A stretch of DNA of 52,461 bases from Bacteroidota bacterium (lineage in GTDB: Bacteria; Bacteroidota; Bacteroidia; Chitinophagales; LD1). The notes beneath the pieces were generated by a model, which saw nothing but the letters and a program-made list of their open reading frames with translations, had not been told where the DNA came from and did no database searches. The position numbers were made by a program, and so were the translations under genes. Positions 1 through 52,461 of the stretch are shown piece by piece. The number at the start of each line of letters is the position of its first letter. Position 1 is the first letter of the stretch. The stretch lies in assembly GCA_947478005.1 (NCBI GenBank), contig CANJVG010000012.1:1-52461 (forward strand), read 5' to 3'.

Positions 1-1536
1 CCCTTCCATTGCAGGAGCCACCGCAGCTATGGCAGGTACGTATACCGTGACTGCTACAGACGGTAATGGCTGTACTGCTACCGCTGCTACCACCGTTGTC
101 GTGAATGCACTGCCGATTCCTTCCGCTTCTAATACAGGACCTTATTGTGCAGGAGTTACCATCCAACTGAACTCTTCAGGTGGTACTTCGTACGCCTGGA
201 GCGGACCGAATGCTTATGCCAATGCCACTCAAAACCCTTCCATTGCAGGGGCCACCGCAGCTATGGCAGGAACTTACACCGTGACCGTAACCAATGCGGC
301 TTCCTGTACTGCTACTGCTGCTACTACAGTGGTTGTAAATGCACTGCCCGTGCCTTCTGCTTCCAACACCGGTCCTTATTGTGCAGGTACTGCCATCCAG
401 TTGAACTCTTCAGGAGGTACTTTGTACACCTGGAGCGGACCGAATGCTTTCGCTAATGCTACTCAAAACCCTGCCATTGCAGGGGCTACCGCAGCTATGG
501 CAGGTACGTATACTGTGACCGTAACCAATGCTGCTTCGTGCACCGCTACCGCTGCTACTACAGTAGTCGTGAACGCACTGCCGATTCCTTCCGCTTCCAA
601 TACCGGTCCTTATTGTGCAGGAGTGGCCATCCAACTGAACTCTTCAGGTGGTTCTTCGTACGCCTGGAGCGGACCTAATGCTTATGCCAATGCTACTCAA
701 AACCCTTCCATTGCAGGAGCCACCGCAGCTATGGCAGGTACGTATACCGTGACTGCTACAGACGGTAATGGCTGTACTGCTACCGCTGCTACCACCGTTG
801 TCGTGAATGCACTGCCGATTCCTTCCGCTTCTAACACCGGTCCTTATTGTGCAGGAGTTACCATCCAACTGAACTCTTCAGGTGGTACTTCGTACGCCTG
901 GAGCGGACCGAATGCTTATGCCAATGCCACTCAAAATCCTTCCATTGCAGGGGCTACTGCAGCTATGGCAGGGACGTATACCGTCACCGTAACTAGTGCC
1001 GCTTCGTGTACTGCTACCGCTGCTACTACTGTAGTCGTGAACGCCCTGCCCGTGCCTTCTGCTTCCAATACCGGTCCTTATTGTGCCGCTTCTTCTATTC
1101 AACTCAATGCAACAGGAGGTGTTTCCTACTCTTGGAACGGACCTGTTGCTTTTGCCAGTGCTTCTCAAAATCCAATCCGTGCAAACGCAACACTTGCCAT
1201 GGCAGGAACCTATACCATCACCGCTACAGATGCGAATGGTTGTTCCGCTACTGCTTCCACTATTGTAGTTATCAATTCTTCGCTCACGCCTGTCGCCTCT
1301 AACACCGGACCTTATTGTGCCGGTGCTACCGCGCAACTCAACGTAGCCGGTGGTACTACTTATACCTGGAGCGGACCTAATGCATTCGCAAGTCCTTCCC
1401 AAAATCCTGCTATCCCGAATGTCGCTACTTCTGTCAGCGGCACCTATACCGTGACCGCTACCGATGCTAACGGTTGTACCGCTACTGCTGCTACTACAGT
1501 GGCCGTAAACGCCCTGCCTATAGCAGATGCCGGTAC
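1..1536 (+). repeat. Tandem 234-bp coding repeats (at least 7 copies)
   Basis: The in-frame ATG-GCA-GG motif recurs at 29, 263, 497, 731, 965 and 1199, and its equivalent position at 1433, exactly 234 bp apart each time. Copies 1-5 differ by only a few scattered, mostly silent changes. Copies 6 and 7 are clearly diverged. The gradient from homogenised to diverged units is what recent unequal exchange or gene conversion in the N-terminal part would leave. The array continues past the left edge. Confidence 0.95.
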
Positions 1537-3187
1537 TGATGTAATGATAACCTGCTCTATATTACAACCAAGTTTAAATGGAGCTCCAATAAACCTTGGA
1601 GAGACCTATCTTTGGAGTGGCCCCGGAATAATAAGTGGTAGCTCAACTGCTACACCAACCGTAAATAGTAATGGGAACTATACTTTATTAGTAACCGATG
1701 CAAACAACTGTACAGCATTCGACAACACACTTGTAACCTCTAGTTTAAACGCACCGAACGCCAATGCAGGACCCGATGATATCCTCAACTGTTCTATTAC
1801 TTCTGTAACCTTAACTGCAAGTTCTACCACCCCGGGTGTTACCTTTGCCTGGAGCAATGGAATCAATATCGCTGCTAATACTGTAAGCATTGCCAATACT
1901 TATACCGTTACCGTTACTGACCCAAGTAATGGTTGTACCGCTTCCGACAATGCAGTCGTAACCTCGAACACTACTCCTCCTAATGCCAATGCAGGGCCTG
2001 ATGATTTGCTGACTTGTGCCATTACGTCCGTAACTCTGACTGCAAGTTCTACAACATCAGGCGTTAATTTTCTGTGGAGCAACGGAACTAACACAGCGAT
2101 TAATTCAGTGAGTGTGGTAAATACTTACACAGTGACCGTAACAGATATTGTAAATGGCTGCACCGCTGCTGACCAAGCCGTTGTAACCGCTGATCTAACT
2201 CCGCCTAATGCCAATGCAGGACTCGATAAAATAATTAGTTGCACGATGAACGGAATTAATCTTGATGGTTCATCCACCACAATCAATGCTATTTATCTTT
2301 GGAGCGGAATCGGTGTCATCAGTGGGGCAACTACAGCTTCGGCATTCGTAAATTTAGTAGGTACTTATACCCTCTTAGTAACTGACCCCGCAAACGGATG
2401 CACCGCCAGCGATACAACTAATGTTACTGACCCGAATGCCATGAACTTAAACACTGCCATCACAAATAACCCTTGTGCCCAATTGGCCATCGGAAGTATT
2501 GACTTGCAGGTAAATGGCGGTTATACACCTTATGCTTACCTTTGGAGCAATAGCGCGGTAACCGAAGATATTGGAAATCTGCATGGCGGACAATACAGCG
2601 TAACAGTGACTGACAGTATAGGATGCACCGTTTCTGATTCGTATACCATTACGGAAGGTGTTTTTCATGTAAATGCAGAGCACAGCACCACCATCAATTT
2701 AGGGGAAACCGTGCAATTAACTGGTAATACTATAGGCGGCAGTGGTCAGGAAACATATATCTGGTCACCCGATTATCATTTAACCTGCACCGATTGCACC
2801 AATCCGGTTTCGACTCCTTACACGGATATTATTTACGCATTGAAAGCCACTGATACAACAGGCTGCATTGATTATGACACCGTGAAGATCAATGTAATTC
2901 CGGTTCATGATATTTTCATACCAAACGTATTTACCCCTAACGGTGATGGCAACAACGACTACTTCGAAGTGTTTGGAAACAAGAAGGCCTGGAAACAATT
3001 TGAAGTACAGGTATTTAATCGTTGGGGAGAGAAGATGTATGACAGCAACGATATGAATTTTAAATGGGATGGTGTGTTTAAAAGCAACGATGCTCCTATG
3101 GCCGTTTATGTTTATCAGATATGGGTAGTTTATATGGACAATTACGTAGACCAGTTATACAAAGGAAGTGTAACCCTGGTTCGCTAA
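2..3187 (+). CDS. Giant surface adhesin, C-terminal part, T9SS type B sorting domain (5' end outside window)
   Basis: The reading frame is open from base 2, so the start lies upstream of the window. The visible ~1060 residues begin with seven 78-residue repeats (234 bp each, to about base 1530) with a TYTVT strand, a GNGC or AASC cysteine and a TGPYCAG cysteine. They are Ig/SprB-like beta repeats typical of Bacteroidota adhesins. More divergent ~72-residue repeats (NANAGPDD type) follow, then a SprB-like repeat near residues 810-880. The last ~90 residues, starting IFIPNVFTPNGDGNND and containing FNRWGEKMYDS, are the CHU_C/gliding-motility type B domain, which targets the protein for T9SS export and surface attachment. 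Function is probably adhesion or gliding; no catalytic domain is visible. The first repeats are nearly identical at DNA level, so copy number is prone to change and to assembly collapse. Confidence 0.9.
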   Translation, partial: PSIAGATAAMAGTYTVTATDGNGCTATAATTVVVNALPIPSASNTGPYCAGVTIQLNSSGGTSYAWSGPNAYANATQNPSIAGATAAMAGTYTVTVTNAASCTATAATTVVVNALPVPSASNTGPYCAGTAIQLNSSGGTLYTWSGPNAFANATQNPAIAGATAAMAGTYTVTVTNAASCTATAATTVVVNALPIPSASNTGPYCAGVAIQLNSSGGSSYAWSGPNAYANATQNPSIAGATAAMAGTYTVTATDGNGCTATAATTVVVNALPIPSASNTGPYCAGVTIQLNSSGGTSYAWSGPNAYANATQNPSIAGATAAMAGTYTVTVTSAASCTATAATTVVVNALPVPSASNTGPYCAASSIQLNATGGVSYSWNGPVAFASASQNPIRANATLAMAGTYTITATDANGCSATASTIVVINSSLTPVASNTGPYCAGATAQLNVAGGTTYTWSGPNAFASPSQNPAIPNVATSVSGTYTVTATDANGCTATAATTVAVNALPIADAGTDVMITCSILQPSLNGAPINLGETYLWSGPGIISGSSTATPTVNSNGNYTLLVTDANNCTAFDNTLVTSSLNAPNANAGPDDILNCSITSVTLTASSTTPGVTFAWSNGINIAANTVSIANTYTVTVTDPSNGCTASDNAVVTSNTTPPNANAGPDDLLTCAITSVTLTASSTTSGVNFLWSNGTNTAINSVSVVNTYTVTVTDIVNGCTAADQAVVTADLTPPNANAGLDKIISCTMNGINLDGSSTTINAIYLWSGIGVISGATTASAFVNLVGTYTLLVTDPANGCTASDTTNVTDPNAMNLNTAITNNPCAQLAIGSIDLQVNGGYTPYAYLWSNSAVTEDIGNLHGGQYSVTVTDSIGCTVSDSYTITEGVFHVNAEHSTTINLGETVQLTGNTIGGSGQETYIWSPDYHLTCTDCTNPVSTPYTDIIYALKATDTTGCIDYDTVKINVIPVHDIFIPNVFTPNGDGNNDYFEVFGNKKAWKQFEVQVFNRWGEKMYDSNDMNFKWDGVFKSNDAPMAVYVYQIWVVYMDNYVDQLYKGSVTLVR

Positions 3188-3204
3188 TGAAAAGATTCCC
3201 CCCG

Positions 3205-3232
3205 TTTGAATCCGTCAAAAATTTTACTTTTG
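3205..3232 (+). promoter_or_regulatory. Bacteroidota-type promoter for the 3258 gene
   Basis: TTTG at 3205-3208 and TACTTTTG at 3225-3232 match the -33 (TTTG) and -7 (TAnnTTTG) elements of the Bacteroidota primary sigma factor, separated by 16 bp. The ATG lies 25 bp downstream of the -7 box. Assignment is by sequence match only. Confidence 0.55.
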
Positions 3233-3257
3233 GGCTTCTCATATAATCCTCCTTTGC

Positions 3258-4724
3258 ATGAAGAAAATAATAACCGCTTGTTTTATCCTATTCGGCTCGC
3301 TTAACTGGCTCCATGCACAGGTAGGTATCAATATTCTGATTCCTGATTCCAGCGCAGTTTTGCAACTTGAATCCAACAACAAAGGTCTCGGCCTTTCCCG
3401 TCTTACAACTCATCAGCGAGACTCTATTTACAATCCATTGAAAGGTCTTACCATTTTCAATACAGAAGATAGTTTAATTGAATACTGGAATGGAGAGTGC
3501 TGGCTGAAGGCATATGAGAAAAACTGTTACGAATGTGCTTTCACTTTGAGTATTGATGATGCTACCGATACCCTCGACCGCCTAGTATCTGATTCTGTAT
3601 TTTCTACCATTAGCGTACAACAAACGCACGGCAATCAAGACATAACGGTCATTTATCTTGCCTCTTTACCTCAAGGCATAACTGCTTCTTTCAGCGGCAA
3701 TCCAACGATTGACTCGACAGGAAGCGTGGATATTATCGTAAAGGCAGATTGGTGCGCCACCGTTGGAGGAAATTTCCCGATTGTAGTACAGGCACTTTGC
3801 GGTGATGTAATTCATTTCCTTACCTACAATGTTTACGTGCGGCCGCCCCTACAATACACTATTCCCAGTGACCAGTTGAATTATAATTTACAAACTGTTA
3901 ACGGAATTCCTGCAGGTACCTCAGAATTTGTTGTTTTAAGTGTGAACAGTTCAGTAGAATTGAAATCTACCGATCATGCAATTCCGGCTTATACAACAGG
4001 TAATCTTGACGCGAATTCTTTGGTTTGCATAGTAAACAAAGGCGATATTCTTGGTCGTGGTGGAAATGGAGGTGGAATGACTTTCAACGGAAATCTTTTT
4101 GTAGTGGGTGGAGAAGCAGGGCACTATGGAGGCAATGCAATGGACCTAACCACCCGAACAATTATTGAAAACTACGGAGCCATTTATGGTGCCGGTAGCG
4201 GTGGTGGTTCCGTAGGACTTGCTTTGGGGACTCCAAGCATTCCTATCATCGGAGCTATTACGATTGGTTTTGGATTTTGTGGTGGTGGAGGCTCCGAGTC
4301 GGGCAAAGGAGGTATTATCAATCAGGGTGGAGGAATCAATATTGGTTTGTTTCAACCCGGAGGTGACGCTACCTGTTGCATTGGTTCGGTGCCCGGTCTT
4401 GGTCCTCAGGCCAATTATCCTATCAGCATTCCTATCAGCATAGCTACTATCAATATTACTCCTTCTGCACATGGAGGAGATGGCGGGCCTTTTGCCAACT
4501 TGGGAACAAGGGGTTATCTGGATGTTCATCTTCAGGTATGTGTTAGTATTCCTATCATCGGAAACATTTGTATCAACATTCCTATCCCCGGTGGTTTGCT
4601 GCCCTATTACGGACCTACAAGCGAACCGGCAGGATGGGCTGTTAAACGAAATAGCAATCCATTAACCGGATTGAATGACGGAACCTACAATTCGGCTCAA
4701 GTAAAAGGCCAGGTAGGACCTTAG
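3258..4724 (+). CDS. Secreted Gly-rich protein of unknown function
   Basis: 488 residues. A signal peptide (residues 1-20, ending LHAQ) is followed by a segment resembling the N-terminal head of Bacteroidota fibre-like proteins, with VGIN, SAVLQLESNNKGLGLSRLT and a LKGLTIFNTEDS motif. A beta-rich middle and a C-terminal half very rich in Gly, Ile and Pro (GRGGNGGGM, PIPIIGAI, GGSESGKGG) come next. The Gly-rich part reads like a cell-surface or spore-coat-like filler and has no catalytic motif. There is no T9SS sorting domain at the C-terminus, so it may stay periplasmic or be exported otherwise. It follows the adhesin by 70 bp but has its own promoter. A structural surface role is inference. 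Confidence 0.75.
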   Translation: MKKIITACFILFGSLNWLHAQVGINILIPDSSAVLQLESNNKGLGLSRLTTHQRDSIYNPLKGLTIFNTEDSLIEYWNGECWLKAYEKNCYECAFTLSIDDATDTLDRLVSDSVFSTISVQQTHGNQDITVIYLASLPQGITASFSGNPTIDSTGSVDIIVKADWCATVGGNFPIVVQALCGDVIHFLTYNVYVRPPLQYTIPSDQLNYNLQTVNGIPAGTSEFVVLSVNSSVELKSTDHAIPAYTTGNLDANSLVCIVNKGDILGRGGNGGGMTFNGNLFVVGGEAGHYGGNAMDLTTRTIIENYGAIYGAGSGGGSVGLALGTPSIPIIGAITIGFGFCGGGGSESGKGGIINQGGGINIGLFQPGGDATCCIGSVPGLGPQANYPISIPISIATINITPSAHGGDGGPFANLGTRGYLDVHLQVCVSIPIIGNICINIPIPGGLLPYYGPTSEPAGWAVKRNSNPLTGLNDGTYNSAQVKGQVGP

Positions 4725-4726
4725 AA

Positions 4727-4750
4727 TTGATAATTTAAGATTGATAATTT
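4727..4750 (+). repeat. Short direct repeat TTGATAATTT x2
   Basis: TTGATAATTT occurs at 4727-4736 and 4741-4750, 14 bp apart, in the 36-bp gap between two secreted-protein genes. It is the same style of word-chain spacer as the one at 19849-19882. Confidence 0.7.
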
Positions 4751-4760
4751 TAAAAACCTT

Positions 4761-5423
4761 ATGATGAAATTCACAAGCTCAATGTTTCTTCTCCTGCTTT
4801 CTTTTTTTGCCAATGCTGAAAAAGGAATAATTGCTACACAGAAATATTTCGATGCCAATACGAGTGCCAACATCACCGTGACTTGGTATGTAACGGAATC
4901 AAATTGCAAAATGAAAATGGAATTCAGCGATGGCATGGCAAACAGCGTAAACTGGTTTATTGCAGCTGCGGCTAATGCGCAGCTACTTACTTATACCGAG
5001 GGAGCAGTTCCGTCCGGGGTTGCCAAAACTTACTTCACAATTCCTATACAGAATATCAAAGGAGATAAAGTTCTTGGAACTTCCCGTGTGAAGGTTCAAA
5101 AAACCGGAGAAACAAAAAGCCTTTCGGGTTTCAATTGTGAGAAGCTGATCGTAACTACGGGTCAAAACACCACCGAAATGTGGGTGACGAAGGATTTTTC
5201 TGCCGGCTTCTTTAAGTTTGCTTCTTTCTTTCAAAGCAGTTTTGAATTGGCGGGATTGAGCGAAGAAAGAATTGGCGGCTTCCCCTTACAATCTACTACC
5301 AGTGCAATTGGCGGAAAGGTGATTAACTCATATAGTTTGATTTCCGCAAGTTCTTCCGAATTAAATGCTACTGACTTTACTGTTCCTGCTGAATATCAGA
5401 CTGCGGAGAAAGGGAAGAATTAA
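4761..5423 (+). CDS. Secreted DUF4412-like protein
   Basis: 220 residues. Residues 1-19 form a signal peptide (MMKFTSSMFLLLLSFFANA). The mature part has the layout of DUF4412-type periplasmic proteins of Bacteroidota: an early block with NCKMKMEFSDG, a KTYFTIPI strand, and a late block with SGFNCEKLIVTTG and TEMWVTKDF. The conserved cysteine precedes the tryptophan-containing strand. These proteins have no known activity. Two ATGs are adjacent (4761, 4764); either gives a good signal peptide. The gene is 36 bp after the Gly-rich secreted protein and may be cotranscribed with it. Confidence 0.65.
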   Translation: MMKFTSSMFLLLLSFFANAEKGIIATQKYFDANTSANITVTWYVTESNCKMKMEFSDGMANSVNWFIAAAANAQLLTYTEGAVPSGVAKTYFTIPIQNIKGDKVLGTSRVKVQKTGETKSLSGFNCEKLIVTTGQNTTEMWVTKDFSAGFFKFASFFQSSFELAGLSEERIGGFPLQSTTSAIGGKVINSYSLISASSSELNATDFTVPAEYQTAEKGKN

Positions 5424-5565
5424 ATCCCTTTTGGTATACAACAATTTAGTGCTTTCCTCAACCAGTTTCAGCAGATTGAATATACTCTGGGTTTAGCTAA
5501 TATAATCTTTACCTTTTCCATAGGATAAAGAGGCCATGGTTTATTGGCTTGCGTGACTAAAGGAT

Positions 5566-7077
5566 TTAGACTTTGTAAATAACATCCAGATAGCTCTTAA
5601 GTATGTCGCTAATCATTCCACGGAAGGGAAGCGCAGCCGCTACTCCATAAACAGGAGCCAAACCTTCTTTACTGCCGGGATTGGCCTTTACATAAGCTAC
5701 ACATTCCTTTAAATCACTAATGAATCGTTCAGCTACACCTGGTTGGGTGTGACGAAGCGTGAGAGCAATATGAAAACATGCAGGTTTATGTAGGCCGTTG
5801 AGGTTCCAATTTTTCTTTCCCATTAAATCAAGCACTTCGTAGATATTGACGGTGTCGCTGGCAAAGGCGAGAATCCAATCAGGTTCGCCCAGAATTTTTA
5901 CATCAGGGATAGCTTTTACCCCTTCTTTAATTTTTGCTGCAGTTTCAAATATCGATTTGGTAGCGCGCAAGTAACCCTCCTCTCCCATCGTCAATAAAGA
6001 AGCCCAGCAGGATGCACTCAATGCACCGGGACGTGAGCCAGCTAAGGTAGGTGAAAAGTAAAGTCCTCCGGGCCAATCGGTGCAGGTGAAAAATTGATAG
6101 TGACGCAATTCTTCATCGCGATAAAGCACCACTGATGTTCCTTTGGCGGCATAGCCGTATTTGTGTGTGTCCACACTCATACTGGTTACACCCGGCAAAC
6201 GAAAATCTACCATAGGAATATTGTAGCCTAGTTTCTCGGCAAAAGGCAAAACGAAACCACCAAGGCAGCAGTCGGTATGAAAACCAATATTGTGTTTAAG
6301 GGCAAGGTCGCTAAGTTCTTTGATTGGGTCGATAATGCCATGCGGGAAGGTAGGAGCACTGCCGACAATAACAATTGTGTTGTTGTTGATAGCGCGTTTT
6401 GCAGCCTGCACATCTACTTTATAATCGGCCGTGATAGGAATCTTCACCTGTTTGATGCCGAAGTATTGGCAAGCCTTATCAAAGGCCGCATGAGCAGTAA
6501 CAGGCACCACCATTTCGGGCTCTGTAATACCGCGTTCTTCACGAGCGCGGTCGCGGTAGCTTTTCATGGCGCAGAGAATACTTTCTGTTCCTCCGCTGGT
6601 GATGGCTCCGCAAACATCTTTGCTATGGCTTTCTTTTCCTTTGCCATGCAGATGAGCTACCATAGAAATAACTTCGGCTTCAAACTTGGATGCAGAAGGA
6701 AATAAATCGGAGTGTAGAGGATTACTTTGTGATTGCAAGGCATAGACCTTATTGAGGAACTCGATATGCTCCGCATCGCCATGATAAATACCACCACTTA
6801 CATAACCATCTTTCCACCGTCCGCTTTCGAGGTTGCTCATGGTGGTTATTTCATCCAATATTATTTCGCGGCTGATACCCGAAGAAGGCAGTGAATAATG
6901 CTTCTCGAATTTATTGGCATAAGGCTTGGAAGAATGCTCGAGCACTTGAATGGTCTTTGCATTTTCTTCTGCAATCATTTTTTTGACAGCCGGAATTTTC
7001 TTCATCCGCTTCTCAATAAAGCGCGCGGCAGATGGAGGTAACCAAGATAGTTTGGCGGAAATTTCTTCTATGTTCAT
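5566..7077 (-). CDS. Sphingosine-1-phosphate lyase-like PLP-dependent enzyme
   Basis: 503 residues, group II decarboxylase fold. Near residues 299-312 the sequence SMSVDTHKYGYAAKG matches the PLP-lysine signature of sphingosine-1-phosphate lyases (Lys306 after THK). GGTES at 162-166 binds the cofactor phosphate, and HTDCCLGGF at 267-275 carries the PLP-ring aspartate. The N-terminal SGxxY-like block (SGGIYHG, 94-100) also fits the family. The enzyme would cleave phosphorylated long-chain bases to a fatty aldehyde and phosphoethanolamine. Unlike the eukaryotic enzyme it has no N-terminal membrane anchor, as in other bacterial versions. Sphingolipids are made by many Bacteroidota, so turnover of its own or a host's long-chain bases is plausible. 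A generic aspartate/glutamate decarboxylase activity is the main alternative. Confidence 0.8.
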   Translation of the reverse strand: MNIEEISAKLSWLPPSAARFIEKRMKKIPAVKKMIAEENAKTIQVLEHSSKPYANKFEKHYSLPSSGISREIILDEITTMSNLESGRWKDGYVSGGIYHGDAEHIEFLNKVYALQSQSNPLHSDLFPSASKFEAEVISMVAHLHGKGKESHSKDVCGAITSGGTESILCAMKSYRDRAREERGITEPEMVVPVTAHAAFDKACQYFGIKQVKIPITADYKVDVQAAKRAINNNTIVIVGSAPTFPHGIIDPIKELSDLALKHNIGFHTDCCLGGFVLPFAEKLGYNIPMVDFRLPGVTSMSVDTHKYGYAAKGTSVVLYRDEELRHYQFFTCTDWPGGLYFSPTLAGSRPGALSASCWASLLTMGEEGYLRATKSIFETAAKIKEGVKAIPDVKILGEPDWILAFASDTVNIYEVLDLMGKKNWNLNGLHKPACFHIALTLRHTQPGVAERFISDLKECVAYVKANPGSKEGLAPVYGVAAALPFRGMISDILKSYLDVIYKV

Positions 7078-7084
7078 TGTCTTT

Positions 7085-7216
7085 CGTTTGTGGTTTGTCG
7101 TCTATCGTTTTTCGTTGGGCTAATTTTTTCGTTTCTCGTGTATCGTATTTCGTTGAGCTAAGTCATTACGTTTGTGGTTCGCCGTCTTTTATAGTTAACG
7201 AAAAACCACAAACGAT
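7085..7216. repeat. Word-chain spacer with CGTTTGTGG repeats and an inverted copy
   Basis: CGTTTGTGG starts at 7085 and 7169, with a variant CGTTTCTCG at 7130; TCGTTG plus GCTAA follows the first two. An inverted copy, AACCACAAACG (7204-7214), pairs with CGTTTGTGGTT (7169-7179) to give an 11-bp stem. The tract sits between the lyase start and the kinase stop, both on the minus strand. It does not have the 21-bp period seen elsewhere in the window. Confidence 0.75.
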
Positions 7217-7222
7217 AAACGA

Positions 7223-8788
7223 TTAATGATTTAGTTTAGCGTAGATAGGTTTGTTCTTCGTGTATATTTCTACAAAGCGATGGAACTTCTCATCATACAT
7301 GGCACGGTTAGCTTTGTTGGGTTGAAATGTTTTTTTCGGTTCCACTACTTTTGATACATCATCCATACTGATTCTGTTCAGCGCTAGTAATGCAAGAATT
7401 GCGGTGCCGCGTGAGTTAGCCATTAGTGGCTCGTTCATTTGCTTAATAGGTCGGTCGAAAATATCAGCCATAATCTGACTCCAAACATCACTATTGGCCC
7501 CTCCACCTATAAAGTTTACCGCTTCAAAATTCCTGCCCATCATCTTCTCGATATACATCAATAACCATCTTGCATTTAAACCAACTCCTTCCAATACCGC
7601 ACGCATAAAATGCGTACGGTTATGATTCAGCGACATATTGTAAAACCCACCTCTTGCACTATGGTCATCTACGGGACTTCTTTCGCCATATAACCAAGGA
7701 AGAAAATAAAGACCATCGGCACCTGCAGGAACTTTTGCTACAATGTTGTCGAGTAGTTTATAAAAATCCTTCGGTGCAGGTCCTGTTTTCAATTCATCGT
7801 TGTGGTACAACAAATTGTTTTTAATAAAGTTCAGACAGGCACCCGAAGTTTCCTGTTCGTTGGCAATTATATATCGACCGGGCAATGCAGATGGTATGGT
7901 GCCCATATTATGAAAGATGTCGGCCTTCTTAAAGGGAACATGCGCCACCAGCCATGAAGAGGTACCCACGTAAAGATGACCTTCAAAATCTTTTACAGCT
8001 CCCGAGCCCACCGCAGCACTGTGCATATCGGGAGTGCCGGCTATTACTTTCACATCCATGCTCAATCCAAACACATTTGCCGTTTCTTTTGAAATATTGC
8101 CAAGGACCGAATTTGTTTTTACTAAATCAGGCAATTTGGCTTTGTCAATTCCGCAAAGTTGAATTAAGCCATCGTGATACGTGATATTATTTATGTCGCG
8201 GTTGTCGGTTATCCAATGCACGGTGATAGAATCGAAAGAAGCCGCAAAGATACCAGTGAGCCATAGATTAAGATAGTCTTTCGGCTCGAGGAACTTATAA
8301 GTAGCCTCATAAATCTTTGGCAGTCGGTTCTTGATGTAGAGAATGTGTGCGATAGAATCTTTACCCGATTTGGTAGGTCCGCCACCGGTCAGGTTTATCC
8401 ATTTCAAAATCTTTCCAACCCCATATCCATCCACTCGTATAGGGCCATGCGTAAGTTTCTTTACATACTCTGCTCCTCTGGTGTCCATCCAGATTACGGA
8501 ATCCATCAGCGGCTTTCCTTCTTTATCTACACATACGGTTCCGCTCCATTGCGCGGTGCAGTTGATAGCGGAAATATCTTTGGTATTTACTTTTGTGTTG
8601 GTGATTAAACGCTGATAGCATTTGATGATAGCGTTTGTCCAATCGGCAGGTCTTTGTTCTGCTCCTCCGTTTTCGTAAAGCAACAAGGGGACTTCTTCAA
8701 ATTCATATCCAATACATTTTGCTGTTGAATCGAATAGCGCGACCTTGGGTCCTGAGGTGCCGAGGTCAATAGTTAGAATCAAGGACAT
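7223..8788 (-). CDS. FGGY-family carbohydrate kinase (xylulokinase-like)
   Basis: 521 residues, normal family length. The N-terminus LTIDLGTSGPKVALFD is the first phosphate-binding loop of the actin-like fold. AQWSGTVCVD and WMDTRG lie in the sugar-binding domain. GTPDMHSAAVGSGAV holds the catalytic aspartate, and NFIGGGANSDVWSQIMAD is the C-terminal ATP-binding block. Xylulokinase, which makes xylulose 5-phosphate for the pentose phosphate pathway, is the best guess, but substrate identity within FGGY kinases cannot be read from motifs alone. No sugar isomerase or transporter is adjacent, so the neighbourhood does not help. Same strand as the lyase downstream (145 bp) and the monooxygenase upstream (70 bp). 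Confidence 0.8.
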   Translation of the reverse strand: MSLILTIDLGTSGPKVALFDSTAKCIGYEFEEVPLLLYENGGAEQRPADWTNAIIKCYQRLITNTKVNTKDISAINCTAQWSGTVCVDKEGKPLMDSVIWMDTRGAEYVKKLTHGPIRVDGYGVGKILKWINLTGGGPTKSGKDSIAHILYIKNRLPKIYEATYKFLEPKDYLNLWLTGIFAASFDSITVHWITDNRDINNITYHDGLIQLCGIDKAKLPDLVKTNSVLGNISKETANVFGLSMDVKVIAGTPDMHSAAVGSGAVKDFEGHLYVGTSSWLVAHVPFKKADIFHNMGTIPSALPGRYIIANEQETSGACLNFIKNNLLYHNDELKTGPAPKDFYKLLDNIVAKVPAGADGLYFLPWLYGERSPVDDHSARGGFYNMSLNHNRTHFMRAVLEGVGLNARWLLMYIEKMMGRNFEAVNFIGGGANSDVWSQIMADIFDRPIKQMNEPLMANSRGTAILALLALNRISMDDVSKVVEPKKTFQPNKANRAMYDEKFHRFVEIYTKNKPIYAKLNH

Positions 8789-8825
8789 GAGAATAGCGAG
8801 TGGTTAGTAGTGAGTAGTAAGTTAA
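8789..8825. repeat. Short AGTGGTTAGTAGTGAG word-chain in spacer
   Basis: The bases between the kinase start and the monooxygenase stop repeat GAGT/TAGT words (GCGAGTGGTTAGTAGTGAGT). It is low-complexity spacer DNA of the same kind as at 4727, 7085, 19849 and 32365. No regulatory role is visible. Confidence 0.5.
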
Positions 8826-8857
8826 TACAAGTATGTGGTACGCGAGTGAATTTGATT

Positions 8858-9877
8858 TTAGTTACTGAAAGACATTTTTACACTGCCATCTTTGCGTGCG
8901 GAAGAAGAGGCATATTCTTTTTCAAATTCGCTTGTGAGTTCGTTGGCGATTTGCTTTACCGGGCGAATGGAATGCACATACTCGATAGAAGGTCCTGCAC
9001 ACCACATGGTTTGGTAAGTGGCACCAAAGGCGGCTTTCTCCAATGCTTTCATGCCTTTGTAGTAGGTAATCATCTTGGTCCACTTCTTTATCCGCTTATT
9101 GCTGTTCAAAAATTTCTCTACCCAATTTTGTTCGGTGCCTATCTTCTTTACATAGTCGGTATTGATAACCGAGCAAGGTGTGCCCGAAAGTTTGGTGGTC
9201 ATTACTATATCCTTCGCACCAAAATTCACACAAGCCATTTTGTAATCTTCAGTAACCGGAGCTTCGGTGCTGGCGATAAAAGGACTGCCAATAGAAATAC
9301 CACAGGCACCATAGTCGAGCATTTGTTTCATCTGTTTGCCATTGCCTACTCCACCGGCTGAGATGACAGGTATCTTGCAGTTCTTCACCAAATTAGTAAT
9401 TAACTCCTGCGGTGAAATTTTGCCGGCATGTCCGCCAGCTTCTTTGTTTACGGCTATGATAGCATCGGCACCCATAGCTTCTACTTTCTGAGCGAAAGGT
9501 AAATCAATAACATCGCAAAACACTTTTATGCCGTGTTGTTTGCACGCGGCAATGGTGCTTTCAGGTGAGCCGAGGGAAGTGATGATAAACGGCACTTTAT
9601 ATTCTACACAGGTTTTGAGTTGTTCATCAAAACGAATATTCGATTTGTTGGTAATCAGATTGATACCGTAGGCTTTGTTTGTAGCTGCTTTTATGTCATC
9701 CAATGCTTTGCGGAAGTCAGCATCGGTGCGGTAATTTAGCGCGGGAATAGCTCCCGCAATTCCGGCTTTGGCGGCTTCAATCACCATTTTGGTATTGCTG
9801 ACTAAAAACATGGGAGCCATGATTACAGGATATTCAATGCCGAGCATTTTTGTGAGAGCGGTTTCTACTTTAGCCAT
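8858..9877 (-). CDS. Nitronate monooxygenase (2-nitropropane dioxygenase family)
   Basis: 339 residues from the ATG at 9877; an upstream in-frame start at 9985 would add 36 residues of non-conserved, AT-rich origin, so I prefer 9877. The protein is an FMN TIM barrel: IEYPVIMAPMFLVSN at the start, NKEAGGHAGKISP with the active-site histidine, SAGGVGNGKQMKQMLDYGA and GISIGSPFIAS for FMN phosphate. The enzymes oxidise alkyl nitronates such as propionate-3-nitronate, a toxic plant and fungal product; some family members have enoyl-reductase-like roles instead. It is the first gene of a minus-strand run with the kinase and lyase, though spacing argues only weakly for one operon. Confidence 0.85.
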   Translation of the reverse strand: MAKVETALTKMLGIEYPVIMAPMFLVSNTKMVIEAAKAGIAGAIPALNYRTDADFRKALDDIKAATNKAYGINLITNKSNIRFDEQLKTCVEYKVPFIITSLGSPESTIAACKQHGIKVFCDVIDLPFAQKVEAMGADAIIAVNKEAGGHAGKISPQELITNLVKNCKIPVISAGGVGNGKQMKQMLDYGACGISIGSPFIASTEAPVTEDYKMACVNFGAKDIVMTTKLSGTPCSVINTDYVKKIGTEQNWVEKFLNSNKRIKKWTKMITYYKGMKALEKAAFGATYQTMWCAGPSIEYVHSIRPVKQIANELTSEFEKEYASSSARKDGSVKMSFSN

Positions 9878-9964
9878 CGTAATTTGTTTGGGGTGCAAGA
9901 TAAAAAAACTACCACTAAATGCCTTAAAGAGGATTTTAAAACAGAATACCTTATTCCTTACGAG

Positions 9965-10112
9965 GTTATAATTCGAATCAGACAAGAAATAATTCGAGAT
10001 TTTTCCTAAAAACCGGGACCCAAGAGTGTTACATCCTCTTTCACGACAACTACATGCGAATTCTTGAGGATCATGCGTAGATTCATGACAACTACATGTG
10101 AATTCACGAGGT
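9965..10112. repeat. 21-bp-period dyad array, family 1 (GAATTC-centred core)
   Basis: Dyad centres fall at about 9974 (ATTCGAAT), 9995 (AATTCGAG), 10018 (GGGACCC), 10039, 10060 (GCGAATTCTTG), 10081 (TAGATTCATGA) and 10102 (GTGAATTCAC), i.e. spaced 21-22 bp. The stretches starting at 10041 and 10083 are 24/28 identical and exactly 42 bp (two units) apart. It lies upstream of the nitronate monooxygenase. The outer units are weak; the block 10031-10112 is clear. Confidence 0.6.
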
Positions 10113-10144
10113 TTATGATTTGTAGAAGAATGTTGCAGGAACAG

Positions 10145-10172
10145 AGGTTTCGTCCCGTTCGGGACGAAACCT
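10145..10172. repeat. Perfect 28-nt palindrome, REP-like hairpin
   Basis: AGGTTTCGTCCCG, two T residues, then its exact complement CGGGACGAAACCT. A 13-bp stem with almost no loop is unlikely by chance and has no following T-run on either strand, so it is not an obvious terminator. From memory, TTTCGTCCCG...CGGGACGAAA palindromes are common between genes in Bacteroidota; I cannot check this here. Confidence 0.8.
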
Positions 10173-10175
10173 GTA

Positions 10176-10226
10176 TGACATTAAACGGATTCCACCGATA
10201 TTTCGCATCTACGAGGCTTAATGTCA
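10176..10226. repeat. Inverted repeat TGACATTAA / TTAATGTCA
   Basis: A 9-bp perfect inverted repeat (10176-10184 and 10218-10226) encloses 33 bp and begins 4 bp after the long palindrome at 10145-10172. The two together may form one intergenic element. Confidence 0.55.
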
Positions 10227-10313
10227 GATAACGAAAGGCCATACCGCTGGGATTTGGAAAATAAGCGGTCTTTGGTTTCTACCCAAAGTTGCCCCCGATA
10301 GGAGCTTTTGCAG

Positions 10314-10502
10314 TCAAACGTCCCTCAAAAGCTCTACTAAGCTTCGTAAACTCCATTTGAACCTTCGTAAAACCAATTTGAGTATTCAAATTGTGCGTAT
10401 GAATACTCGTAGAGAGAATTTGAATATTCAAACGCAGTCTATGATCTTCAAATGATTTTTGTCGGAATTCAGTATGCCAGGCTTGGATGAATCCAATCGG
10501 GA
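10314..10502. repeat. 21-bp-period dyad array, family 2 (TTTGAATATTCAAA core)
   Basis: Eight dyad-symmetric cores have centres at 10341, 10362, 10383, 10404, 10425, 10446, 10467 and 10489 (spacing 21 six times, then 22), with a weak ninth at 10320. Examples are TACTAAGCTTCGTA, TTTGAACCTTCGTA, TTTGAGTATTCAAA, TATGAATACTCGTA and the perfect palindrome TTTGAATATTCAAA at 10419-10432. A reading frame is open on the minus strand only because 21 is a multiple of three; it has no ATG. The array ends about 100 bp before the ATG at 10603. Confidence 0.75.
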
Positions 10503-10602
10503 CAGCCTTTTTCCTCACCCCCCAACCTCTCTCTCTTGAAGAGGCCTGTTAAGACCCAAACCAGAGACGACTATTTTCTTTCCTTTGCGCCCTCTTTAAA
10601 AT

Positions 10603-12465
10603 ATGCTCCGCTTATTTAGTTTATTCTTCGCTGTTCAATTGTACTTAGCCGTACAAAGCCAATGCGTGAGTACATTTCCCTACCTCGAAGATTTTGAAGC
10701 TAACAATGGCAACTGGCAAAGCGGGGGCACCGTGGGCAACGACTGGGCATGGGGTTCGCCCATTAAACCCGTTATCAATTCGGCTTTCAGTGGCTCTAAA
10801 TGTTGGGTGGTTGGCGGCCTGGCTGCTTCAACCTATAGCAGTGGCGAACGTTCGTTTGTCCAAAGCCCTTGTTTCGACTTCACCAATCTGCAGTATCCTT
10901 TTATTGCGCTGTCTATATTTTGGGAAAGTGAAAAAACGTATGATGGCTCGAACCTTCAATATTCGATTGATGGAGGAAACAACTGGATGAATGTGGGCAA
11001 CGCGAACGAAACACCGAGTTGTCTCAACAGCAATTGGTATAACTCGGCCAATGTAACTAACCTTGCAGGTTTGGCTACGAGCAAGGAAGGCTGGACCGGG
11101 AATGTTCAACAAACATCGGGCAGTTGCCAGGGCGGAAACGGCAGTGGGGCCTGGGTGCTGGCGCAGCATTGCCTTTCGGCTCTTGCGGGTGAACCGAATG
11201 TATTTTTACGTTTTACCTTTGGGGCAGGCACCAGTTGCAATGATTATGACGGCATCGCTTTTGACCATGTTAGCATTAGCAAAGCTCCTGCCAACACAGC
11301 CGATTTTACGTCTACCTGCAATGGCAATTCGTTTGTGTTCACAGGCATCACCACGCTCTGCCCCGACCTTATGAAATGGGATTTTGGTGATGGAAGCACC
11401 GCTACGGGTATAAGTGCCACGCATGCTTTCGCTTCTTCGGGCGTTCATCAAGTAAACTTTTCGGTCAGCGGACCTTGTAATGCTCCTGCTACGATTACTA
11501 AACCCGTAGATGCAGGAACCTTAAATTTGGGAGCAGCGCCAGCTACCTGCAATGGCATAGCTGATGGAAAAGCCTTTATAAATACCGTTACCGGCAACGG
11601 GCCTTTTAGTTATGTGTGGAGCACAAATCCAGTTCAAACCACCGATACTGCTTTTGGTTTAAGCCCCGGAGATTACACTGTTACCGTTAGTTCTCCGAAC
11701 GCATGCGACCTGGTAGCAACCGTTACGGTGCCTGTGTCGCAACAAACGCAGGTTATTACACTGACTACTTTCTCCGTAAGCGATTCCTGCCTGCAGGGTA
11801 AAGGAACTGCGGGCATAAATATTTTAACGGGCACTTCTCCTTTCAGCTTTATCTGGACTCCTGCCGCACCCGACCAGGCTGTTATTACCTCAGTGGATTC
11901 GGGGTTTCACTCGGTGCATATTACTGATGCTTCAGGTTGTAATGTAGATACTTCTGTGTTGGTAGGAAATTTTGGAAGCATTGCCAAGCCGAACTTAGGA
12001 GCCGATATTGGTTTGTGTTTAGAACGGCCTATTACCCTGCATGCGGGAAACTACAGCAGTTATCTGTGGCAAGATGGAAGCAGCGATGAAACGCTTCGCA
12101 TAAAAAGCTTTGGAGAATATGCGGTAATCGTGAGCAACAGTTCGGGCTGCAAAATAGGCGATACCATTTTGGTTTACAACAATTGCAATTCGTTCGTTTA
12201 TTTCCCCACGGCTTTTTCGCCAAATAATGACGGGGTCAATGATTTTTTCCGACCGAGATATTCGGAAGACTTAATCCAATATCAGGTGGCAGTTTATAAT
12301 CGTTGGGGTGAGTTGGTTTATGAATCAACAGACGTGAACGAAGGATGGGATGGGAGATTTGGAATTGTCCCTCAACAGCTTAGTGTTTATACCTGGATGT
12401 CGAGCTATTCTTTCCGCGATGGCAAAAGGAATACCCAGGCAGGAACCATTACAATAGTAAAGTGA
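10603..12465 (+). CDS. Secreted MAM/PKD-domain protein, T9SS type B sorting domain
   Basis: 620 residues. Signal peptide at 1-19 (ending AVQSQ). Residues ~22-230 look like the jelly-roll ectodomain common in Bacteroidota (FPYLEDFEANNGNWQSGG start, SCNDYDGIAFDHVSI end), of MAM or concanavalin-like type. Next comes a PKD domain (KWDFGDGSTATG near 265), then two SprB-like repeats (YVWSTNPVQTTDTAFGLSPGDYTVTV). The C-terminal ~90 residues, with FPTAFSPNNDGVNDFF and YNRWGELVYEST, are the CHU_C type B sorting domain. Probably a surface adhesin or glycan-binding protein; no catalytic residues are visible. Its stop codon directly abuts the stop of a small opposite-strand gene. Confidence 0.85.
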   Translation: MLRLFSLFFAVQLYLAVQSQCVSTFPYLEDFEANNGNWQSGGTVGNDWAWGSPIKPVINSAFSGSKCWVVGGLAASTYSSGERSFVQSPCFDFTNLQYPFIALSIFWESEKTYDGSNLQYSIDGGNNWMNVGNANETPSCLNSNWYNSANVTNLAGLATSKEGWTGNVQQTSGSCQGGNGSGAWVLAQHCLSALAGEPNVFLRFTFGAGTSCNDYDGIAFDHVSISKAPANTADFTSTCNGNSFVFTGITTLCPDLMKWDFGDGSTATGISATHAFASSGVHQVNFSVSGPCNAPATITKPVDAGTLNLGAAPATCNGIADGKAFINTVTGNGPFSYVWSTNPVQTTDTAFGLSPGDYTVTVSSPNACDLVATVTVPVSQQTQVITLTTFSVSDSCLQGKGTAGINILTGTSPFSFIWTPAAPDQAVITSVDSGFHSVHITDASGCNVDTSVLVGNFGSIAKPNLGADIGLCLERPITLHAGNYSSYLWQDGSSDETLRIKSFGEYAVIVSNSSGCKIGDTILVYNNCNSFVYFPTAFSPNNDGVNDFFRPRYSEDLIQYQVAVYNRWGELVYESTDVNEGWDGRFGIVPQQLSVYTWMSSYSFRDGKRNTQAGTITIVK

Positions 12466-12648
12466 TTATTTTCTCTTGAGCTCGTCCTGAGCATCTCCAT
12501 AGCCGGACTTATATGACCTGTTACAGAGCTTTTCGAATTCATCTAAATCCATTTGCGCACCACCCGGGAATGGTTGGTCGTAAAATCCTACCAGGAAATC
12601 CTGTTTACCTTTGTTGTAGTAATAATCTTTTGCTTCTTGAGCTGGCAT
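12466..12648 (-). CDS. Small acidic hypothetical protein (60 aa)
   Basis: 60 residues, starting MPAQEAKDYYYNKGKQDF and ending in a charged DAQDELKRK helix. Codon use and amino acid composition are protein-like: Asp/Glu/Lys/Tyr-rich, no low complexity. The 3' end abuts the stop of the T9SS protein at 12465 with no gap. It is probably cytosolic and I recognise no family. The pattern YYNKGKQDF...GYGDAQDE suggests two copies of a short motif (xxYxxGxxD). It could be a real small gene or a chance ORF; composition favours a gene. Confidence 0.5.
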   Translation of the reverse strand: MPAQEAKDYYYNKGKQDFLVGFYDQPFPGGAQMDLDEFEKLCNRSYKSGYGDAQDELKRK

Positions 12649-12758
12649 TTCAATTTAATTGTGTTCTTGTTTACGGAAGAAACCGGGAAATGTTCCACTT
12701 AATGAACTGAAAGGTCGATGAATAGCAGCAACAGGTCAATAGTATCTACGACCAATGC

Positions 12759-14636
12759 TTATTTGACTTTTATTATCCGCTGTGTACGATTTTTATCGCG
12801 GTCCACTCGCAAGATGTATTCTCCCGCTCGGAATGATTTCGCCAGATCCACTTGTAATGATCCGAAGTTTTCACCGCGGATAAACAGGTCTTCAGAAAAT
12901 ACCTTTTGCCCGAGCAGATTAAATATTTCAATCGTGTGGGTTTGGCCTACCGAATCGCTATTGAACAAGGAAACATTCAGTTCATTAGTGAAAGGATTGG
13001 GATAAACCATCACATCGTTGCTAAAGCGCAGGATGTCTGAATTGTAATTTGTTTTAAGAAAAAGATAAGCGTTGTAAAAATTCGGAATGCCGTAACCATG
13101 AACATTATCGGGTGTCCAGAAATGATTACTGCTAATCATAATCGCATCGCGAATGTCAGCGGCACTCTTATCAGGAAAAGCGCTCCACAAACTGGCCACA
13201 CAACCAGCCATAATCGGACAACTGAAGGAAGTTCCATTGCTGGTGCCAATGGAGTAATTGGTATTTACCACTGCACTGTTTAAACCCTGGGCACAGATAT
13301 CAGGTTTTATCCTTCCGTTCGAGTTGGGTCCTCTGCCACTAAAGTTGGTTACTTTCTCCGTTGAATCCACGGCACCAATGGCAAGCACATCATCTCCATC
13401 GGCAGGGGCACTTATGTAGTGCCAGGCTTTGTCACCTTCATTGCCGGCACTGTTAAGCACTAGAATTCCCTTTTTGAAAGCCATATTGCCGGCATGGGTC
13501 ATCACTGTTTTGTCACCGGTTAAATCAGCGTACATATGATTACCGGTATTGGCATCGAAATCCGTATATCCCAATGAAGTAGAAAAGATATTAGCCCCTG
13601 CACTATCAGCCGCTTCGGCTGCGGCCTCCCAATTATACTCTTCCATCACCCACTCGTGCCCGTTGTCTTCTGTATGGCTTAGAATAAAGCCGGCCTCAGG
13701 AGCAGTGCCTATATATTTATTCGGCAGGTTCGAGCCGATGCAGGAGAAAGCAGTTGCTCCGTGGTCTCCTTCGTTATACACGTTCGCTTCATTATTTACA
13801 TAATCCCAGGTTGAAAGAATTTTGGTTCGGGCAGAATCAAAAGCAGGATTCGTGTTTACGTTTTTAAAACCATTATCCATTACGCCTATCACCATGCCAT
13901 CTCCACGATAACCCATTTGATGCAACAGGTCGGCATTCAACATATTGATCTGATGATAGGCAGCTCCGTACTTACTGGGATAAGTAATATGCTGGTCTAT
14001 CGGATTAATGTCTTCGAATTTGCTCTGCTTCTGCAAAGCTCGCGCAGGTAAGAATTCAATACCTCCAATACTATCAATGAATGAAAGCTGTTTAAGTGAA
14101 TCGAATTGATTGCGAAAAACGACATCGTTTAAAAAGAAAGAATCGCGAATAATAAAAACACCTGCATGCGCCACAGAATCGTAAACGGAATCTGCCTGAT
14201 AAGTAATAAGGGTATCAAAATCGGTTCGGTTAAGCGAACTTGCTATGGTGTTGTGATGCTGATAGGTATAGTGAAAGGTAGTATGGAATGTATCTGTTCG
14301 AAAAACAGTATCCGTCCTCAAAACCGTTTCGGTATGTATTACGTTTTCAACTTTTACCACCACTAAGTTAGCCCACTTTAAACGATGCTTCAATTCATCG
14401 ATAAAAGGCGAAATGCTGTCTACATATTTTTGTGTAAGCGGTAAGTCAGTTGAATCTAAGTGAAGATGCTGAATTGTTCTACGGTCAACAGAGCGCTGTG
14501 AAAGAAACTGCTGCGGATTGTTGAGTGAATAAGAATTGTTGTTCTTGTCCTTGAACTTTATCCAATAATAATTGCGCTGGCAGAAGACAGATAATGAGAA
14601 ACCAATAAGAAGCAGTAGCGAAATTTGCTTTTTCAA
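12759..14636 (-). CDS. Secreted subtilisin-like serine protease (S8), T9SS type A
   Basis: 625 residues. Signal peptide 1-19. A propeptide-like region runs to ~230. The S8 catalytic triad is complete: Asp254 (VIGVMDNGF), His292 (EGDHGATAF) and Ser470 (SNGTSFSCP), with the oxyanion Asn399 in NSAGNEGD. The C-terminal ~80 residues (YPNPFTNELNV start, GEYILRVD, final RIIKVK) are a type A sorting domain, so the protease is exported by T9SS and shed or anchored outside. An unusual Thr/His/Asp-rich stretch sits in the prodomain at ~101-130. The gene is 7 bp downstream of the lipoprotein gene and likely cotranscribed with it and mnmA. Confidence 0.92.
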   Translation of the reverse strand: MKKQISLLLLIGFSLSVFCQRNYYWIKFKDKNNNSYSLNNPQQFLSQRSVDRRTIQHLHLDSTDLPLTQKYVDSISPFIDELKHRLKWANLVVVKVENVIHTETVLRTDTVFRTDTFHTTFHYTYQHHNTIASSLNRTDFDTLITYQADSVYDSVAHAGVFIIRDSFFLNDVVFRNQFDSLKQLSFIDSIGGIEFLPARALQKQSKFEDINPIDQHITYPSKYGAAYHQINMLNADLLHQMGYRGDGMVIGVMDNGFKNVNTNPAFDSARTKILSTWDYVNNEANVYNEGDHGATAFSCIGSNLPNKYIGTAPEAGFILSHTEDNGHEWVMEEYNWEAAAEAADSAGANIFSTSLGYTDFDANTGNHMYADLTGDKTVMTHAGNMAFKKGILVLNSAGNEGDKAWHYISAPADGDDVLAIGAVDSTEKVTNFSGRGPNSNGRIKPDICAQGLNSAVVNTNYSIGTSNGTSFSCPIMAGCVASLWSAFPDKSAADIRDAIMISSNHFWTPDNVHGYGIPNFYNAYLFLKTNYNSDILRFSNDVMVYPNPFTNELNVSLFNSDSVGQTHTIEIFNLLGQKVFSEDLFIRGENFGSLQVDLAKSFRAGEYILRVDRDKNRTQRIIKVK

Positions 14637-14643
14637 TCTTCTT

Positions 14644-15393
14644 TTAATTATGACTGTTCATTCTCATTCTTATTCTGAAACCTGTTTCGGCAGCTGTATC
14701 CCAATTCAGAACAACTTTGGTCTTGGTCATGTTTTCCCATTCCTGGTAAATCATTCCTATGTGGTTAGCATAAACTTCTTTGCGCAAGGTTTTTTCAATC
14801 AGGTTTTCGTTATCCACTTCATTCACTGTTAAGGTGCTGTCAAATGTCATATTGCCCAAGGTGTAAGGAGAGTTTACCTGATCGTATTTATAATCCCAGT
14901 TTTGAAAAAGCTTATAAGGTTCGGTGGTAGGAATATATTCATTCCCATTCCAGGTATCGCCAAAACGGGGAGCGAAAACAAGTTTTACAAACTTAATATC
15001 ATCTTCTGTTTTCTGAAAGTTAGTAGTGGTTCGTTTCACTAACCAACGTTTGTCAAAAGTCCAGGAAGAGTTACTATCAGGTCTGCGGTATAAATCCAAA
15101 TGATAAGTCAAATCATTTAAGTTGTCGTAGGTAGTATCGCCAATTAGTTCTTTGAGTTGGTAGTGGGCTGTGTCGCGTTTATAAACCGGATTGGCATAAT
15201 GGTAAGAGATGGAATCCACATCATAAATCACATAATGTCCCGATTCAATCGGAGCATAATCATAAAGATAATTGGGAGTGAAATTATCCAGCTTGTCTTT
15301 GCAGGAAGTAAGAGTCAGACAATAGAGAGCAGACAACAGGCAACAAACAACTGCACCCTTACAATAATTCATACTTCTCATTTCGTATTTCAT
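14644..15393 (-). CDS. Lipoprotein of unknown function
   Basis: 249 residues as drawn. A lipobox LTSC places the lipidated cysteine at residue 31. The start at 15393 overlaps the mnmA stop by 4 bp (ATGA). A second ATG at 15372 (MNYCKG) gives a more normal 23-residue signal peptide, and the extra N-terminal residues come from ATGAAATACGAAATGAG-like low-complexity DNA, so 15372 may be the real start. The mature part is Tyr/Asp/Thr-rich with no recognised domain; ESGHYVIYDVDSI and FGDTWNGNEY resemble other Bacteroidota outer-membrane lipoproteins of unknown function. It sits between mnmA and a secreted protease on the same strand. Confidence 0.75.
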   Translation of the reverse strand: MKYEMRSMNYCKGAVVCCLLSALYCLTLTSCKDKLDNFTPNYLYDYAPIESGHYVIYDVDSISYHYANPVYKRDTAHYQLKELIGDTTYDNLNDLTYHLDLYRRPDSNSSWTFDKRWLVKRTTTNFQKTEDDIKFVKLVFAPRFGDTWNGNEYIPTTEPYKLFQNWDYKYDQVNSPYTLGNMTFDSTLTVNEVDNENLIEKTLRKEVYANHIGMIYQEWENMTKTKVVLNWDTAAETGFRIRMRMNSHN

Positions 15394-16493
15394 TGTAGAT
15401 TGAAATTAGAAAAAATAATTCCTCCGCCAATCATATCTTCTCCTTCGTAGAACACCGCACTTTGACCCGGAGCTATGGCAGAGACGTTTGTTGCAAATTC
15501 AACTTTTATCCGATTGTCCATCTGTGTAATTATACTCCTTTCGCCATCGTGCTTGTAACGAACTTTAGTGATTGCCGCCATCGGTTCATTCAGCGTTTCA
15601 TACTTCTGTAAATTTATTTTACCCACCCACATACCACTTCTGTTCAGCGCTTCTTCCTCTCCTAATACCACCGTATTTGTTTCCGGGTCTATCTCCGTAA
15701 CGAACATCGGTTTACCAAAGGCCATTCCCAATCCTCTGCGTTGACCAATGGTGTAGAAGGGATAGCCTTCATGTTTGCCCAACACATTTCCTGCAGCATC
15801 TGTAAAGTTTCCTCCCGCTACGTTCTTCTCGAGTTCCGGTATTCTTCTTTTTAAAAAACCACGGTAATCATTATCGGGCACAAAACAAATCTCGTAACTC
15901 TCGCCTTTGTTGGCCAATTCTATATAACCCATATCACGTGCCATTTGTTTAATGGCGGGCTTATGAAACTTGCTGACAGGAAACATCGTTCTGCTCAAAC
16001 ACTTTTGGCTCACTCCCCACAACACATAGCTCTGGTCCTTATTGCTATCCAGTCCTTTTGAAATAACGTAACGCTCATTCTCCTTTCGCAGTTGCGCATA
16101 ATGCCCCGTGGCAATAAACTCGCAATCCATCATGTCGGCACGCTTGAGCAATGCTTCCCATTTAATGTGGGTGTTGCAAAGCACACAGGGATTAGGAGTG
16201 CGACCTGCTAAGTATTCGTTGACAAAATTATCAATTACAAAATCGCCAAACTCATCGCGTATATCAATAATAAAATGGCTGAAGCCCAAATCGACAGCCA
16301 CCTGCCTGGCATCATTTATAGAATCGAGCGAACAGCAACCGGTTTCCTTTTTAGAACCTCCGCTAGTAGCATAGTCCCATGTTTTCATTGTAATGCCAAC
16401 CACTTCATAACCCTGTTCGTGCAGCATGACAGCAGCAACCGTGGAATCAATTCCCCCGCTCATAGCCACCAATACTTTTCCTTTCTTACTCAT
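15390..16493 (-). CDS. mnmA: tRNA-specific 2-thiouridylase MnmA
   Basis: 367 residues from the ATG at 16493; an upstream start at 16556 adds a hydrophobic leader absent from the family and is rejected. The PP-loop is VAMSGGIDSTVAA (SGGIDS instead of the usual SGGVDS). The two catalytic cysteines are in NPCVLCN and SYEICFVPD. GHYAQLRK and YTIGQRRGLGM are further family blocks. MnmA thiolates U34 of tRNA-Glu, -Gln and -Lys, using sulphur relayed from a cysteine desulphurase; a tRNA-Glu(TTC), one of its substrates, lies at 51495. The stop overlaps a downstream lipoprotein start. Confidence 0.95.
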   Translation of the reverse strand: MSKKGKVLVAMSGGIDSTVAAVMLHEQGYEVVGITMKTWDYATSGGSKKETGCCSLDSINDARQVAVDLGFSHFIIDIRDEFGDFVIDNFVNEYLAGRTPNPCVLCNTHIKWEALLKRADMMDCEFIATGHYAQLRKENERYVISKGLDSNKDQSYVLWGVSQKCLSRTMFPVSKFHKPAIKQMARDMGYIELANKGESYEICFVPDNDYRGFLKRRIPELEKNVAGGNFTDAAGNVLGKHEGYPFYTIGQRRGLGMAFGKPMFVTEIDPETNTVVLGEEEALNRSGMWVGKINLQKYETLNEPMAAITKVRYKHDGERSIITQMDNRIKVEFATNVSAIAPGQSAVFYEGEDMIGGGIIFSNFNLQ

Positions 16494-16597
16494 TATTCTT
16501 TCTATCCACCAATTTTTATAAAGCGCGAAGATAACTAAAACAAAAAACGGAACCATCGCTGATTCCGTTTCATTGTTGTCAATTAAAAAACCGGATT

Positions 16598-18265
16598 CTA
16601 TTGTGGTCTTCTACCACCTTGAGGAGAAGCGCTTCTTTGCGGAGCCTGTTGAACATTATTCCTTTGCTGTTCCATACGCGGTTGCTGATTCATATTGCGC
16701 TGTTCCATTTGACGAGGCTGCTCCATTTGCCTTGGCTGCACATTATTATTTCGCTGTTCAAAATTGCGGGGCTGCTCTATCTGACGAGGTTGTTCCATCT
16801 GGCGAGGTTGCTCTACCGGACGTTGCTGCTGAATTGGACGAGGCTGCTCTACCTGACGGGGTTGTTCTACTTGTCTTGGCTGTTCAACCGGTCTTTGTGG
16901 TTGATTCCAGTTATTGTTGCGTGGTTGTTCTGTCGGGCGATTGCCATAATTATCATTGCGCGGCTGTGGAGTTGAATTCCAACCATTGTTCTGTTGTTGG
17001 TTTCTTTCACGCACATCGGTGTTCTGATTCCAATCGCGCTGAACGGGTTGTTGAGTTGGATTTTGTGTAGAGCGAACGTCCTCTCCTACCCAACGGTCTG
17101 GTTTGGGCGCTTGCGTTTTCGGCTGTTCAGAAGGTCTTACCACTACATTACCCTGATTGGTGGTATTGTAAGGAGCTGTTTCACGAATCGTTACACCCTC
17201 CTTCACCTTCACAGGTTCGGTGTTTGTGATTGGCCGTTGAATTCCTTCGCGGGGAATCTGGGTATTGCGTATATCTACAGGTTTGGTGTTGGTGGCATTG
17301 GTTGATGATAATACTTCACGACCATTAAGCACCGGTGTCTTAGTTGGATTAGTAGGTCCGCCAGTAGTGCCCGATGTAGTACCTCCGGTATTCCCGTTAT
17401 TTGTTCCGGAAGGTGAGTCTGCATCTTTACGATGGCGAGGACCGGAATAGTAGTTGTGGCCATAACCTCCGTAAGCTGTATTCCACCCATCATTATAGCC
17501 GTTGTAGTAGCCATTGTTATAGCCGTTATAATAGCCATTGCTGTAACCATAGCCTCCGCAGAAATTGCCATTATTATAGCCATATCCATTATAGCCCCAG
17601 GTATTATACCCATTGTAATAGCCACAAGAACCATAACCATACGATGGATTGTTCCAGGTGTTGTAGTAAGAGTAGCTATTGCAACCCCAACTCCAATCCC
17701 AGTAAGGCGAATAGTAAGGGTCGTAAACTACTACCGGACGATAAGCATGTCTGTTCCATCTCCACCAAGGATTGCTGTACCAAGGGGTAATTGATACTAC
17801 AACAGAAGTGTTCCAGTTGTTCCATCCATAGTAATAAGAAGGCGTAAAATAATAGCTGTAATAATCTACCCCATAGTTAGGTCTATAATAACGATGCAGA
17901 CGGGTGGTGTAGAAATAGGTGTCGTAATCTTCATCATAATAACTCGCATCAGTGGCGTAATAATTCGCATCGTTGGCATTGGTAGTGCTGCTGTAGTTAT
18001 CGCGCGGGTCATACTTATAGGCAGGGTTATCATAACCATCGGTCTTATCAGTGGCCTGGCTTTGTGTTGGCTGCGTATTGGTATTCTGCTCCGTGCTGTT
18101 CTGATTCGAATTGTTTTGCTGCGAATTATTATCATAGGCCGGATGAGATTCCTGATAGCCCTTATCTTTATTAGGGTCATAGTAAAGATCATCCTGCGCA
18201 AAGGACGACAAGGTAGAGAAGCTAAGCAAGATGCCTGTTGTAAGATAACTGATGATACGGTTCAT
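16598..18265 (-). CDS. Secreted Tyr/Asn/Gly- then Pro/Gln-rich low-complexity protein
   Basis: 555 residues. Signal peptide 1-23 (ending SSFA). Residues ~24-120 are Asn/Gln/Tyr-rich; ~120-200 are aromatic (YYRPNYG, YSNPWWRWNRH, DPYYSPYWDWSWG); ~205-275 are (Y/G/N)-repeats (YNGYNNGYYNGYND); ~380-555 consist of Pro-Arg-Gln repeats (VEQPRQ, MEQPRQ, NNVQ). Such Bacteroidota proteins occur in many genomes without known function. Composition suggests an extracellular, disordered, possibly adhesive or biofilm-forming polymer. No T9SS domain is present, so outer-membrane or periplasmic retention is possible. It stands alone between mnmA (104 bp) and the divergent proS. Confidence 0.8.
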   Translation of the reverse strand: MNRIISYLTTGILLSFSTLSSFAQDDLYYDPNKDKGYQESHPAYDNNSQQNNSNQNSTEQNTNTQPTQSQATDKTDGYDNPAYKYDPRDNYSSTTNANDANYYATDASYYDEDYDTYFYTTRLHRYYRPNYGVDYYSYYFTPSYYYGWNNWNTSVVVSITPWYSNPWWRWNRHAYRPVVVYDPYYSPYWDWSWGCNSYSYYNTWNNPSYGYGSCGYYNGYNTWGYNGYGYNNGNFCGGYGYSNGYYNGYNNGYYNGYNDGWNTAYGGYGHNYYSGPRHRKDADSPSGTNNGNTGGTTSGTTGGPTNPTKTPVLNGREVLSSTNATNTKPVDIRNTQIPREGIQRPITNTEPVKVKEGVTIRETAPYNTTNQGNVVVRPSEQPKTQAPKPDRWVGEDVRSTQNPTQQPVQRDWNQNTDVRERNQQQNNGWNSTPQPRNDNYGNRPTEQPRNNNWNQPQRPVEQPRQVEQPRQVEQPRPIQQQRPVEQPRQMEQPRQIEQPRNFEQRNNNVQPRQMEQPRQMEQRNMNQQPRMEQQRNNVQQAPQRSASPQGGRRPQ

Positions 18266-18307
18266 GGCGTTGGCAATTTTTGTTACGACAAATTTAGTTC
18301 TATTCGG

Positions 18308-18336
18308 TTTAACGATGCTTGATTTTAATATTTTCG
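18308..18336 (+). promoter_or_regulatory. Probable promoter of proS
   Basis: TTT at 18308-18310 and TATTTTCG at 18329-18336 (18 bp apart) resemble the -33/-7 pair of Bacteroidota; the same TATTTTCG box precedes argS. The ATG is 42 bp further on. Confidence 0.4.
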
Positions 18337-18378
18337 CGCACCTTTAACATTTAACTTAAACATCGTACCAAATTCAGT

Positions 18379-19848
18379 ATGGCAAAAGAAATTACCTCCC
18401 GGCTTAACGATTATTCACAATGGTATAACGACCTCGTTATTAAAAGCGGACTGGCCGACCACAGCAGTGTGCGCGGTTGCATGGTCATTAAACCCTACGG
18501 CTTTGCTATCTGGGAAAAGATGCAGGCGGCTCTCGACAAAATGTTTAAAGACACCGGCCACGTAAATGCTTATTTCCCTTTGCTGATACCTAAAAGTTTC
18601 CTGAGCAAAGAGGCCAGCCACATTGATGGTTTTGCCAAGGAATGTGCTGTGGTGACTCACTACCGCCTTATCAACGACCCGAACGGAAAGGGTGTGATTG
18701 TGGACCCGGATGCAAAACTCGAAGAGGAATTAATCATTCGTCCTACTTCTGAAACAATCATCTGGAACACTTACAAAAACTGGATTCAATCGTATCGCGA
18801 TTTGCCTTTGCTTATCAATCAATGGGCCAATGTGGTGCGTTGGGAAATGCGCACGCGTTTGTTTTTGCGCACAGCCGAGTTTCTTTGGCAGGAAGGGCAC
18901 ACGGCCCACTCCACCGAGCAGGAAGCTATTGAAGAAACAGAGCGTATGCTGAATGTGTATGCCGAGTTTACCGAAAAGTTTATGGCCATGCCGGTGATTA
19001 AAGGAAAGAAAACAGCTAATGAGCGTTTTGCAGGAGCCATCGATACTTATTGCATTGAGGCGATGATGCAGGACGGGCAGGCTTTGCAGGCGGGCACTTC
19101 GCATTTCCTCGGACAAAACTTTGCCAAAGCATTTGATGTGAAGTTTTCGAACAAGGAAGGAAAAGAAGAGTTTGTGTATGCTACTTCATGGGGTGTTTCT
19201 ACCCGATTGATTGGTGCTTTGATAATGGCGCACAGCGATGATGAAGGATTGGTATTGCCTCCTATGTTGGCTCCGTTGCAGGTGGTGCTGGTGCCTATAG
19301 GCAAAGGCGAGGACATCAAAAAGATTTATGAAAAATGTGAGCCGGTTATCAAAGAACTGAAAGCCAAAAACATTTCGGTGAAGTTTGATGATGACGACAC
19401 CAAGCGTCCCGGTTTTAAATTTGCGGAATATGAATTGAAGGGTGTGCCTGTGAGATTGGCGATGGGTATGCGCGATTACGAAGCCGGAACGATTGAAGTA
19501 GCGAGACGCGACACCAAGGAAAAATCGGTGCAGCAGTTTGAAGGCATTGGCAATTATGTAGAGAACCTATTGGAAGATATTCAGGCGAATATTTTCAACA
19601 AGGCGAAGACCTTCCGCGATAGTCATATTCGCGAAGTGAACACCTGGGATGAGTTTTTGAAAGCCATCGAAGAACCGGGCTTTATATCGGCCCATTGGGA
19701 TGGAACTTCGGCTACCGAAGAAAAGATTAAGGAACTGACCAAGGCTACTATTCGTTGTGTGCCCCTAAACAACAAACAGGAAGATGGTGTTTGTGTGTTC
19801 AGCGGAAACCCGAGCAAGGAGAGAGTGGTGTTTGCGAGAGCTTATTAA
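18379..19848 (+). CDS. proS: Prolyl-tRNA synthetase (archaeal/eukaryotic-type)
   Basis: 489 residues, the short ProS form without the bacterial editing insertion, as in other Bacteroidota. Class II motif 1 region [19 protein letters not shown], motif 2 [21 protein letters not shown], and motif 3 region [21 protein letters not shown]. The anticodon-binding domain follows ([12 protein letters not shown] onward). A C-terminal zinc-binding-like domain ending VFARAY is typical of this class. It charges tRNA-Pro in the cytosol. It is the first gene of a plus-strand pair with the 131-residue protein. Confidence 0.95.
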
Positions 19849-19882
19849 TTTGATGATTTGGTGATTTGATAATTTGATAATG
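19849..19882 (+). repeat. TTTGATAATTTGATAATG word-chain
   Basis: GATTTGGTGATTTGATAATTTG-type words (ATTTGAT or AATTTGAT repeated every 8-9 bp) fill the first half of the gap between proS and the next gene. This is the same vocabulary as at 4727-4750 (TTGATAATTT), so the words recur across the window. Confidence 0.7.
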
Positions 19883-19905
19883 AAATACAGAAAAACAAAA
19901 CAACT

Positions 19906-20301
19906 ATGCAAGGTGAATTTTTAAATACGCTCAACAACTGGCAGCCTGAAATTGAACTGACCGTGAAAGCACGCTTTATTCAAAAGGGAACCGACTCGGC
20001 ACTAACGGGTGAAGAATATACCGCGCGGCTCTACGACAAAGATTTGTTTACCGATGATGATTATCTCGGTCATGCTCCTTTGAACGAAAACGGTGAGGCG
20101 CATATTCATTTCTTCCCGACTGATATCGAGAACCATGATTTAGGATTTGAGCAACTGCCCGATTTGTATATCCTGCTGTTCAAATGCGACACCGTTCACT
20201 TCCAAACCAAGGTTTGGCACAATGTTGATTTCAGCAAGCTGGCTAAGCTCGATATGAATGAAGGCGAGGTGCTGGATTTCGGAACGTTTTTGGTAGATTA
20301 A
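19906..20301 (+). CDS. Small acidic hypothetical protein (131 aa), possibly C2-like
   Basis: 131 residues with no signal peptide or membrane segment. The pattern TVKARFIQKG...YTARLYDKDLFTDDDYLGHAPLN...AHIHFFP alternates strands with an Asp-rich loop (DKDLFTDDD), reminiscent of C2 beta sandwiches that bind calcium or phospholipid. This is a resemblance only. A clear hairpin terminator follows at 20316-20361. It is 57 bp downstream of proS, likely in the same transcript. Confidence 0.7.
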   Translation: MQGEFLNTLNNWQPEIELTVKARFIQKGTDSALTGEEYTARLYDKDLFTDDDYLGHAPLNENGEAHIHFFPTDIENHDLGFEQLPDLYILLFKCDTVHFQTKVWHNVDFSKLAKLDMNEGEVLDFGTFLVD

Positions 20302-20315
20302 AATAGAAAAACTAT

Positions 20316-20361
20316 AAAACAGAAACAGTCCCGACAAATTTGCCGGGACTGTTTCTGTTTT
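20316..20361 (+). terminator. Strong hairpin terminator, 18-bp perfect stem
   Basis: AAAACAGAAACAGTCCCG (20316-20333) pairs exactly with 20344-20361 around a 10-nt loop. The 3' arm ends CTGTTTT, and the 5' arm begins with AAAA, so it can serve both strands. It closes the proS transcript. Confidence 0.85.
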
Positions 20362-20388
20362 AAGCCTGGATAAACCTTACGTTGTGCA

Positions 20389-20723
20389 TTACAAGAAAAA
20401 ACCGTAGCTACTCAAGAAAAATCTTGTGCCCAACAAGTTAAGCCAGAAGAAAATTAGGTGTTCTGGTTCAATTTCCTCGAGGAAGTTGGCGAGAACCTAG
20501 AGGAAATTGCCAATAAGCAAGAGGAAACTACCAATTCCCTCTTGGAAACTATCAAGAACCAAGAGGAAGTTGACGATTTCCTAGAGCAAGTTGCGACTTC
20601 CTCTAGGAAATTGACGAGAAGGAAGAGGAAATTACTGATTTCCTCTAGGAAGTTGTCGATATCCTCTAGGAAATTCAGAAGAACTTAGAGGTAATTGCCG
20701 AAAGCTAAGAGGAAATTTTATGA
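20389..20723. repeat. 21-bp-period dyad array, family 3 (TTCCTCTAGGAA core)
   Basis: Twelve units start at 20473, 20494, 20515, 20535, 20557, 20578, 20598, 20619, 20640, 20661, 20682 and 20703 (steps 21,21,20,22,21,20,21,21,21,21,21). Each has a 12-bp core around TTCCTCTAGGAA, either dyad-symmetric (the perfect TTCCTCGAGGAA at 20473; TTCCTCTAGGAA at 20598 and 20640) or with the left half replaced (AACCTAGAGGAA, AACCAAGAGGAA). A 9-bp linker like RTTGMCRAN follows. Three weaker units continue leftwards, with CAAGAAAAA at 20392 and 20413 and CAAGTTAAG at 20434, again 21 bp apart. A GTG-initiated frame reads through but the core itself contains TAG and the other units are frame-shifted. Confidence 0.85.
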
Positions 20724-20900
20724 AATATAATGGAAAGATGACAAGGCAACGAGCAAAAGCGAACCAATAAACCTTCGCTTTTTTCCCAGCAACAGGATAA
20801 AATGCGAAGGTTTTGGTTAGTTTGGGACAAAAATGTTCGTATATTTATAAGTTTCCGTCATGCTTGGACAACAGTACACCCTTAAACGACAGCAACAATA

Positions 20901-21017
20901 ATGGGATTATTTGTCAAAATAAAATCAGTATTTACAGGGACAGCAACAAATGGACAAACCGCTGACAAAGAACAATACATTAAACCTTTGACGACAAAGG
21001 CGAGCAATTTTTTTTGA
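20901..21017 (+). CDS. Possible 38-residue ORF or gene remnant
   Basis: ATG at 20901 opens a 38-codon frame (MGLFVKIKSVFTGTATNG start) ending at a TGA right after a run of eight T residues. The N-terminus is Met-hydrophobic-basic and reads like the start of a cytosolic or membrane-associated protein. The T-run at the end could mark a slippage site or frameshift in a longer ancestral gene, but I see no continuation in the other two frames before nadB's 3' end. Low confidence either way. Confidence 0.25.
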   Translation: MGLFVKIKSVFTGTATNGQTADKEQYIKPLTTKASNFF

Positions 21018-21034
21018 AACCTTAACCCAGTAAT

Positions 21035-22603
21035 CTATGCCGAGAGACTTAGGTGCTCTGATATATCTTGAAATGTCAATAAATCAGATTTAAGGGGGAA
21101 GTCAGTCCGGTACTGACAACCCCTGCTTTCTTCTCGTAACAATGACCCACGCACTATCATTAAAGATGTCTCAATCAGATTCAGCAATTCATTTGAAGCA
21201 ACAGAATTGCCATACAAAGAAATTTTAGAACTTAACTTTTGATGCAATTGCTTTAGCTCATCATGGCAATAATTCAACTCAGTTCCATTCCTGACAATCC
21301 CGGCAAATCGCCACATTAGCTGCTGAAGGTAGCTCTTTATGTAAGCTAAATTTACATCTTCCTCCAAATCCAGAGCAACAAAATATAGAGGATGCAATAA
21401 ATGACTGTTAGATTCCAAACGAGATTTGGTATCCACCGCAGCATTTTCTGCAAATACTAATCCTTCCAAAAGCGAGTTACTGGCCAAACGATTAGCACCA
21501 TGAACACCAGTGCATGACACTTCTCCGCAAGCATAGAGGTTTCCAATTGAAGTTCTTCCATTTAAATCTGTCACCACTCCTCCACACATATAATGTGCTG
21601 CCGGCACCACAGGAATCATAGTCCTGACTATATCTATTCCAGCATCTTTGCACCGGCTGTAAATAGTTGGGAAATGCGTTTGGATCTCTGTTTTATTAAA
21701 GCCGGTTACATCCAGATAAACACATGGAACGTTTCTCTTTTCCATTTCATTCACAATAGCCCTGCTCACCACATCCCGCGGTGCAAGCGATTTCAGGGGA
21801 TGATACTTTTCCATAAACGTTTCTCCATTTTCATTTTTCAACTCTGCACCGAAGCCTCTAAGCGCTTCTGTTATAAGAAAGACCGGATTACTCGGGCCAT
21901 ACAATGTAGTAGGGTGAAACTGAACAAATTCCATGTTCGATATAACTGCACCTGCTCTATGCGCCATGGCAAAGCCATCACCCGTTGCAATAGAAGGATT
22001 AGTATTCATTTCATACACCTGCCCTGCACCACCACTGGCCAACATCACCACTTTGGCATGAATCTGCAAAGCCTCTAAAGCACTCTTTTCGATTGCAATA
22101 GCGCCCGTGCAAGTGTTGTCATTTACGCATAAATCAATGGCGAAACAGCCTTCCAGAATAGTAATATTCGGTATGGCTCGTACCTGTTTAACTAAAGCAG
22201 TTTCAACCTCTTTACCAGTTGCATCGGTTGAATGAACTACACGAGCATGCGAATGGCCGCCTTCTCTATGTAAGTCAAAACTACCCGACAGCCTTTTATC
22301 AAAATCCACCCTTAGTGCATCTAATTCTAAAATGACCCTCCTGGCGTTCTGAACAATTTGATGCACCGCTTCTTCGTTACACAAATCATCTCCCGCTACC
22401 AGGGTGTCACGAATATGGTTTTCAATGGAATCAGCCATATCAAATACTGCCGCAATCCCCCCCTGAGCATACATCGTGTTTGATTCACCTATAGTGCCCT
22501 TTGTAATAATGGTTACACGAGCAAACTGCGCGCAGTGGATAGAGTAAAACAAACCTGCTATTCCGCTGCCAATAACCAGCACTTCTGTTTCATATTGTTT
22601 CAT
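21035..22603 (-). CDS. nadB: L-aspartate oxidase NadB
   Basis: 522 residues. The FAD-binding Rossmann loop GSGIAG is at 12-17, with TIITKG and the family block SNTMYAQGGIAAVFD next. HREGGHSHARVVH carries substrate-binding histidine and arginine residues, and CGEVSCTGVHGANRLASNSLLEGLVF is the second FAD block. It oxidises L-aspartate to iminoaspartate, which NadA condenses with dihydroxyacetone phosphate to quinolinate in de novo NAD synthesis. The start overlaps the nadA stop by 4 bp (ATGA), so translation is coupled. nadC is not in the window. Confidence 0.95.
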   Translation of the reverse strand: MKQYETEVLVIGSGIAGLFYSIHCAQFARVTIITKGTIGESNTMYAQGGIAAVFDMADSIENHIRDTLVAGDDLCNEEAVHQIVQNARRVILELDALRVDFDKRLSGSFDLHREGGHSHARVVHSTDATGKEVETALVKQVRAIPNITILEGCFAIDLCVNDNTCTGAIAIEKSALEALQIHAKVVMLASGGAGQVYEMNTNPSIATGDGFAMAHRAGAVISNMEFVQFHPTTLYGPSNPVFLITEALRGFGAELKNENGETFMEKYHPLKSLAPRDVVSRAIVNEMEKRNVPCVYLDVTGFNKTEIQTHFPTIYSRCKDAGIDIVRTMIPVVPAAHYMCGGVVTDLNGRTSIGNLYACGEVSCTGVHGANRLASNSLLEGLVFAENAAVDTKSRLESNSHLLHPLYFVALDLEEDVNLAYIKSYLQQLMWRFAGIVRNGTELNYCHDELKQLHQKLSSKISLYGNSVASNELLNLIETSLMIVRGSLLREESRGCQYRTDFPLKSDLLTFQDISEHLSLSA

Positions 22604-23595
22604 ACAAAATCGAGCATTCGTTTAATGGGTAAATAGGCCTTTGCCAGAATTTCTGGCGGCAATAAAATTTCATATAAAGCCTCTGCATCGCTGCCGATGG
22701 ATTGCAGCGCTGCCATTGTATTGGCCAAATTTATTTTCTTCATATATGGACACTTAATACAAGGGGTAATAAACTCCCTGTCAGGATACATGCCTCGAAG
22801 GCTGGCCCCTAAATCGCATTCGGAAGCAAGAATAAATCGCTTTGAAGTGCTATTTCCCACGTATTTCAATATATCGTTGGTGCTGCCTAATACTCCCTTG
22901 CGGCTTTGCATCGATTCATCTACTGTTTCTCTAGGAACTTCCCAATGCAAAAGCATTTCAGCATCCGGATACATTTGTTTCATGGTCGAAAGTGAAATAT
23001 TCGAAAATTGTTCATGAACTTCGCAGTAGCCGTGCCACAGAATTATTTTTTTGCCGGTTTCACTTTCGATTTTTGCCTGAAGATTCTGACCCATGAATAC
23101 ATCTGGAACAAAAATGATGGTATCGGTTTCAAATGAGTTTGCAATCGCTACGGCATTTCGCGAAGTGCAACAAATATCACACTCGGCTTTTGTCTCTGCA
23201 AACGTGTTTACATACGCAATCACCGGAACACCGGGATAGCGCAACTTCAATTGCTGCACATCTGTAGACGTAATGCTGGAAGCCAAAGAACAACCTGCTT
23301 CTTTGTCGGGAATCAATACATGCTTTTGAGGATTTAGAATTTTTGCCGTTTCGGCCATAAAACTTACTCCGCAAAAAATAATATTAGCAGCCTCAACACG
23401 TGATGCTTCAACACTCAAACCCAATGAATCGCCAATAAAATTGGCTACGCCCCCATCTTTTTCCAGTATTTGTAATTCGGGGGGCATATAGTAATGAGAG
23501 AGGATAACCGCCCCTTTATCCTTTTTCAATTGTCTAATCTCAGCAAAATATTTTTGCACCAGTTCATTTCTCATACCTAAATTTTCCAAAAACAA
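22600..23595 (-). CDS. nadA: Quinolinate synthase NadA
   Basis: 331 residues (a start at 23574, MRNELVQ, is equally possible). Family blocks: AVILSHYYMPPE, FIGDSLGLS, FCGVSFMAETAKILNP, GCSLASS, AYVNTFAETKAECD. Candidate 4Fe-4S ligand cysteines lie in CDICCTSRN, in WHGYCEVHEQF and in CIKCPYM. The usual HPEC/HPES stretch reads HWEVP: the catalytic His and Glu remain but Pro is Trp. The product quinolinate enters NAD synthesis. Operon with nadB directly downstream. Confidence 0.93.
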   Translation of the reverse strand: MFLENLGMRNELVQKYFAEIRQLKKDKGAVILSHYYMPPELQILEKDGGVANFIGDSLGLSVEASRVEAANIIFCGVSFMAETAKILNPQKHVLIPDKEAGCSLASSITSTDVQQLKLRYPGVPVIAYVNTFAETKAECDICCTSRNAVAIANSFETDTIIFVPDVFMGQNLQAKIESETGKKIILWHGYCEVHEQFSNISLSTMKQMYPDAEMLLHWEVPRETVDESMQSRKGVLGSTNDILKYVGNSTSKRFILASECDLGASLRGMYPDREFITPCIKCPYMKKINLANTMAALQSIGSDAEALYEILLPPEILAKAYLPIKRMLDFV

Positions 23596-24047
23596 TACTC
23601 GGGGATATTGTCTCTTATTGACTGCAAAGGAGCGAGGTTTCTTAGAACTTCATGGATGAGTTTTGTCACCAATTCAAGTCTTAGGAATTGTATTTTGAAA
23701 CTCAAATCGTTTAATAACTACATCGCTTTGGTTCTGTCGCATGTAATTAAAAAGAAAACCGTTTTGGTCGCGATTATTTGAAAAATGAAGATGCTTAAGA
23801 GAAAAATGAAGAGTACGTTTAGGTCATAGGTATAACCAATTGATTTTTTTCGACCCCGCTGGTTCTCGGCCTCGAGCCCCAGCGCGAGTGAAGCGCTAAG
23901 CCGATGCACAGGGTGGTGAAGCGGAGAACCTGCCTGAACAGAACATCAATAAAATACATTGACGCGAATGCGTTCCGCTTTAGCATTTCCCGAAATTAAA
24001 CTTGCTTTGCCGCCTTCTTTTATCAAGGATTCAAAAACAAAAAAACG
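23596..24047. other. 452-bp divergent spacer between nadA and the SDR gene
   Basis: No convincing gene. Contents: CAATTC/GAATTG inverted pair near 23670-23690; a two-unit direct repeat GAAAAATGAAGA at 23780 and 23801 (21 bp apart); and a GC-rich foldable block at 23851-23935 where GGTTCTC (23861) pairs with GAGAACC (23924) and AGCGC/GCGCT (23881/23893) form an inner hairpin with loop GAGTGAA. The block is much richer in G+C than its surroundings. A minus-strand frame through here is Ile/Phe-rich and unconvincing. Confidence 0.45.
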
Positions 24048-24746
24048 ATGAATTTAAATACAGCTAAAGTTTTAATTACCGGAGGCAGTTCGGGAATTGG
24101 TTTCGAAACGGCAAAGGTCTTAATAAGCAAAGGAGCACAGGTAGTTATTTGCGGGCGTAATCAGGCTGCCGTGGAGACCGCAGCCACTGAGCTGGGTGCC
24201 ACGGGCTACCAGGCCGATGTATCGAACGAAGAGGAAGTGGTGGCGCTTTTGCAAAAAACCATTGCGCACCTGGGCGGGCTGAATGTGGTTATTAATAACG
24301 CGGGCATTGGTGGCAATGCAGCCCTTACCCAAACCACAGCCGAGGCATTTACAAAAGTATGGGAGGTGAATGTAAAAGGAACCTTCCTGGTAGGCCGCGA
24401 AGCTGCTAAACATTTTGTGCAGCAAAACGAAGGCAACATTATCAATATAGCCTCCACAGCCGGCCAGCGCGGTTTTGCGGGTGGCAGTGCTTACTGCAGC
24501 AGCAAGTTTGCGGTGTCGGCCCTCACCGAGTGCTGGCGTGCCGAACTGCGCAAAAACAATATTCGCGTAATGCAGGTGAACCCCAGCGAAGTTATTACCC
24601 CGTTTTTCGGCAAGATAGGCGTAGACCAAAAAATAACCGACACGAAATTACAGCCCAAAGAAATAGCCCACACCATTGCCTCTATGCTGGCCATGGATAA
24701 TGTCGGCTTCATTACAGATGCTACGGTTTGGGCTACTAATCCATAA
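24048..24746 (+). CDS. Short-chain dehydrogenase/reductase (SDR)
   Basis: 232 residues, classical SDR length. Cofactor loop TGGSSGIGFE (TGxxxGxG) near residue 11, NNAG at ~86, catalytic Ser in NIASTAGQRG, and YxxxK as YCSSK near 150. The C-terminus is FITDATVWATNP. Basic Arg in CGRNQ after strand 2 favours NADPH. This form is often annotated 3-oxoacyl-ACP reductase FabG or 3-ketoacyl-CoA reductase, but the short C-terminus and isolated locus leave the substrate open. Upstream is a 452-bp spacer; two hairpins follow. Confidence 0.88.
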   Translation: MNLNTAKVLITGGSSGIGFETAKVLISKGAQVVICGRNQAAVETAATELGATGYQADVSNEEEVVALLQKTIAHLGGLNVVINNAGIGGNAALTQTTAEAFTKVWEVNVKGTFLVGREAAKHFVQQNEGNIINIASTAGQRGFAGGSAYCSSKFAVSALTECWRAELRKNNIRVMQVNPSEVITPFFGKIGVDQKITDTKLQPKEIAHTIASMLAMDNVGFITDATVWATNP

Positions 24747-24765
24747 CAGGTATTAGAGAAACAGA

Positions 24766-24791
24766 GCAGCGCTTTTAATCATAAGCGCTGC
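24766..24791 (+). terminator. Hairpin GCAGCGCTT / AAGCGCTGC
   Basis: Nine-bp perfect stem with an 8-nt loop (TTAATCAT) 20 bp after the SDR stop. No long T-run follows, so on its own it is a weak intrinsic terminator. It stands immediately before a second, longer hairpin. Confidence 0.6.
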
Positions 24792-24796
24792 CCTAT

Positions 24797-24834
24797 AATT
24801 AAGAACCCCATGCCTCGGCATGGGGTTCTTAATT
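24797..24834. terminator. Bidirectional hairpin terminator, 18-bp stem
   Basis: AATTAAGAACCCCATGCC (24797-24814) pairs perfectly with 24817-24834, with only TC between; in practice CTCG is the loop. It lies between two convergent genes (SDR and the protease) and is flanked by A/T on both sides, so it can serve both. Confidence 0.8.
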
Positions 24835-24874
24835 TGAAAGAGAAACAGGGCTTTAGCCCATATTTTTGTTGCTA

Positions 24875-27800
24875 TCAATTCTCTACCAATAGTTTCTTTC
24901 GGATAGTGCCGGTGCTTGTGTTAACCTGCAATAGATATGAGCCGGTTGAAATAGAGGGCAAGGATACAAGGGTTCGTTCGGTAACTAAGACTACCGAATA
25001 AATTAATTTACCCTCTGCGTCATACACTTTTGCATCGGCAGCATTGGCCGTATTTCTGTCAAGATAAATTTCAAAACTACCGTTGCTAGGATTAGGCTGA
25101 ATGCGAACGCTTTGATAACTGAGTTCTTGAAGGTCGGCACATACTTCGACTATGAGATTATTAGCTGCTGAATTTTTACAATTGTTGGCATCGGTATAAG
25201 TATAGGTAATAGGGTAAGTGCCCGAAGTAGCAACAGCTGTATTAAATACTCCTGCATTAACCGCAAAGCCTGAAAAGGCACCACCTGCAGGATTTCCTCC
25301 GCTCAAGGTAATAGCGCCTGCGCTGGTGCAAATGGTATCAACCGGCAATAAAAGACTCACCGTAGGATTGGCTACCAAATTGATTTGTATAGAATCGCTG
25401 GCAGAACAGTCGGCACCACTGGAAACAGTTACTGCATAAACACCCGAAGTGGTAGCGGTTAATGTTTGTGTGGTGCTGCTGTCGTTCCATAAATAGTTAT
25501 CGCCTGCGTTACCGGCATTTAAAACATGGGATGAACCACAAACATTGCCATCGGCACCCAGCGAAACAATGGGTAATAGATGCAAGGTTACAAGGATAGA
25601 GCTGCTTGCGCTGCAATTGTTGCTGGTAACGGTTACTGAATAATTACCCGTTTGTGAAACAGAAAGATATTGTGCGGTTGTATTGTTCGACCATAGATAG
25701 GAAGCTCCGGCATTTGCCGCATTCAAAGTTACACTACCACCACATTGAGTGGTATCGGCCCCTAAATTAACCACAGGGTTTACTCCTTCTGTGAAATTCT
25801 TAACCAGTGTATCGTTCAGATTATTTCCATCGGCCACACTATTCGGCAAAGAGGTAAAGATACGGAGGGTGTGGTTTCCGATTGGTGGTGTCAATGCCGC
25901 CAACGTAACAACCGTGTTTTGTGTTGAAGCCAATGAACCTGTCCAGCTATAGCTTTGAACAGAGCCGTTGTCTAACTGATAGTAAACAGTCAACGTCTTT
26001 AAGGTATCCTGCCCCTGATTCAACAAAGTGAAAGTTGGAGTGAGAGAGCCGGTGCAAACATGATCGGCTGGTGTGCTAAGATTATTGATACCTGCATCCA
26101 CGGCTTGAGCAGTAGCGGCACTAATATTTATATTGTCGAGATAAGTTACATTGCCCCATCCGCTGATGTGCTCAAACTTAAATCGCACGGCTGATTGCCC
26201 CAGGTAAGAACTAACGTTTACAGAGTCGCGTCTCCATTGCACCGCAGTTGGCACAAAGGTATTGGTCGTATTGGGAGCTGTGGCTAAGCCGCTTCCTCCT
26301 TTGGTATAAACCCGGGTCCAGGTAAGTCCGCAATCGGCAGATACGAATACAACCAGCGAGTCGAAGTTGGTGTTATTATATTTGGCATAGGCTACATCAA
26401 ACTTTACAAAAGCAGGCAAAGTACCGGTAGTCATATTGATGTACGGAGTAATCAAATCATCGGCTTGTCCCGATGTACTGAAAAAAGGAACCGTCTCGTC
26501 TTCTTTAACTGAATTGGTAGTTGTACCAAAACCACCCACAGTGGTAGAGCGTGTCCAGGTATTATTGTTGTTTGTGTTAACGAGAGTCCAGCCGGTGGGT
26601 GGAAAAGTGCTGGTTGTAAATCCTTCGTTAAAGGGTAGCGCTACAGCCACAGGATTAAGAATGATAAAAGTACCGAAAGTAGAGTCATTGGCGGGGTTTA
26701 AGTCGGTTCCGGCATTTGGACCAACGACCTTGAAACGAAAGGTGTGGGTTCCGGCAGCAGCCGATAAAGTTGAAAGCGTGACGTTGGTTGAATTAGTAGA
26801 GGTAAGCGAGCCGCTCCAATGATAAACCGAATCCGTATTGGAGTCGAGATGGTAAAGAATATCAATCGCAGTAATAGTAGTGGCTCCCGAATTGCGAATC
26901 GTGATAACCGGAGCAAAAGTAGTGTTGCAGGAACTTCCTGCAGGTGACACTACCGAAGAGGCAGCGGCATCTAAAGAAAAAGCAGCCACATTAGGGTCAT
27001 AACCATCATTGGTAATGGCACCCGTGTTGCCTGGGTCGAGCCAATCGCGCAAACGGGTAGCAGGTGTGGTACCGGTGTTCCATGAAATATCAAAACGACC
27101 ATAGTCGTCATTCAGGTTGGCAGCCGAAGCTCCGCAAGCTGAAGAGCCACCGTAAAGCTGACCGATAATTCGTTTGTTTTGGTCAAACAAGGGCGAGCCC
27201 GAAGAACCTCCCTCTGTCACTCCATCCGTCCATTGACCAATGCGCCAAGTTTGTGCATTGCTATAGGTACTAGCGGTTACGGCATTATTAGCTTGTGATA
27301 GCTTTTTTATATCTCCACTGGGGTGATGAATACAAGTTACACTTGTAGCCGGAGTACCTGAATGATCCCAACCGGCATAAAACACGTTGAAGTTGGAAGG
27401 TGGCACCGAACTCATACGGCATAAGTCAAAATCGGAACCTGCACGGTTAGCCACAGGCGTACCTCCGCTAATAGATTGAGAAGCAGGATTGCTGGCAGGA
27501 TTTGGACAACCGGGGCCCTCCCAGTTAAAGCGAAATACCCAGGTGCCATCAGCAGTGCCGCAATGGTTGGCTGTAAGGATATACGGGGTACCATCATTCG
27601 AAGTATTATTTACAAGGGAACCCGAGCAGAATTCGCTGCCGCCCGATACCAGACAAACCGCTGACCTCTTTTGATTGCCCCAGGCAGAATACTGGGGGCA
27701 ATTGACATTATTAATACAGTTCCCAGCATCGCCCAAAGCTTTCATCATATTAAACACATTCTTGTAACCGTGGGTAACACGAAACAAGGTAAAGGTACCC

Positions 27801-28318
27801 TGCCCCGAAACATTTGCGGGTTCATCGTACTCAACAATCACTTCATCATCATAAATAAAATCGGTACCGAAATAATGGTCCTGATAATTATTGGCCGAAG
27901 TAAAAGCTCCCAGTATTTGAGTATGGTCTGGTGAATACACAAACAACTTTGCTCCGTCCGGTAAATAGAAACTACTGAATGCTAAATTAATACTGATCGC
28001 TCCGGACGAACGAACATCCAACTGCCAGATGCGGTCACCGTTACTTTGTGTTACAATCCTTCCTGAATTTTGAATGTTGTAATTGACCAAATGATTATAA
28101 CCAAAACGGAAAGGATGCTCCTTGTGTTGTGCGTTGACAGCATCTTCTGCATACATCGAATCTATATCAAACACAGGCATTTGCTCAACCATCAAATGAT
28201 TGGTAGGTGCCAGTTTAAATCCGGCAGGAGTACCACCTTCCGAAAGTTGAGAAAAGGCAACAGTAGTAAATAGAACAAACACAAAAGACACCGCCAAAAG
28301 CCGTACAATATTTCTCAT
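24875..28318 (-). CDS. Secreted Lys-C-like trypsin-fold protease with Ig-like repeats, T9SS type A
   Basis: 1147 residues. Signal peptide 1-23. Residues ~210-440 match lysyl-endopeptidase-type S1 proteases: His252 in LTANHCG, Asp296 in GSDFDLC, Ser373 in GGSSGSPLFDQ, plus GQLYGGSSACG. Many cysteines suggest disulphides. CARDB-like and MAM-like domains follow (~450-840), then two Ig-like repeats with YLWSNNTTAQYLSVSQTGNYSV. The C-terminal ~80 residues (VRIQPNPSNGSFEIYL, SGT-free SYLLQVNTSTG) are a type A sorting domain. An extracellular protease for nutrient acquisition or surface processing is the natural reading. The gene upstream is another T9SS cargo with a nearly identical sorting domain. 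Confidence 0.9.
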   Translation of the reverse strand: MRNIVRLLAVSFVFVLFTTVAFSQLSEGGTPAGFKLAPTNHLMVEQMPVFDIDSMYAEDAVNAQHKEHPFRFGYNHLVNYNIQNSGRIVTQSNGDRIWQLDVRSSGAISINLAFSSFYLPDGAKLFVYSPDHTQILGAFTSANNYQDHYFGTDFIYDDEVIVEYDEPANVSGQGTFTLFRVTHGYKNVFNMMKALGDAGNCINNVNCPQYSAWGNQKRSAVCLVSGGSEFCSGSLVNNTSNDGTPYILTANHCGTADGTWVFRFNWEGPGCPNPASNPASQSISGGTPVANRAGSDFDLCRMSSVPPSNFNVFYAGWDHSGTPATSVTCIHHPSGDIKKLSQANNAVTASTYSNAQTWRIGQWTDGVTEGGSSGSPLFDQNKRIIGQLYGGSSACGASAANLNDDYGRFDISWNTGTTPATRLRDWLDPGNTGAITNDGYDPNVAAFSLDAAASSVVSPAGSSCNTTFAPVITIRNSGATTITAIDILYHLDSNTDSVYHWSGSLTSTNSTNVTLSTLSAAAGTHTFRFKVVGPNAGTDLNPANDSTFGTFIILNPVAVALPFNEGFTTSTFPPTGWTLVNTNNNNTWTRSTTVGGFGTTTNSVKEDETVPFFSTSGQADDLITPYINMTTGTLPAFVKFDVAYAKYNNTNFDSLVVFVSADCGLTWTRVYTKGGSGLATAPNTTNTFVPTAVQWRRDSVNVSSYLGQSAVRFKFEHISGWGNVTYLDNINISAATAQAVDAGINNLSTPADHVCTGSLTPTFTLLNQGQDTLKTLTVYYQLDNGSVQSYSWTGSLASTQNTVVTLAALTPPIGNHTLRIFTSLPNSVADGNNLNDTLVKNFTEGVNPVVNLGADTTQCGGSVTLNAANAGASYLWSNNTTAQYLSVSQTGNYSVTVTSNNCSASSSILVTLHLLPIVSLGADGNVCGSSHVLNAGNAGDNYLWNDSSTTQTLTATTSGVYAVTVSSGADCSASDSIQINLVANPTVSLLLPVDTICTSAGAITLSGGNPAGGAFSGFAVNAGVFNTAVATSGTYPITYTYTDANNCKNSAANNLIVEVCADLQELSYQSVRIQPNPSNGSFEIYLDRNTANAADAKVYDAEGKLIYSVVLVTERTLVSLPSISTGSYLLQVNTSTGTIRKKLLVEN

Positions 28319-28408
28319 AATTTTGATTTTATCGGGGACAAGATTAAGCCATTTAACGAACGGAATATGTTTGGTTTAAACCATTCAATAATCCGGCAGC
28401 ATCCGTTT

Positions 28409-31400
28409 TTAATTTCCAATTACTACCTTCCGTCTGAATGTTCCCGTAGCTGTTTTTACCTGCAACAGATAAATGCCTGAGGAAACCTCTCCCAAGGATA
28501 TGGTCGAAGAACTTTCAACCAACACGTTATTGTAAACCAGTTTACCGGAAGCATCAAACACCTTTGCTTCAGCATTGCTGCTGTTGTTTCCATCTAAATA
28601 GATTTCAAATGTTCCGTTGTTAGGATTGGGTTGAATGCGGATACTGTTTTCACTCAAGGTACTAATACCTGAACACACCTCCACTTCAATGGTTTCGGTA
28701 GCTAAGCTGCTGCAACCATTGTTATCGGTATAAGAATAGGTAATCAGATTGGAGCCCGGAGCTGCTGTGGAGGCATCGAACAAAGAACCACTGACAGCAT
28801 TGCCCGAAAAGGTTCCGCTTGGTGGATTACCGCCTGTTAGTTGTATCGCTCCGGCACTGCTGCACACCGTGTCGGCATTGCCCGATAAGGTAACTATAGG
28901 GTTTGTGTTCAGCACCACCTCTGTGGTATCAGAAACTGCAATGCAAGTACCCGAGGTAGTTACGACTACTGAAAAACTGCCCGTGGATGACACAGCTATA
29001 GTTTGCGAGGTGTCGCCATTGCTCCATAAATAAACATCGCCTGAAGAGGCAGTGAGTTGAACAGAACCACCACTACATAGATTGGTAGAACCTGAAGGAG
29101 TAATAGAAGCCACTGCATTATTGCTAACGGTAATCGTTACCGGTGCAGATACTGCCGAACAACTATGACTATCGGTAACTGTAACAGCAAAGGTTCCATT
29201 GGCAGATACAGCAATGCTTTGACCGGTGGCACTATTGCTCCAGTTATAACTGAAACCAGCAGCAGCAGAAAGGTTAACCTGTTCACCGGGACAGATAGTA
29301 GTCGGTCGGTCGGTGGTGATGGTGTTGTCAACAGCCGGATATTCGGTAACTATTTGAGAAGTTGTATTGGTGCAGCTATTAGCATCGGTAATGGTGACCG
29401 AAACAGTGCCGCTTGTGTTGATAGTGGAAGAAGAAGCAACAGCTCCATCGCTCCATGAGTAAGCAGCAGCATTAGTGGCATTTAACACTACACTACCTCC
29501 ATTGCAAAATTCTGTTGAACCCGAAGCAGTGATAGAAACCGATGGTGTAGAATGTACGGTCACATGCACCGCAGCCGCTGAAGCACTGCAAGTGTTGGCA
29601 TCGGTAACGGTAAGTGCATAGTCGCCTGTTTGTGTTACCTGGATAGAAGAACTTGTCTGTCCGCCACTCCAATGATAGCTAAGCGATGCAGGAGCCGAAA
29701 GGGTTACACTGCCACCACTACAGAAAGTAGTCAGCCCACTTGGTGTAATAGTAGAGGATGGAAGCGGATTGACCGTAACCGCAATTGGAGTAGAAACTGC
29801 CGTACAGCTATTGGAACCGGTAACCGTCACCAAATAATTCCCGGTTTGTGTAGCGGCAATAGTTTGCGAAGCAGCGTTGTTGCTCCAATGATAAGTAAGG
29901 CCGGCAGGGGCGCTTAACGATACAGTTCCTCCTGCACAAAATGTGGTAGAACCGGAGGCATTAACTGCAGCCGATGGGTTTGTATTAACCGTTACATGGA
30001 CAGCAGCAGCCGATGCCCTGCAAGTATTAGCATCGGTGACAGTAAGTGCATAATCACCAGTTTGTGTAACCTGAATAGACGAACTTGTTTGCCCGCCACT
30101 CCAGTGATAGCTAAGCAAGGCTGGAGCCGAAAGAGTCACATTGCCTCCGGCACAAAAAGTAGTAATTCCACTTGGTGTAATAGTAGCCGATGGTAGTGCG
30201 TTAGCCGTTACCGTTATTGGTGTAGAAACGGCCGTGCAGTTATTTGCACCTGTTACGGTTACCAGATAATTTCCGGATTGAGTGAGCACTATATTTTGAC
30301 TGGTGGCATTATTACTCCAATGATAGGTCAGTCCGGCCGGGGCACTCAAGGTTACATTGGCTCCCACGCAAAACGTAGGCGAGCCTATGGTCATAACCGC
30401 GTTGGAAGGGGCTGATGCAGCGGTAATTGTTTTGGCCGTAGAAAGTGCATAGCAACCGTTGTACACTTGCAGCGTATAGCTGCCTGCCGCTGTCGCTGTG
30501 TAGGACGCGGCTGTAGCGTTTGTAATAGGCGTGGCATTATTTAACCATTGGTAGGTGTAGCCTGTGCCTGTAGTGGCGTTAAGCGTAATCGAACCACCCG
30601 GACAAAAAGAATTGAGGGCAGAAGTAATAGCCGCAGTGGGTGCAGCGCTTACTGTCACAGGAATGGTATCGGAGTAGGCTGAGTTTGGTCCCAACGAAAT
30701 GAGTACATGATAATTGCCCGCCTGTGTGGCGCTGTAAGCAAAAGAATTGGCACCGCTTATACTGGTTCCGTTTTTATACCATTGATAGGTATAGCCTGTT
30801 CCTTCGATAGTTTTCAAAACCACTTGCTGACCATTGCAGAAAGTAGTGGCCCCCTGCGGAATTACTCTCCGGTCAATTATCAGGTTTTCATCTCCCGTTA
30901 CATAAGGCATAAAACCAAAGAACACCATCATCATTTCATCCGTAGTAGCTTCGCCAGCATGCACAGCGGCCAATGGATTGTTGGGGTTGAAAGGATTATT
31001 GGCAGTGTTATCATAAAAAGCTCTTGCCTTTATAGAATTGCCGGTGCCACCGGGCACCTTTACCGCGTTTGGAAACACATACGTATCCTGCCAGTTAAAA
31101 TCCCAATTAGGCACGTTGACAAAACGAATCGTATCGTTCGGAATAGTAGTCGTAGCAAAACATTCAATAGAGCGGCCAATCAGGTGCATGTGGGGAAATG
31201 CCGAAAGAAAAGTCCAGTTGCCGGAAGGCATATTGTATTGTTCGTAATAAGTTCGTGTGGTGTTAGCCGGAATATTGATTTGGGCGTTGATGTTCTGCAA
31301 ATGATTAACCAAAGGGTAAACGGTTATTTCGCGAACAGCGGTCGAGGAAAGTTTAAAATTAATTCGGGTGCTGTCGGTGCCTGAAGCACCCTGCGGATAG

Positions 31401-32137
31401 TGCACCTGCACAATGATGTTGGTATTGGCCGGCAAACGAAAGCCTGTGCCCACAGGGGTATAATAAGGCGAAGCACCGGGCGTAAATCCACCAATCAATT
31501 TAGAAGCTAAAGAACCGGTACCTCCTGCATTGGTATAGCCGGGTCCTGCATCGGCTGCATCTAACTGCGCAGGAACTCCGGTAGTGTCAGAGAAGATAAG
31601 TACATGATGAACCAAATGCGCATCTCCTGGGATTACTTCAAAGGCAGTAATGTATTTGCTTTGCAACAAACCACTGGGCAAAACAAAATTGCGATATACA
31701 TCGGTGGTTCCTGTGGGGGAGTAATCGGGGGTTTTAACGGTCAGGTTTACTGTGCCCAATTGCGAGCCGTTGCTGTATGTTGGTTGGGCGGGTGCCTGGG
31801 TTATATCGCCCATAGGCCGGCCAGCGGTTACCCAACTGTTGATGGCATCAATTTCAGTTTGCGAAATAACGCGCTCGTGGGCAAAGTGCTTGTAGTTTTG
31901 GTCGGGTGGCCATGGAGGCATTATTTTGTTGCTGACATCGCTGGCCATGCTGAACCCATAGGTATAAGCATCAGAAAAAGTCATCAGCGAAAAGTGCCCT
32001 GCCCCACCGGTATGGTGACACTTGGTACAGTTGGCATAAAGTATGGGCGCTATATCAGTAGCCCAGGTGGGGGTTTGTGCTTTGCCGAAAAAACTCAACA
32101 ACAGGAGAACGGAAAAGCAGAGTAAATATCTTTTCAT
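28409..32137 (-). CDS. Cytochrome c / type II copper monooxygenase-like fusion with Ig-like repeats, T9SS type A
   Basis: 1242 residues. Signal peptide 1-20. Cytochrome c motif CTKCH at 37-41, with Met73 (IMPPW) as likely sixth haem ligand. Residues ~130-420 match peptidylglycine/dopamine-monooxygenase-like copper domains. His177, His178 (LVHHV) and His246 (QVHY) fit the CuH site; His316, His318 (PHMH) and Met402 (DEMM) fit the CuM site. About eight ~79-residue Ig-like repeats follow (YHWSGGQTSSSIQVTQTGDY), then a type A sorting domain (IRIQPNPNNGTFEIYL). Haem attachment happens in the periplasm before T9SS export. The haem could feed electrons to the coppers; substrate is unknown. Confidence 0.85.
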   Translation of the reverse strand: MKRYLLCFSVLLLLSFFGKAQTPTWATDIAPILYANCTKCHHTGGAGHFSLMTFSDAYTYGFSMASDVSNKIMPPWPPDQNYKHFAHERVISQTEIDAINSWVTAGRPMGDITQAPAQPTYSNGSQLGTVNLTVKTPDYSPTGTTDVYRNFVLPSGLLQSKYITAFEVIPGDAHLVHHVLIFSDTTGVPAQLDAADAGPGYTNAGGTGSLASKLIGGFTPGASPYYTPVGTGFRLPANTNIIVQVHYPQGASGTDSTRINFKLSSTAVREITVYPLVNHLQNINAQINIPANTTRTYYEQYNMPSGNWTFLSAFPHMHLIGRSIECFATTTIPNDTIRFVNVPNWDFNWQDTYVFPNAVKVPGGTGNSIKARAFYDNTANNPFNPNNPLAAVHAGEATTDEMMMVFFGFMPYVTGDENLIIDRRVIPQGATTFCNGQQVVLKTIEGTGYTYQWYKNGTSISGANSFAYSATQAGNYHVLISLGPNSAYSDTIPVTVSAAPTAAITSALNSFCPGGSITLNATTGTGYTYQWLNNATPITNATAASYTATAAGSYTLQVYNGCYALSTAKTITAASAPSNAVMTIGSPTFCVGANVTLSAPAGLTYHWSNNATSQNIVLTQSGNYLVTVTGANNCTAVSTPITVTANALPSATITPSGITTFCAGGNVTLSAPALLSYHWSGGQTSSSIQVTQTGDYALTVTDANTCRASAAAVHVTVNTNPSAAVNASGSTTFCAGGTVSLSAPAGLTYHWSNNAASQTIAATQTGNYLVTVTGSNSCTAVSTPIAVTVNPLPSSTITPSGLTTFCSGGSVTLSAPASLSYHWSGGQTSSSIQVTQTGDYALTVTDANTCSASAAAVHVTVHSTPSVSITASGSTEFCNGGSVVLNATNAAAYSWSDGAVASSSTINTSGTVSVTITDANSCTNTTSQIVTEYPAVDNTITTDRPTTICPGEQVNLSAAAGFSYNWSNSATGQSIAVSANGTFAVTVTDSHSCSAVSAPVTITVSNNAVASITPSGSTNLCSGGSVQLTASSGDVYLWSNGDTSQTIAVSSTGSFSVVVTTSGTCIAVSDTTEVVLNTNPIVTLSGNADTVCSSAGAIQLTGGNPPSGTFSGNAVSGSLFDASTAAPGSNLITYSYTDNNGCSSLATETIEVEVCSGISTLSENSIRIQPNPNNGTFEIYLDGNNSSNAEAKVFDASGKLVYNNVLVESSSTISLGEVSSGIYLLQVKTATGTFRRKVVIGN
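28760..30700 (-). repeat. Coding ~79-residue Ig-like repeats
   Basis: The C-terminal two-thirds of the cytochrome-copper protein consists of ~237-bp units with the pattern FCxGGxVxLSAP, YHWS and GDYALTVTDANTC. Two pairs of units, two repeats apart, are almost identical, which suggests duplication of a double unit. Confidence 0.75.
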
Positions 32138-32227
32138 GGGTATCGGTTTGGTATGGATGAATGTTTCGAAAATGAAAATAAGAAACCTCTGCTAAGTAAG
32201 AACTGTTGATAGGAGTATTGAAATCAG

Positions 32228-32397
32228 AAAGGGGGAATCACAGAAGACACTGAGGGAATACAAACGAGGACACAGAGAAAAATCGGAAAGGTATTCCTTC
32301 GTGTTCTTTACGGTCTGTTTCTTCGTGTTCTTTGCGTGAAATTGATTTTGCTTTTGGCTGTTCCACTTTTAGCTTTTGACTTTTAGCTTTGAACTTA
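32228..32397. repeat. Word-chain spacer (CACAGAG, CTTCGTGTTCTTT, ACTTTTAGCTTT)
   Basis: CTTCGTGTTCTTT occurs at 32297-32309 and 32321-32333; ACTTTTAGCTTT at 32365-32376 and 32379-32390; upstream are ACACTGAGG, GAGGACACAGAG words. It separates two minus-strand T9SS genes. The first words are partly complementary to each other (CACGAAG-type versus CTTCGTG). Confidence 0.7.
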
Positions 32398-32404
32398 ACC
32401 TATG

Positions 32405-33937
32405 TTAATGCTGCACCACTATCTTCCCGCTCCTCTGTTCATTAGTGCTTGTCCGCAGGCGGTAGAAATAGATGCCGTTCATCCAGTTGTTTACTTTTAT
32501 GGCAGTGGCTCCGTCAAAGTGCGGATTGGTATAAAGGACTCTGCCGAGTTCATCGGCTATGCTTAGTTCGCCTTGGGTGGTGGTGGCGGATTCTATAAAA
32601 ACTTGGTCGCTGGCGGGATTGGGGAAGATTGCGAATTTCGGATGGCGGATTTCGGATTGGGAAATGCCTGTTACACAACTACTCAACTCACAACCGTTAC
32701 TATCCGTACGCAATATCCAACCTTGTTGTAAAGGCGTAATGCCGACATCAAATGTAAATTGCAATTCACCACAGGCGAGCAGGTCTCCATTGGGCAATAC
32801 ATCTATGTCATCTAAAAAGCTATGTGTTCCGAATCTTTCATACGAGACATATTTCCTGTCCCAGATTACAGTTCCATCTGTATCAAATTTTACTATCCAT
32901 CCAAAACGATGCGCTGAATCGCTTCCCCAAATTGGTGTGGTGCCACAGGCTATATATTTACCATCCGGTAAAATCTCTACATCGTAGAAACCCGTTACAT
33001 CGCTGGAATCCCCTAAATGTTGCTCCCACTCTATTCCAAAATGGTTATCATATTTTACAATCGAGGCGTTATACTTTTGGAAATCGTTAATATCATAGCT
33101 TAGATGTTGCCTTACAATAATCCATCCGCTATCTGCTGTTTGTTGCATACCGCGAGGCCAAAGGTTTCTGGTATTAGTATCTAGCCATTGACTTATATAA
33201 TTACCCATGCTATCCACTTCGAGCAGCCAAGTTTTTGCCCAATAGGGTGTATTGCTATTAGTCTTGCCCGAGAATCCCCCTATCATATAATGACCATTGA
33301 GCATTGGGCGAATTACCCATGGAAATTCATTAGCTGCTAATCCATAGGTTCGCTTATTTATTACATTTCCTGCCAAATCAGTTCTTATAATAATGACCTG
33401 CGAATTACTACTGATAAAATGGGCGTTGATAGCGATTAGGTAACCTCCATCAGGTATTTCTACCACATCCTGCGCATGGTATAAATCAACTCCCTGTTCT
33501 GTATATTGTTGCCATAGTAAAATATTGTCCGCTGTATCAGTTTTAATAAAATACACTCTTGGCACAGAATCTATTTCGCTCCCGACAGATATGAAATTAC
33601 CATCAGTTATAAGTTTAAGAGTGTTGTTGAAATTTTCGTAACCGAATTGATTGGTATCAATAATGCCAAAGATAGAATCTACCATTCCGTCTGAACGTAT
33701 TTTTCCAAAGCATGCCTTACCATAATAAGGAGGTCCGCTATTAGTAGTAGTGGTACCTGTAAAGTAATAATTTTGCCCATGCGGAACAATAGACCCAAAC
33801 ATCATAGAAGGCCGGTTGTCATAATACAAATTACTAAACCCCTGCGCCCCCACCCCACCCACCAAGAACTGAAGAAACACCATCAGCATCATACTTCTCA
33901 GCCCGCCCGAAATGGTTTCGCCCTTGGTTTTCTTCAT
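32405..33937 (-). CDS. Secreted propeller-like protein, T9SS type A
   Basis: 510 residues from the ATG at 33937 (MKKTKGETISGG); an upstream in-frame start at 33988 would put 17 residues before the basic region and is less likely. A hydrophobic signal segment ends near VGGVGAQ. The body has repeats with DGGYLIAINA, DSGWIIVRQH, DGKYIACGT and NGDLLACGEL, each beside a (V/I)K(F/Y)D or RTD element: the beta-propeller-like repeat of many Bacteroidota surface proteins. The C-terminal ~80 residues (FAIFPNPASDQVFIES, GIYFYRL, GKIVVQH) are a type A sorting domain. No enzymatic motif seen. Confidence 0.82.
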   Translation of the reverse strand: MKKTKGETISGGLRSMMLMVFLQFLVGGVGAQGFSNLYYDNRPSMMFGSIVPHGQNYYFTGTTTTNSGPPYYGKACFGKIRSDGMVDSIFGIIDTNQFGYENFNNTLKLITDGNFISVGSEIDSVPRVYFIKTDTADNILLWQQYTEQGVDLYHAQDVVEIPDGGYLIAINAHFISSNSQVIIIRTDLAGNVINKRTYGLAANEFPWVIRPMLNGHYMIGGFSGKTNSNTPYWAKTWLLEVDSMGNYISQWLDTNTRNLWPRGMQQTADSGWIIVRQHLSYDINDFQKYNASIVKYDNHFGIEWEQHLGDSSDVTGFYDVEILPDGKYIACGTTPIWGSDSAHRFGWIVKFDTDGTVIWDRKYVSYERFGTHSFLDDIDVLPNGDLLACGELQFTFDVGITPLQQGWILRTDSNGCELSSCVTGISQSEIRHPKFAIFPNPASDQVFIESATTTQGELSIADELGRVLYTNPHFDGATAIKVNNWMNGIYFYRLRTSTNEQRSGKIVVQH

Positions 33938-34077
33938 TCCATCAAACGTAAGCAAAAAACATGGGGGAGTCATAAAAAGGATATACAAACCGTACTTTTT
34001 TCGAAATTAACTATAAGTTTCTTCATTTCACTCCATCTTCATTTAAGTTAACTCGGACAGTCGGCTCACAACCCTGA

Positions 34078-34308
34078 TTTCTAATTACTTCTGCTCGGTT
34101 GCTAAACAACAATCCTCGATTGCTAAGCAACATTCATCAATTGCTAAGCAACATTCATCAATTGTTAGCTAACAAAGCCGGATTGTTAAGCAACAATGCT
34201 CAATTGTTATTTAGCAAAGGCCGATTAATAAACAACAATGCCAGATTGTTACTTAGCAAAGGTCAATTGATAAGCAACAATTGCTGATTGTTAACTAGCA
34301 ATCCTTCT
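34078..34308. repeat. 21-bp-period dyad array, family 4 (TTGCTAAGCAA core)
   Basis: Ten units start at 34099, 34120, 34141, 34162, 34183, 34204, 34225, 34246, 34267 and 34288, every step exactly 21 bp. A weaker unit precedes at 34078. The core is TTGYTAAGCAAC (TTG half-site, CAA half-site), including the perfect palindrome TTGTTAGCTAACAA at 34162-34175; units at 34120 and 34141 are identical over all 21 bp. Linkers are variable (consensus AATNCYCRA). A plus-strand frame reads as Leu-Leu heptads (LLSNIHQ) with no ATG and a TGA inside the array. The array lies between the aroC stop and the promoter region of the minus-strand gene at 33937. Confidence 0.9.
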
Positions 34309-34516
34309 GTTACAGTTTGTCCCATACAAGTTATTTTTTGAGGAGCTCAAGTATTTTCTTGTTTCGAACAATAACTCATTGTATCTAATAAATAATTGAA
34401 CCTATTTTTAGCTTTTTAACGTATGGGTATCCTATCCATCAATCTAAGCAGGAAAGAAGTCAGCGAGTTGCGCCTGATAGGCTCAAATTTGTTGCAGAAA
34501 GATTTAGGAAATCAGT
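34309..34516. other. Remaining spacer between the array and aroC
   Basis: AT-rich sequence with no repeat I can define. An ATG at 34423 opens a 54-codon plus-strand frame (MGILSINLSRKEVSELRLIG start) that runs antisense into the aroC 3' end and stops at 34587. Its first 30 residues look protein-like, but the rest is antisense to aroC, so it may be a vestige. No promoter or terminator recognised. Confidence 0.4.
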
Positions 34517-35599
34517 TTAAACCCTCGCCAGCCTGGCTCTTAACCAATGGTCGGCCAAAACCAGCGCGGCCATGGCCTCTACAATAGGCACCGCGCGCGG
34601 CACCACACAGGGGTCGTGGCGGCCCTTGCCTTTCAGTTCGGTTTCGTTTCCGGCCGTGTTGAGGGTGGTTTGGGTTTGCATAATCGTAGCCACGGGCTTA
34701 AACCCCACCCGGAAATAAATATCCATTCCGTTCGAAATGCCCCCTTGTATACCTCCCGAATGATTGGTGCGGGTGATGGTTTCTCCTTCGTTGTTCTTTT
34801 CGAAAAGGTCGTTGTGCTCCGAGCCGTTCATGCGCGTGCCTTCGAAGCCGCTGCCATATTCAAACCCATGCACCGCATTGATGCTCAGCATCGCCTTGCC
34901 CAAATCGGCATGCAGTTTATCAAACACCGGCTCACCCAAACCAACAGGCACCTGTTTAATGACACACGAAATAATTCCGCCCACCGTATCGCCTTTGGCT
35001 TTAGTTTCCTGAATCAAATCAATCATTCGGTTAGCCGTTTCGGCATCGGGGCAGCGCACGATATTCGAATCAGTCTGCTGCAAATCGAGTTGTTGGTAGT
35101 TCTTCTCCAAAGCAATTTTGCCCACCCCCGAAACATAAGCAGTCACCTCCACTCCTGCCTTCTTCAATAATTGTTTGGCAATGGCACCGGCTATGACCCG
35201 CGCAGCCGTTTCGCGTGCGCTGGCTCTGCCGCCACCGCGGTGGTCGCGCAAACCATATTTCATTTCGTACGAAAAATCGGCATGGCTTGGCCGGTAGGCT
35301 TCTTTCAAGTGCGCATAATCTTCGGGCTTGGGGTCTTCGTTCTTAATCGTGATGGCAATAGGAGAACCGAGGGTTCGCCCTTCAAAAATGCCCGAGAGGA
35401 TTTCGAACGTATCGCTCTCCTTGCGTTGGGTGGTGATGGCCGATTGGCCGGGCCTGCGCCTGTCGAGTTCGTGTTGAATAAAGGCCAAATCAATTTCCAA
35501 ACCCGCGGGGCAACCGTCAATCACTACGCCTATTGCCTTCCCGTGGCTTTCGCCAAAAGTAGTGATGCGAAAAATTTCTCCGAAACTGTTTCCTGCCAT
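34517..35599 (-). CDS. aroC: Chorismate synthase AroC
   Basis: 360 residues, full length. Signature blocks: [65 protein letters not shown] (FMN and EPSP binding), and [15 protein letters not shown] near the C-terminus. It converts 5-enolpyruvylshikimate 3-phosphate to chorismate using reduced FMN. No other shikimate gene is adjacent. The G+C content is visibly higher than in the neighbouring spacers, as expected for a conserved housekeeping gene. Confidence 0.97.
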
Positions 35600-35681
35600 A
35601 ATTTAAAATTGCAAGGTGCGAATTAGTAAATGAAAAACAAAAAAATCGGATTAGTTCAAAATCACAACAGAGAAAAACCTG

Positions 35682-35750
35682 GCCACGAATTTCACGAATT
35701 ATCACGAATTGGACTAGCATTATTCGTGTTCAATTCGTGAAATTCGTGGC
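35682..35750. repeat. Nested inverted repeat of CACGAATT words
   Basis: GCCACGAATTTCACGAATT (35682-35700) is exactly complementary to 35732-35750, and inside it CACGAAT (35703) pairs with ATTCGTG (35722). The whole can fold into a hairpin of 19 + 7 bp with a 12-nt loop. It lies in the divergent aroC-hutI spacer and is too far from either stop codon to be a terminator. Confidence 0.85.
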
Positions 35751-35794
35751 AAAACAGAAATTTAGATTTACTCAGCAAATCCTGTAAAAAAGAT

Positions 35795-35802
35795 TAACCT
35801 TG
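35795..35802 (+). promoter_or_regulatory. Candidate -7 box right before hutI
   Basis: TAACCTTG fits TAnnTTTG at seven of eight positions and ends 4 bp before the hutI ATG. If used, the transcript would start at or almost at the start codon. No clear -33 TTTG at the right distance, so this is tentative. Confidence 0.3.
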
Positions 35803-35806
35803 TTAC

Positions 35807-37027
35807 ATGAATTCTGTGCTTATCCGAAATATAAAATCATTAGTCGGCATTCGGGATGCGAATGTAAAAATGGTGCGCGGAGCAGAAATGAAAATCCTGC
35901 CGTCTATTGACAATGCCTATTTATTGATAGAGAACGGCCGCATAAAAGCCTTCGGCAAAAACAGCGCTGCCCCCGAACGTGCCGATGAAACCATCAACGC
36001 TGCCGGAAAGATGGTGCTGCCTGCCTGGTGCGATTCGCACACGCACATCGTCTATGCCGGTTCGCGCGAAAGCGAGTTTGCCGATAAAATAAACGGGCTG
36101 ACTTATGAAGAAATAGCCAAGCGGGGCGGTGGCATACTCAACTCGGCCAAACTGCTGAATGAAACGAAAGAGGAGAAACTGTTCGATGCAGCCTGGGAGC
36201 GCCTGGAAGAAATGAGAAGCTATGGAACAGGAGCTGTAGAAATAAAAAGCGGTTATGGACTTAGCGTGGCAGGCGAATTGAAAATGCTGCGCGTGATAAA
36301 AAAGCTAAAAGAAAAATCACCGCTTACCATCAAAGCAACTTTCCTCGGTGCCCATGCTTATCCATTGGCATTTAAACATAACCATAGCGGATATTTAAAC
36401 CTGCTGATAGAAGAAATGCTTCCAAAAATTGCGAAGGAAGGCCTTGCCGACTTCATAGATGTGTTCTGCGAGAAAGATTATTTCAGCACAGATGAAACCA
36501 AACGAATACTGGAAGCCGGTGCCAAGTTTGGTTTACGGGCTAAGGTCCACGTCAATCAATTCAACGTACTTGGCGGGGTAAAAATCTGCACCCAACAAAA
36601 CGCACTCAGTGTAGACCATCTCGAACATATTTCGGTTGATGATATCAAAGCCTTAAATAATTCTGAAACAATGCCCGTGGCTTTGCCGGCTTGTTCTTTG
36701 TTTCTGAAAATCCCCTACACCCCTGCCCGGAAAATAATAGATGCCGGTTTGCCGCTGGCGCTCGCTACTGATTTTAACCCCGGCTCCTCTCCCAGCGGAA
36801 ACATGAACCTGGTAAACTCGCTTGCCTGCATTAACCTGAGCATGACCCCTGAAGAAGTTATCAATGCTTCCACACTTAATGGTGCTTATGCTATGAATGT
36901 GGAAGATGAACTTGGTTCCATCACCATTGGCAAAAATGCGAATCTGCTGATTACAAAGCCTGTTTCATCACTTACGATGTTGCCTTATTCGTTTGGCAGT
37001 AATTTAGTAGAGCAGGTAATTATTTAA
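35807..37027 (+). CDS. hutI: Imidazolonepropionase HutI
   Basis: 406 residues, amidohydrolase fold. His78 and His80 in WCDSHTHIVYAG are the first metal ligands. AGSRESEF, RGGGIL and GTGAVEIKSGYGLS are HutI blocks, and HAYPLAFKHN, KVHVNQFN and LATDFNPGSSPSGNMNLV complete the metal and substrate site. It opens the imidazolone ring in step three of histidine degradation. Other hut genes are not adjacent; the ammonia-lyase at 51731 might be the first-step enzyme or might not (see there). The stop overlaps the stop of the opposite lipoprotein gene. Confidence 0.95.
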   Translation: MNSVLIRNIKSLVGIRDANVKMVRGAEMKILPSIDNAYLLIENGRIKAFGKNSAAPERADETINAAGKMVLPAWCDSHTHIVYAGSRESEFADKINGLTYEEIAKRGGGILNSAKLLNETKEEKLFDAAWERLEEMRSYGTGAVEIKSGYGLSVAGELKMLRVIKKLKEKSPLTIKATFLGAHAYPLAFKHNHSGYLNLLIEEMLPKIAKEGLADFIDVFCEKDYFSTDETKRILEAGAKFGLRAKVHVNQFNVLGGVKICTQQNALSVDHLEHISVDDIKALNNSETMPVALPACSLFLKIPYTPARKIIDAGLPLALATDFNPGSSPSGNMNLVNSLACINLSMTPEEVINASTLNGAYAMNVEDELGSITIGKNANLLITKPVSSLTMLPYSFGSNLVEQVII

Positions 37028-37611
37028 TAGTCCACCTGAATAAGCACGCGCTTATTTCCATAAACATCTATCGAGTAAGTCAAATTTCCTGAACTGCGAC
37101 ACGTGTTATTGGTGCATACCTTCAACTTGCTATCTGTCAACGCCAGGAAGTACCCTATAGAATGCGTAAGGCTATCATTGGGAATGGAAGTATTCGCATT
37201 GAATTCTGCACTTAGTCCTTCGTTTACGGTAAGTGCGGTAAAGGCTCTTGTGCTAATGTTTCTGATTTGAAGGAAGAAGTGATTGCTGTCCACTCCCAAA
37301 TCCTGCGAGAACAATTCCTTTTCGCCATCGGGATATTTGTCGCTGCCACCCCATGTAGGCACGTAACCCAGTAAACTAGCGTCATCTAAAGTTGCCGTCC
37401 AGCTAACCGACTTTCCGCTTGGTCCGTTAAACCTTGCAGTGCCACCTACTGCTGCAGTTTGAGCCACCCCATCCAATACTACTGTTATTGCTAAACCAGT
37501 GGTGTTTCGGAAATCAAGAAAGGAGTTTGTTTCCTTCTTTTTGCATTGGGTTAAGCCAAGAACCAAAACAGACAGTACTATTAGATGGTAGTTTGATTTA
37601 AATGTTTTCAT
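37024..37611 (-). CDS. Lipoprotein of unknown function
   Basis: 195 residues. Lipobox LTQC with the lipidated Cys at residue 23, then KKKETN, so probably outer-membrane anchored. The mature part begins FLDFRNTTGLAITVVLDG, a beta-rich sequence with no recognised family. Its 3' end overlaps the last 4 bp of hutI on the other strand. Monocistronic as far as I can see. Confidence 0.7.
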   Translation of the reverse strand: MKTFKSNYHLIVLSVLVLGLTQCKKKETNSFLDFRNTTGLAITVVLDGVAQTAAVGGTARFNGPSGKSVSWTATLDDASLLGYVPTWGGSDKYPDGEKELFSQDLGVDSNHFFLQIRNISTRAFTALTVNEGLSAEFNANTSIPNDSLTHSIGYFLALTDSKLKVCTNNTCRSSGNLTYSIDVYGNKRVLIQVDY

Positions 37612-37690
37612 GAGGAAACTTATATAGATAGAATATTAACAGCTAAAATAGAAGATTATAGGGCTTCGTAAATTTTGAATGACTAAAGCA

Positions 37691-37720
37691 TTTTAAGACT
37701 ATGCATTATTAGTAACTTCG
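37691..37720 (+). promoter_or_regulatory. Promoter of the DUF721 gene
   Basis: TAACTTCG (37713-37720) is a good -7 box, with TTTT at 37691-37694 eighteen bp upstream as a weak -33. The ATG is 15 bp downstream, giving a very short leader. Confidence 0.45.
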
Positions 37721-37735
37721 CCCTCCCTAAAAATT

Positions 37736-38026
37736 ATGAGACTCAAAAACAGTGTAACCATTAAAGAAGCCCTCGACAAGATGGTGAAAGACCTGAAGTT
37801 GAAGCCCGGCATTGACGAAACCCGCATTCGCGAGGCTTGGGTAAATATTATGGGTAAGGTTGTAGCCAAATACACGACCTCTGTGACGCTCAAAAAATCG
37901 AAGCTTTATATAAAAGTAGAAGTTGCTGCACTCAAACAGGAGTTGAGTTTCAACCGCGATAAAATCAAAGAGAACGTAAACAAAGAATTGGGCGAAGAAG
38001 TAGTAACCGAGGTGATTGTTTACTAA
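37736..38026 (+). CDS. DUF721 / DciA-like protein
   Basis: 96 residues: an N-terminal helix (TIKEALDKMVKDLKLKPGID), then REAWVNIMGKVVAKYTTSV, LKKSKLYIKVEVAALKQELSFNRDKIKENVN and a final EVIVY strand. This is the compact DUF721 domain (KH-like), which in DciA proteins loads the replicative helicase in bacteria lacking DnaC/DnaI. That makes a replication role likely. It starts a plus-strand run with two small secreted paralogues, with no sign of co-function. Confidence 0.8.
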   Translation: MRLKNSVTIKEALDKMVKDLKLKPGIDETRIREAWVNIMGKVVAKYTTSVTLKKSKLYIKVEVAALKQELSFNRDKIKENVNKELGEEVVTEVIVY

Positions 38027-38103
38027 GCCCGCAGCAGGAAAATTTATTCACAAAGTTTCAACGATTTAAAACGATTCAATTTTCGTTTTAAATTCACGGC
38101 AAT

Positions 38104-38682
38104 ATGAAATCACTTCTGTTGCCCCTGATTTTTTTGTTCCCCCTTTCGCTGTCAGCACAGAAACACATTTACGAAATTGAACTCTTCGGCAAAAAGATAG
38201 GCGAAACAATTGTTGAACGAATTGACAAAGGCAATGGCGAAGTGCAATTCAAATTAAAAAGCAACAGCGATGTAAATATCCTCTTCACGCACAAAACATC
38301 GGTGATGGATTTTGATGTACGGTATAAGGACGGAAAGCTTTTTTCTGCCTATTGCAAAAGCGTTAAGGATGGTGTAACGGAGATTACCACTACCGCATGG
38401 GATGGCACAAAGTATTTGATTAAAAAAGGAGAAGAAGTATTTAATCTATCACAAGCTATTGATTTAACGGCTATTCAACTTTACTTCCTTGAGCCGAAGG
38501 GAAAAACAAAGATATTCTCTGAACGTGTTGGCCAATTCTGCAACTTCATCAAATCGACCGAAGGTGTATATGAATGCAAAATGGCTAACGGAGTTATTAA
38601 TATCTATCGTTACAAAAGCGGAGCACTTTATGAATTGGAAATGAGTAAAGGAGCCAGTGTGTTTATGAAACTGGTTCAATAA
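38104..38682 (+). CDS. Secreted DUF6134-like protein, paralogue 1
   Basis: 192 residues. Signal peptide 1-19 (LSLSAQ). The mature part alternates strands: YEIELFGKKIGETIVERIDKGNGEVQFKLKS, MDFDVRYKDGKLFSAYC, then a terminal YRYKSGALYELEMSKG. This is a lipocalin-like or DUF3108-like beta sheet made of short antiparallel strands. The next gene (9 bp away) is a paralogue, so this is a tandem duplication. Function unknown, probably periplasmic. Confidence 0.7.
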   Translation: MKSLLLPLIFLFPLSLSAQKHIYEIELFGKKIGETIVERIDKGNGEVQFKLKSNSDVNILFTHKTSVMDFDVRYKDGKLFSAYCKSVKDGVTEITTTAWDGTKYLIKKGEEVFNLSQAIDLTAIQLYFLEPKGKTKIFSERVGQFCNFIKSTEGVYECKMANGVINIYRYKSGALYELEMSKGASVFMKLVQ

Positions 38683-38691
38683 ATTTGTTTC

Positions 38692-39279
38692 GTGCGATTG
38701 AGATATCTGCTTCTTTTTCTGTCGCTCTCCTTGCATTCTTTTTCGCAGAAAGTAAGCTTCGATATTTTTCTTTTCGGCAATAAAATAGGCCAATCGAATA
38801 TTGAGAGGAATATAAAGAACGACAGCATCACTACTTATACACTTCAAAGCAATTCTGAAGCTCACATATTTTTTACAACACGGACGCTATCGCTGCATTA
38901 CGACATCGTTTACAAATATGGAATACTTTTCTCTTCTTATTCCAAACACACGAGAAATGAGGAATTACACATCAATACCATCACCCGCCAGAACAATAAC
39001 TATCTGATGGTGCGCGACAATCAATCCTATTGTATTAAGCCCGACATTGATTGCTCAGCCGTGAAATTATTTTTTGGGGAACCTTGCAACGTTCAGCATA
39101 TTTTTTCGGAACGATTAGGAGAATGGCGACCCATAAAGAAAACCGGAGAAGGAACTTACGAAGCAGATATGAGTGAAGGAATTACCTACTACTATCATTA
39201 CAAAAATGGAAAGCTCATTGAACTCGAAATGAAAAAAGGACTCCTTGGTTCTGTTTACTTGCGACCGCATGTTCAGTAA
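38692..39279 (+). CDS. Secreted DUF6134-like protein, paralogue 2 (GTG start)
   Basis: 195 residues. The GTG at 38692 begins the signal peptide (LRYLLLFLSLSLHSFSQ); no ATG is present in frame before the mature part, so GTG is well supported. It shares the architecture of paralogue 1: FDIFLFGNKIGQSNIERNI against YEIELFGKKIGETIVERID, FSERLGEW against FSERVGQF, and YHYKNGKLIELEMKKG against YRYKSGALYELEMSKG. Overall similarity is low to moderate, so the duplication is old. Translation may be coupled to the upstream gene (9-bp gap). Confidence 0.72.
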   Translation: MRLRYLLLFLSLSLHSFSQKVSFDIFLFGNKIGQSNIERNIKNDSITTYTLQSNSEAHIFFTTRTLSLHYDIVYKYGILFSSYSKHTRNEELHINTITRQNNNYLMVRDNQSYCIKPDIDCSAVKLFFGEPCNVQHIFSERLGEWRPIKKTGEGTYEADMSEGITYYYHYKNGKLIELEMKKGLLGSVYLRPHVQ

Positions 39280-39295
39280 AATCAATAAGCTTAAA

Positions 39296-39303
39296 TAAGT
39301 TAG
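39296..39303 (+). promoter_or_regulatory. Candidate -7 box for the 39314 gene
   Basis: TAAGTTAG resembles TAnnTTTG with one mismatch and ends 10 bp before the ATG. No convincing -33 element. Tentative. Confidence 0.25.
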
Positions 39304-39313
39304 CCCTACAACC

Positions 39314-41089
39314 ATGAATAAAATTTTCCTTCTCGCAGTTTCCTTCTTTTTCTTTTTGCCTTTTATTCTTGAAGCTCAACAACAGGTAACTGTAATAAGT
39401 CGTTGCGGAGGCACTGATACTTTAACCATTCCAACTATCGTTGACAATGATTTAGACGGAATGGATGATGCGTTGGAACAAAAGCTGCTCAATTATTTTA
39501 TGCCCACGCTTATTCAGTTTGATGATGAAAGTTGTCCAGGGCCGGCATTGAACGGAACTGGAGATTCGAATTTGATTGTTTGCCATATCTATCCTGTGCC
39601 TCAGCAATATTGTTCATTGGCAACGGTTAGCCTGGTGCTTACTCAGCCCGTAGCGATAGTGCCTTCAGGCGGTTTGGCAACCGGATTGGTTTGGTATAAT
39701 CCATTGATAAAAATAAACACCGCGCTGCTGTATGGAAAAGATTGTGGCCTATCGGGACATACGGCTGATGTGGAAGGTTTTAATTTTTCTTTAAAATATA
39801 TTGGGAGTGATACAGCAACCGGATGGATGTATGATACGGTGATGCAACATTGGATGGGCGGAACCATTCAAACGGTTTCGCACGCAGGAACTTTGTGCGA
39901 ACAGGTGGAAACACTTCCTTACAAAAGTGCTTTGTTTCCTGCGGGGGTTGATACGGTTTATGCTTCGCCCGACAAGCATGGAAACTATTTAACCATAAGC
40001 GGTTGTGGCAGTTCGTTTATCTGTAACCCAGGTTGCGGTGGCATACCATCGAAGAAGAATGTAAAGAACATCAATATCGGTGAGCCTGCTGCGTCTTTGG
40101 TTGCTGATTTAGGAACTGTGTATGCTGCTTATGCAGGCAATGACCCATGGGGTAATTCCAATTTTTTGGCAGCTAACAGTGGCAATGCGGGTGCTATTCG
40201 CGATAAAATGCTGCTGCCGCTTGCTTCTAATTTTATAAGCGGATTGCCGATTACATCACAAGCACAGATCTGCGATATCTATAGCCAATGTTTTTCGACA
40301 GGCTCCGCCTACTTAGATTATACCTGCAATGGTTCTCCTTATTTTTTCTACACCCAACAATTAACCACAGCAGGTGTTTACTACCAAACACTCACAAGCA
40401 GTTTGGGTTGCGACAGTACAATAGAACTTACCCTATCGGTTTATCCCGCTTCTTCTACTTCGATTCAAGCGACTATTTGCCGAGGAAGCAATTATGATTT
40501 TGGTGGGCTGTCATTAACTATTCCGGGTGATTATGTAGATAGCCTAACAAACATTAGTGGTTGTGATAGTATCGTTCAAGTTACGTTGTCGGTGGATACT
40601 TTGCCGGCTGTTAGCTGGTCCTTCAATGCCGATTCGATAGACATTAACGGTCAGCCTATTTTACTTACAGGCGCTTTGCCTATCGGAGGTATTTATTCGG
40701 GACCGGGTGTGATTGATACTTTCTTTTATCCCGATTCGGCTGGCGCAGGAACGCATGTAATTACGTATACTTACATTGACAGCGCTGGATGCAGCGACAG
40801 TGTAAAGATTAATGTAGATGTGATCGTAACGGGCATTCGAGAAGCAAGCTATGATAATTCACTTCGTCTGTATCCCAATCCGGTAAAGGATGTTTTGCAA
40901 TTATTTTTATCAGGCAATTCGCAGCCTTTGGCAGTAAGTATTTATAACGTAGAGGCCGTTTTAACAAAGGAAATTATCCTTTCAGGAGAATCTGGTTCAG
41001 TGAATATTTCAACGCTGCCGAAAGGATTTTATACCGTAGAGATAAAAACAAAAGCTAATTCCTTTATTAGAAAACTAACGATTCAATAA
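39314..41089 (+). CDS. Secreted VPS62-like protein, T9SS type A
   Basis: 591 residues. Signal peptide 1-21. DLDGMDDALEQKLLNYFMPTL (residues ~43-63) followed by SGHTADVEGFNFSL and VYASPDKHGNYLTISGC matches the pattern of VPS62-type domains seen in fungal and bacterial secreted proteins (a Leu-Leu-Tyr-Phe-x-Pro start, a GHxxDxEG loop and a conserved KHxNY). Cysteine-rich central part. Two Ig-like/SprB-like repeats (TGVYYQTLTSSLGCDSTIELTLSV, GDYVDSLTNISGCDSIVQVTLSV) follow. The C-terminal ~80 residues (LRLYPNPVKDVLQLFL, GFYTVEIKTK, FIRKLTIQ) are a type A sorting domain. Role unknown. Confidence 0.75.
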   Translation: MNKIFLLAVSFFFFLPFILEAQQQVTVISRCGGTDTLTIPTIVDNDLDGMDDALEQKLLNYFMPTLIQFDDESCPGPALNGTGDSNLIVCHIYPVPQQYCSLATVSLVLTQPVAIVPSGGLATGLVWYNPLIKINTALLYGKDCGLSGHTADVEGFNFSLKYIGSDTATGWMYDTVMQHWMGGTIQTVSHAGTLCEQVETLPYKSALFPAGVDTVYASPDKHGNYLTISGCGSSFICNPGCGGIPSKKNVKNINIGEPAASLVADLGTVYAAYAGNDPWGNSNFLAANSGNAGAIRDKMLLPLASNFISGLPITSQAQICDIYSQCFSTGSAYLDYTCNGSPYFFYTQQLTTAGVYYQTLTSSLGCDSTIELTLSVYPASSTSIQATICRGSNYDFGGLSLTIPGDYVDSLTNISGCDSIVQVTLSVDTLPAVSWSFNADSIDINGQPILLTGALPIGGIYSGPGVIDTFFYPDSAGAGTHVITYTYIDSAGCSDSVKINVDVIVTGIREASYDNSLRLYPNPVKDVLQLFLSGNSQPLAVSIYNVEAVLTKEIILSGESGSVNISTLPKGFYTVEIKTKANSFIRKLTIQ

Positions 41090-41101
41090 TTTCATCCACT
41101 T

Positions 41102-41692
41102 ATGAATTCACCTGTAAAATCTTACCTGATAGGCTATAATGTGTTGGCTTTTTTGTGCTGGCTTGGTTTCCTTTTTTCGTTTCTCGTTTCTGGTTGCGTT
41201 CTTTCTGACACTAATTTATTGCTGCTGAATATTGCACAAGGTATGGCGGTGCTGGAAGTCGTACACACAGTTTTGAAATGGGTAAAGTCGCCTGTGGGTT
41301 CAACCGTGGCGCAGGTCTTTTCGAGACTGTTGGTGTTGGTGCTTATTAATGTTTTCAGGATGGAAGGTTTGATTTCACCACTGGTTTATGCAGGCATTGT
41401 AACGGTGAGCATAGCCTGGGGCATTACCGAAATTGTTCGCTATTCCTTTTATGCTTTGCAACTGCTGAATGCTTTGCCGAGCTGGTTACTTTGGATGCGT
41501 TATACTTTTTTTATTGTGCTGTATCCGGTGGGTGTTTCGGGTGAGTGGCTCATTATTGCTGCTCCGATATTAATGAAGGGGTTTTCGATTAATCCTTACA
41601 ACCTGTTTGTGTTGTTTCTGCTGGTTAGTTATGTGTATTATTTCCCTGTGCTGTACAAGTATATGTGGAAGCAGCGGAAGGCAAAGCTCTAA
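41102..41692 (+). CDS. PHS1/HACD (PTPLA)-type 3-hydroxyacyl-CoA dehydratase-like membrane protein
   Basis: 196 residues, six hydrophobic segments. The sequence matches the eukaryotic PTPLA/HACD family throughout: YLIGYNVLAFLCW at the start, QGMAVLEVVHTVLKWVKSP, QVFSRLLVLV, WGITEIVRYSFYALQLL and RYTFFIVLYPVGVSGEW. Tyr141 and Glu148 in YPVGVSGE are seven residues apart, as are the catalytic Tyr and Glu of yeast Phs1. The family dehydrates 3-hydroxyacyl-CoA in very-long-chain fatty acid elongation. It lies 12 bp after the VPS62-like T9SS gene. Substrate in this organism is unknown; a lipid role is a reasonable inference. Confidence 0.85.
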   Translation: MNSPVKSYLIGYNVLAFLCWLGFLFSFLVSGCVLSDTNLLLLNIAQGMAVLEVVHTVLKWVKSPVGSTVAQVFSRLLVLVLINVFRMEGLISPLVYAGIVTVSIAWGITEIVRYSFYALQLLNALPSWLLWMRYTFFIVLYPVGVSGEWLIIAAPILMKGFSINPYNLFVLFLLVSYVYYFPVLYKYMWKQRKAKL

Positions 41693-41792
41693 ACGTTTTT
41701 GAGGAAGTGTAATGCTATCCTTCAGGAAGGCCGGCTTCGGCAGGAACAAAGTATTGAACTAAAAAGTAGAGTGCTCTTAGAAGCGTTGCATC

Positions 41793-42302
41793 TCATTCTA
41801 CTATTGCTGACTGCTTAATTATTGTGGCGGCAATACGTGCATATGGCAAAATCTTTCCCGTCTCAAATAAGCAAAGAACATCTCCAGTAGGAAGAACAAC
41901 CAGGTCGTTGTAAGCGCTCTTTTTAGCATTAATAGTGATTTGCTTTTGCCATGTGTTCCCGCTGTCTTTACTAACAGATAGGGTTAAGTTTTTTCGTTTG
42001 GTATTATGTTTTGGATTGGAAAACAAAAGTAGGTCGGGGGAAAGAGAGTAACGCAATAATGAGCCCTGACATACAGGCTCAATAAGAGTGCTGTCATAAA
42101 CGGGATTTGTCCAAGTTAATCCACCATCCTTACTCAGGCTTACTTTTCTGTTTGGCAATGCGCGGTCGTTATTCCGCATGTTCAACAGAAGATGACCATT
42201 GGCCAATTCCGCAACCGTACATTCATCTGTTTTCGCTCTCGAAACTGTTCCTCCGAGTTGCCAGGCTTTGCCGTTGTCAACGCAGATACAGCTAAAAAAT
42301 GG
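41793..42302 (-). pseudogene. Truncated sialidase (C-terminal half)
   Basis: The frame is open from 42302 down to the stop at 41793, with an in-frame TGA immediately upstream (42303-42305) and no ATG in place. It contains DNGKAWQLGG, DECTVAELANGHLLLNMRN, two Asp-box motifs (SKDGGLTW and SKDSGNTW) and LIEPVCQGSLL, all typical of exo-alpha-sialidases from about the middle to the end. The first ~200 residues, including the catalytic Arg-Ile-Pro region, are missing. It is therefore a remnant, not a functional gene. Confidence 0.75.
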
Positions 42303-42477
42303 TCAGTTGATAATACCTGCAGGCAATACCGTGCCTATTTATTTGGATGAAAATAAGTCGCGTAAAAAATCCTTTCGTAATCTAAAACCGGGTACCCGTT
42401 ATTATGCCTATTTCTTTGCGCGCAATTCAACAGGTGTAAGCTTGCTAAGTGAAGCAAGAAGTATTATTTGCGGTTAG
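42286..42477 (+). pseudogene. Opposite-strand fragment with sialidase-like and FN3-like sequence
   Basis: Reads IQLKNGQLIIPAG, like the GIQLKNGRLVIPA stretch that precedes DxGxTWQLGG in sialidases, then a fibronectin-III-like tail (LKPGTRYYAYFFARNSTGVS) to a stop. It overlaps the 5' end of the truncated sialidase by 17 bp on the other strand, as if an inversion broke the gene here. The FN3 similarity to Bacteroidota surface domains is by eye only. Confidence 0.4.
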
Positions 42478-42479
42478 AC

Positions 42480-43202
42480 TTAATAAGTATAAGCCATCGA
42501 ATCTACCAGGTGGCCGAATCGGTCGTAGGTGGCCAGGGTATCTACATTGCTGGTGTTGGGGTTGTAGTGATAACGGTAGGTGATGATGCCGGTGGTGTCG
42601 CCATTTTGCCCGGTTTGCACTTGTGTAAGCGGTAGATAGAGAGAACCCACGCCCAAAAAGCCCATGCCGAAATTCTGATTGCCAATGGTATTGGTGTTGG
42701 TGGCATAGCTGTAGTAGGCATAGCTGTGGGTATTGGCTATGGCATTGGTGGTGTTGGTGGAAGTGAGATTTTTGTTGTTTAGACTAAAATCAGAATAGGA
42801 AGTGAGGGAGCCGAAGGCATAGTTCTTTTGCTGCGTAAGCTGGCCATCACTGTTGTAGGCATATTTGTTGGAGTTGTTTTCTGCCTGATAGAAGCCGTAG
42901 GAAGTGTCGGCATATTTTTGCCCATGCAGCAAATACCTGATGGCACTGGCTATTATTCCTGCTCCGTTAATGCTTTGCATGAGCACGGTGTCGCCTGTGT
43001 AGGTAAACACACGTTTTTCGTTGGTGCTGCGGGTGATGACGGCCACGTTTCCGTTACCGTCATAGCTATACGTATCGGTGTAGCCTGCTTTGAAATTGGT
43101 GCTGGTAACGACTTTGGCTCCCGAAAAAGCAGGGTCGGATTTTTTGCAACCGGCTATGGATAAAACAGTGCTGAGTATAAGCGCGAAGAAAAGAGTTCTC
43201 AT
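42480..43202 (-). CDS. YD/RHS-like repeat lipoprotein (DUF4595-like)
   Basis: 240 residues. Lipobox IAGC, lipidated Cys at 19, followed by KKSDPAFSG. The mature part is rich in YD-type motifs: DTYSYDGNGNVAVITRS, NKYAYNSDGQLTQQKNY, TYDRFGHLVDSMAYTY. These are like the YD repeats of RHS proteins and Bacteroidota DUF4595 lipoproteins, which make a beta-spiral that often contacts glycans. No enzymatic domain is visible. The 3' end is 2 bp from the fragment at 42477 on the other strand. Confidence 0.75.
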   Translation of the reverse strand: MRTLFFALILSTVLSIAGCKKSDPAFSGAKVVTSTNFKAGYTDTYSYDGNGNVAVITRSTNEKRVFTYTGDTVLMQSINGAGIIASAIRYLLHGQKYADTSYGFYQAENNSNKYAYNSDGQLTQQKNYAFGSLTSYSDFSLNNKNLTSTNTTNAIANTHSYAYYSYATNTNTIGNQNFGMGFLGVGSLYLPLTQVQTGQNGDTTGIITYRYHYNPNTSNVDTLATYDRFGHLVDSMAYTY

Positions 43203-43319
43203 AATTTAGGTTGGTTAAAAACCGGAAGCAAGTTTACAGTTGTTTTCGAAAACGAAATGGTAATAATTCATAAGCTGCCCGGATGAAAACTAATGGGGCG
43301 GAAGTATTCAAAGGGTAAA

Positions 43320-44219
43320 CTATTTATTGGTGAGGCGAAATTTTTGTTTGAAAGAGGCGGTTTCATACATAGCGGCTCTTTCAGCCATGTTGTTGCCAGC
43401 GTCTCCATTTTCATCTCCAAAATCGGAATGCGGCATTTGACCACCAAGTCGGTTGGCGTTGTCATAACCGTTCATGCCTCCGCCCATACCTTGACCATTC
43501 ATTCCTTCACCAGCCATTCTGCGGTCGCCATTTCCACCCCAGTTTCCGTGGTTGCCTCCTGCATTGCCTCCACTGCCCGCTGGCGCCTCCAGACCATGCA
43601 CCTTTACATTCAGCGTTAATTGTTCGTTCAGTTGAATAAAGTTTGCATCGAACAGGGCCTGCATCGGAATGGTAATTTCATATACAACACCCAGCACACT
43701 ATCGCTGCCAATGCTTGTTTGAATACCTGTAGTATCCATAGCAGGTAGTAAACCGTTTTTTGTTCTGAAACCCGTAGCAGTTATTTGGAGGAACTGCATC
43801 TTATAAGTACCCACCAACCCTTCAAAATTCGTTTTCTTCTTCCAGTCAAATTTGTGTTCGGTGCGTTCTTTGTTTTCGAAGCCGGTCATCTGCCGCTGCG
43901 GAAAAATAATCGCTGCAGTTACCTTTTTGTTTTTCTCTTTAGAAGACAATTCTATCTGCCAGCCTGTGCGCATTATTTTGCGGGCCTTGGATTCATCGTT
44001 GGCGGTGAAGCAGAGATAAAGGTTCGCGCTATCGTTGCCAATAGAAAACTGAAGACCTGTGGAGCCGTCATAAAGATTAAAAGGCCTTTTCCATTCGTCT
44101 GCTACTCCATCAACTGTGACAGGTATTGTTGCCCAACTGGATTTAAAAACATCATCCTGCGCCATTAAATGGTTGACAAAAATGGAAAGAAGAAGAAAGG
44201 AAAAACTATGTTTAGTCAT
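43320..44219 (-). CDS. Secreted CBM9-like protein with Gly/Asn/Met-rich tail
   Basis: 299 residues from the ATG at 44219 (MTKHSFSF); the longer frame to 44306 adds a stretch without a signal-peptide shape and contains an 8-G run upstream of the ATG. Signal peptide 1-20 (ending HLMAQ). VTVDGVADEWKRPFNLYDG and LQFSIGNDSANLYLCFTAND are the start of a CBM9-like beta sandwich, which binds carbohydrates in some proteins. The C-terminal ~80 residues are low complexity (GNHGNWGGNGDRR, GEGMNGQGMGGGMNGYD) and may be disordered. Function unknown. Confidence 0.75.
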   Translation of the reverse strand: MTKHSFSFLLLSIFVNHLMAQDDVFKSSWATIPVTVDGVADEWKRPFNLYDGSTGLQFSIGNDSANLYLCFTANDESKARKIMRTGWQIELSSKEKNKKVTAAIIFPQRQMTGFENKERTEHKFDWKKKTNFEGLVGTYKMQFLQITATGFRTKNGLLPAMDTTGIQTSIGSDSVLGVVYEITIPMQALFDANFIQLNEQLTLNVKVHGLEAPAGSGGNAGGNHGNWGGNGDRRMAGEGMNGQGMGGGMNGYDNANRLGGQMPHSDFGDENGDAGNNMAERAAMYETASFKQKFRLTNK

Positions 44220-44312
44220 GAGGTTGTGCGTGAATGTTTGTTGGGGGGGGCAAATGGAATAAATTCGTGGAAGTAGTATTAAAAACAAGCGAATTGAATT
44301 TTCCATTTTTTG

Positions 44313-45089
44313 TTAAGGGCGCTTTCCTATCTCTTCAAAAATATTCTTCACTATCTCTACTGAATAGCGGCTCGATATTTTTTGGATGAACAAAGGAAAG
44401 TCGATATGCGATTGCTCATCGGCCACATCTGATATGGTACGAATGATGGTGAAGGGAATATCGTATTCAAAACAAACCTGCGCCACAGCAGCTCCTTCCA
44501 TCTCCACGCAAAGAATAGATGGAAGCAATAGAAGCAAGGCATCTTTGTCCGCGGAGCCGGAGAAGAATTTATCGCCACTGGCAATGTCGCCAACAACCAG
44601 TTGAGGAGAAGTAATGGAAAAAGCAGCGAGTTCTTCATCACTAATCACATTGTGTAATTGCTTGGTCTTAGTCAGTTTTATAACGGCTTTGGTTGCCTGG
44701 GTTATCTGGTCATCTGCACTTTCAAACCATGTTTTGTCCAAAAGCGGTATTTCAAATTGCGGCATCAGGGGCCGTGCATCCATATCATGTTGAATCAATC
44801 GTTTGGCCAGAACGATGTCTCCGATTTTCAACTCATGATTGACCGCACCTGCCACACCGGTAAAAATCAGTTCAGTGATATTGAATTCGAGTAGCAGGTT
44901 AGTGAGCGTAGTAGCTGCTGCCACCTTTCCCCATCGCGAAAACACGACCACTGCTTTAATGCCATTCAATGTGCCGAAATAGTAAATCCGTTGACCTCGG
45001 TGAAACTCCTGCACATTGCTCAATAATTCGACTACTCCGTTTATCTCTTCGGGCATGGCGCCCATGATGCCTATTATTCTTTCGCTCAT
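44313..45089 (-). CDS. mtnN: 5'-methylthioadenosine/S-adenosylhomocysteine nucleosidase
   Basis: 258 residues. IGIMGAMPEEI carries the catalytic Glu; FTGVAGAVN, VEMEGAAVAQV (purine binding, catalytic region) and TISDVAD with the catalytic Asp follow. It cleaves adenine from MTA and SAH in methionine salvage and methyl-cycle detoxification. The start overlaps the next upstream gene's stop by one base, so the two form an operon. Confidence 0.93.
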   Translation of the reverse strand: MSERIIGIMGAMPEEINGVVELLSNVQEFHRGQRIYYFGTLNGIKAVVVFSRWGKVAAATTLTNLLLEFNITELIFTGVAGAVNHELKIGDIVLAKRLIQHDMDARPLMPQFEIPLLDKTWFESADDQITQATKAVIKLTKTKQLHNVISDEELAAFSITSPQLVVGDIASGDKFFSGSADKDALLLLLPSILCVEMEGAAVAQVCFEYDIPFTIIRTISDVADEQSHIDFPLFIQKISSRYSVEIVKNIFEEIGKRP

Positions 45090-45592
45090 TAAATTCTGGT
45101 GAGTTTGGTAATTATTTGTTCGTGGGCGGGAAACTTGTTTATCAATTCGCCACGCACAGCCAATTCGAAATCTTTAAAATCAAAACCCGGAGATACGGTG
45201 CAGCCCACTAAAGAAAAATCGTTTTCATTTTTCACATTAGATGCAAACCAATATCCCGCAGGCACTACAAACTGTGGGTGCTCTCCCTTTTCAATATCAT
45301 TTCCAATAATTGTTTCGGAGTATTCCCCATCGGGACTGATGACATGCAACGAAATAGGCGAGCCATCATAAAAATGCCAAACCTCATCCTGGCGAATCCG
45401 GTGAAAAGCAGAAAACATGTCCGAGGTTAAGAGAAAATAAATTGCAGTAGAATAATTTCTTACACCATTAAATTCAGTTCCGAGGCTCTCTTGTTTTATC
45501 TCCCCAACACTGCGATAGGTCTCTCTGAAAAAACCACCTTCGGGGTGGGGCATCAATTGTAAACGGTCGATTATTTGGTCGTATGATTTCAT
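45089..45592 (-). CDS. Cupin, DUF985 family
   Basis: 167 residues. The N-terminal LQLMPHPEGGFFRETYRS is the DUF985 signature. FHRIRQDEVWHFYDGSPISLHVI contains the cupin metal/ligand loop, and PAGYWFASNVKNENDFSLVGCTVSPGFDFKDFE ends the barrel. Some members are annotated as cupins with sugar epimerase-like folds, but no activity is settled. It overlaps mtnN by one base. A role in the same salvage pathway is possible but not shown. Confidence 0.9.
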   Translation of the reverse strand: MKSYDQIIDRLQLMPHPEGGFFRETYRSVGEIKQESLGTEFNGVRNYSTAIYFLLTSDMFSAFHRIRQDEVWHFYDGSPISLHVISPDGEYSETIIGNDIEKGEHPQFVVPAGYWFASNVKNENDFSLVGCTVSPGFDFKDFELAVRGELINKFPAHEQIITKLTRI

Positions 45593-45680
45593 GCAAAGTA
45601 AATGTAGAAGAATAAACAGAACAGATTTAGGGAATGCTAAAAGCCTGTCTTAATTATTGTCAACTAACTTAGCACCCAAT

Positions 45681-47024
45681 ATGAATATGACTTTTGATGA
45701 ATTGAATCTGAATCCTCCGTTGCTCAATGCACTGCGCGATTTAGGCTATACCCAACCAACTACCATACAACAAAAAGTATTTTCGGTGATTATGTCGGGC
45801 CGCGATGTAGTGGGCATTGCGCAAACGGGAACAGGAAAAACATTTGCTTACCTGCTGCCTTGCCTGCGTCAATGGAAATTCACAAAAGACAAAGTGCCGC
45901 AAATTTTGATTCTGGTTCCTACGCGCGAGTTGGTGGTGCAGGTGGTGGAAGAAATTGAAAAGCTATCGGTGTATTTGAACGTGGTAGCGGTAGGGGTATA
46001 TGGCGGAACCAATATCAATACACAAATTTCGTCTTTAAGCAATGGCGCAGATATTATTGTGGCCACACCGGGCCGATTGATGGATATGGTGTTGAAAGGA
46101 GTAGTGAAACTGAAGCTGATTAAGAAACTGGTGATTGATGAGGTGGATGAAATGCTGAACCTTGGCTTTCGTTCGCAGCTTAAACTTATCCTCGACCTGT
46201 TGCCATTAAAGCGCCAGAGCATTATGTTCTCGGCTACCATGACCGATGAAGTGGATGCCCTGATTCAAAATGCTTTTAACCAACCTGTGCGGGTTGAAGC
46301 AGCACCAACGGGCACTCCGCTCGAAAACATTATTCAATCGGCTTACGAGGTTCCCAATTTTTATACCAAGGTGAATCTGTTGCGGTTGCTGCTGAACGAT
46401 GAGGCCATGAGCAAAGTGCTGGTGTTTACAGCCACCAAGCAATTAGCCGACCAGGTGTTTGAAGAACTGGAAGGGCATTACACTGAAACCATCGGCATTA
46501 TTCATTCCAACAAATCGCAAAACCATCGTTTTAATGCGGTGAAACAATTTCATGATGGAAGTTTCCGCATTTTGATTGCTACCGATATTGTGGCGCGCGG
46601 TATTGATATTTCGGAGGTAACCCATGTTGTCAATTTCGATACTCCCGAGGTGCCCGAGAGTTACATGCACCGAATAGGCCGAACAGGACGTGCCGATAAA
46701 AAAGGAATAGCGATTACCTTCATCGTGCCAAATGATGCCGAACGATTGGAACGAATGGAAACGCTGATGAGTTATAAGATTCCGGTTACTGAACTTCCCG
46801 AAGATCTTTTTATCTCCAATGTTTTGACCGAAGACGAAAAGCCAAAAGTATATCAGCCGAACATGGAGATGAAAGCACCCCGCAAGGCACCATCAGGTCC
46901 TGCCTTCCATGAGAAGTTAGATAAGAACTTAAAGGTAAGTGTGAAGGTTACTCGCGCTGATAAACTACGCGAGAAATATGGTAAGCCTAAAACACGGGGA
47001 CAGAAAATGAAGAAGAAAAAATAA
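45681..47024 (+). CDS. DEAD-box RNA helicase (variant DEVD motif)
   Basis: 447 residues from the ATG at 45681; an upstream TTG start at 45657 is possible but less likely. Q motif FDELNLNPPLLNALRDLGYTQPTTIQ, motif I AQTGTGKT, Ia VPTREL, motif II DEVD (152-155, instead of DEAD), motif III SAT, motif IV/V VFTATK and ATDIVARGIDI, motif VI HRIGRTGR. The C-terminus is basic (KPKTRGQKMKKKK), for RNA binding. It resembles the RhlE group. RNA remodelling, possibly in ribosome assembly, is the family role. Its 3' end converges on a membrane protein gene. Confidence 0.92.
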   Translation: MNMTFDELNLNPPLLNALRDLGYTQPTTIQQKVFSVIMSGRDVVGIAQTGTGKTFAYLLPCLRQWKFTKDKVPQILILVPTRELVVQVVEEIEKLSVYLNVVAVGVYGGTNINTQISSLSNGADIIVATPGRLMDMVLKGVVKLKLIKKLVIDEVDEMLNLGFRSQLKLILDLLPLKRQSIMFSATMTDEVDALIQNAFNQPVRVEAAPTGTPLENIIQSAYEVPNFYTKVNLLRLLLNDEAMSKVLVFTATKQLADQVFEELEGHYTETIGIIHSNKSQNHRFNAVKQFHDGSFRILIATDIVARGIDISEVTHVVNFDTPEVPESYMHRIGRTGRADKKGIAITFIVPNDAERLERMETLMSYKIPVTELPEDLFISNVLTEDEKPKVYQPNMEMKAPRKAPSGPAFHEKLDKNLKVSVKVTRADKLREKYGKPKTRGQKMKKKK

Positions 47025-47036
47025 GGGGCTGAACCC

Positions 47037-48953
47037 CTACTTATGAATTGCAAAGTAACGCCCGTTGGTAAAGTAACTGTTGTAATGTAGTTTAGGCAGG
47101 AACGTGCCTTTCACTATGTCGTCTGCCTCTACTCCCACAATGTAATAATCTTCTTCCAACTTCTGATTGATAATAGCAATCTTATCATTCAGAATAACCA
47201 AGGCGTCTATCGGGTTGAACTTAGACGGCATATCGTATTTGCCCCTGTAATACAAATAAAAATCCTCGGAATCAAAAATCATAAAATATACTTTCCTGTC
47301 GCCTTTTGTTAGTGCCGATATAGTTTGCAGCGCACCAGGCTCCGGATGGCTATCGGCATAAGTCCATTGCCTGCTTTTCAAAGAACTCATGAATGCTCCA
47401 AAGTTGGCTGAAAATAAGCCCGCATTGTTCACCATCATTCCTATGAATATTAACCACACAGGTGTAAGACCGAGAACTTTGGTGGTGGAATCTGTTTCTG
47501 ATTCTTCTCCTCGCATAAGTATTAACAGCACATCGCAACAAAGCAGTAACACAAACAGCAGCACCCCTGAAATATTTATTATATTGTTCTCGTGGCTTCT
47601 GCCGAAAAAATAAACAGAAGAACCCAGACATAACGCCAAAAGGAAGAGGGCTTGCTCAAAATATTTTTCATCGAACGCCTTTCGAAAAGAGAGAAGCAAA
47701 GCAAAGCAAAGCGCGAACGCGCCAGCAAAATACCAATACGAGGAACATTGTGTTAAAGGCAACATGCCTAACTGATAGTCCCTATACATCGTCATACTTT
47801 CATTTACCACATGACCAGTGATAAGATAATAGATCAACAAACCGGCAAAGCCTAACAAAACATTCCAACTGTATTTAGTCATCCAATCCCGAAGAATTTT
47901 CCCGAAGTATACCGGCCGCCCACTTTTGTAATTGGCATAAAACGCTAAGGCCAGTAGGAAAATCAACAGAAGTAAATAACAGGCGAAATAGATTACAGCA
48001 AAGCTGTTCAAGACAACTATAAGCAACAGAAAACAAGCACCCAGCTTTTTATTGTCTACGCCTCCTCCGAAATGCGCACTCGCAAACAGAAGCAACCACC
48101 AGTCTAAACGCATGGAGGTAGATTGGGGTATGGCAGTAGCTTCTGTAATTCCCATAAAAAGCCGCACTATTATCAGGAGAGCAAACAGATAAAAAGCCAG
48201 ACTTTTATGAACAAAAAATTTGCGTGCGGTGATGAAGGAGGCTATCACAAATACAAACAATCCTCCTTGCACAAAAAAACGGTAAGCATAAACACTCCAG
48301 CCTTTTTTTAAAACCAATAAGGCAGGCAAGCTAGGCAAGAAATCGTATTGAAAATAGGTATCAGCTATGTTGGTTCCCTGCAATAGTTTCCAGGCCGGAG
48401 CCAGCACGAAAGCATAATCGAAATACGATACATCGGAGTAAGGAACAAAACAGACTAATAGGGTTATTTCGGCCAACAGAAATTGAGCTAGAAGCGGTAT
48501 CTTTTTATAGAGCCGGTATAAAACCCAAACGAGAGCACCAAAAACCATCAGCATTTTTATCCATTGCACCATTACCCCATCGGCAATCATTTGCGCTAAA
48601 AAGTTTTGAAAAAATCGTACTTCCAACACAAAGACCATCCACATTACAGCAGCAATTCCCGTCAATATTTTTTTAGGCAAGGAGGACTGAAACAACAAAA
48701 ATCCGGCAGGACCAGCAAAGAGCATATACAAAAAAAGCACAGCCGGCTCTATGCCGTCATGTTCTGCGGTAAGAGTGGTGTGCGGGTCTATTACACTATT
48801 TATCGTTGCATCGCTGGGGCGATGGCAATTAACAATATGATTATGAAAGGCAAAGAACAGGAAATAGCCATATAGAAAGGGTATAGTTACCACCAAAATA
48901 ATCCAATGCAGGTTTTTCCTGTATAAATTAGTTTCTGTATTCACCGGCTGCAT
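47037..48953 (-). CDS. Polytopic membrane protein of unknown function
   Basis: 638 residues with more than ten hydrophobic segments, the first at 17-36 (IILVVTIPFLYGYFLFFAF), others across the middle (FVIASFITARK, VLLVLLLCCDVLLI), and a ~100-residue soluble C-terminal domain. The layout resembles GT-C glycosyltransferases, with an early Asp-containing loop (HRPSDATINSVIDP) and a soluble tail, but no conserved motif confirms this. It is 24 bp downstream of a TPR protein on the same strand, likely an operon. Its stop is 12 bp from the helicase stop. Confidence 0.8.
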   Translation of the reverse strand: MQPVNTETNLYRKNLHWIILVVTIPFLYGYFLFFAFHNHIVNCHRPSDATINSVIDPHTTLTAEHDGIEPAVLFLYMLFAGPAGFLLFQSSLPKKILTGIAAVMWMVFVLEVRFFQNFLAQMIADGVMVQWIKMLMVFGALVWVLYRLYKKIPLLAQFLLAEITLLVCFVPYSDVSYFDYAFVLAPAWKLLQGTNIADTYFQYDFLPSLPALLVLKKGWSVYAYRFFVQGGLFVFVIASFITARKFFVHKSLAFYLFALLIIVRLFMGITEATAIPQSTSMRLDWWLLLFASAHFGGGVDNKKLGACFLLLIVVLNSFAVIYFACYLLLLIFLLALAFYANYKSGRPVYFGKILRDWMTKYSWNVLLGFAGLLIYYLITGHVVNESMTMYRDYQLGMLPLTQCSSYWYFAGAFALCFALLLSFRKAFDEKYFEQALFLLALCLGSSVYFFGRSHENNIINISGVLLFVLLLCCDVLLILMRGEESETDSTTKVLGLTPVWLIFIGMMVNNAGLFSANFGAFMSSLKSRQWTYADSHPEPGALQTISALTKGDRKVYFMIFDSEDFYLYYRGKYDMPSKFNPIDALVILNDKIAIINQKLEEDYYIVGVEADDIVKGTFLPKLHYNSYFTNGRYFAIHK

Positions 48954-48977
48954 AGGGTTGTTAACGGATAGCAGGGG

Positions 48978-49421
48978 TTACTTTTTTTGTTTTGCTAACT
49001 CGGCTTTAGCCCAAGCCAGATTATTTTTGGCCAATTCGAAATTGGGGTCTACAGCTAAAGCTTTTTCGCAGTAAATTATCTGCTCTTCCCAGTCGGAAAG
49101 GCAACCATAAGCTGCGGCTAAATTACTATAAACTACCGCGTTGGTAGAATTATACTCCAACGCCTTTTTCCAATTACCGATAGCCCCTTGAAAGTCTTTG
49201 GCATTGTAACAGGTCAGTCCCAAATTGGCATAGGTGTCGAAGTTGGAATTAATAACCGAGCTACCCGAAGATGCTGAGATTAATGCCGCTTCTTGCCCAG
49301 ATGATTTAAGAGTTACATACATGGCATAGTTCAGCGGTATGAGAAAGATAATAATGACGATAGCATTCCTGAAATTCGTTGACATGCTAGCACCCGGCTT
49401 GGATATAATCGGCTTGTCCAT
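48978..49421 (-). CDS. Membrane-anchored TPR protein
   Basis: 147 residues. One transmembrane helix at ~18-37 (AIVIIIFLIPLNYAMYVTL), then about 2.5 TPR repeats: AYANLGLTCYNAKDFQGAIGNWKKALEYN, AVVYSNLAAAYGCLSDWEEQIIYCEKALAVD, NLAWAKAEL. The TPR part should face the periplasm or cytosol as a protein-binding scaffold. A start at 49385 (MSTNFRN) is also possible. Operon with the polytopic membrane protein. Confidence 0.82.
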   Translation of the reverse strand: MDKPIISKPGASMSTNFRNAIVIIIFLIPLNYAMYVTLKSSGQEAALISASSGSSVINSNFDTYANLGLTCYNAKDFQGAIGNWKKALEYNSTNAVVYSNLAAAYGCLSDWEEQIIYCEKALAVDPNFELAKNNLAWAKAELAKQKK

Positions 49422-49550
49422 GATTTTTTAATTCTTACAGAGCGAATATACTAAAACATTGTATTCAGTTTCTTCCCTGGTAAATGGGCAATAGGACTAT
49501 TTCCGTATGGAGTGCAGTTACTTTCTTGCCGCAAATTTCCGTTTAAATAA

Positions 49551-49577
49551 TTTAGGGGTAATTTGTTTTTATTTTCG
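49551..49577 (+). promoter_or_regulatory. Promoter of argS, near-leaderless
   Basis: TTT at 49551-49553 and TATTTTCG at 49570-49577 (16 bp apart). The ATG of argS is only 5 bp after the -7 box, so transcription would start at or within a few bases of the start codon. Confidence 0.4.
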
Positions 49578-49582
49578 CGGCC

Positions 49583-51361
49583 ATGAAATTAGAACAATTA
49601 CTAAAGGACTCCACCGTAGCTATTTTTAAAGAAGAATTCAACACCGAAATCGCCACCCATACGGTTACTATCAATATAACTAAGAAAGAACACGAAGGCG
49701 ACTACACCATTGTAGTTTTTCCCTTAATCAAGTTCTCAAAAAAGTCGCCTGAACAAACCGCAGAAATCATTGGTACTAAACTGAAAGAAAAAAACAAAAT
49801 TGTCGCCAGCTTCAATGTTATCAAGGGCTTTCTTAATCTTTCCTTCACTGATGCTTATTGGGCGAATCGTTTGAAAGAGATTGCCGACAGCAAGAATTAT
49901 GGCAGTTTTGCCCTCAATGGGCAGAAAGTAGTTCTTGAATATTGTGGTCCAAACACAAATAAACCTCTGCACATAGGACACCTGCGCAATATGCTTCTCG
50001 GTTTCTCTATGAGCGAAATACTAAATGCGGCCGGATATGATGTTACCAAGGTTAACATATATAATGACAGGGGAATTGCCATTTGCAAAAGTATGGTTGC
50101 CTATCTCCGCTATGGGAATGGCTCCACACCTCAGTCCACCGGTATCAAAGGGGATCACTTTGCGGGTGATTGGTATGTGAAGTGGAATGAAAAAGCAAAA
50201 GAAGAACTACAAACTATAGCTGGCACTAAAGGCGATTTTGATGAAGACCAAAAGCTAACCGAGCTTTTTAAGGAAACACAAGAAATGCTATTGAAATGGG
50301 AAGCAGGAGATGCCGACACGATGGCTTTGTGGAATAGAATGAATGGCTGGGTATATGAAGGTTTTCAGAAGACGTTCAATCTACTTGGTGTTGATTTCCA
50401 GAAAGACTATTTCGAGAGCCAGACGTATTTAATGGGAAAAGATATTGTGGAGGAAGGCTTACAAATGAATGTTTTCAAAAAGCGTGGTGATGGTGCGGTA
50501 GTTATTGACCTTACTGCAGATGGTTTGGACGAGAAGGTTCTATTAAGAAGTGATGGCACCTCTATATATATTACTCAGGATTTGGCTACTGCAGAACTGC
50601 GCCATACTGAATTCGGAATGGATAAGATGATTTATGTGGTAGCGAATGAACAGGACTACCATTTCAAAGTTCTGAAATTGGCATTGCAAAAGATGGGTAA
50701 GAATTGGGCAGACGGTATTTATCACTTAAGCTATGCTTTGGTAGAATCGCCCACGGGCCGCTTTAAAAGCCGCGAAGGTAAGACGGCAGATGCGGATGAT
50801 TTAATAGCAGAAGTCTTACGCATTGCCAAAGAGAAAACAAAAGAACTCGGTAAGACTGAAGGATTCAGCGATGAGCAGGCAATAGAACTTTATAAAACTA
50901 TTGGCTTAGGAGCCTTAAAGTATTTCGTATTGCGAGTAAATCCTTATAAGAAAATAATATTCAACCCGGAGGAAAGCATTGACTTTCATGGCCATACAGG
51001 TCCGTTTATTCAATACACCCATGCCCGTATCTGTGCCATACTGCGCAGAGCCGCTGAAATAGACCTTACCGGTTTTCAAAATCTGCATAATCTCGCAGCA
51101 ATTGAGCGTGAACTCATTATTTTGCTCAGCGAATATGAAAATACAATATCTGCTGCTGCCGAAAAGTATGACCCAAGTGAAGTGGCTAACTACGTTTACA
51201 ACCTGGCAAAGACCTATAATAAGTTCTATCATGATTTTCCAATTCTGAGTGCTGTAACTGATCTAGAAATGAAACTGCGCATTGAATTATCAAAACAAAC
51301 CGGAATCATTATCAGAAAAGGTATGAAATTGCTTGGAATTGAAGTGCCGGAGAAAATGTAA
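49583..51361 (+). CDS. argS: Arginyl-tRNA synthetase
   Basis: 592 residues, class I. The N-terminal additional domain is followed by YCGPNTNKPLHIGHLRNM with the HIGH motif at 130-133; GRFKSREGKTADAD is the KMSK-loop equivalent (degenerate in ArgRS), and QYTHARICAILRRA begins the anticodon-binding helices. It charges tRNA-Arg and, like GlnRS and GluRS, needs the tRNA for ATP activation. It ends 134 bp before a tRNA-Glu gene, with nothing obvious between them except the tRNA's promoter. Confidence 0.96.
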   Translation: MKLEQLLKDSTVAIFKEEFNTEIATHTVTINITKKEHEGDYTIVVFPLIKFSKKSPEQTAEIIGTKLKEKNKIVASFNVIKGFLNLSFTDAYWANRLKEIADSKNYGSFALNGQKVVLEYCGPNTNKPLHIGHLRNMLLGFSMSEILNAAGYDVTKVNIYNDRGIAICKSMVAYLRYGNGSTPQSTGIKGDHFAGDWYVKWNEKAKEELQTIAGTKGDFDEDQKLTELFKETQEMLLKWEAGDADTMALWNRMNGWVYEGFQKTFNLLGVDFQKDYFESQTYLMGKDIVEEGLQMNVFKKRGDGAVVIDLTADGLDEKVLLRSDGTSIYITQDLATAELRHTEFGMDKMIYVVANEQDYHFKVLKLALQKMGKNWADGIYHLSYALVESPTGRFKSREGKTADADDLIAEVLRIAKEKTKELGKTEGFSDEQAIELYKTIGLGALKYFVLRVNPYKKIIFNPEESIDFHGHTGPFIQYTHARICAILRRAAEIDLTGFQNLHNLAAIERELIILLSEYENTISAAAEKYDPSEVANYVYNLAKTYNKFYHDFPILSAVTDLEMKLRIELSKQTGIIIRKGMKLLGIEVPEKM

Positions 51362-51468
51362 ATTTCTTTTTAGCTGTTTTCGTCATAGGTAAAACCTGCT
51401 TCCGGACCGTGTGAGGCAATCTCTTTTAAAATAATTTCAGCTTCTCTTTCCTGCTTCCGAAAAAATTC

Positions 51469-51476
51469 TACATTTG
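51469..51476 (+). promoter_or_regulatory. -7 box for tRNA-Glu
   Basis: TACATTTG matches TAnnTTTG exactly, ending 18 bp before the tRNA 5' end. Its -33 partner is weak. Confidence 0.5.
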
Positions 51477-51494
51477 CCGCCTCTTAGAAAAGAA

Positions 51495-51569
51495 GCCGCG
51501 TTCGTATAACGGTTAGTACGCCTCCCTTTCACGGAGGTAATAGGGGTTCGATTCCCCTACGCGGTACCA
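51495..51569 (+). tRNA. tRNA-Glu (TTC anticodon), CCA encoded
   Basis: Full cloverleaf: acceptor GCCGCGT pairs with ACGCGGT (one G-U pair), D-loop TATAACGGTTAGTA, anticodon stem CCTCC/GGAGG with loop CTTTCAC and anticodon TTC, T-arm AGGGGTTCGATTCCCCT, discriminator A and an encoded CCA at 51567-51569. The U34 wobble base is a predicted substrate of MnmA (15390-16493). Confidence 0.97.
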
Positions 51570-51575
51570 AAAATT

Positions 51576-51602
51576 GCAACTCTAGCGGGTTGCTTTTTTT
51601 TT
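51576..51602 (+). terminator. Intrinsic terminator after tRNA-Glu
   Basis: GCAAC (51576-51580) pairs with GTTGC (51589-51593) around an 8-nt loop (TCTAGCGG), followed by nine T residues to 51602. Confidence 0.85.
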
Positions 51603-51730
51603 AGTGCTAACAGAACAAGGGCGAACTAAAATCACTTTTGCTTTGTTGTGAATAATGATACTTTCAAAATCTGAAAGAGAATATTTTTCAGGAGTAATTT
51701 TTTGATTAACGATAAATTTCTACCCTTCAA

Positions 51731-52461
51731 ATGATTAGTGTCGGAGAAAAATCACTCACTCTTAAAGATGTGTCGCGGATACTTTATAGCGGTGAGAAAA
51801 TTGAACTGAGTCCCGCTTTGCTCAAAAAGGCGGATGAAAACTTCCACTTCCTCAAAGACTTTGCCTCGAACAAAGTTATCTATGGCATCAACACGGGCTT
51901 TGGTCCCATGGCGCAATTCAAAATTGCTTACACCGAACGCCTAACTCTTCAATACAATTTGATTCGCAGTCATGCTTCGGGTTCCGGCAAACCCATCGAT
52001 GTAATTTATGCCAAGGCAATGTTGGTTGACCGCTTAAATACCTTTGCACAATGCAAAAGCGGTGTACATCCTGATTTGATTATTCTGATTAAGGAAATGA
52101 TAAACCAGGATTTAATTCCTGTAATATATGAACATGGAGGGGTTGGGGCCAGTGGCGATTTAGTGCAGTTGGCACACATGGGTTTGGCTATTATTGGCGA
52201 AGGGGAGATTTGGCATGATAGCAAGATTTATGATGCCACCGAAATTCTGCATAAACACAATCTTACTCCTTTTGCTATTCGTTTGCGCGAAGGTTTGGGT
52301 TTAATGAACGGCACTTCCTGCATGACCGGTATTGGTTTAGTGAATTTGATTGAGGCGAAACGATTATTGAACTGGTCTACTTTGATTTCCATTACTATCA
52401 ATGAAATTTTTGAGGCGTTTGATGATCATATCTCTGCTCCGCTCAATAGCGCTAAATTACA
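51731..52461 (+). CDS. Aromatic amino acid ammonia-lyase (HAL/TAL family), 3' end outside window
   Basis: 243 codons visible from the ATG at 51731, open at the window edge. The MIO-forming triad lies in GGVGASGDLVQLAHM (Ala140-Ser141-Gly142, bases 52148-52156). NKVIYGINTGFGPMAQF has the conserved active-site Tyr51. LQYNLIRSHASGSGKP places Ser80-His81 at the substrate-selecting position, as in histidine ammonia-lyases. However, the whole sequence closely follows the Flavobacterium johnsoniae tyrosine ammonia-lyase of flexirubin synthesis, which also has Ser-His there. So it could deaminate Tyr (pigment precursor) or His (with HutI, 35807). Its family role is elimination of ammonia to give coumarate or urocanate. 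Confidence 0.9.
   Translation, partial: MISVGEKSLTLKDVSRILYSGEKIELSPALLKKADENFHFLKDFASNKVIYGINTGFGPMAQFKIAYTERLTLQYNLIRSHASGSGKPIDVIYAKAMLVDRLNTFAQCKSGVHPDLIILIKEMINQDLIPVIYEHGGVGASGDLVQLAHMGLAIIGEGEIWHDSKIYDATEILHKHNLTPFAIRLREGLGLMNGTSCMTGIGLVNLIEAKRLLNWSTLISITINEIFEAFDDHISAPLNSAKL

Follow-up and report, generated by a model that had tools for sequence, protein, structure and literature searches.

Tandem DNA sites spaced by about two turns of the helix are familiar from plasmid iterons and ParR centromeres, which consist of tandem sites of approximately 20–22 bp that are bound side by side, each system using one word and lying beside its own rep or par gene. Dispersed intergenic palindromes are likewise familiar, from the REP/BIME clusters and their RAYT transposases. 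To our knowledge, BIMEs share one or a few common words and have no fixed 21-bp beat, and all known bacterial nucleoid sites are defined by a sequence word. In the Bacteroidota, BrickBuilt of Porphyromonas gingivalis is described as a minisatellite-MITE with a single 23-nt repeat, present in 19 copies, 4 of which have both terminal inverted repeats intact (PMC4596501). The arrays described here resemble BrickBuilt in being intergenic repeats of Bacteroidota in which a leader precedes short tandem units, each close to two helix turns long, and in their predicted stem-loops and frequent translational stops; they differ in having many words, a period of 21 bp and no terminal inverted repeats that could be found (PMC4596501). 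The present arrays are, in addition, evenly spaced.

The stretch of DNA analysed, termed here the window, comprises 52,461 nucleotides of contig CANJVG010000012.1 from a Bacteroidota bacterium of the order Chitinophagales. It carries, on the plus strand at 20471–20721, an array of 12 units such as ATTTCCTCGAGGAAGTTGGCG, starting at 20471, 20492, 20513, 20534, 20555, 20576, 20596, 20617, 20638, 20659, 20680 and 20701; ten steps are of 21 bp and one of 20 bp, and refits agree. Self-match of the array is 0.576 at lag 21, 0.524 at lag 42 and 0.567 at lag 63, whereas in 2000 dinucleotide shuffles the lag-21 value had a mean of 0.263 and a maximum of 0.367, and the best of 75 lags did not exceed 0.415. 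The initial annotation had proposed 12 units with steps of 21 bp apart from one longer and two shorter by a base. The number of units and the 21-bp rule were confirmed, with a single exceptional step in the register of the right half, of 20 bp (20576 to 20596); the supposed pair of 20 and then 22 bp is better read as a unit with an extra C in its left half (TTCCCTC), which leaves the register unshifted. Full dyads and half-replaced cores do coexist, as had been noticed, and the right half GAGGAA is the better kept (pairs matched out of seven, unit by unit: 6, 3, 2, 4, 2, 4, 5, 0, 5, 5, 3 and 1), which would fit stronger binding at one half-site. The units are imperfect and contiguous rather than identical repeats with unrelated spacers, which rules out a CRISPR array.

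The host spacer lies between a gene of 131 aa (19906–20301), which follows proS and has no Pfam match, and nadB (21035–22603, minus strand), with nadA also close by. No cognate rep or par gene adjoins the array among these neighbours (proS, the unnamed gene, nadB and nadA), and in this, as in words that differ from array to array, the arrays are unlike iterons and ParR centromeres. A hairpin at 20315–20362, whose 24-nt arms have 96% complementarity, immediately precedes the leader; it is terminator-like on the minus strand only and was kept apart from the array.

The leader (20390–20476, plus strand), as delimited by a gapless alignment of six copies, consists of three CAAG units and a spacer up to the first array unit. 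The CAAG starts (20392, 20413 and 20434) are exact 21-bp steps, which upholds the spacing of the three leftward units first described with another core, although the third reads CAAGTTAAG and not CAAGAAAAA. The distance from leader to first unit is constant in the six copies, which carry two different array words (87 columns, no gap). A leader model (R1) was built from these copies, so that its match at 20390–20476 holds by construction; a copy outside the model-building set was found on the minus strand at 34295–34362 (E = 4.6e-10), directly adjoining the second array of the window, which has a third word. Fixed distance in six copies and a seventh beside a third word support the earlier idea of two families joined in phase, and at least one subfamily can be recognized in the sequence as a leader followed by in-phase arrays with a changing word. 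At least seven leaders were found in the genome at E < 1e-4 (150 of 1201 candidates scored). No such leader was seen at the other 29 of the 36 arrays compared, among which one pair has a weak mutual flank match. Weaker leader matches were seen at C114 (E = 0.006), where inspection of 800 bp revealed no array, and in four other genomes (E = 0.005–0.009).

Three further copies of the window array are present in the same genome (C69, C19 and C46; 83, 82 and 74% identity), and homology of the four TTCCTC copies ends, by eye, at the last unit, with no tail beyond it. Families of two to four similar arrays exist among the 36 compared. The second window array (34076–34306) is also similar to those at C6 and C8. 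Closely similar 207-aa proteins (L014:4984–5607 and L015:9690–10313) adjoin the C69 and C19 copies; both genes lie approximately 210 bp from the leader and point away from it, with an fn3 match below the Pfam cut-off (checked for the L014 protein). Secreted-protein genes that resemble each other are found near the C8 array, at 0.3 kb, and the C1 array, at 1.4 kb.

The window array is a member of a genome-wide set and not isolated. The genome to which the window belongs was sampled over 906,812 bases, 23% of its total, and 37 of the 271 intergenic segments of at least 100 bp in this sample were periodic at z ≥ 5.5, with lags of 42 (22 segments), 21 (nine), 41 (four), 44 (one) and 8 (one). A gene-blind scan (lags 5–60, threshold z 7.5) gave 48 peaks, of which 43 lay outside ORFs of at least 200 aa and five inside; every one of the 43 had a period of 42, 21, 41 or 44 (33, six, three and one, respectively), while those inside long ORFs had lags of 42 (three times), 18 and 60. 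Altogether, the sampled 907 kb holds 56 arrays of 6–22 units, which extrapolates by simple proportion to approximately 250 in the whole genome. Their 612 fitted steps comprise 569 of 21 bp, 24 of 20, 18 of 22 and one of 19 (mean 20.99); as the fit permits only 19–23 and arrays were chosen by lag, it is the lag counts that provide unbiased evidence. Units match one another at 0.55–0.89 in the best 84-bp window of each array. Periods of 41 and alternating steps of 20 and 21 bp fit helical phasing (approximately 10.3–10.5 bp per turn) and not codons.

Two more members of the set lie in the window: the second array (34076–34306, minus strand; word TTGTTA..TAGCAA, period 21/42, a later refit starting at 34064) and a third, of six units at 10339–10464, which is dyadic (p = 0.001). 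The second array and its leader (34076–34362, minus strand) are upstream of a secreted-protein gene. The divergent spacer that holds the third also has a 21-bp repeat of CATGCGAATTC-like words at 10040–10106, reported by TRF only, and other spacers have short repeats of period 7 or 14 (7084–7116, 7197–7223 and 32346–32396), 7 being one-third of 21. At the very start of the contig (1–1410), long tandem repeats of 234/468 bp lie inside a large ORF (29–3187).

Each of the 56 arrays, or small family of arrays, has its own word. That of the window array is TTCCTC.GAGGAA (20471–20721), that of C6 and C8 GATTTAT..ATAAATC, and others include TATTC..GAATA, TCTCA..TGAGA and, in species G016, AACC..GGTT. 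No word is common to all of the 36 arrays compared, so they cannot all be recognized, in the ordinary manner, by a single sequence-specific protein. Dyad symmetry is more general: it was significant by column permutation (p < 0.05) in 22 of those 36 arrays and in 33 of the 52 arrays with at least seven units (four six-unit arrays of the 56 being left out), the remaining 19 having no significant dyad by this test. The set is like REP/BIME sequences in consisting of dispersed intergenic palindromes in a genome with Y1-transposase matches, and unlike them in its changing words and 21-bp beat. The alternation of symmetric and half-replaced units first noticed in the window is not strict there; it is a genome-wide tendency, since across the 33 dyadic arrays strong and weak palindromes alternate (lag-1 autocorrelation −0.20 versus −0.09 ± 0.05, a value that none of 300 shuffles matched; P = 0.033 at lag 2).

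Within the sample, the arrays are evenly spaced along the chromosome. Distances between neighbours on the same contig (n = 37) have a mean of 14.0 kb and a CV of 0.44, against 0.72 ± 0.08 for random placement in non-coding segments, which was as even in 0 of 2000 trials; only two spacings fell below 5 kb, with 8.6 expected. Three other nulls (unweighted, and segments of at least 100 or 400 bp) again gave 0 of 2000. The result held for the z 7.5 arrays only (P = 0.001) and in both halves of the data (contigs C1–C7, 0 of 2000; remaining contigs, P = 0.0085). Array counts per stretch were under-dispersed (chi-squared of 3.94 on 19 degrees of freedom; lower tail 9.5e-5), with small values among the expected counts. 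The sample consists of the longest contigs of a draft genome; clustered repeats may be under-represented on such contigs, and this could contribute to the evenness. The genes flanking the 37 periodic segments are tandem in 20 cases, convergent in eight, divergent in eight and at an edge in one, compared with 148, 45, 63 and 15 for all 271 segments. Compared in this way, without a formal test, there is no visible orientation preference, and nothing in the counts points to a promoter or terminator position for the arrays.

Absence of the pattern from closely related strains had been named beforehand as a point against it, and the outcome is divided. When 59 relatives, including 17 of the same genus, were searched with the window array as DNA, its exact words gave no match at E ≤ 1e-3 (at most 11 candidates scored per genome); 21-bp arrays with other words, on the other hand, are present in the genus. 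The same scan was applied to 14 other species of the genus, with 8–118 kb from each and approximately 759 kb in all, of which about 10 kb reads N. Five of these species (G001, G004, G005, G016 and G017) yielded eight sites outside long ORFs, all at lag 21, 41 or 42, and a further eight sites lay inside long ORFs, at other lags. A segment of G012 (L180; lag 21, z 6.0) was left out of the count, being presumably an ATP synthase c-subunit gene. With 43 sites in 907 kb here versus eight in the 14 species, the set is much sparser in the genus, and the samples of G007 (118 kb) and G009 (80 kb) had no array sites; an even 14-kb spacing therefore cannot be genus-wide. Further afield, other genera of the family, sampled by five stretches (90 kb), gave one site outside long ORFs (lag 9) and one inside (lag 45), and other families of the order, sampled by 16 stretches (187 kb), gave no periodic sites. 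Among 80 nadB loci from many phyla (840 kb), one of which (L072) is probably from the same genus as the window, there were seven sites outside long ORFs, at lags 8, 11, 11, 12, 16, 41 and 47, and two inside; an earlier scan of 258 intergenic segments from these loci had found 14 at z ≥ 6 with scattered lags.

Synteny around the window array is poorly kept. The flanking proteins are 59–77% identical in same-genus genomes and are encoded on different contigs, as are nadB and the 131-aa gene in all seven other genomes in which both were found. No more than 150 bp separate the 131-aa gene from the gene that follows it in G016 and in G007. G001 has an array with other words approximately 1.5 kb downstream of the 131-aa gene, past one further gene; with synteny otherwise lost, we did not accept it as an orthologue of the window array.

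We tentatively favour the view that these are helically phased protein-docking arrays, perhaps with a role in organizing the chromosome. Non-coding intergenic units of 21 bp, often paired into 42 bp, would be stacked in phase with two turns of the helix; DNA-binding proteins might sit on them as dimers, side by side along one helix face, and the arrays would then be docking platforms that recur every ~14 kb along the chromosome. Protein binding, selection on phasing and the chromosome-organizing role are the parts of this scheme that we infer. It is preferred, as the docking arrays of a nucleoid or segregation system, because it best joins the period, the dyads, the changing words, the lack of a coding signal and the even spacing. 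Points that weigh against it are the lack of a common word, the 19 of 52 arrays without a significant dyad, the unraised 10.5-bp harmonic of A/T content, a spacing result drawn from the longest contigs of a draft genome, and the much sparser set in the rest of the genus.

The strongest rival, somewhat unlikely in our judgement, is that the arrays are dispersed selfish or MITE-like minisatellites: leader-bearing elements copied into intergenic DNA, whose units drift and whose 21-bp beat comes from the copying machinery. A leader with tandem repeats in seven copies resembles BrickBuilt (PMC4596501), small families of two to four similar arrays occur among the 36 compared, and the genome has five Y1_Tnp matches, two of them over nearly the whole model. 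Terminal inverted repeats are nevertheless missing from the six copies (the longest exact inverted match near the ends is 6–8 bp, at no fixed place), and the leader model recovers seven leaders at E < 1e-4 among the 150 candidates scored. Some copies may instead be explained by duplication along with genes, as for C69 and C19 with their fn3-like neighbours and C8 and C1 with their secreted-protein genes, and selfish insertion would not be expected to produce even spacing unless target immunity acts. The two views are compatible: an element could have been the source of docking arrays, with the spacing arising from selection or from target immunity.

A mutational by-product is less probable again. 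An enzyme of the lineage would make 21- or 42-bp tandem duplications of local DNA, which then decay without function; this would account for a period that stays constant while the words differ between arrays, and for the confinement of 21-bp arrays to one lineage in our samples. Neutral decay, however, would be expected to leave more indels than the 43 off-beat steps among 612 seen in arrays whose units have diverged to a match of 0.55–0.89, even though the fit itself also disfavours indels, and plain duplication gives direct repeats rather than dyads with alternation or even spacing.

It is improbable that the arrays are transcribed as structured RNAs of repeated hairpins. Seven arrays are oriented by the fixed leader, and their predicted folding is strong on either strand (−50 to −103 kcal/mol over 231–273 nt, without a shuffle comparison). 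In the leader orientation, however, broken pairs in these seven are G-T in 30 cases and A-C in 54, with no sign of kept G-U pairs; the lean favours the other strand, the cells not being independent. The arrays of the window match no Rfam family at gathering score, the only known RNA there being a tRNA at 51495–51566, and RNA hairpins would not need a 21-bp beat.

One heptad of a coiled-coil protein takes seven codons, or 21 bp, and genes for such proteins, living or decayed, also had to be weighed. The initial annotation had named a decayed gene as the competing explanation, and a coiled-coil-like frame, FLEEVGENLEEIANKQEE, can indeed be read in the array; the four TTCCTC copies share, with variants, the frame ..SCAQQVK.EE...FGLNFLEE.., and the sample contains 22 short ORFs, of 91–258 aa, that are protein readings of arrays. 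Each of the four TTCCTC copies is nonetheless broken by in-frame stops or frame shifts. Differences between the six copy pairs do not favour the third codon position (17/17/9, 23/12/13, 26/20/21, 20/19/18, 20/23/25 and 24/19/26 for positions 1/2/3), and variability by codon position reached p < 0.05 in one of 41 arrays (the remaining 15 of the 56 were left out because they had other steps or not enough units). An open frame is present in 24 of the 56 arrays, fewer than the 33 that column shuffles predict, the period of 41 in some arrays does not suit codons, and a search of 59 relatives with the 75-aa translation of the window array gave no match at E ≤ 0.001. We reject a coiled-coil gene, living or decayed, as very improbable, on the grounds of the stops, the codon positions and the number of open frames. 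The 22 short ORFs (L034–L053 and L152–L171), with repeats of 7 or 14 residues such as NIITIASIVTISL, correspond to arrays of period 21, 41 or 42, and such array-derived ORFs may be called as genes by annotation pipelines. Bending by A/T content was dismissed, as the 10.5-bp harmonic is not raised: with ten harmonics summing to 1, its share is 0.104, as for chance. For A-tracts the share is 0.18, the highest of the ten, which leans towards bending, a figure without a null.

We found no report, in the open-access literature, of dispersed repeats that keep a strict two-turn period while their words change; most subscription papers and all bioRxiv preprints lie outside that literature, and the one near case within it is PMC4596501 and not PMC4060949. 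Even if the arrays are selfish, such a class is apparently unreported. Taken as docking arrays, they hint at an undescribed mode of chromosome organization. It is possible, though rather doubtful, that this species, with thinner equivalents elsewhere in the genus, has a chromosome-organizing system of approximately 250 helically phased docking arrays, one per ~14 kb, which would function by the 21-bp beat and local palindromes and not by any one sequence, the words diverging freely while phase and spacing are kept. If that is true, the conservation of period and spacing under changing words would amount to another kind of code, read through shape or phase, and nucleoid organization in the Bacteroidota would become directly testable by occupancy mapping and Hi-C.
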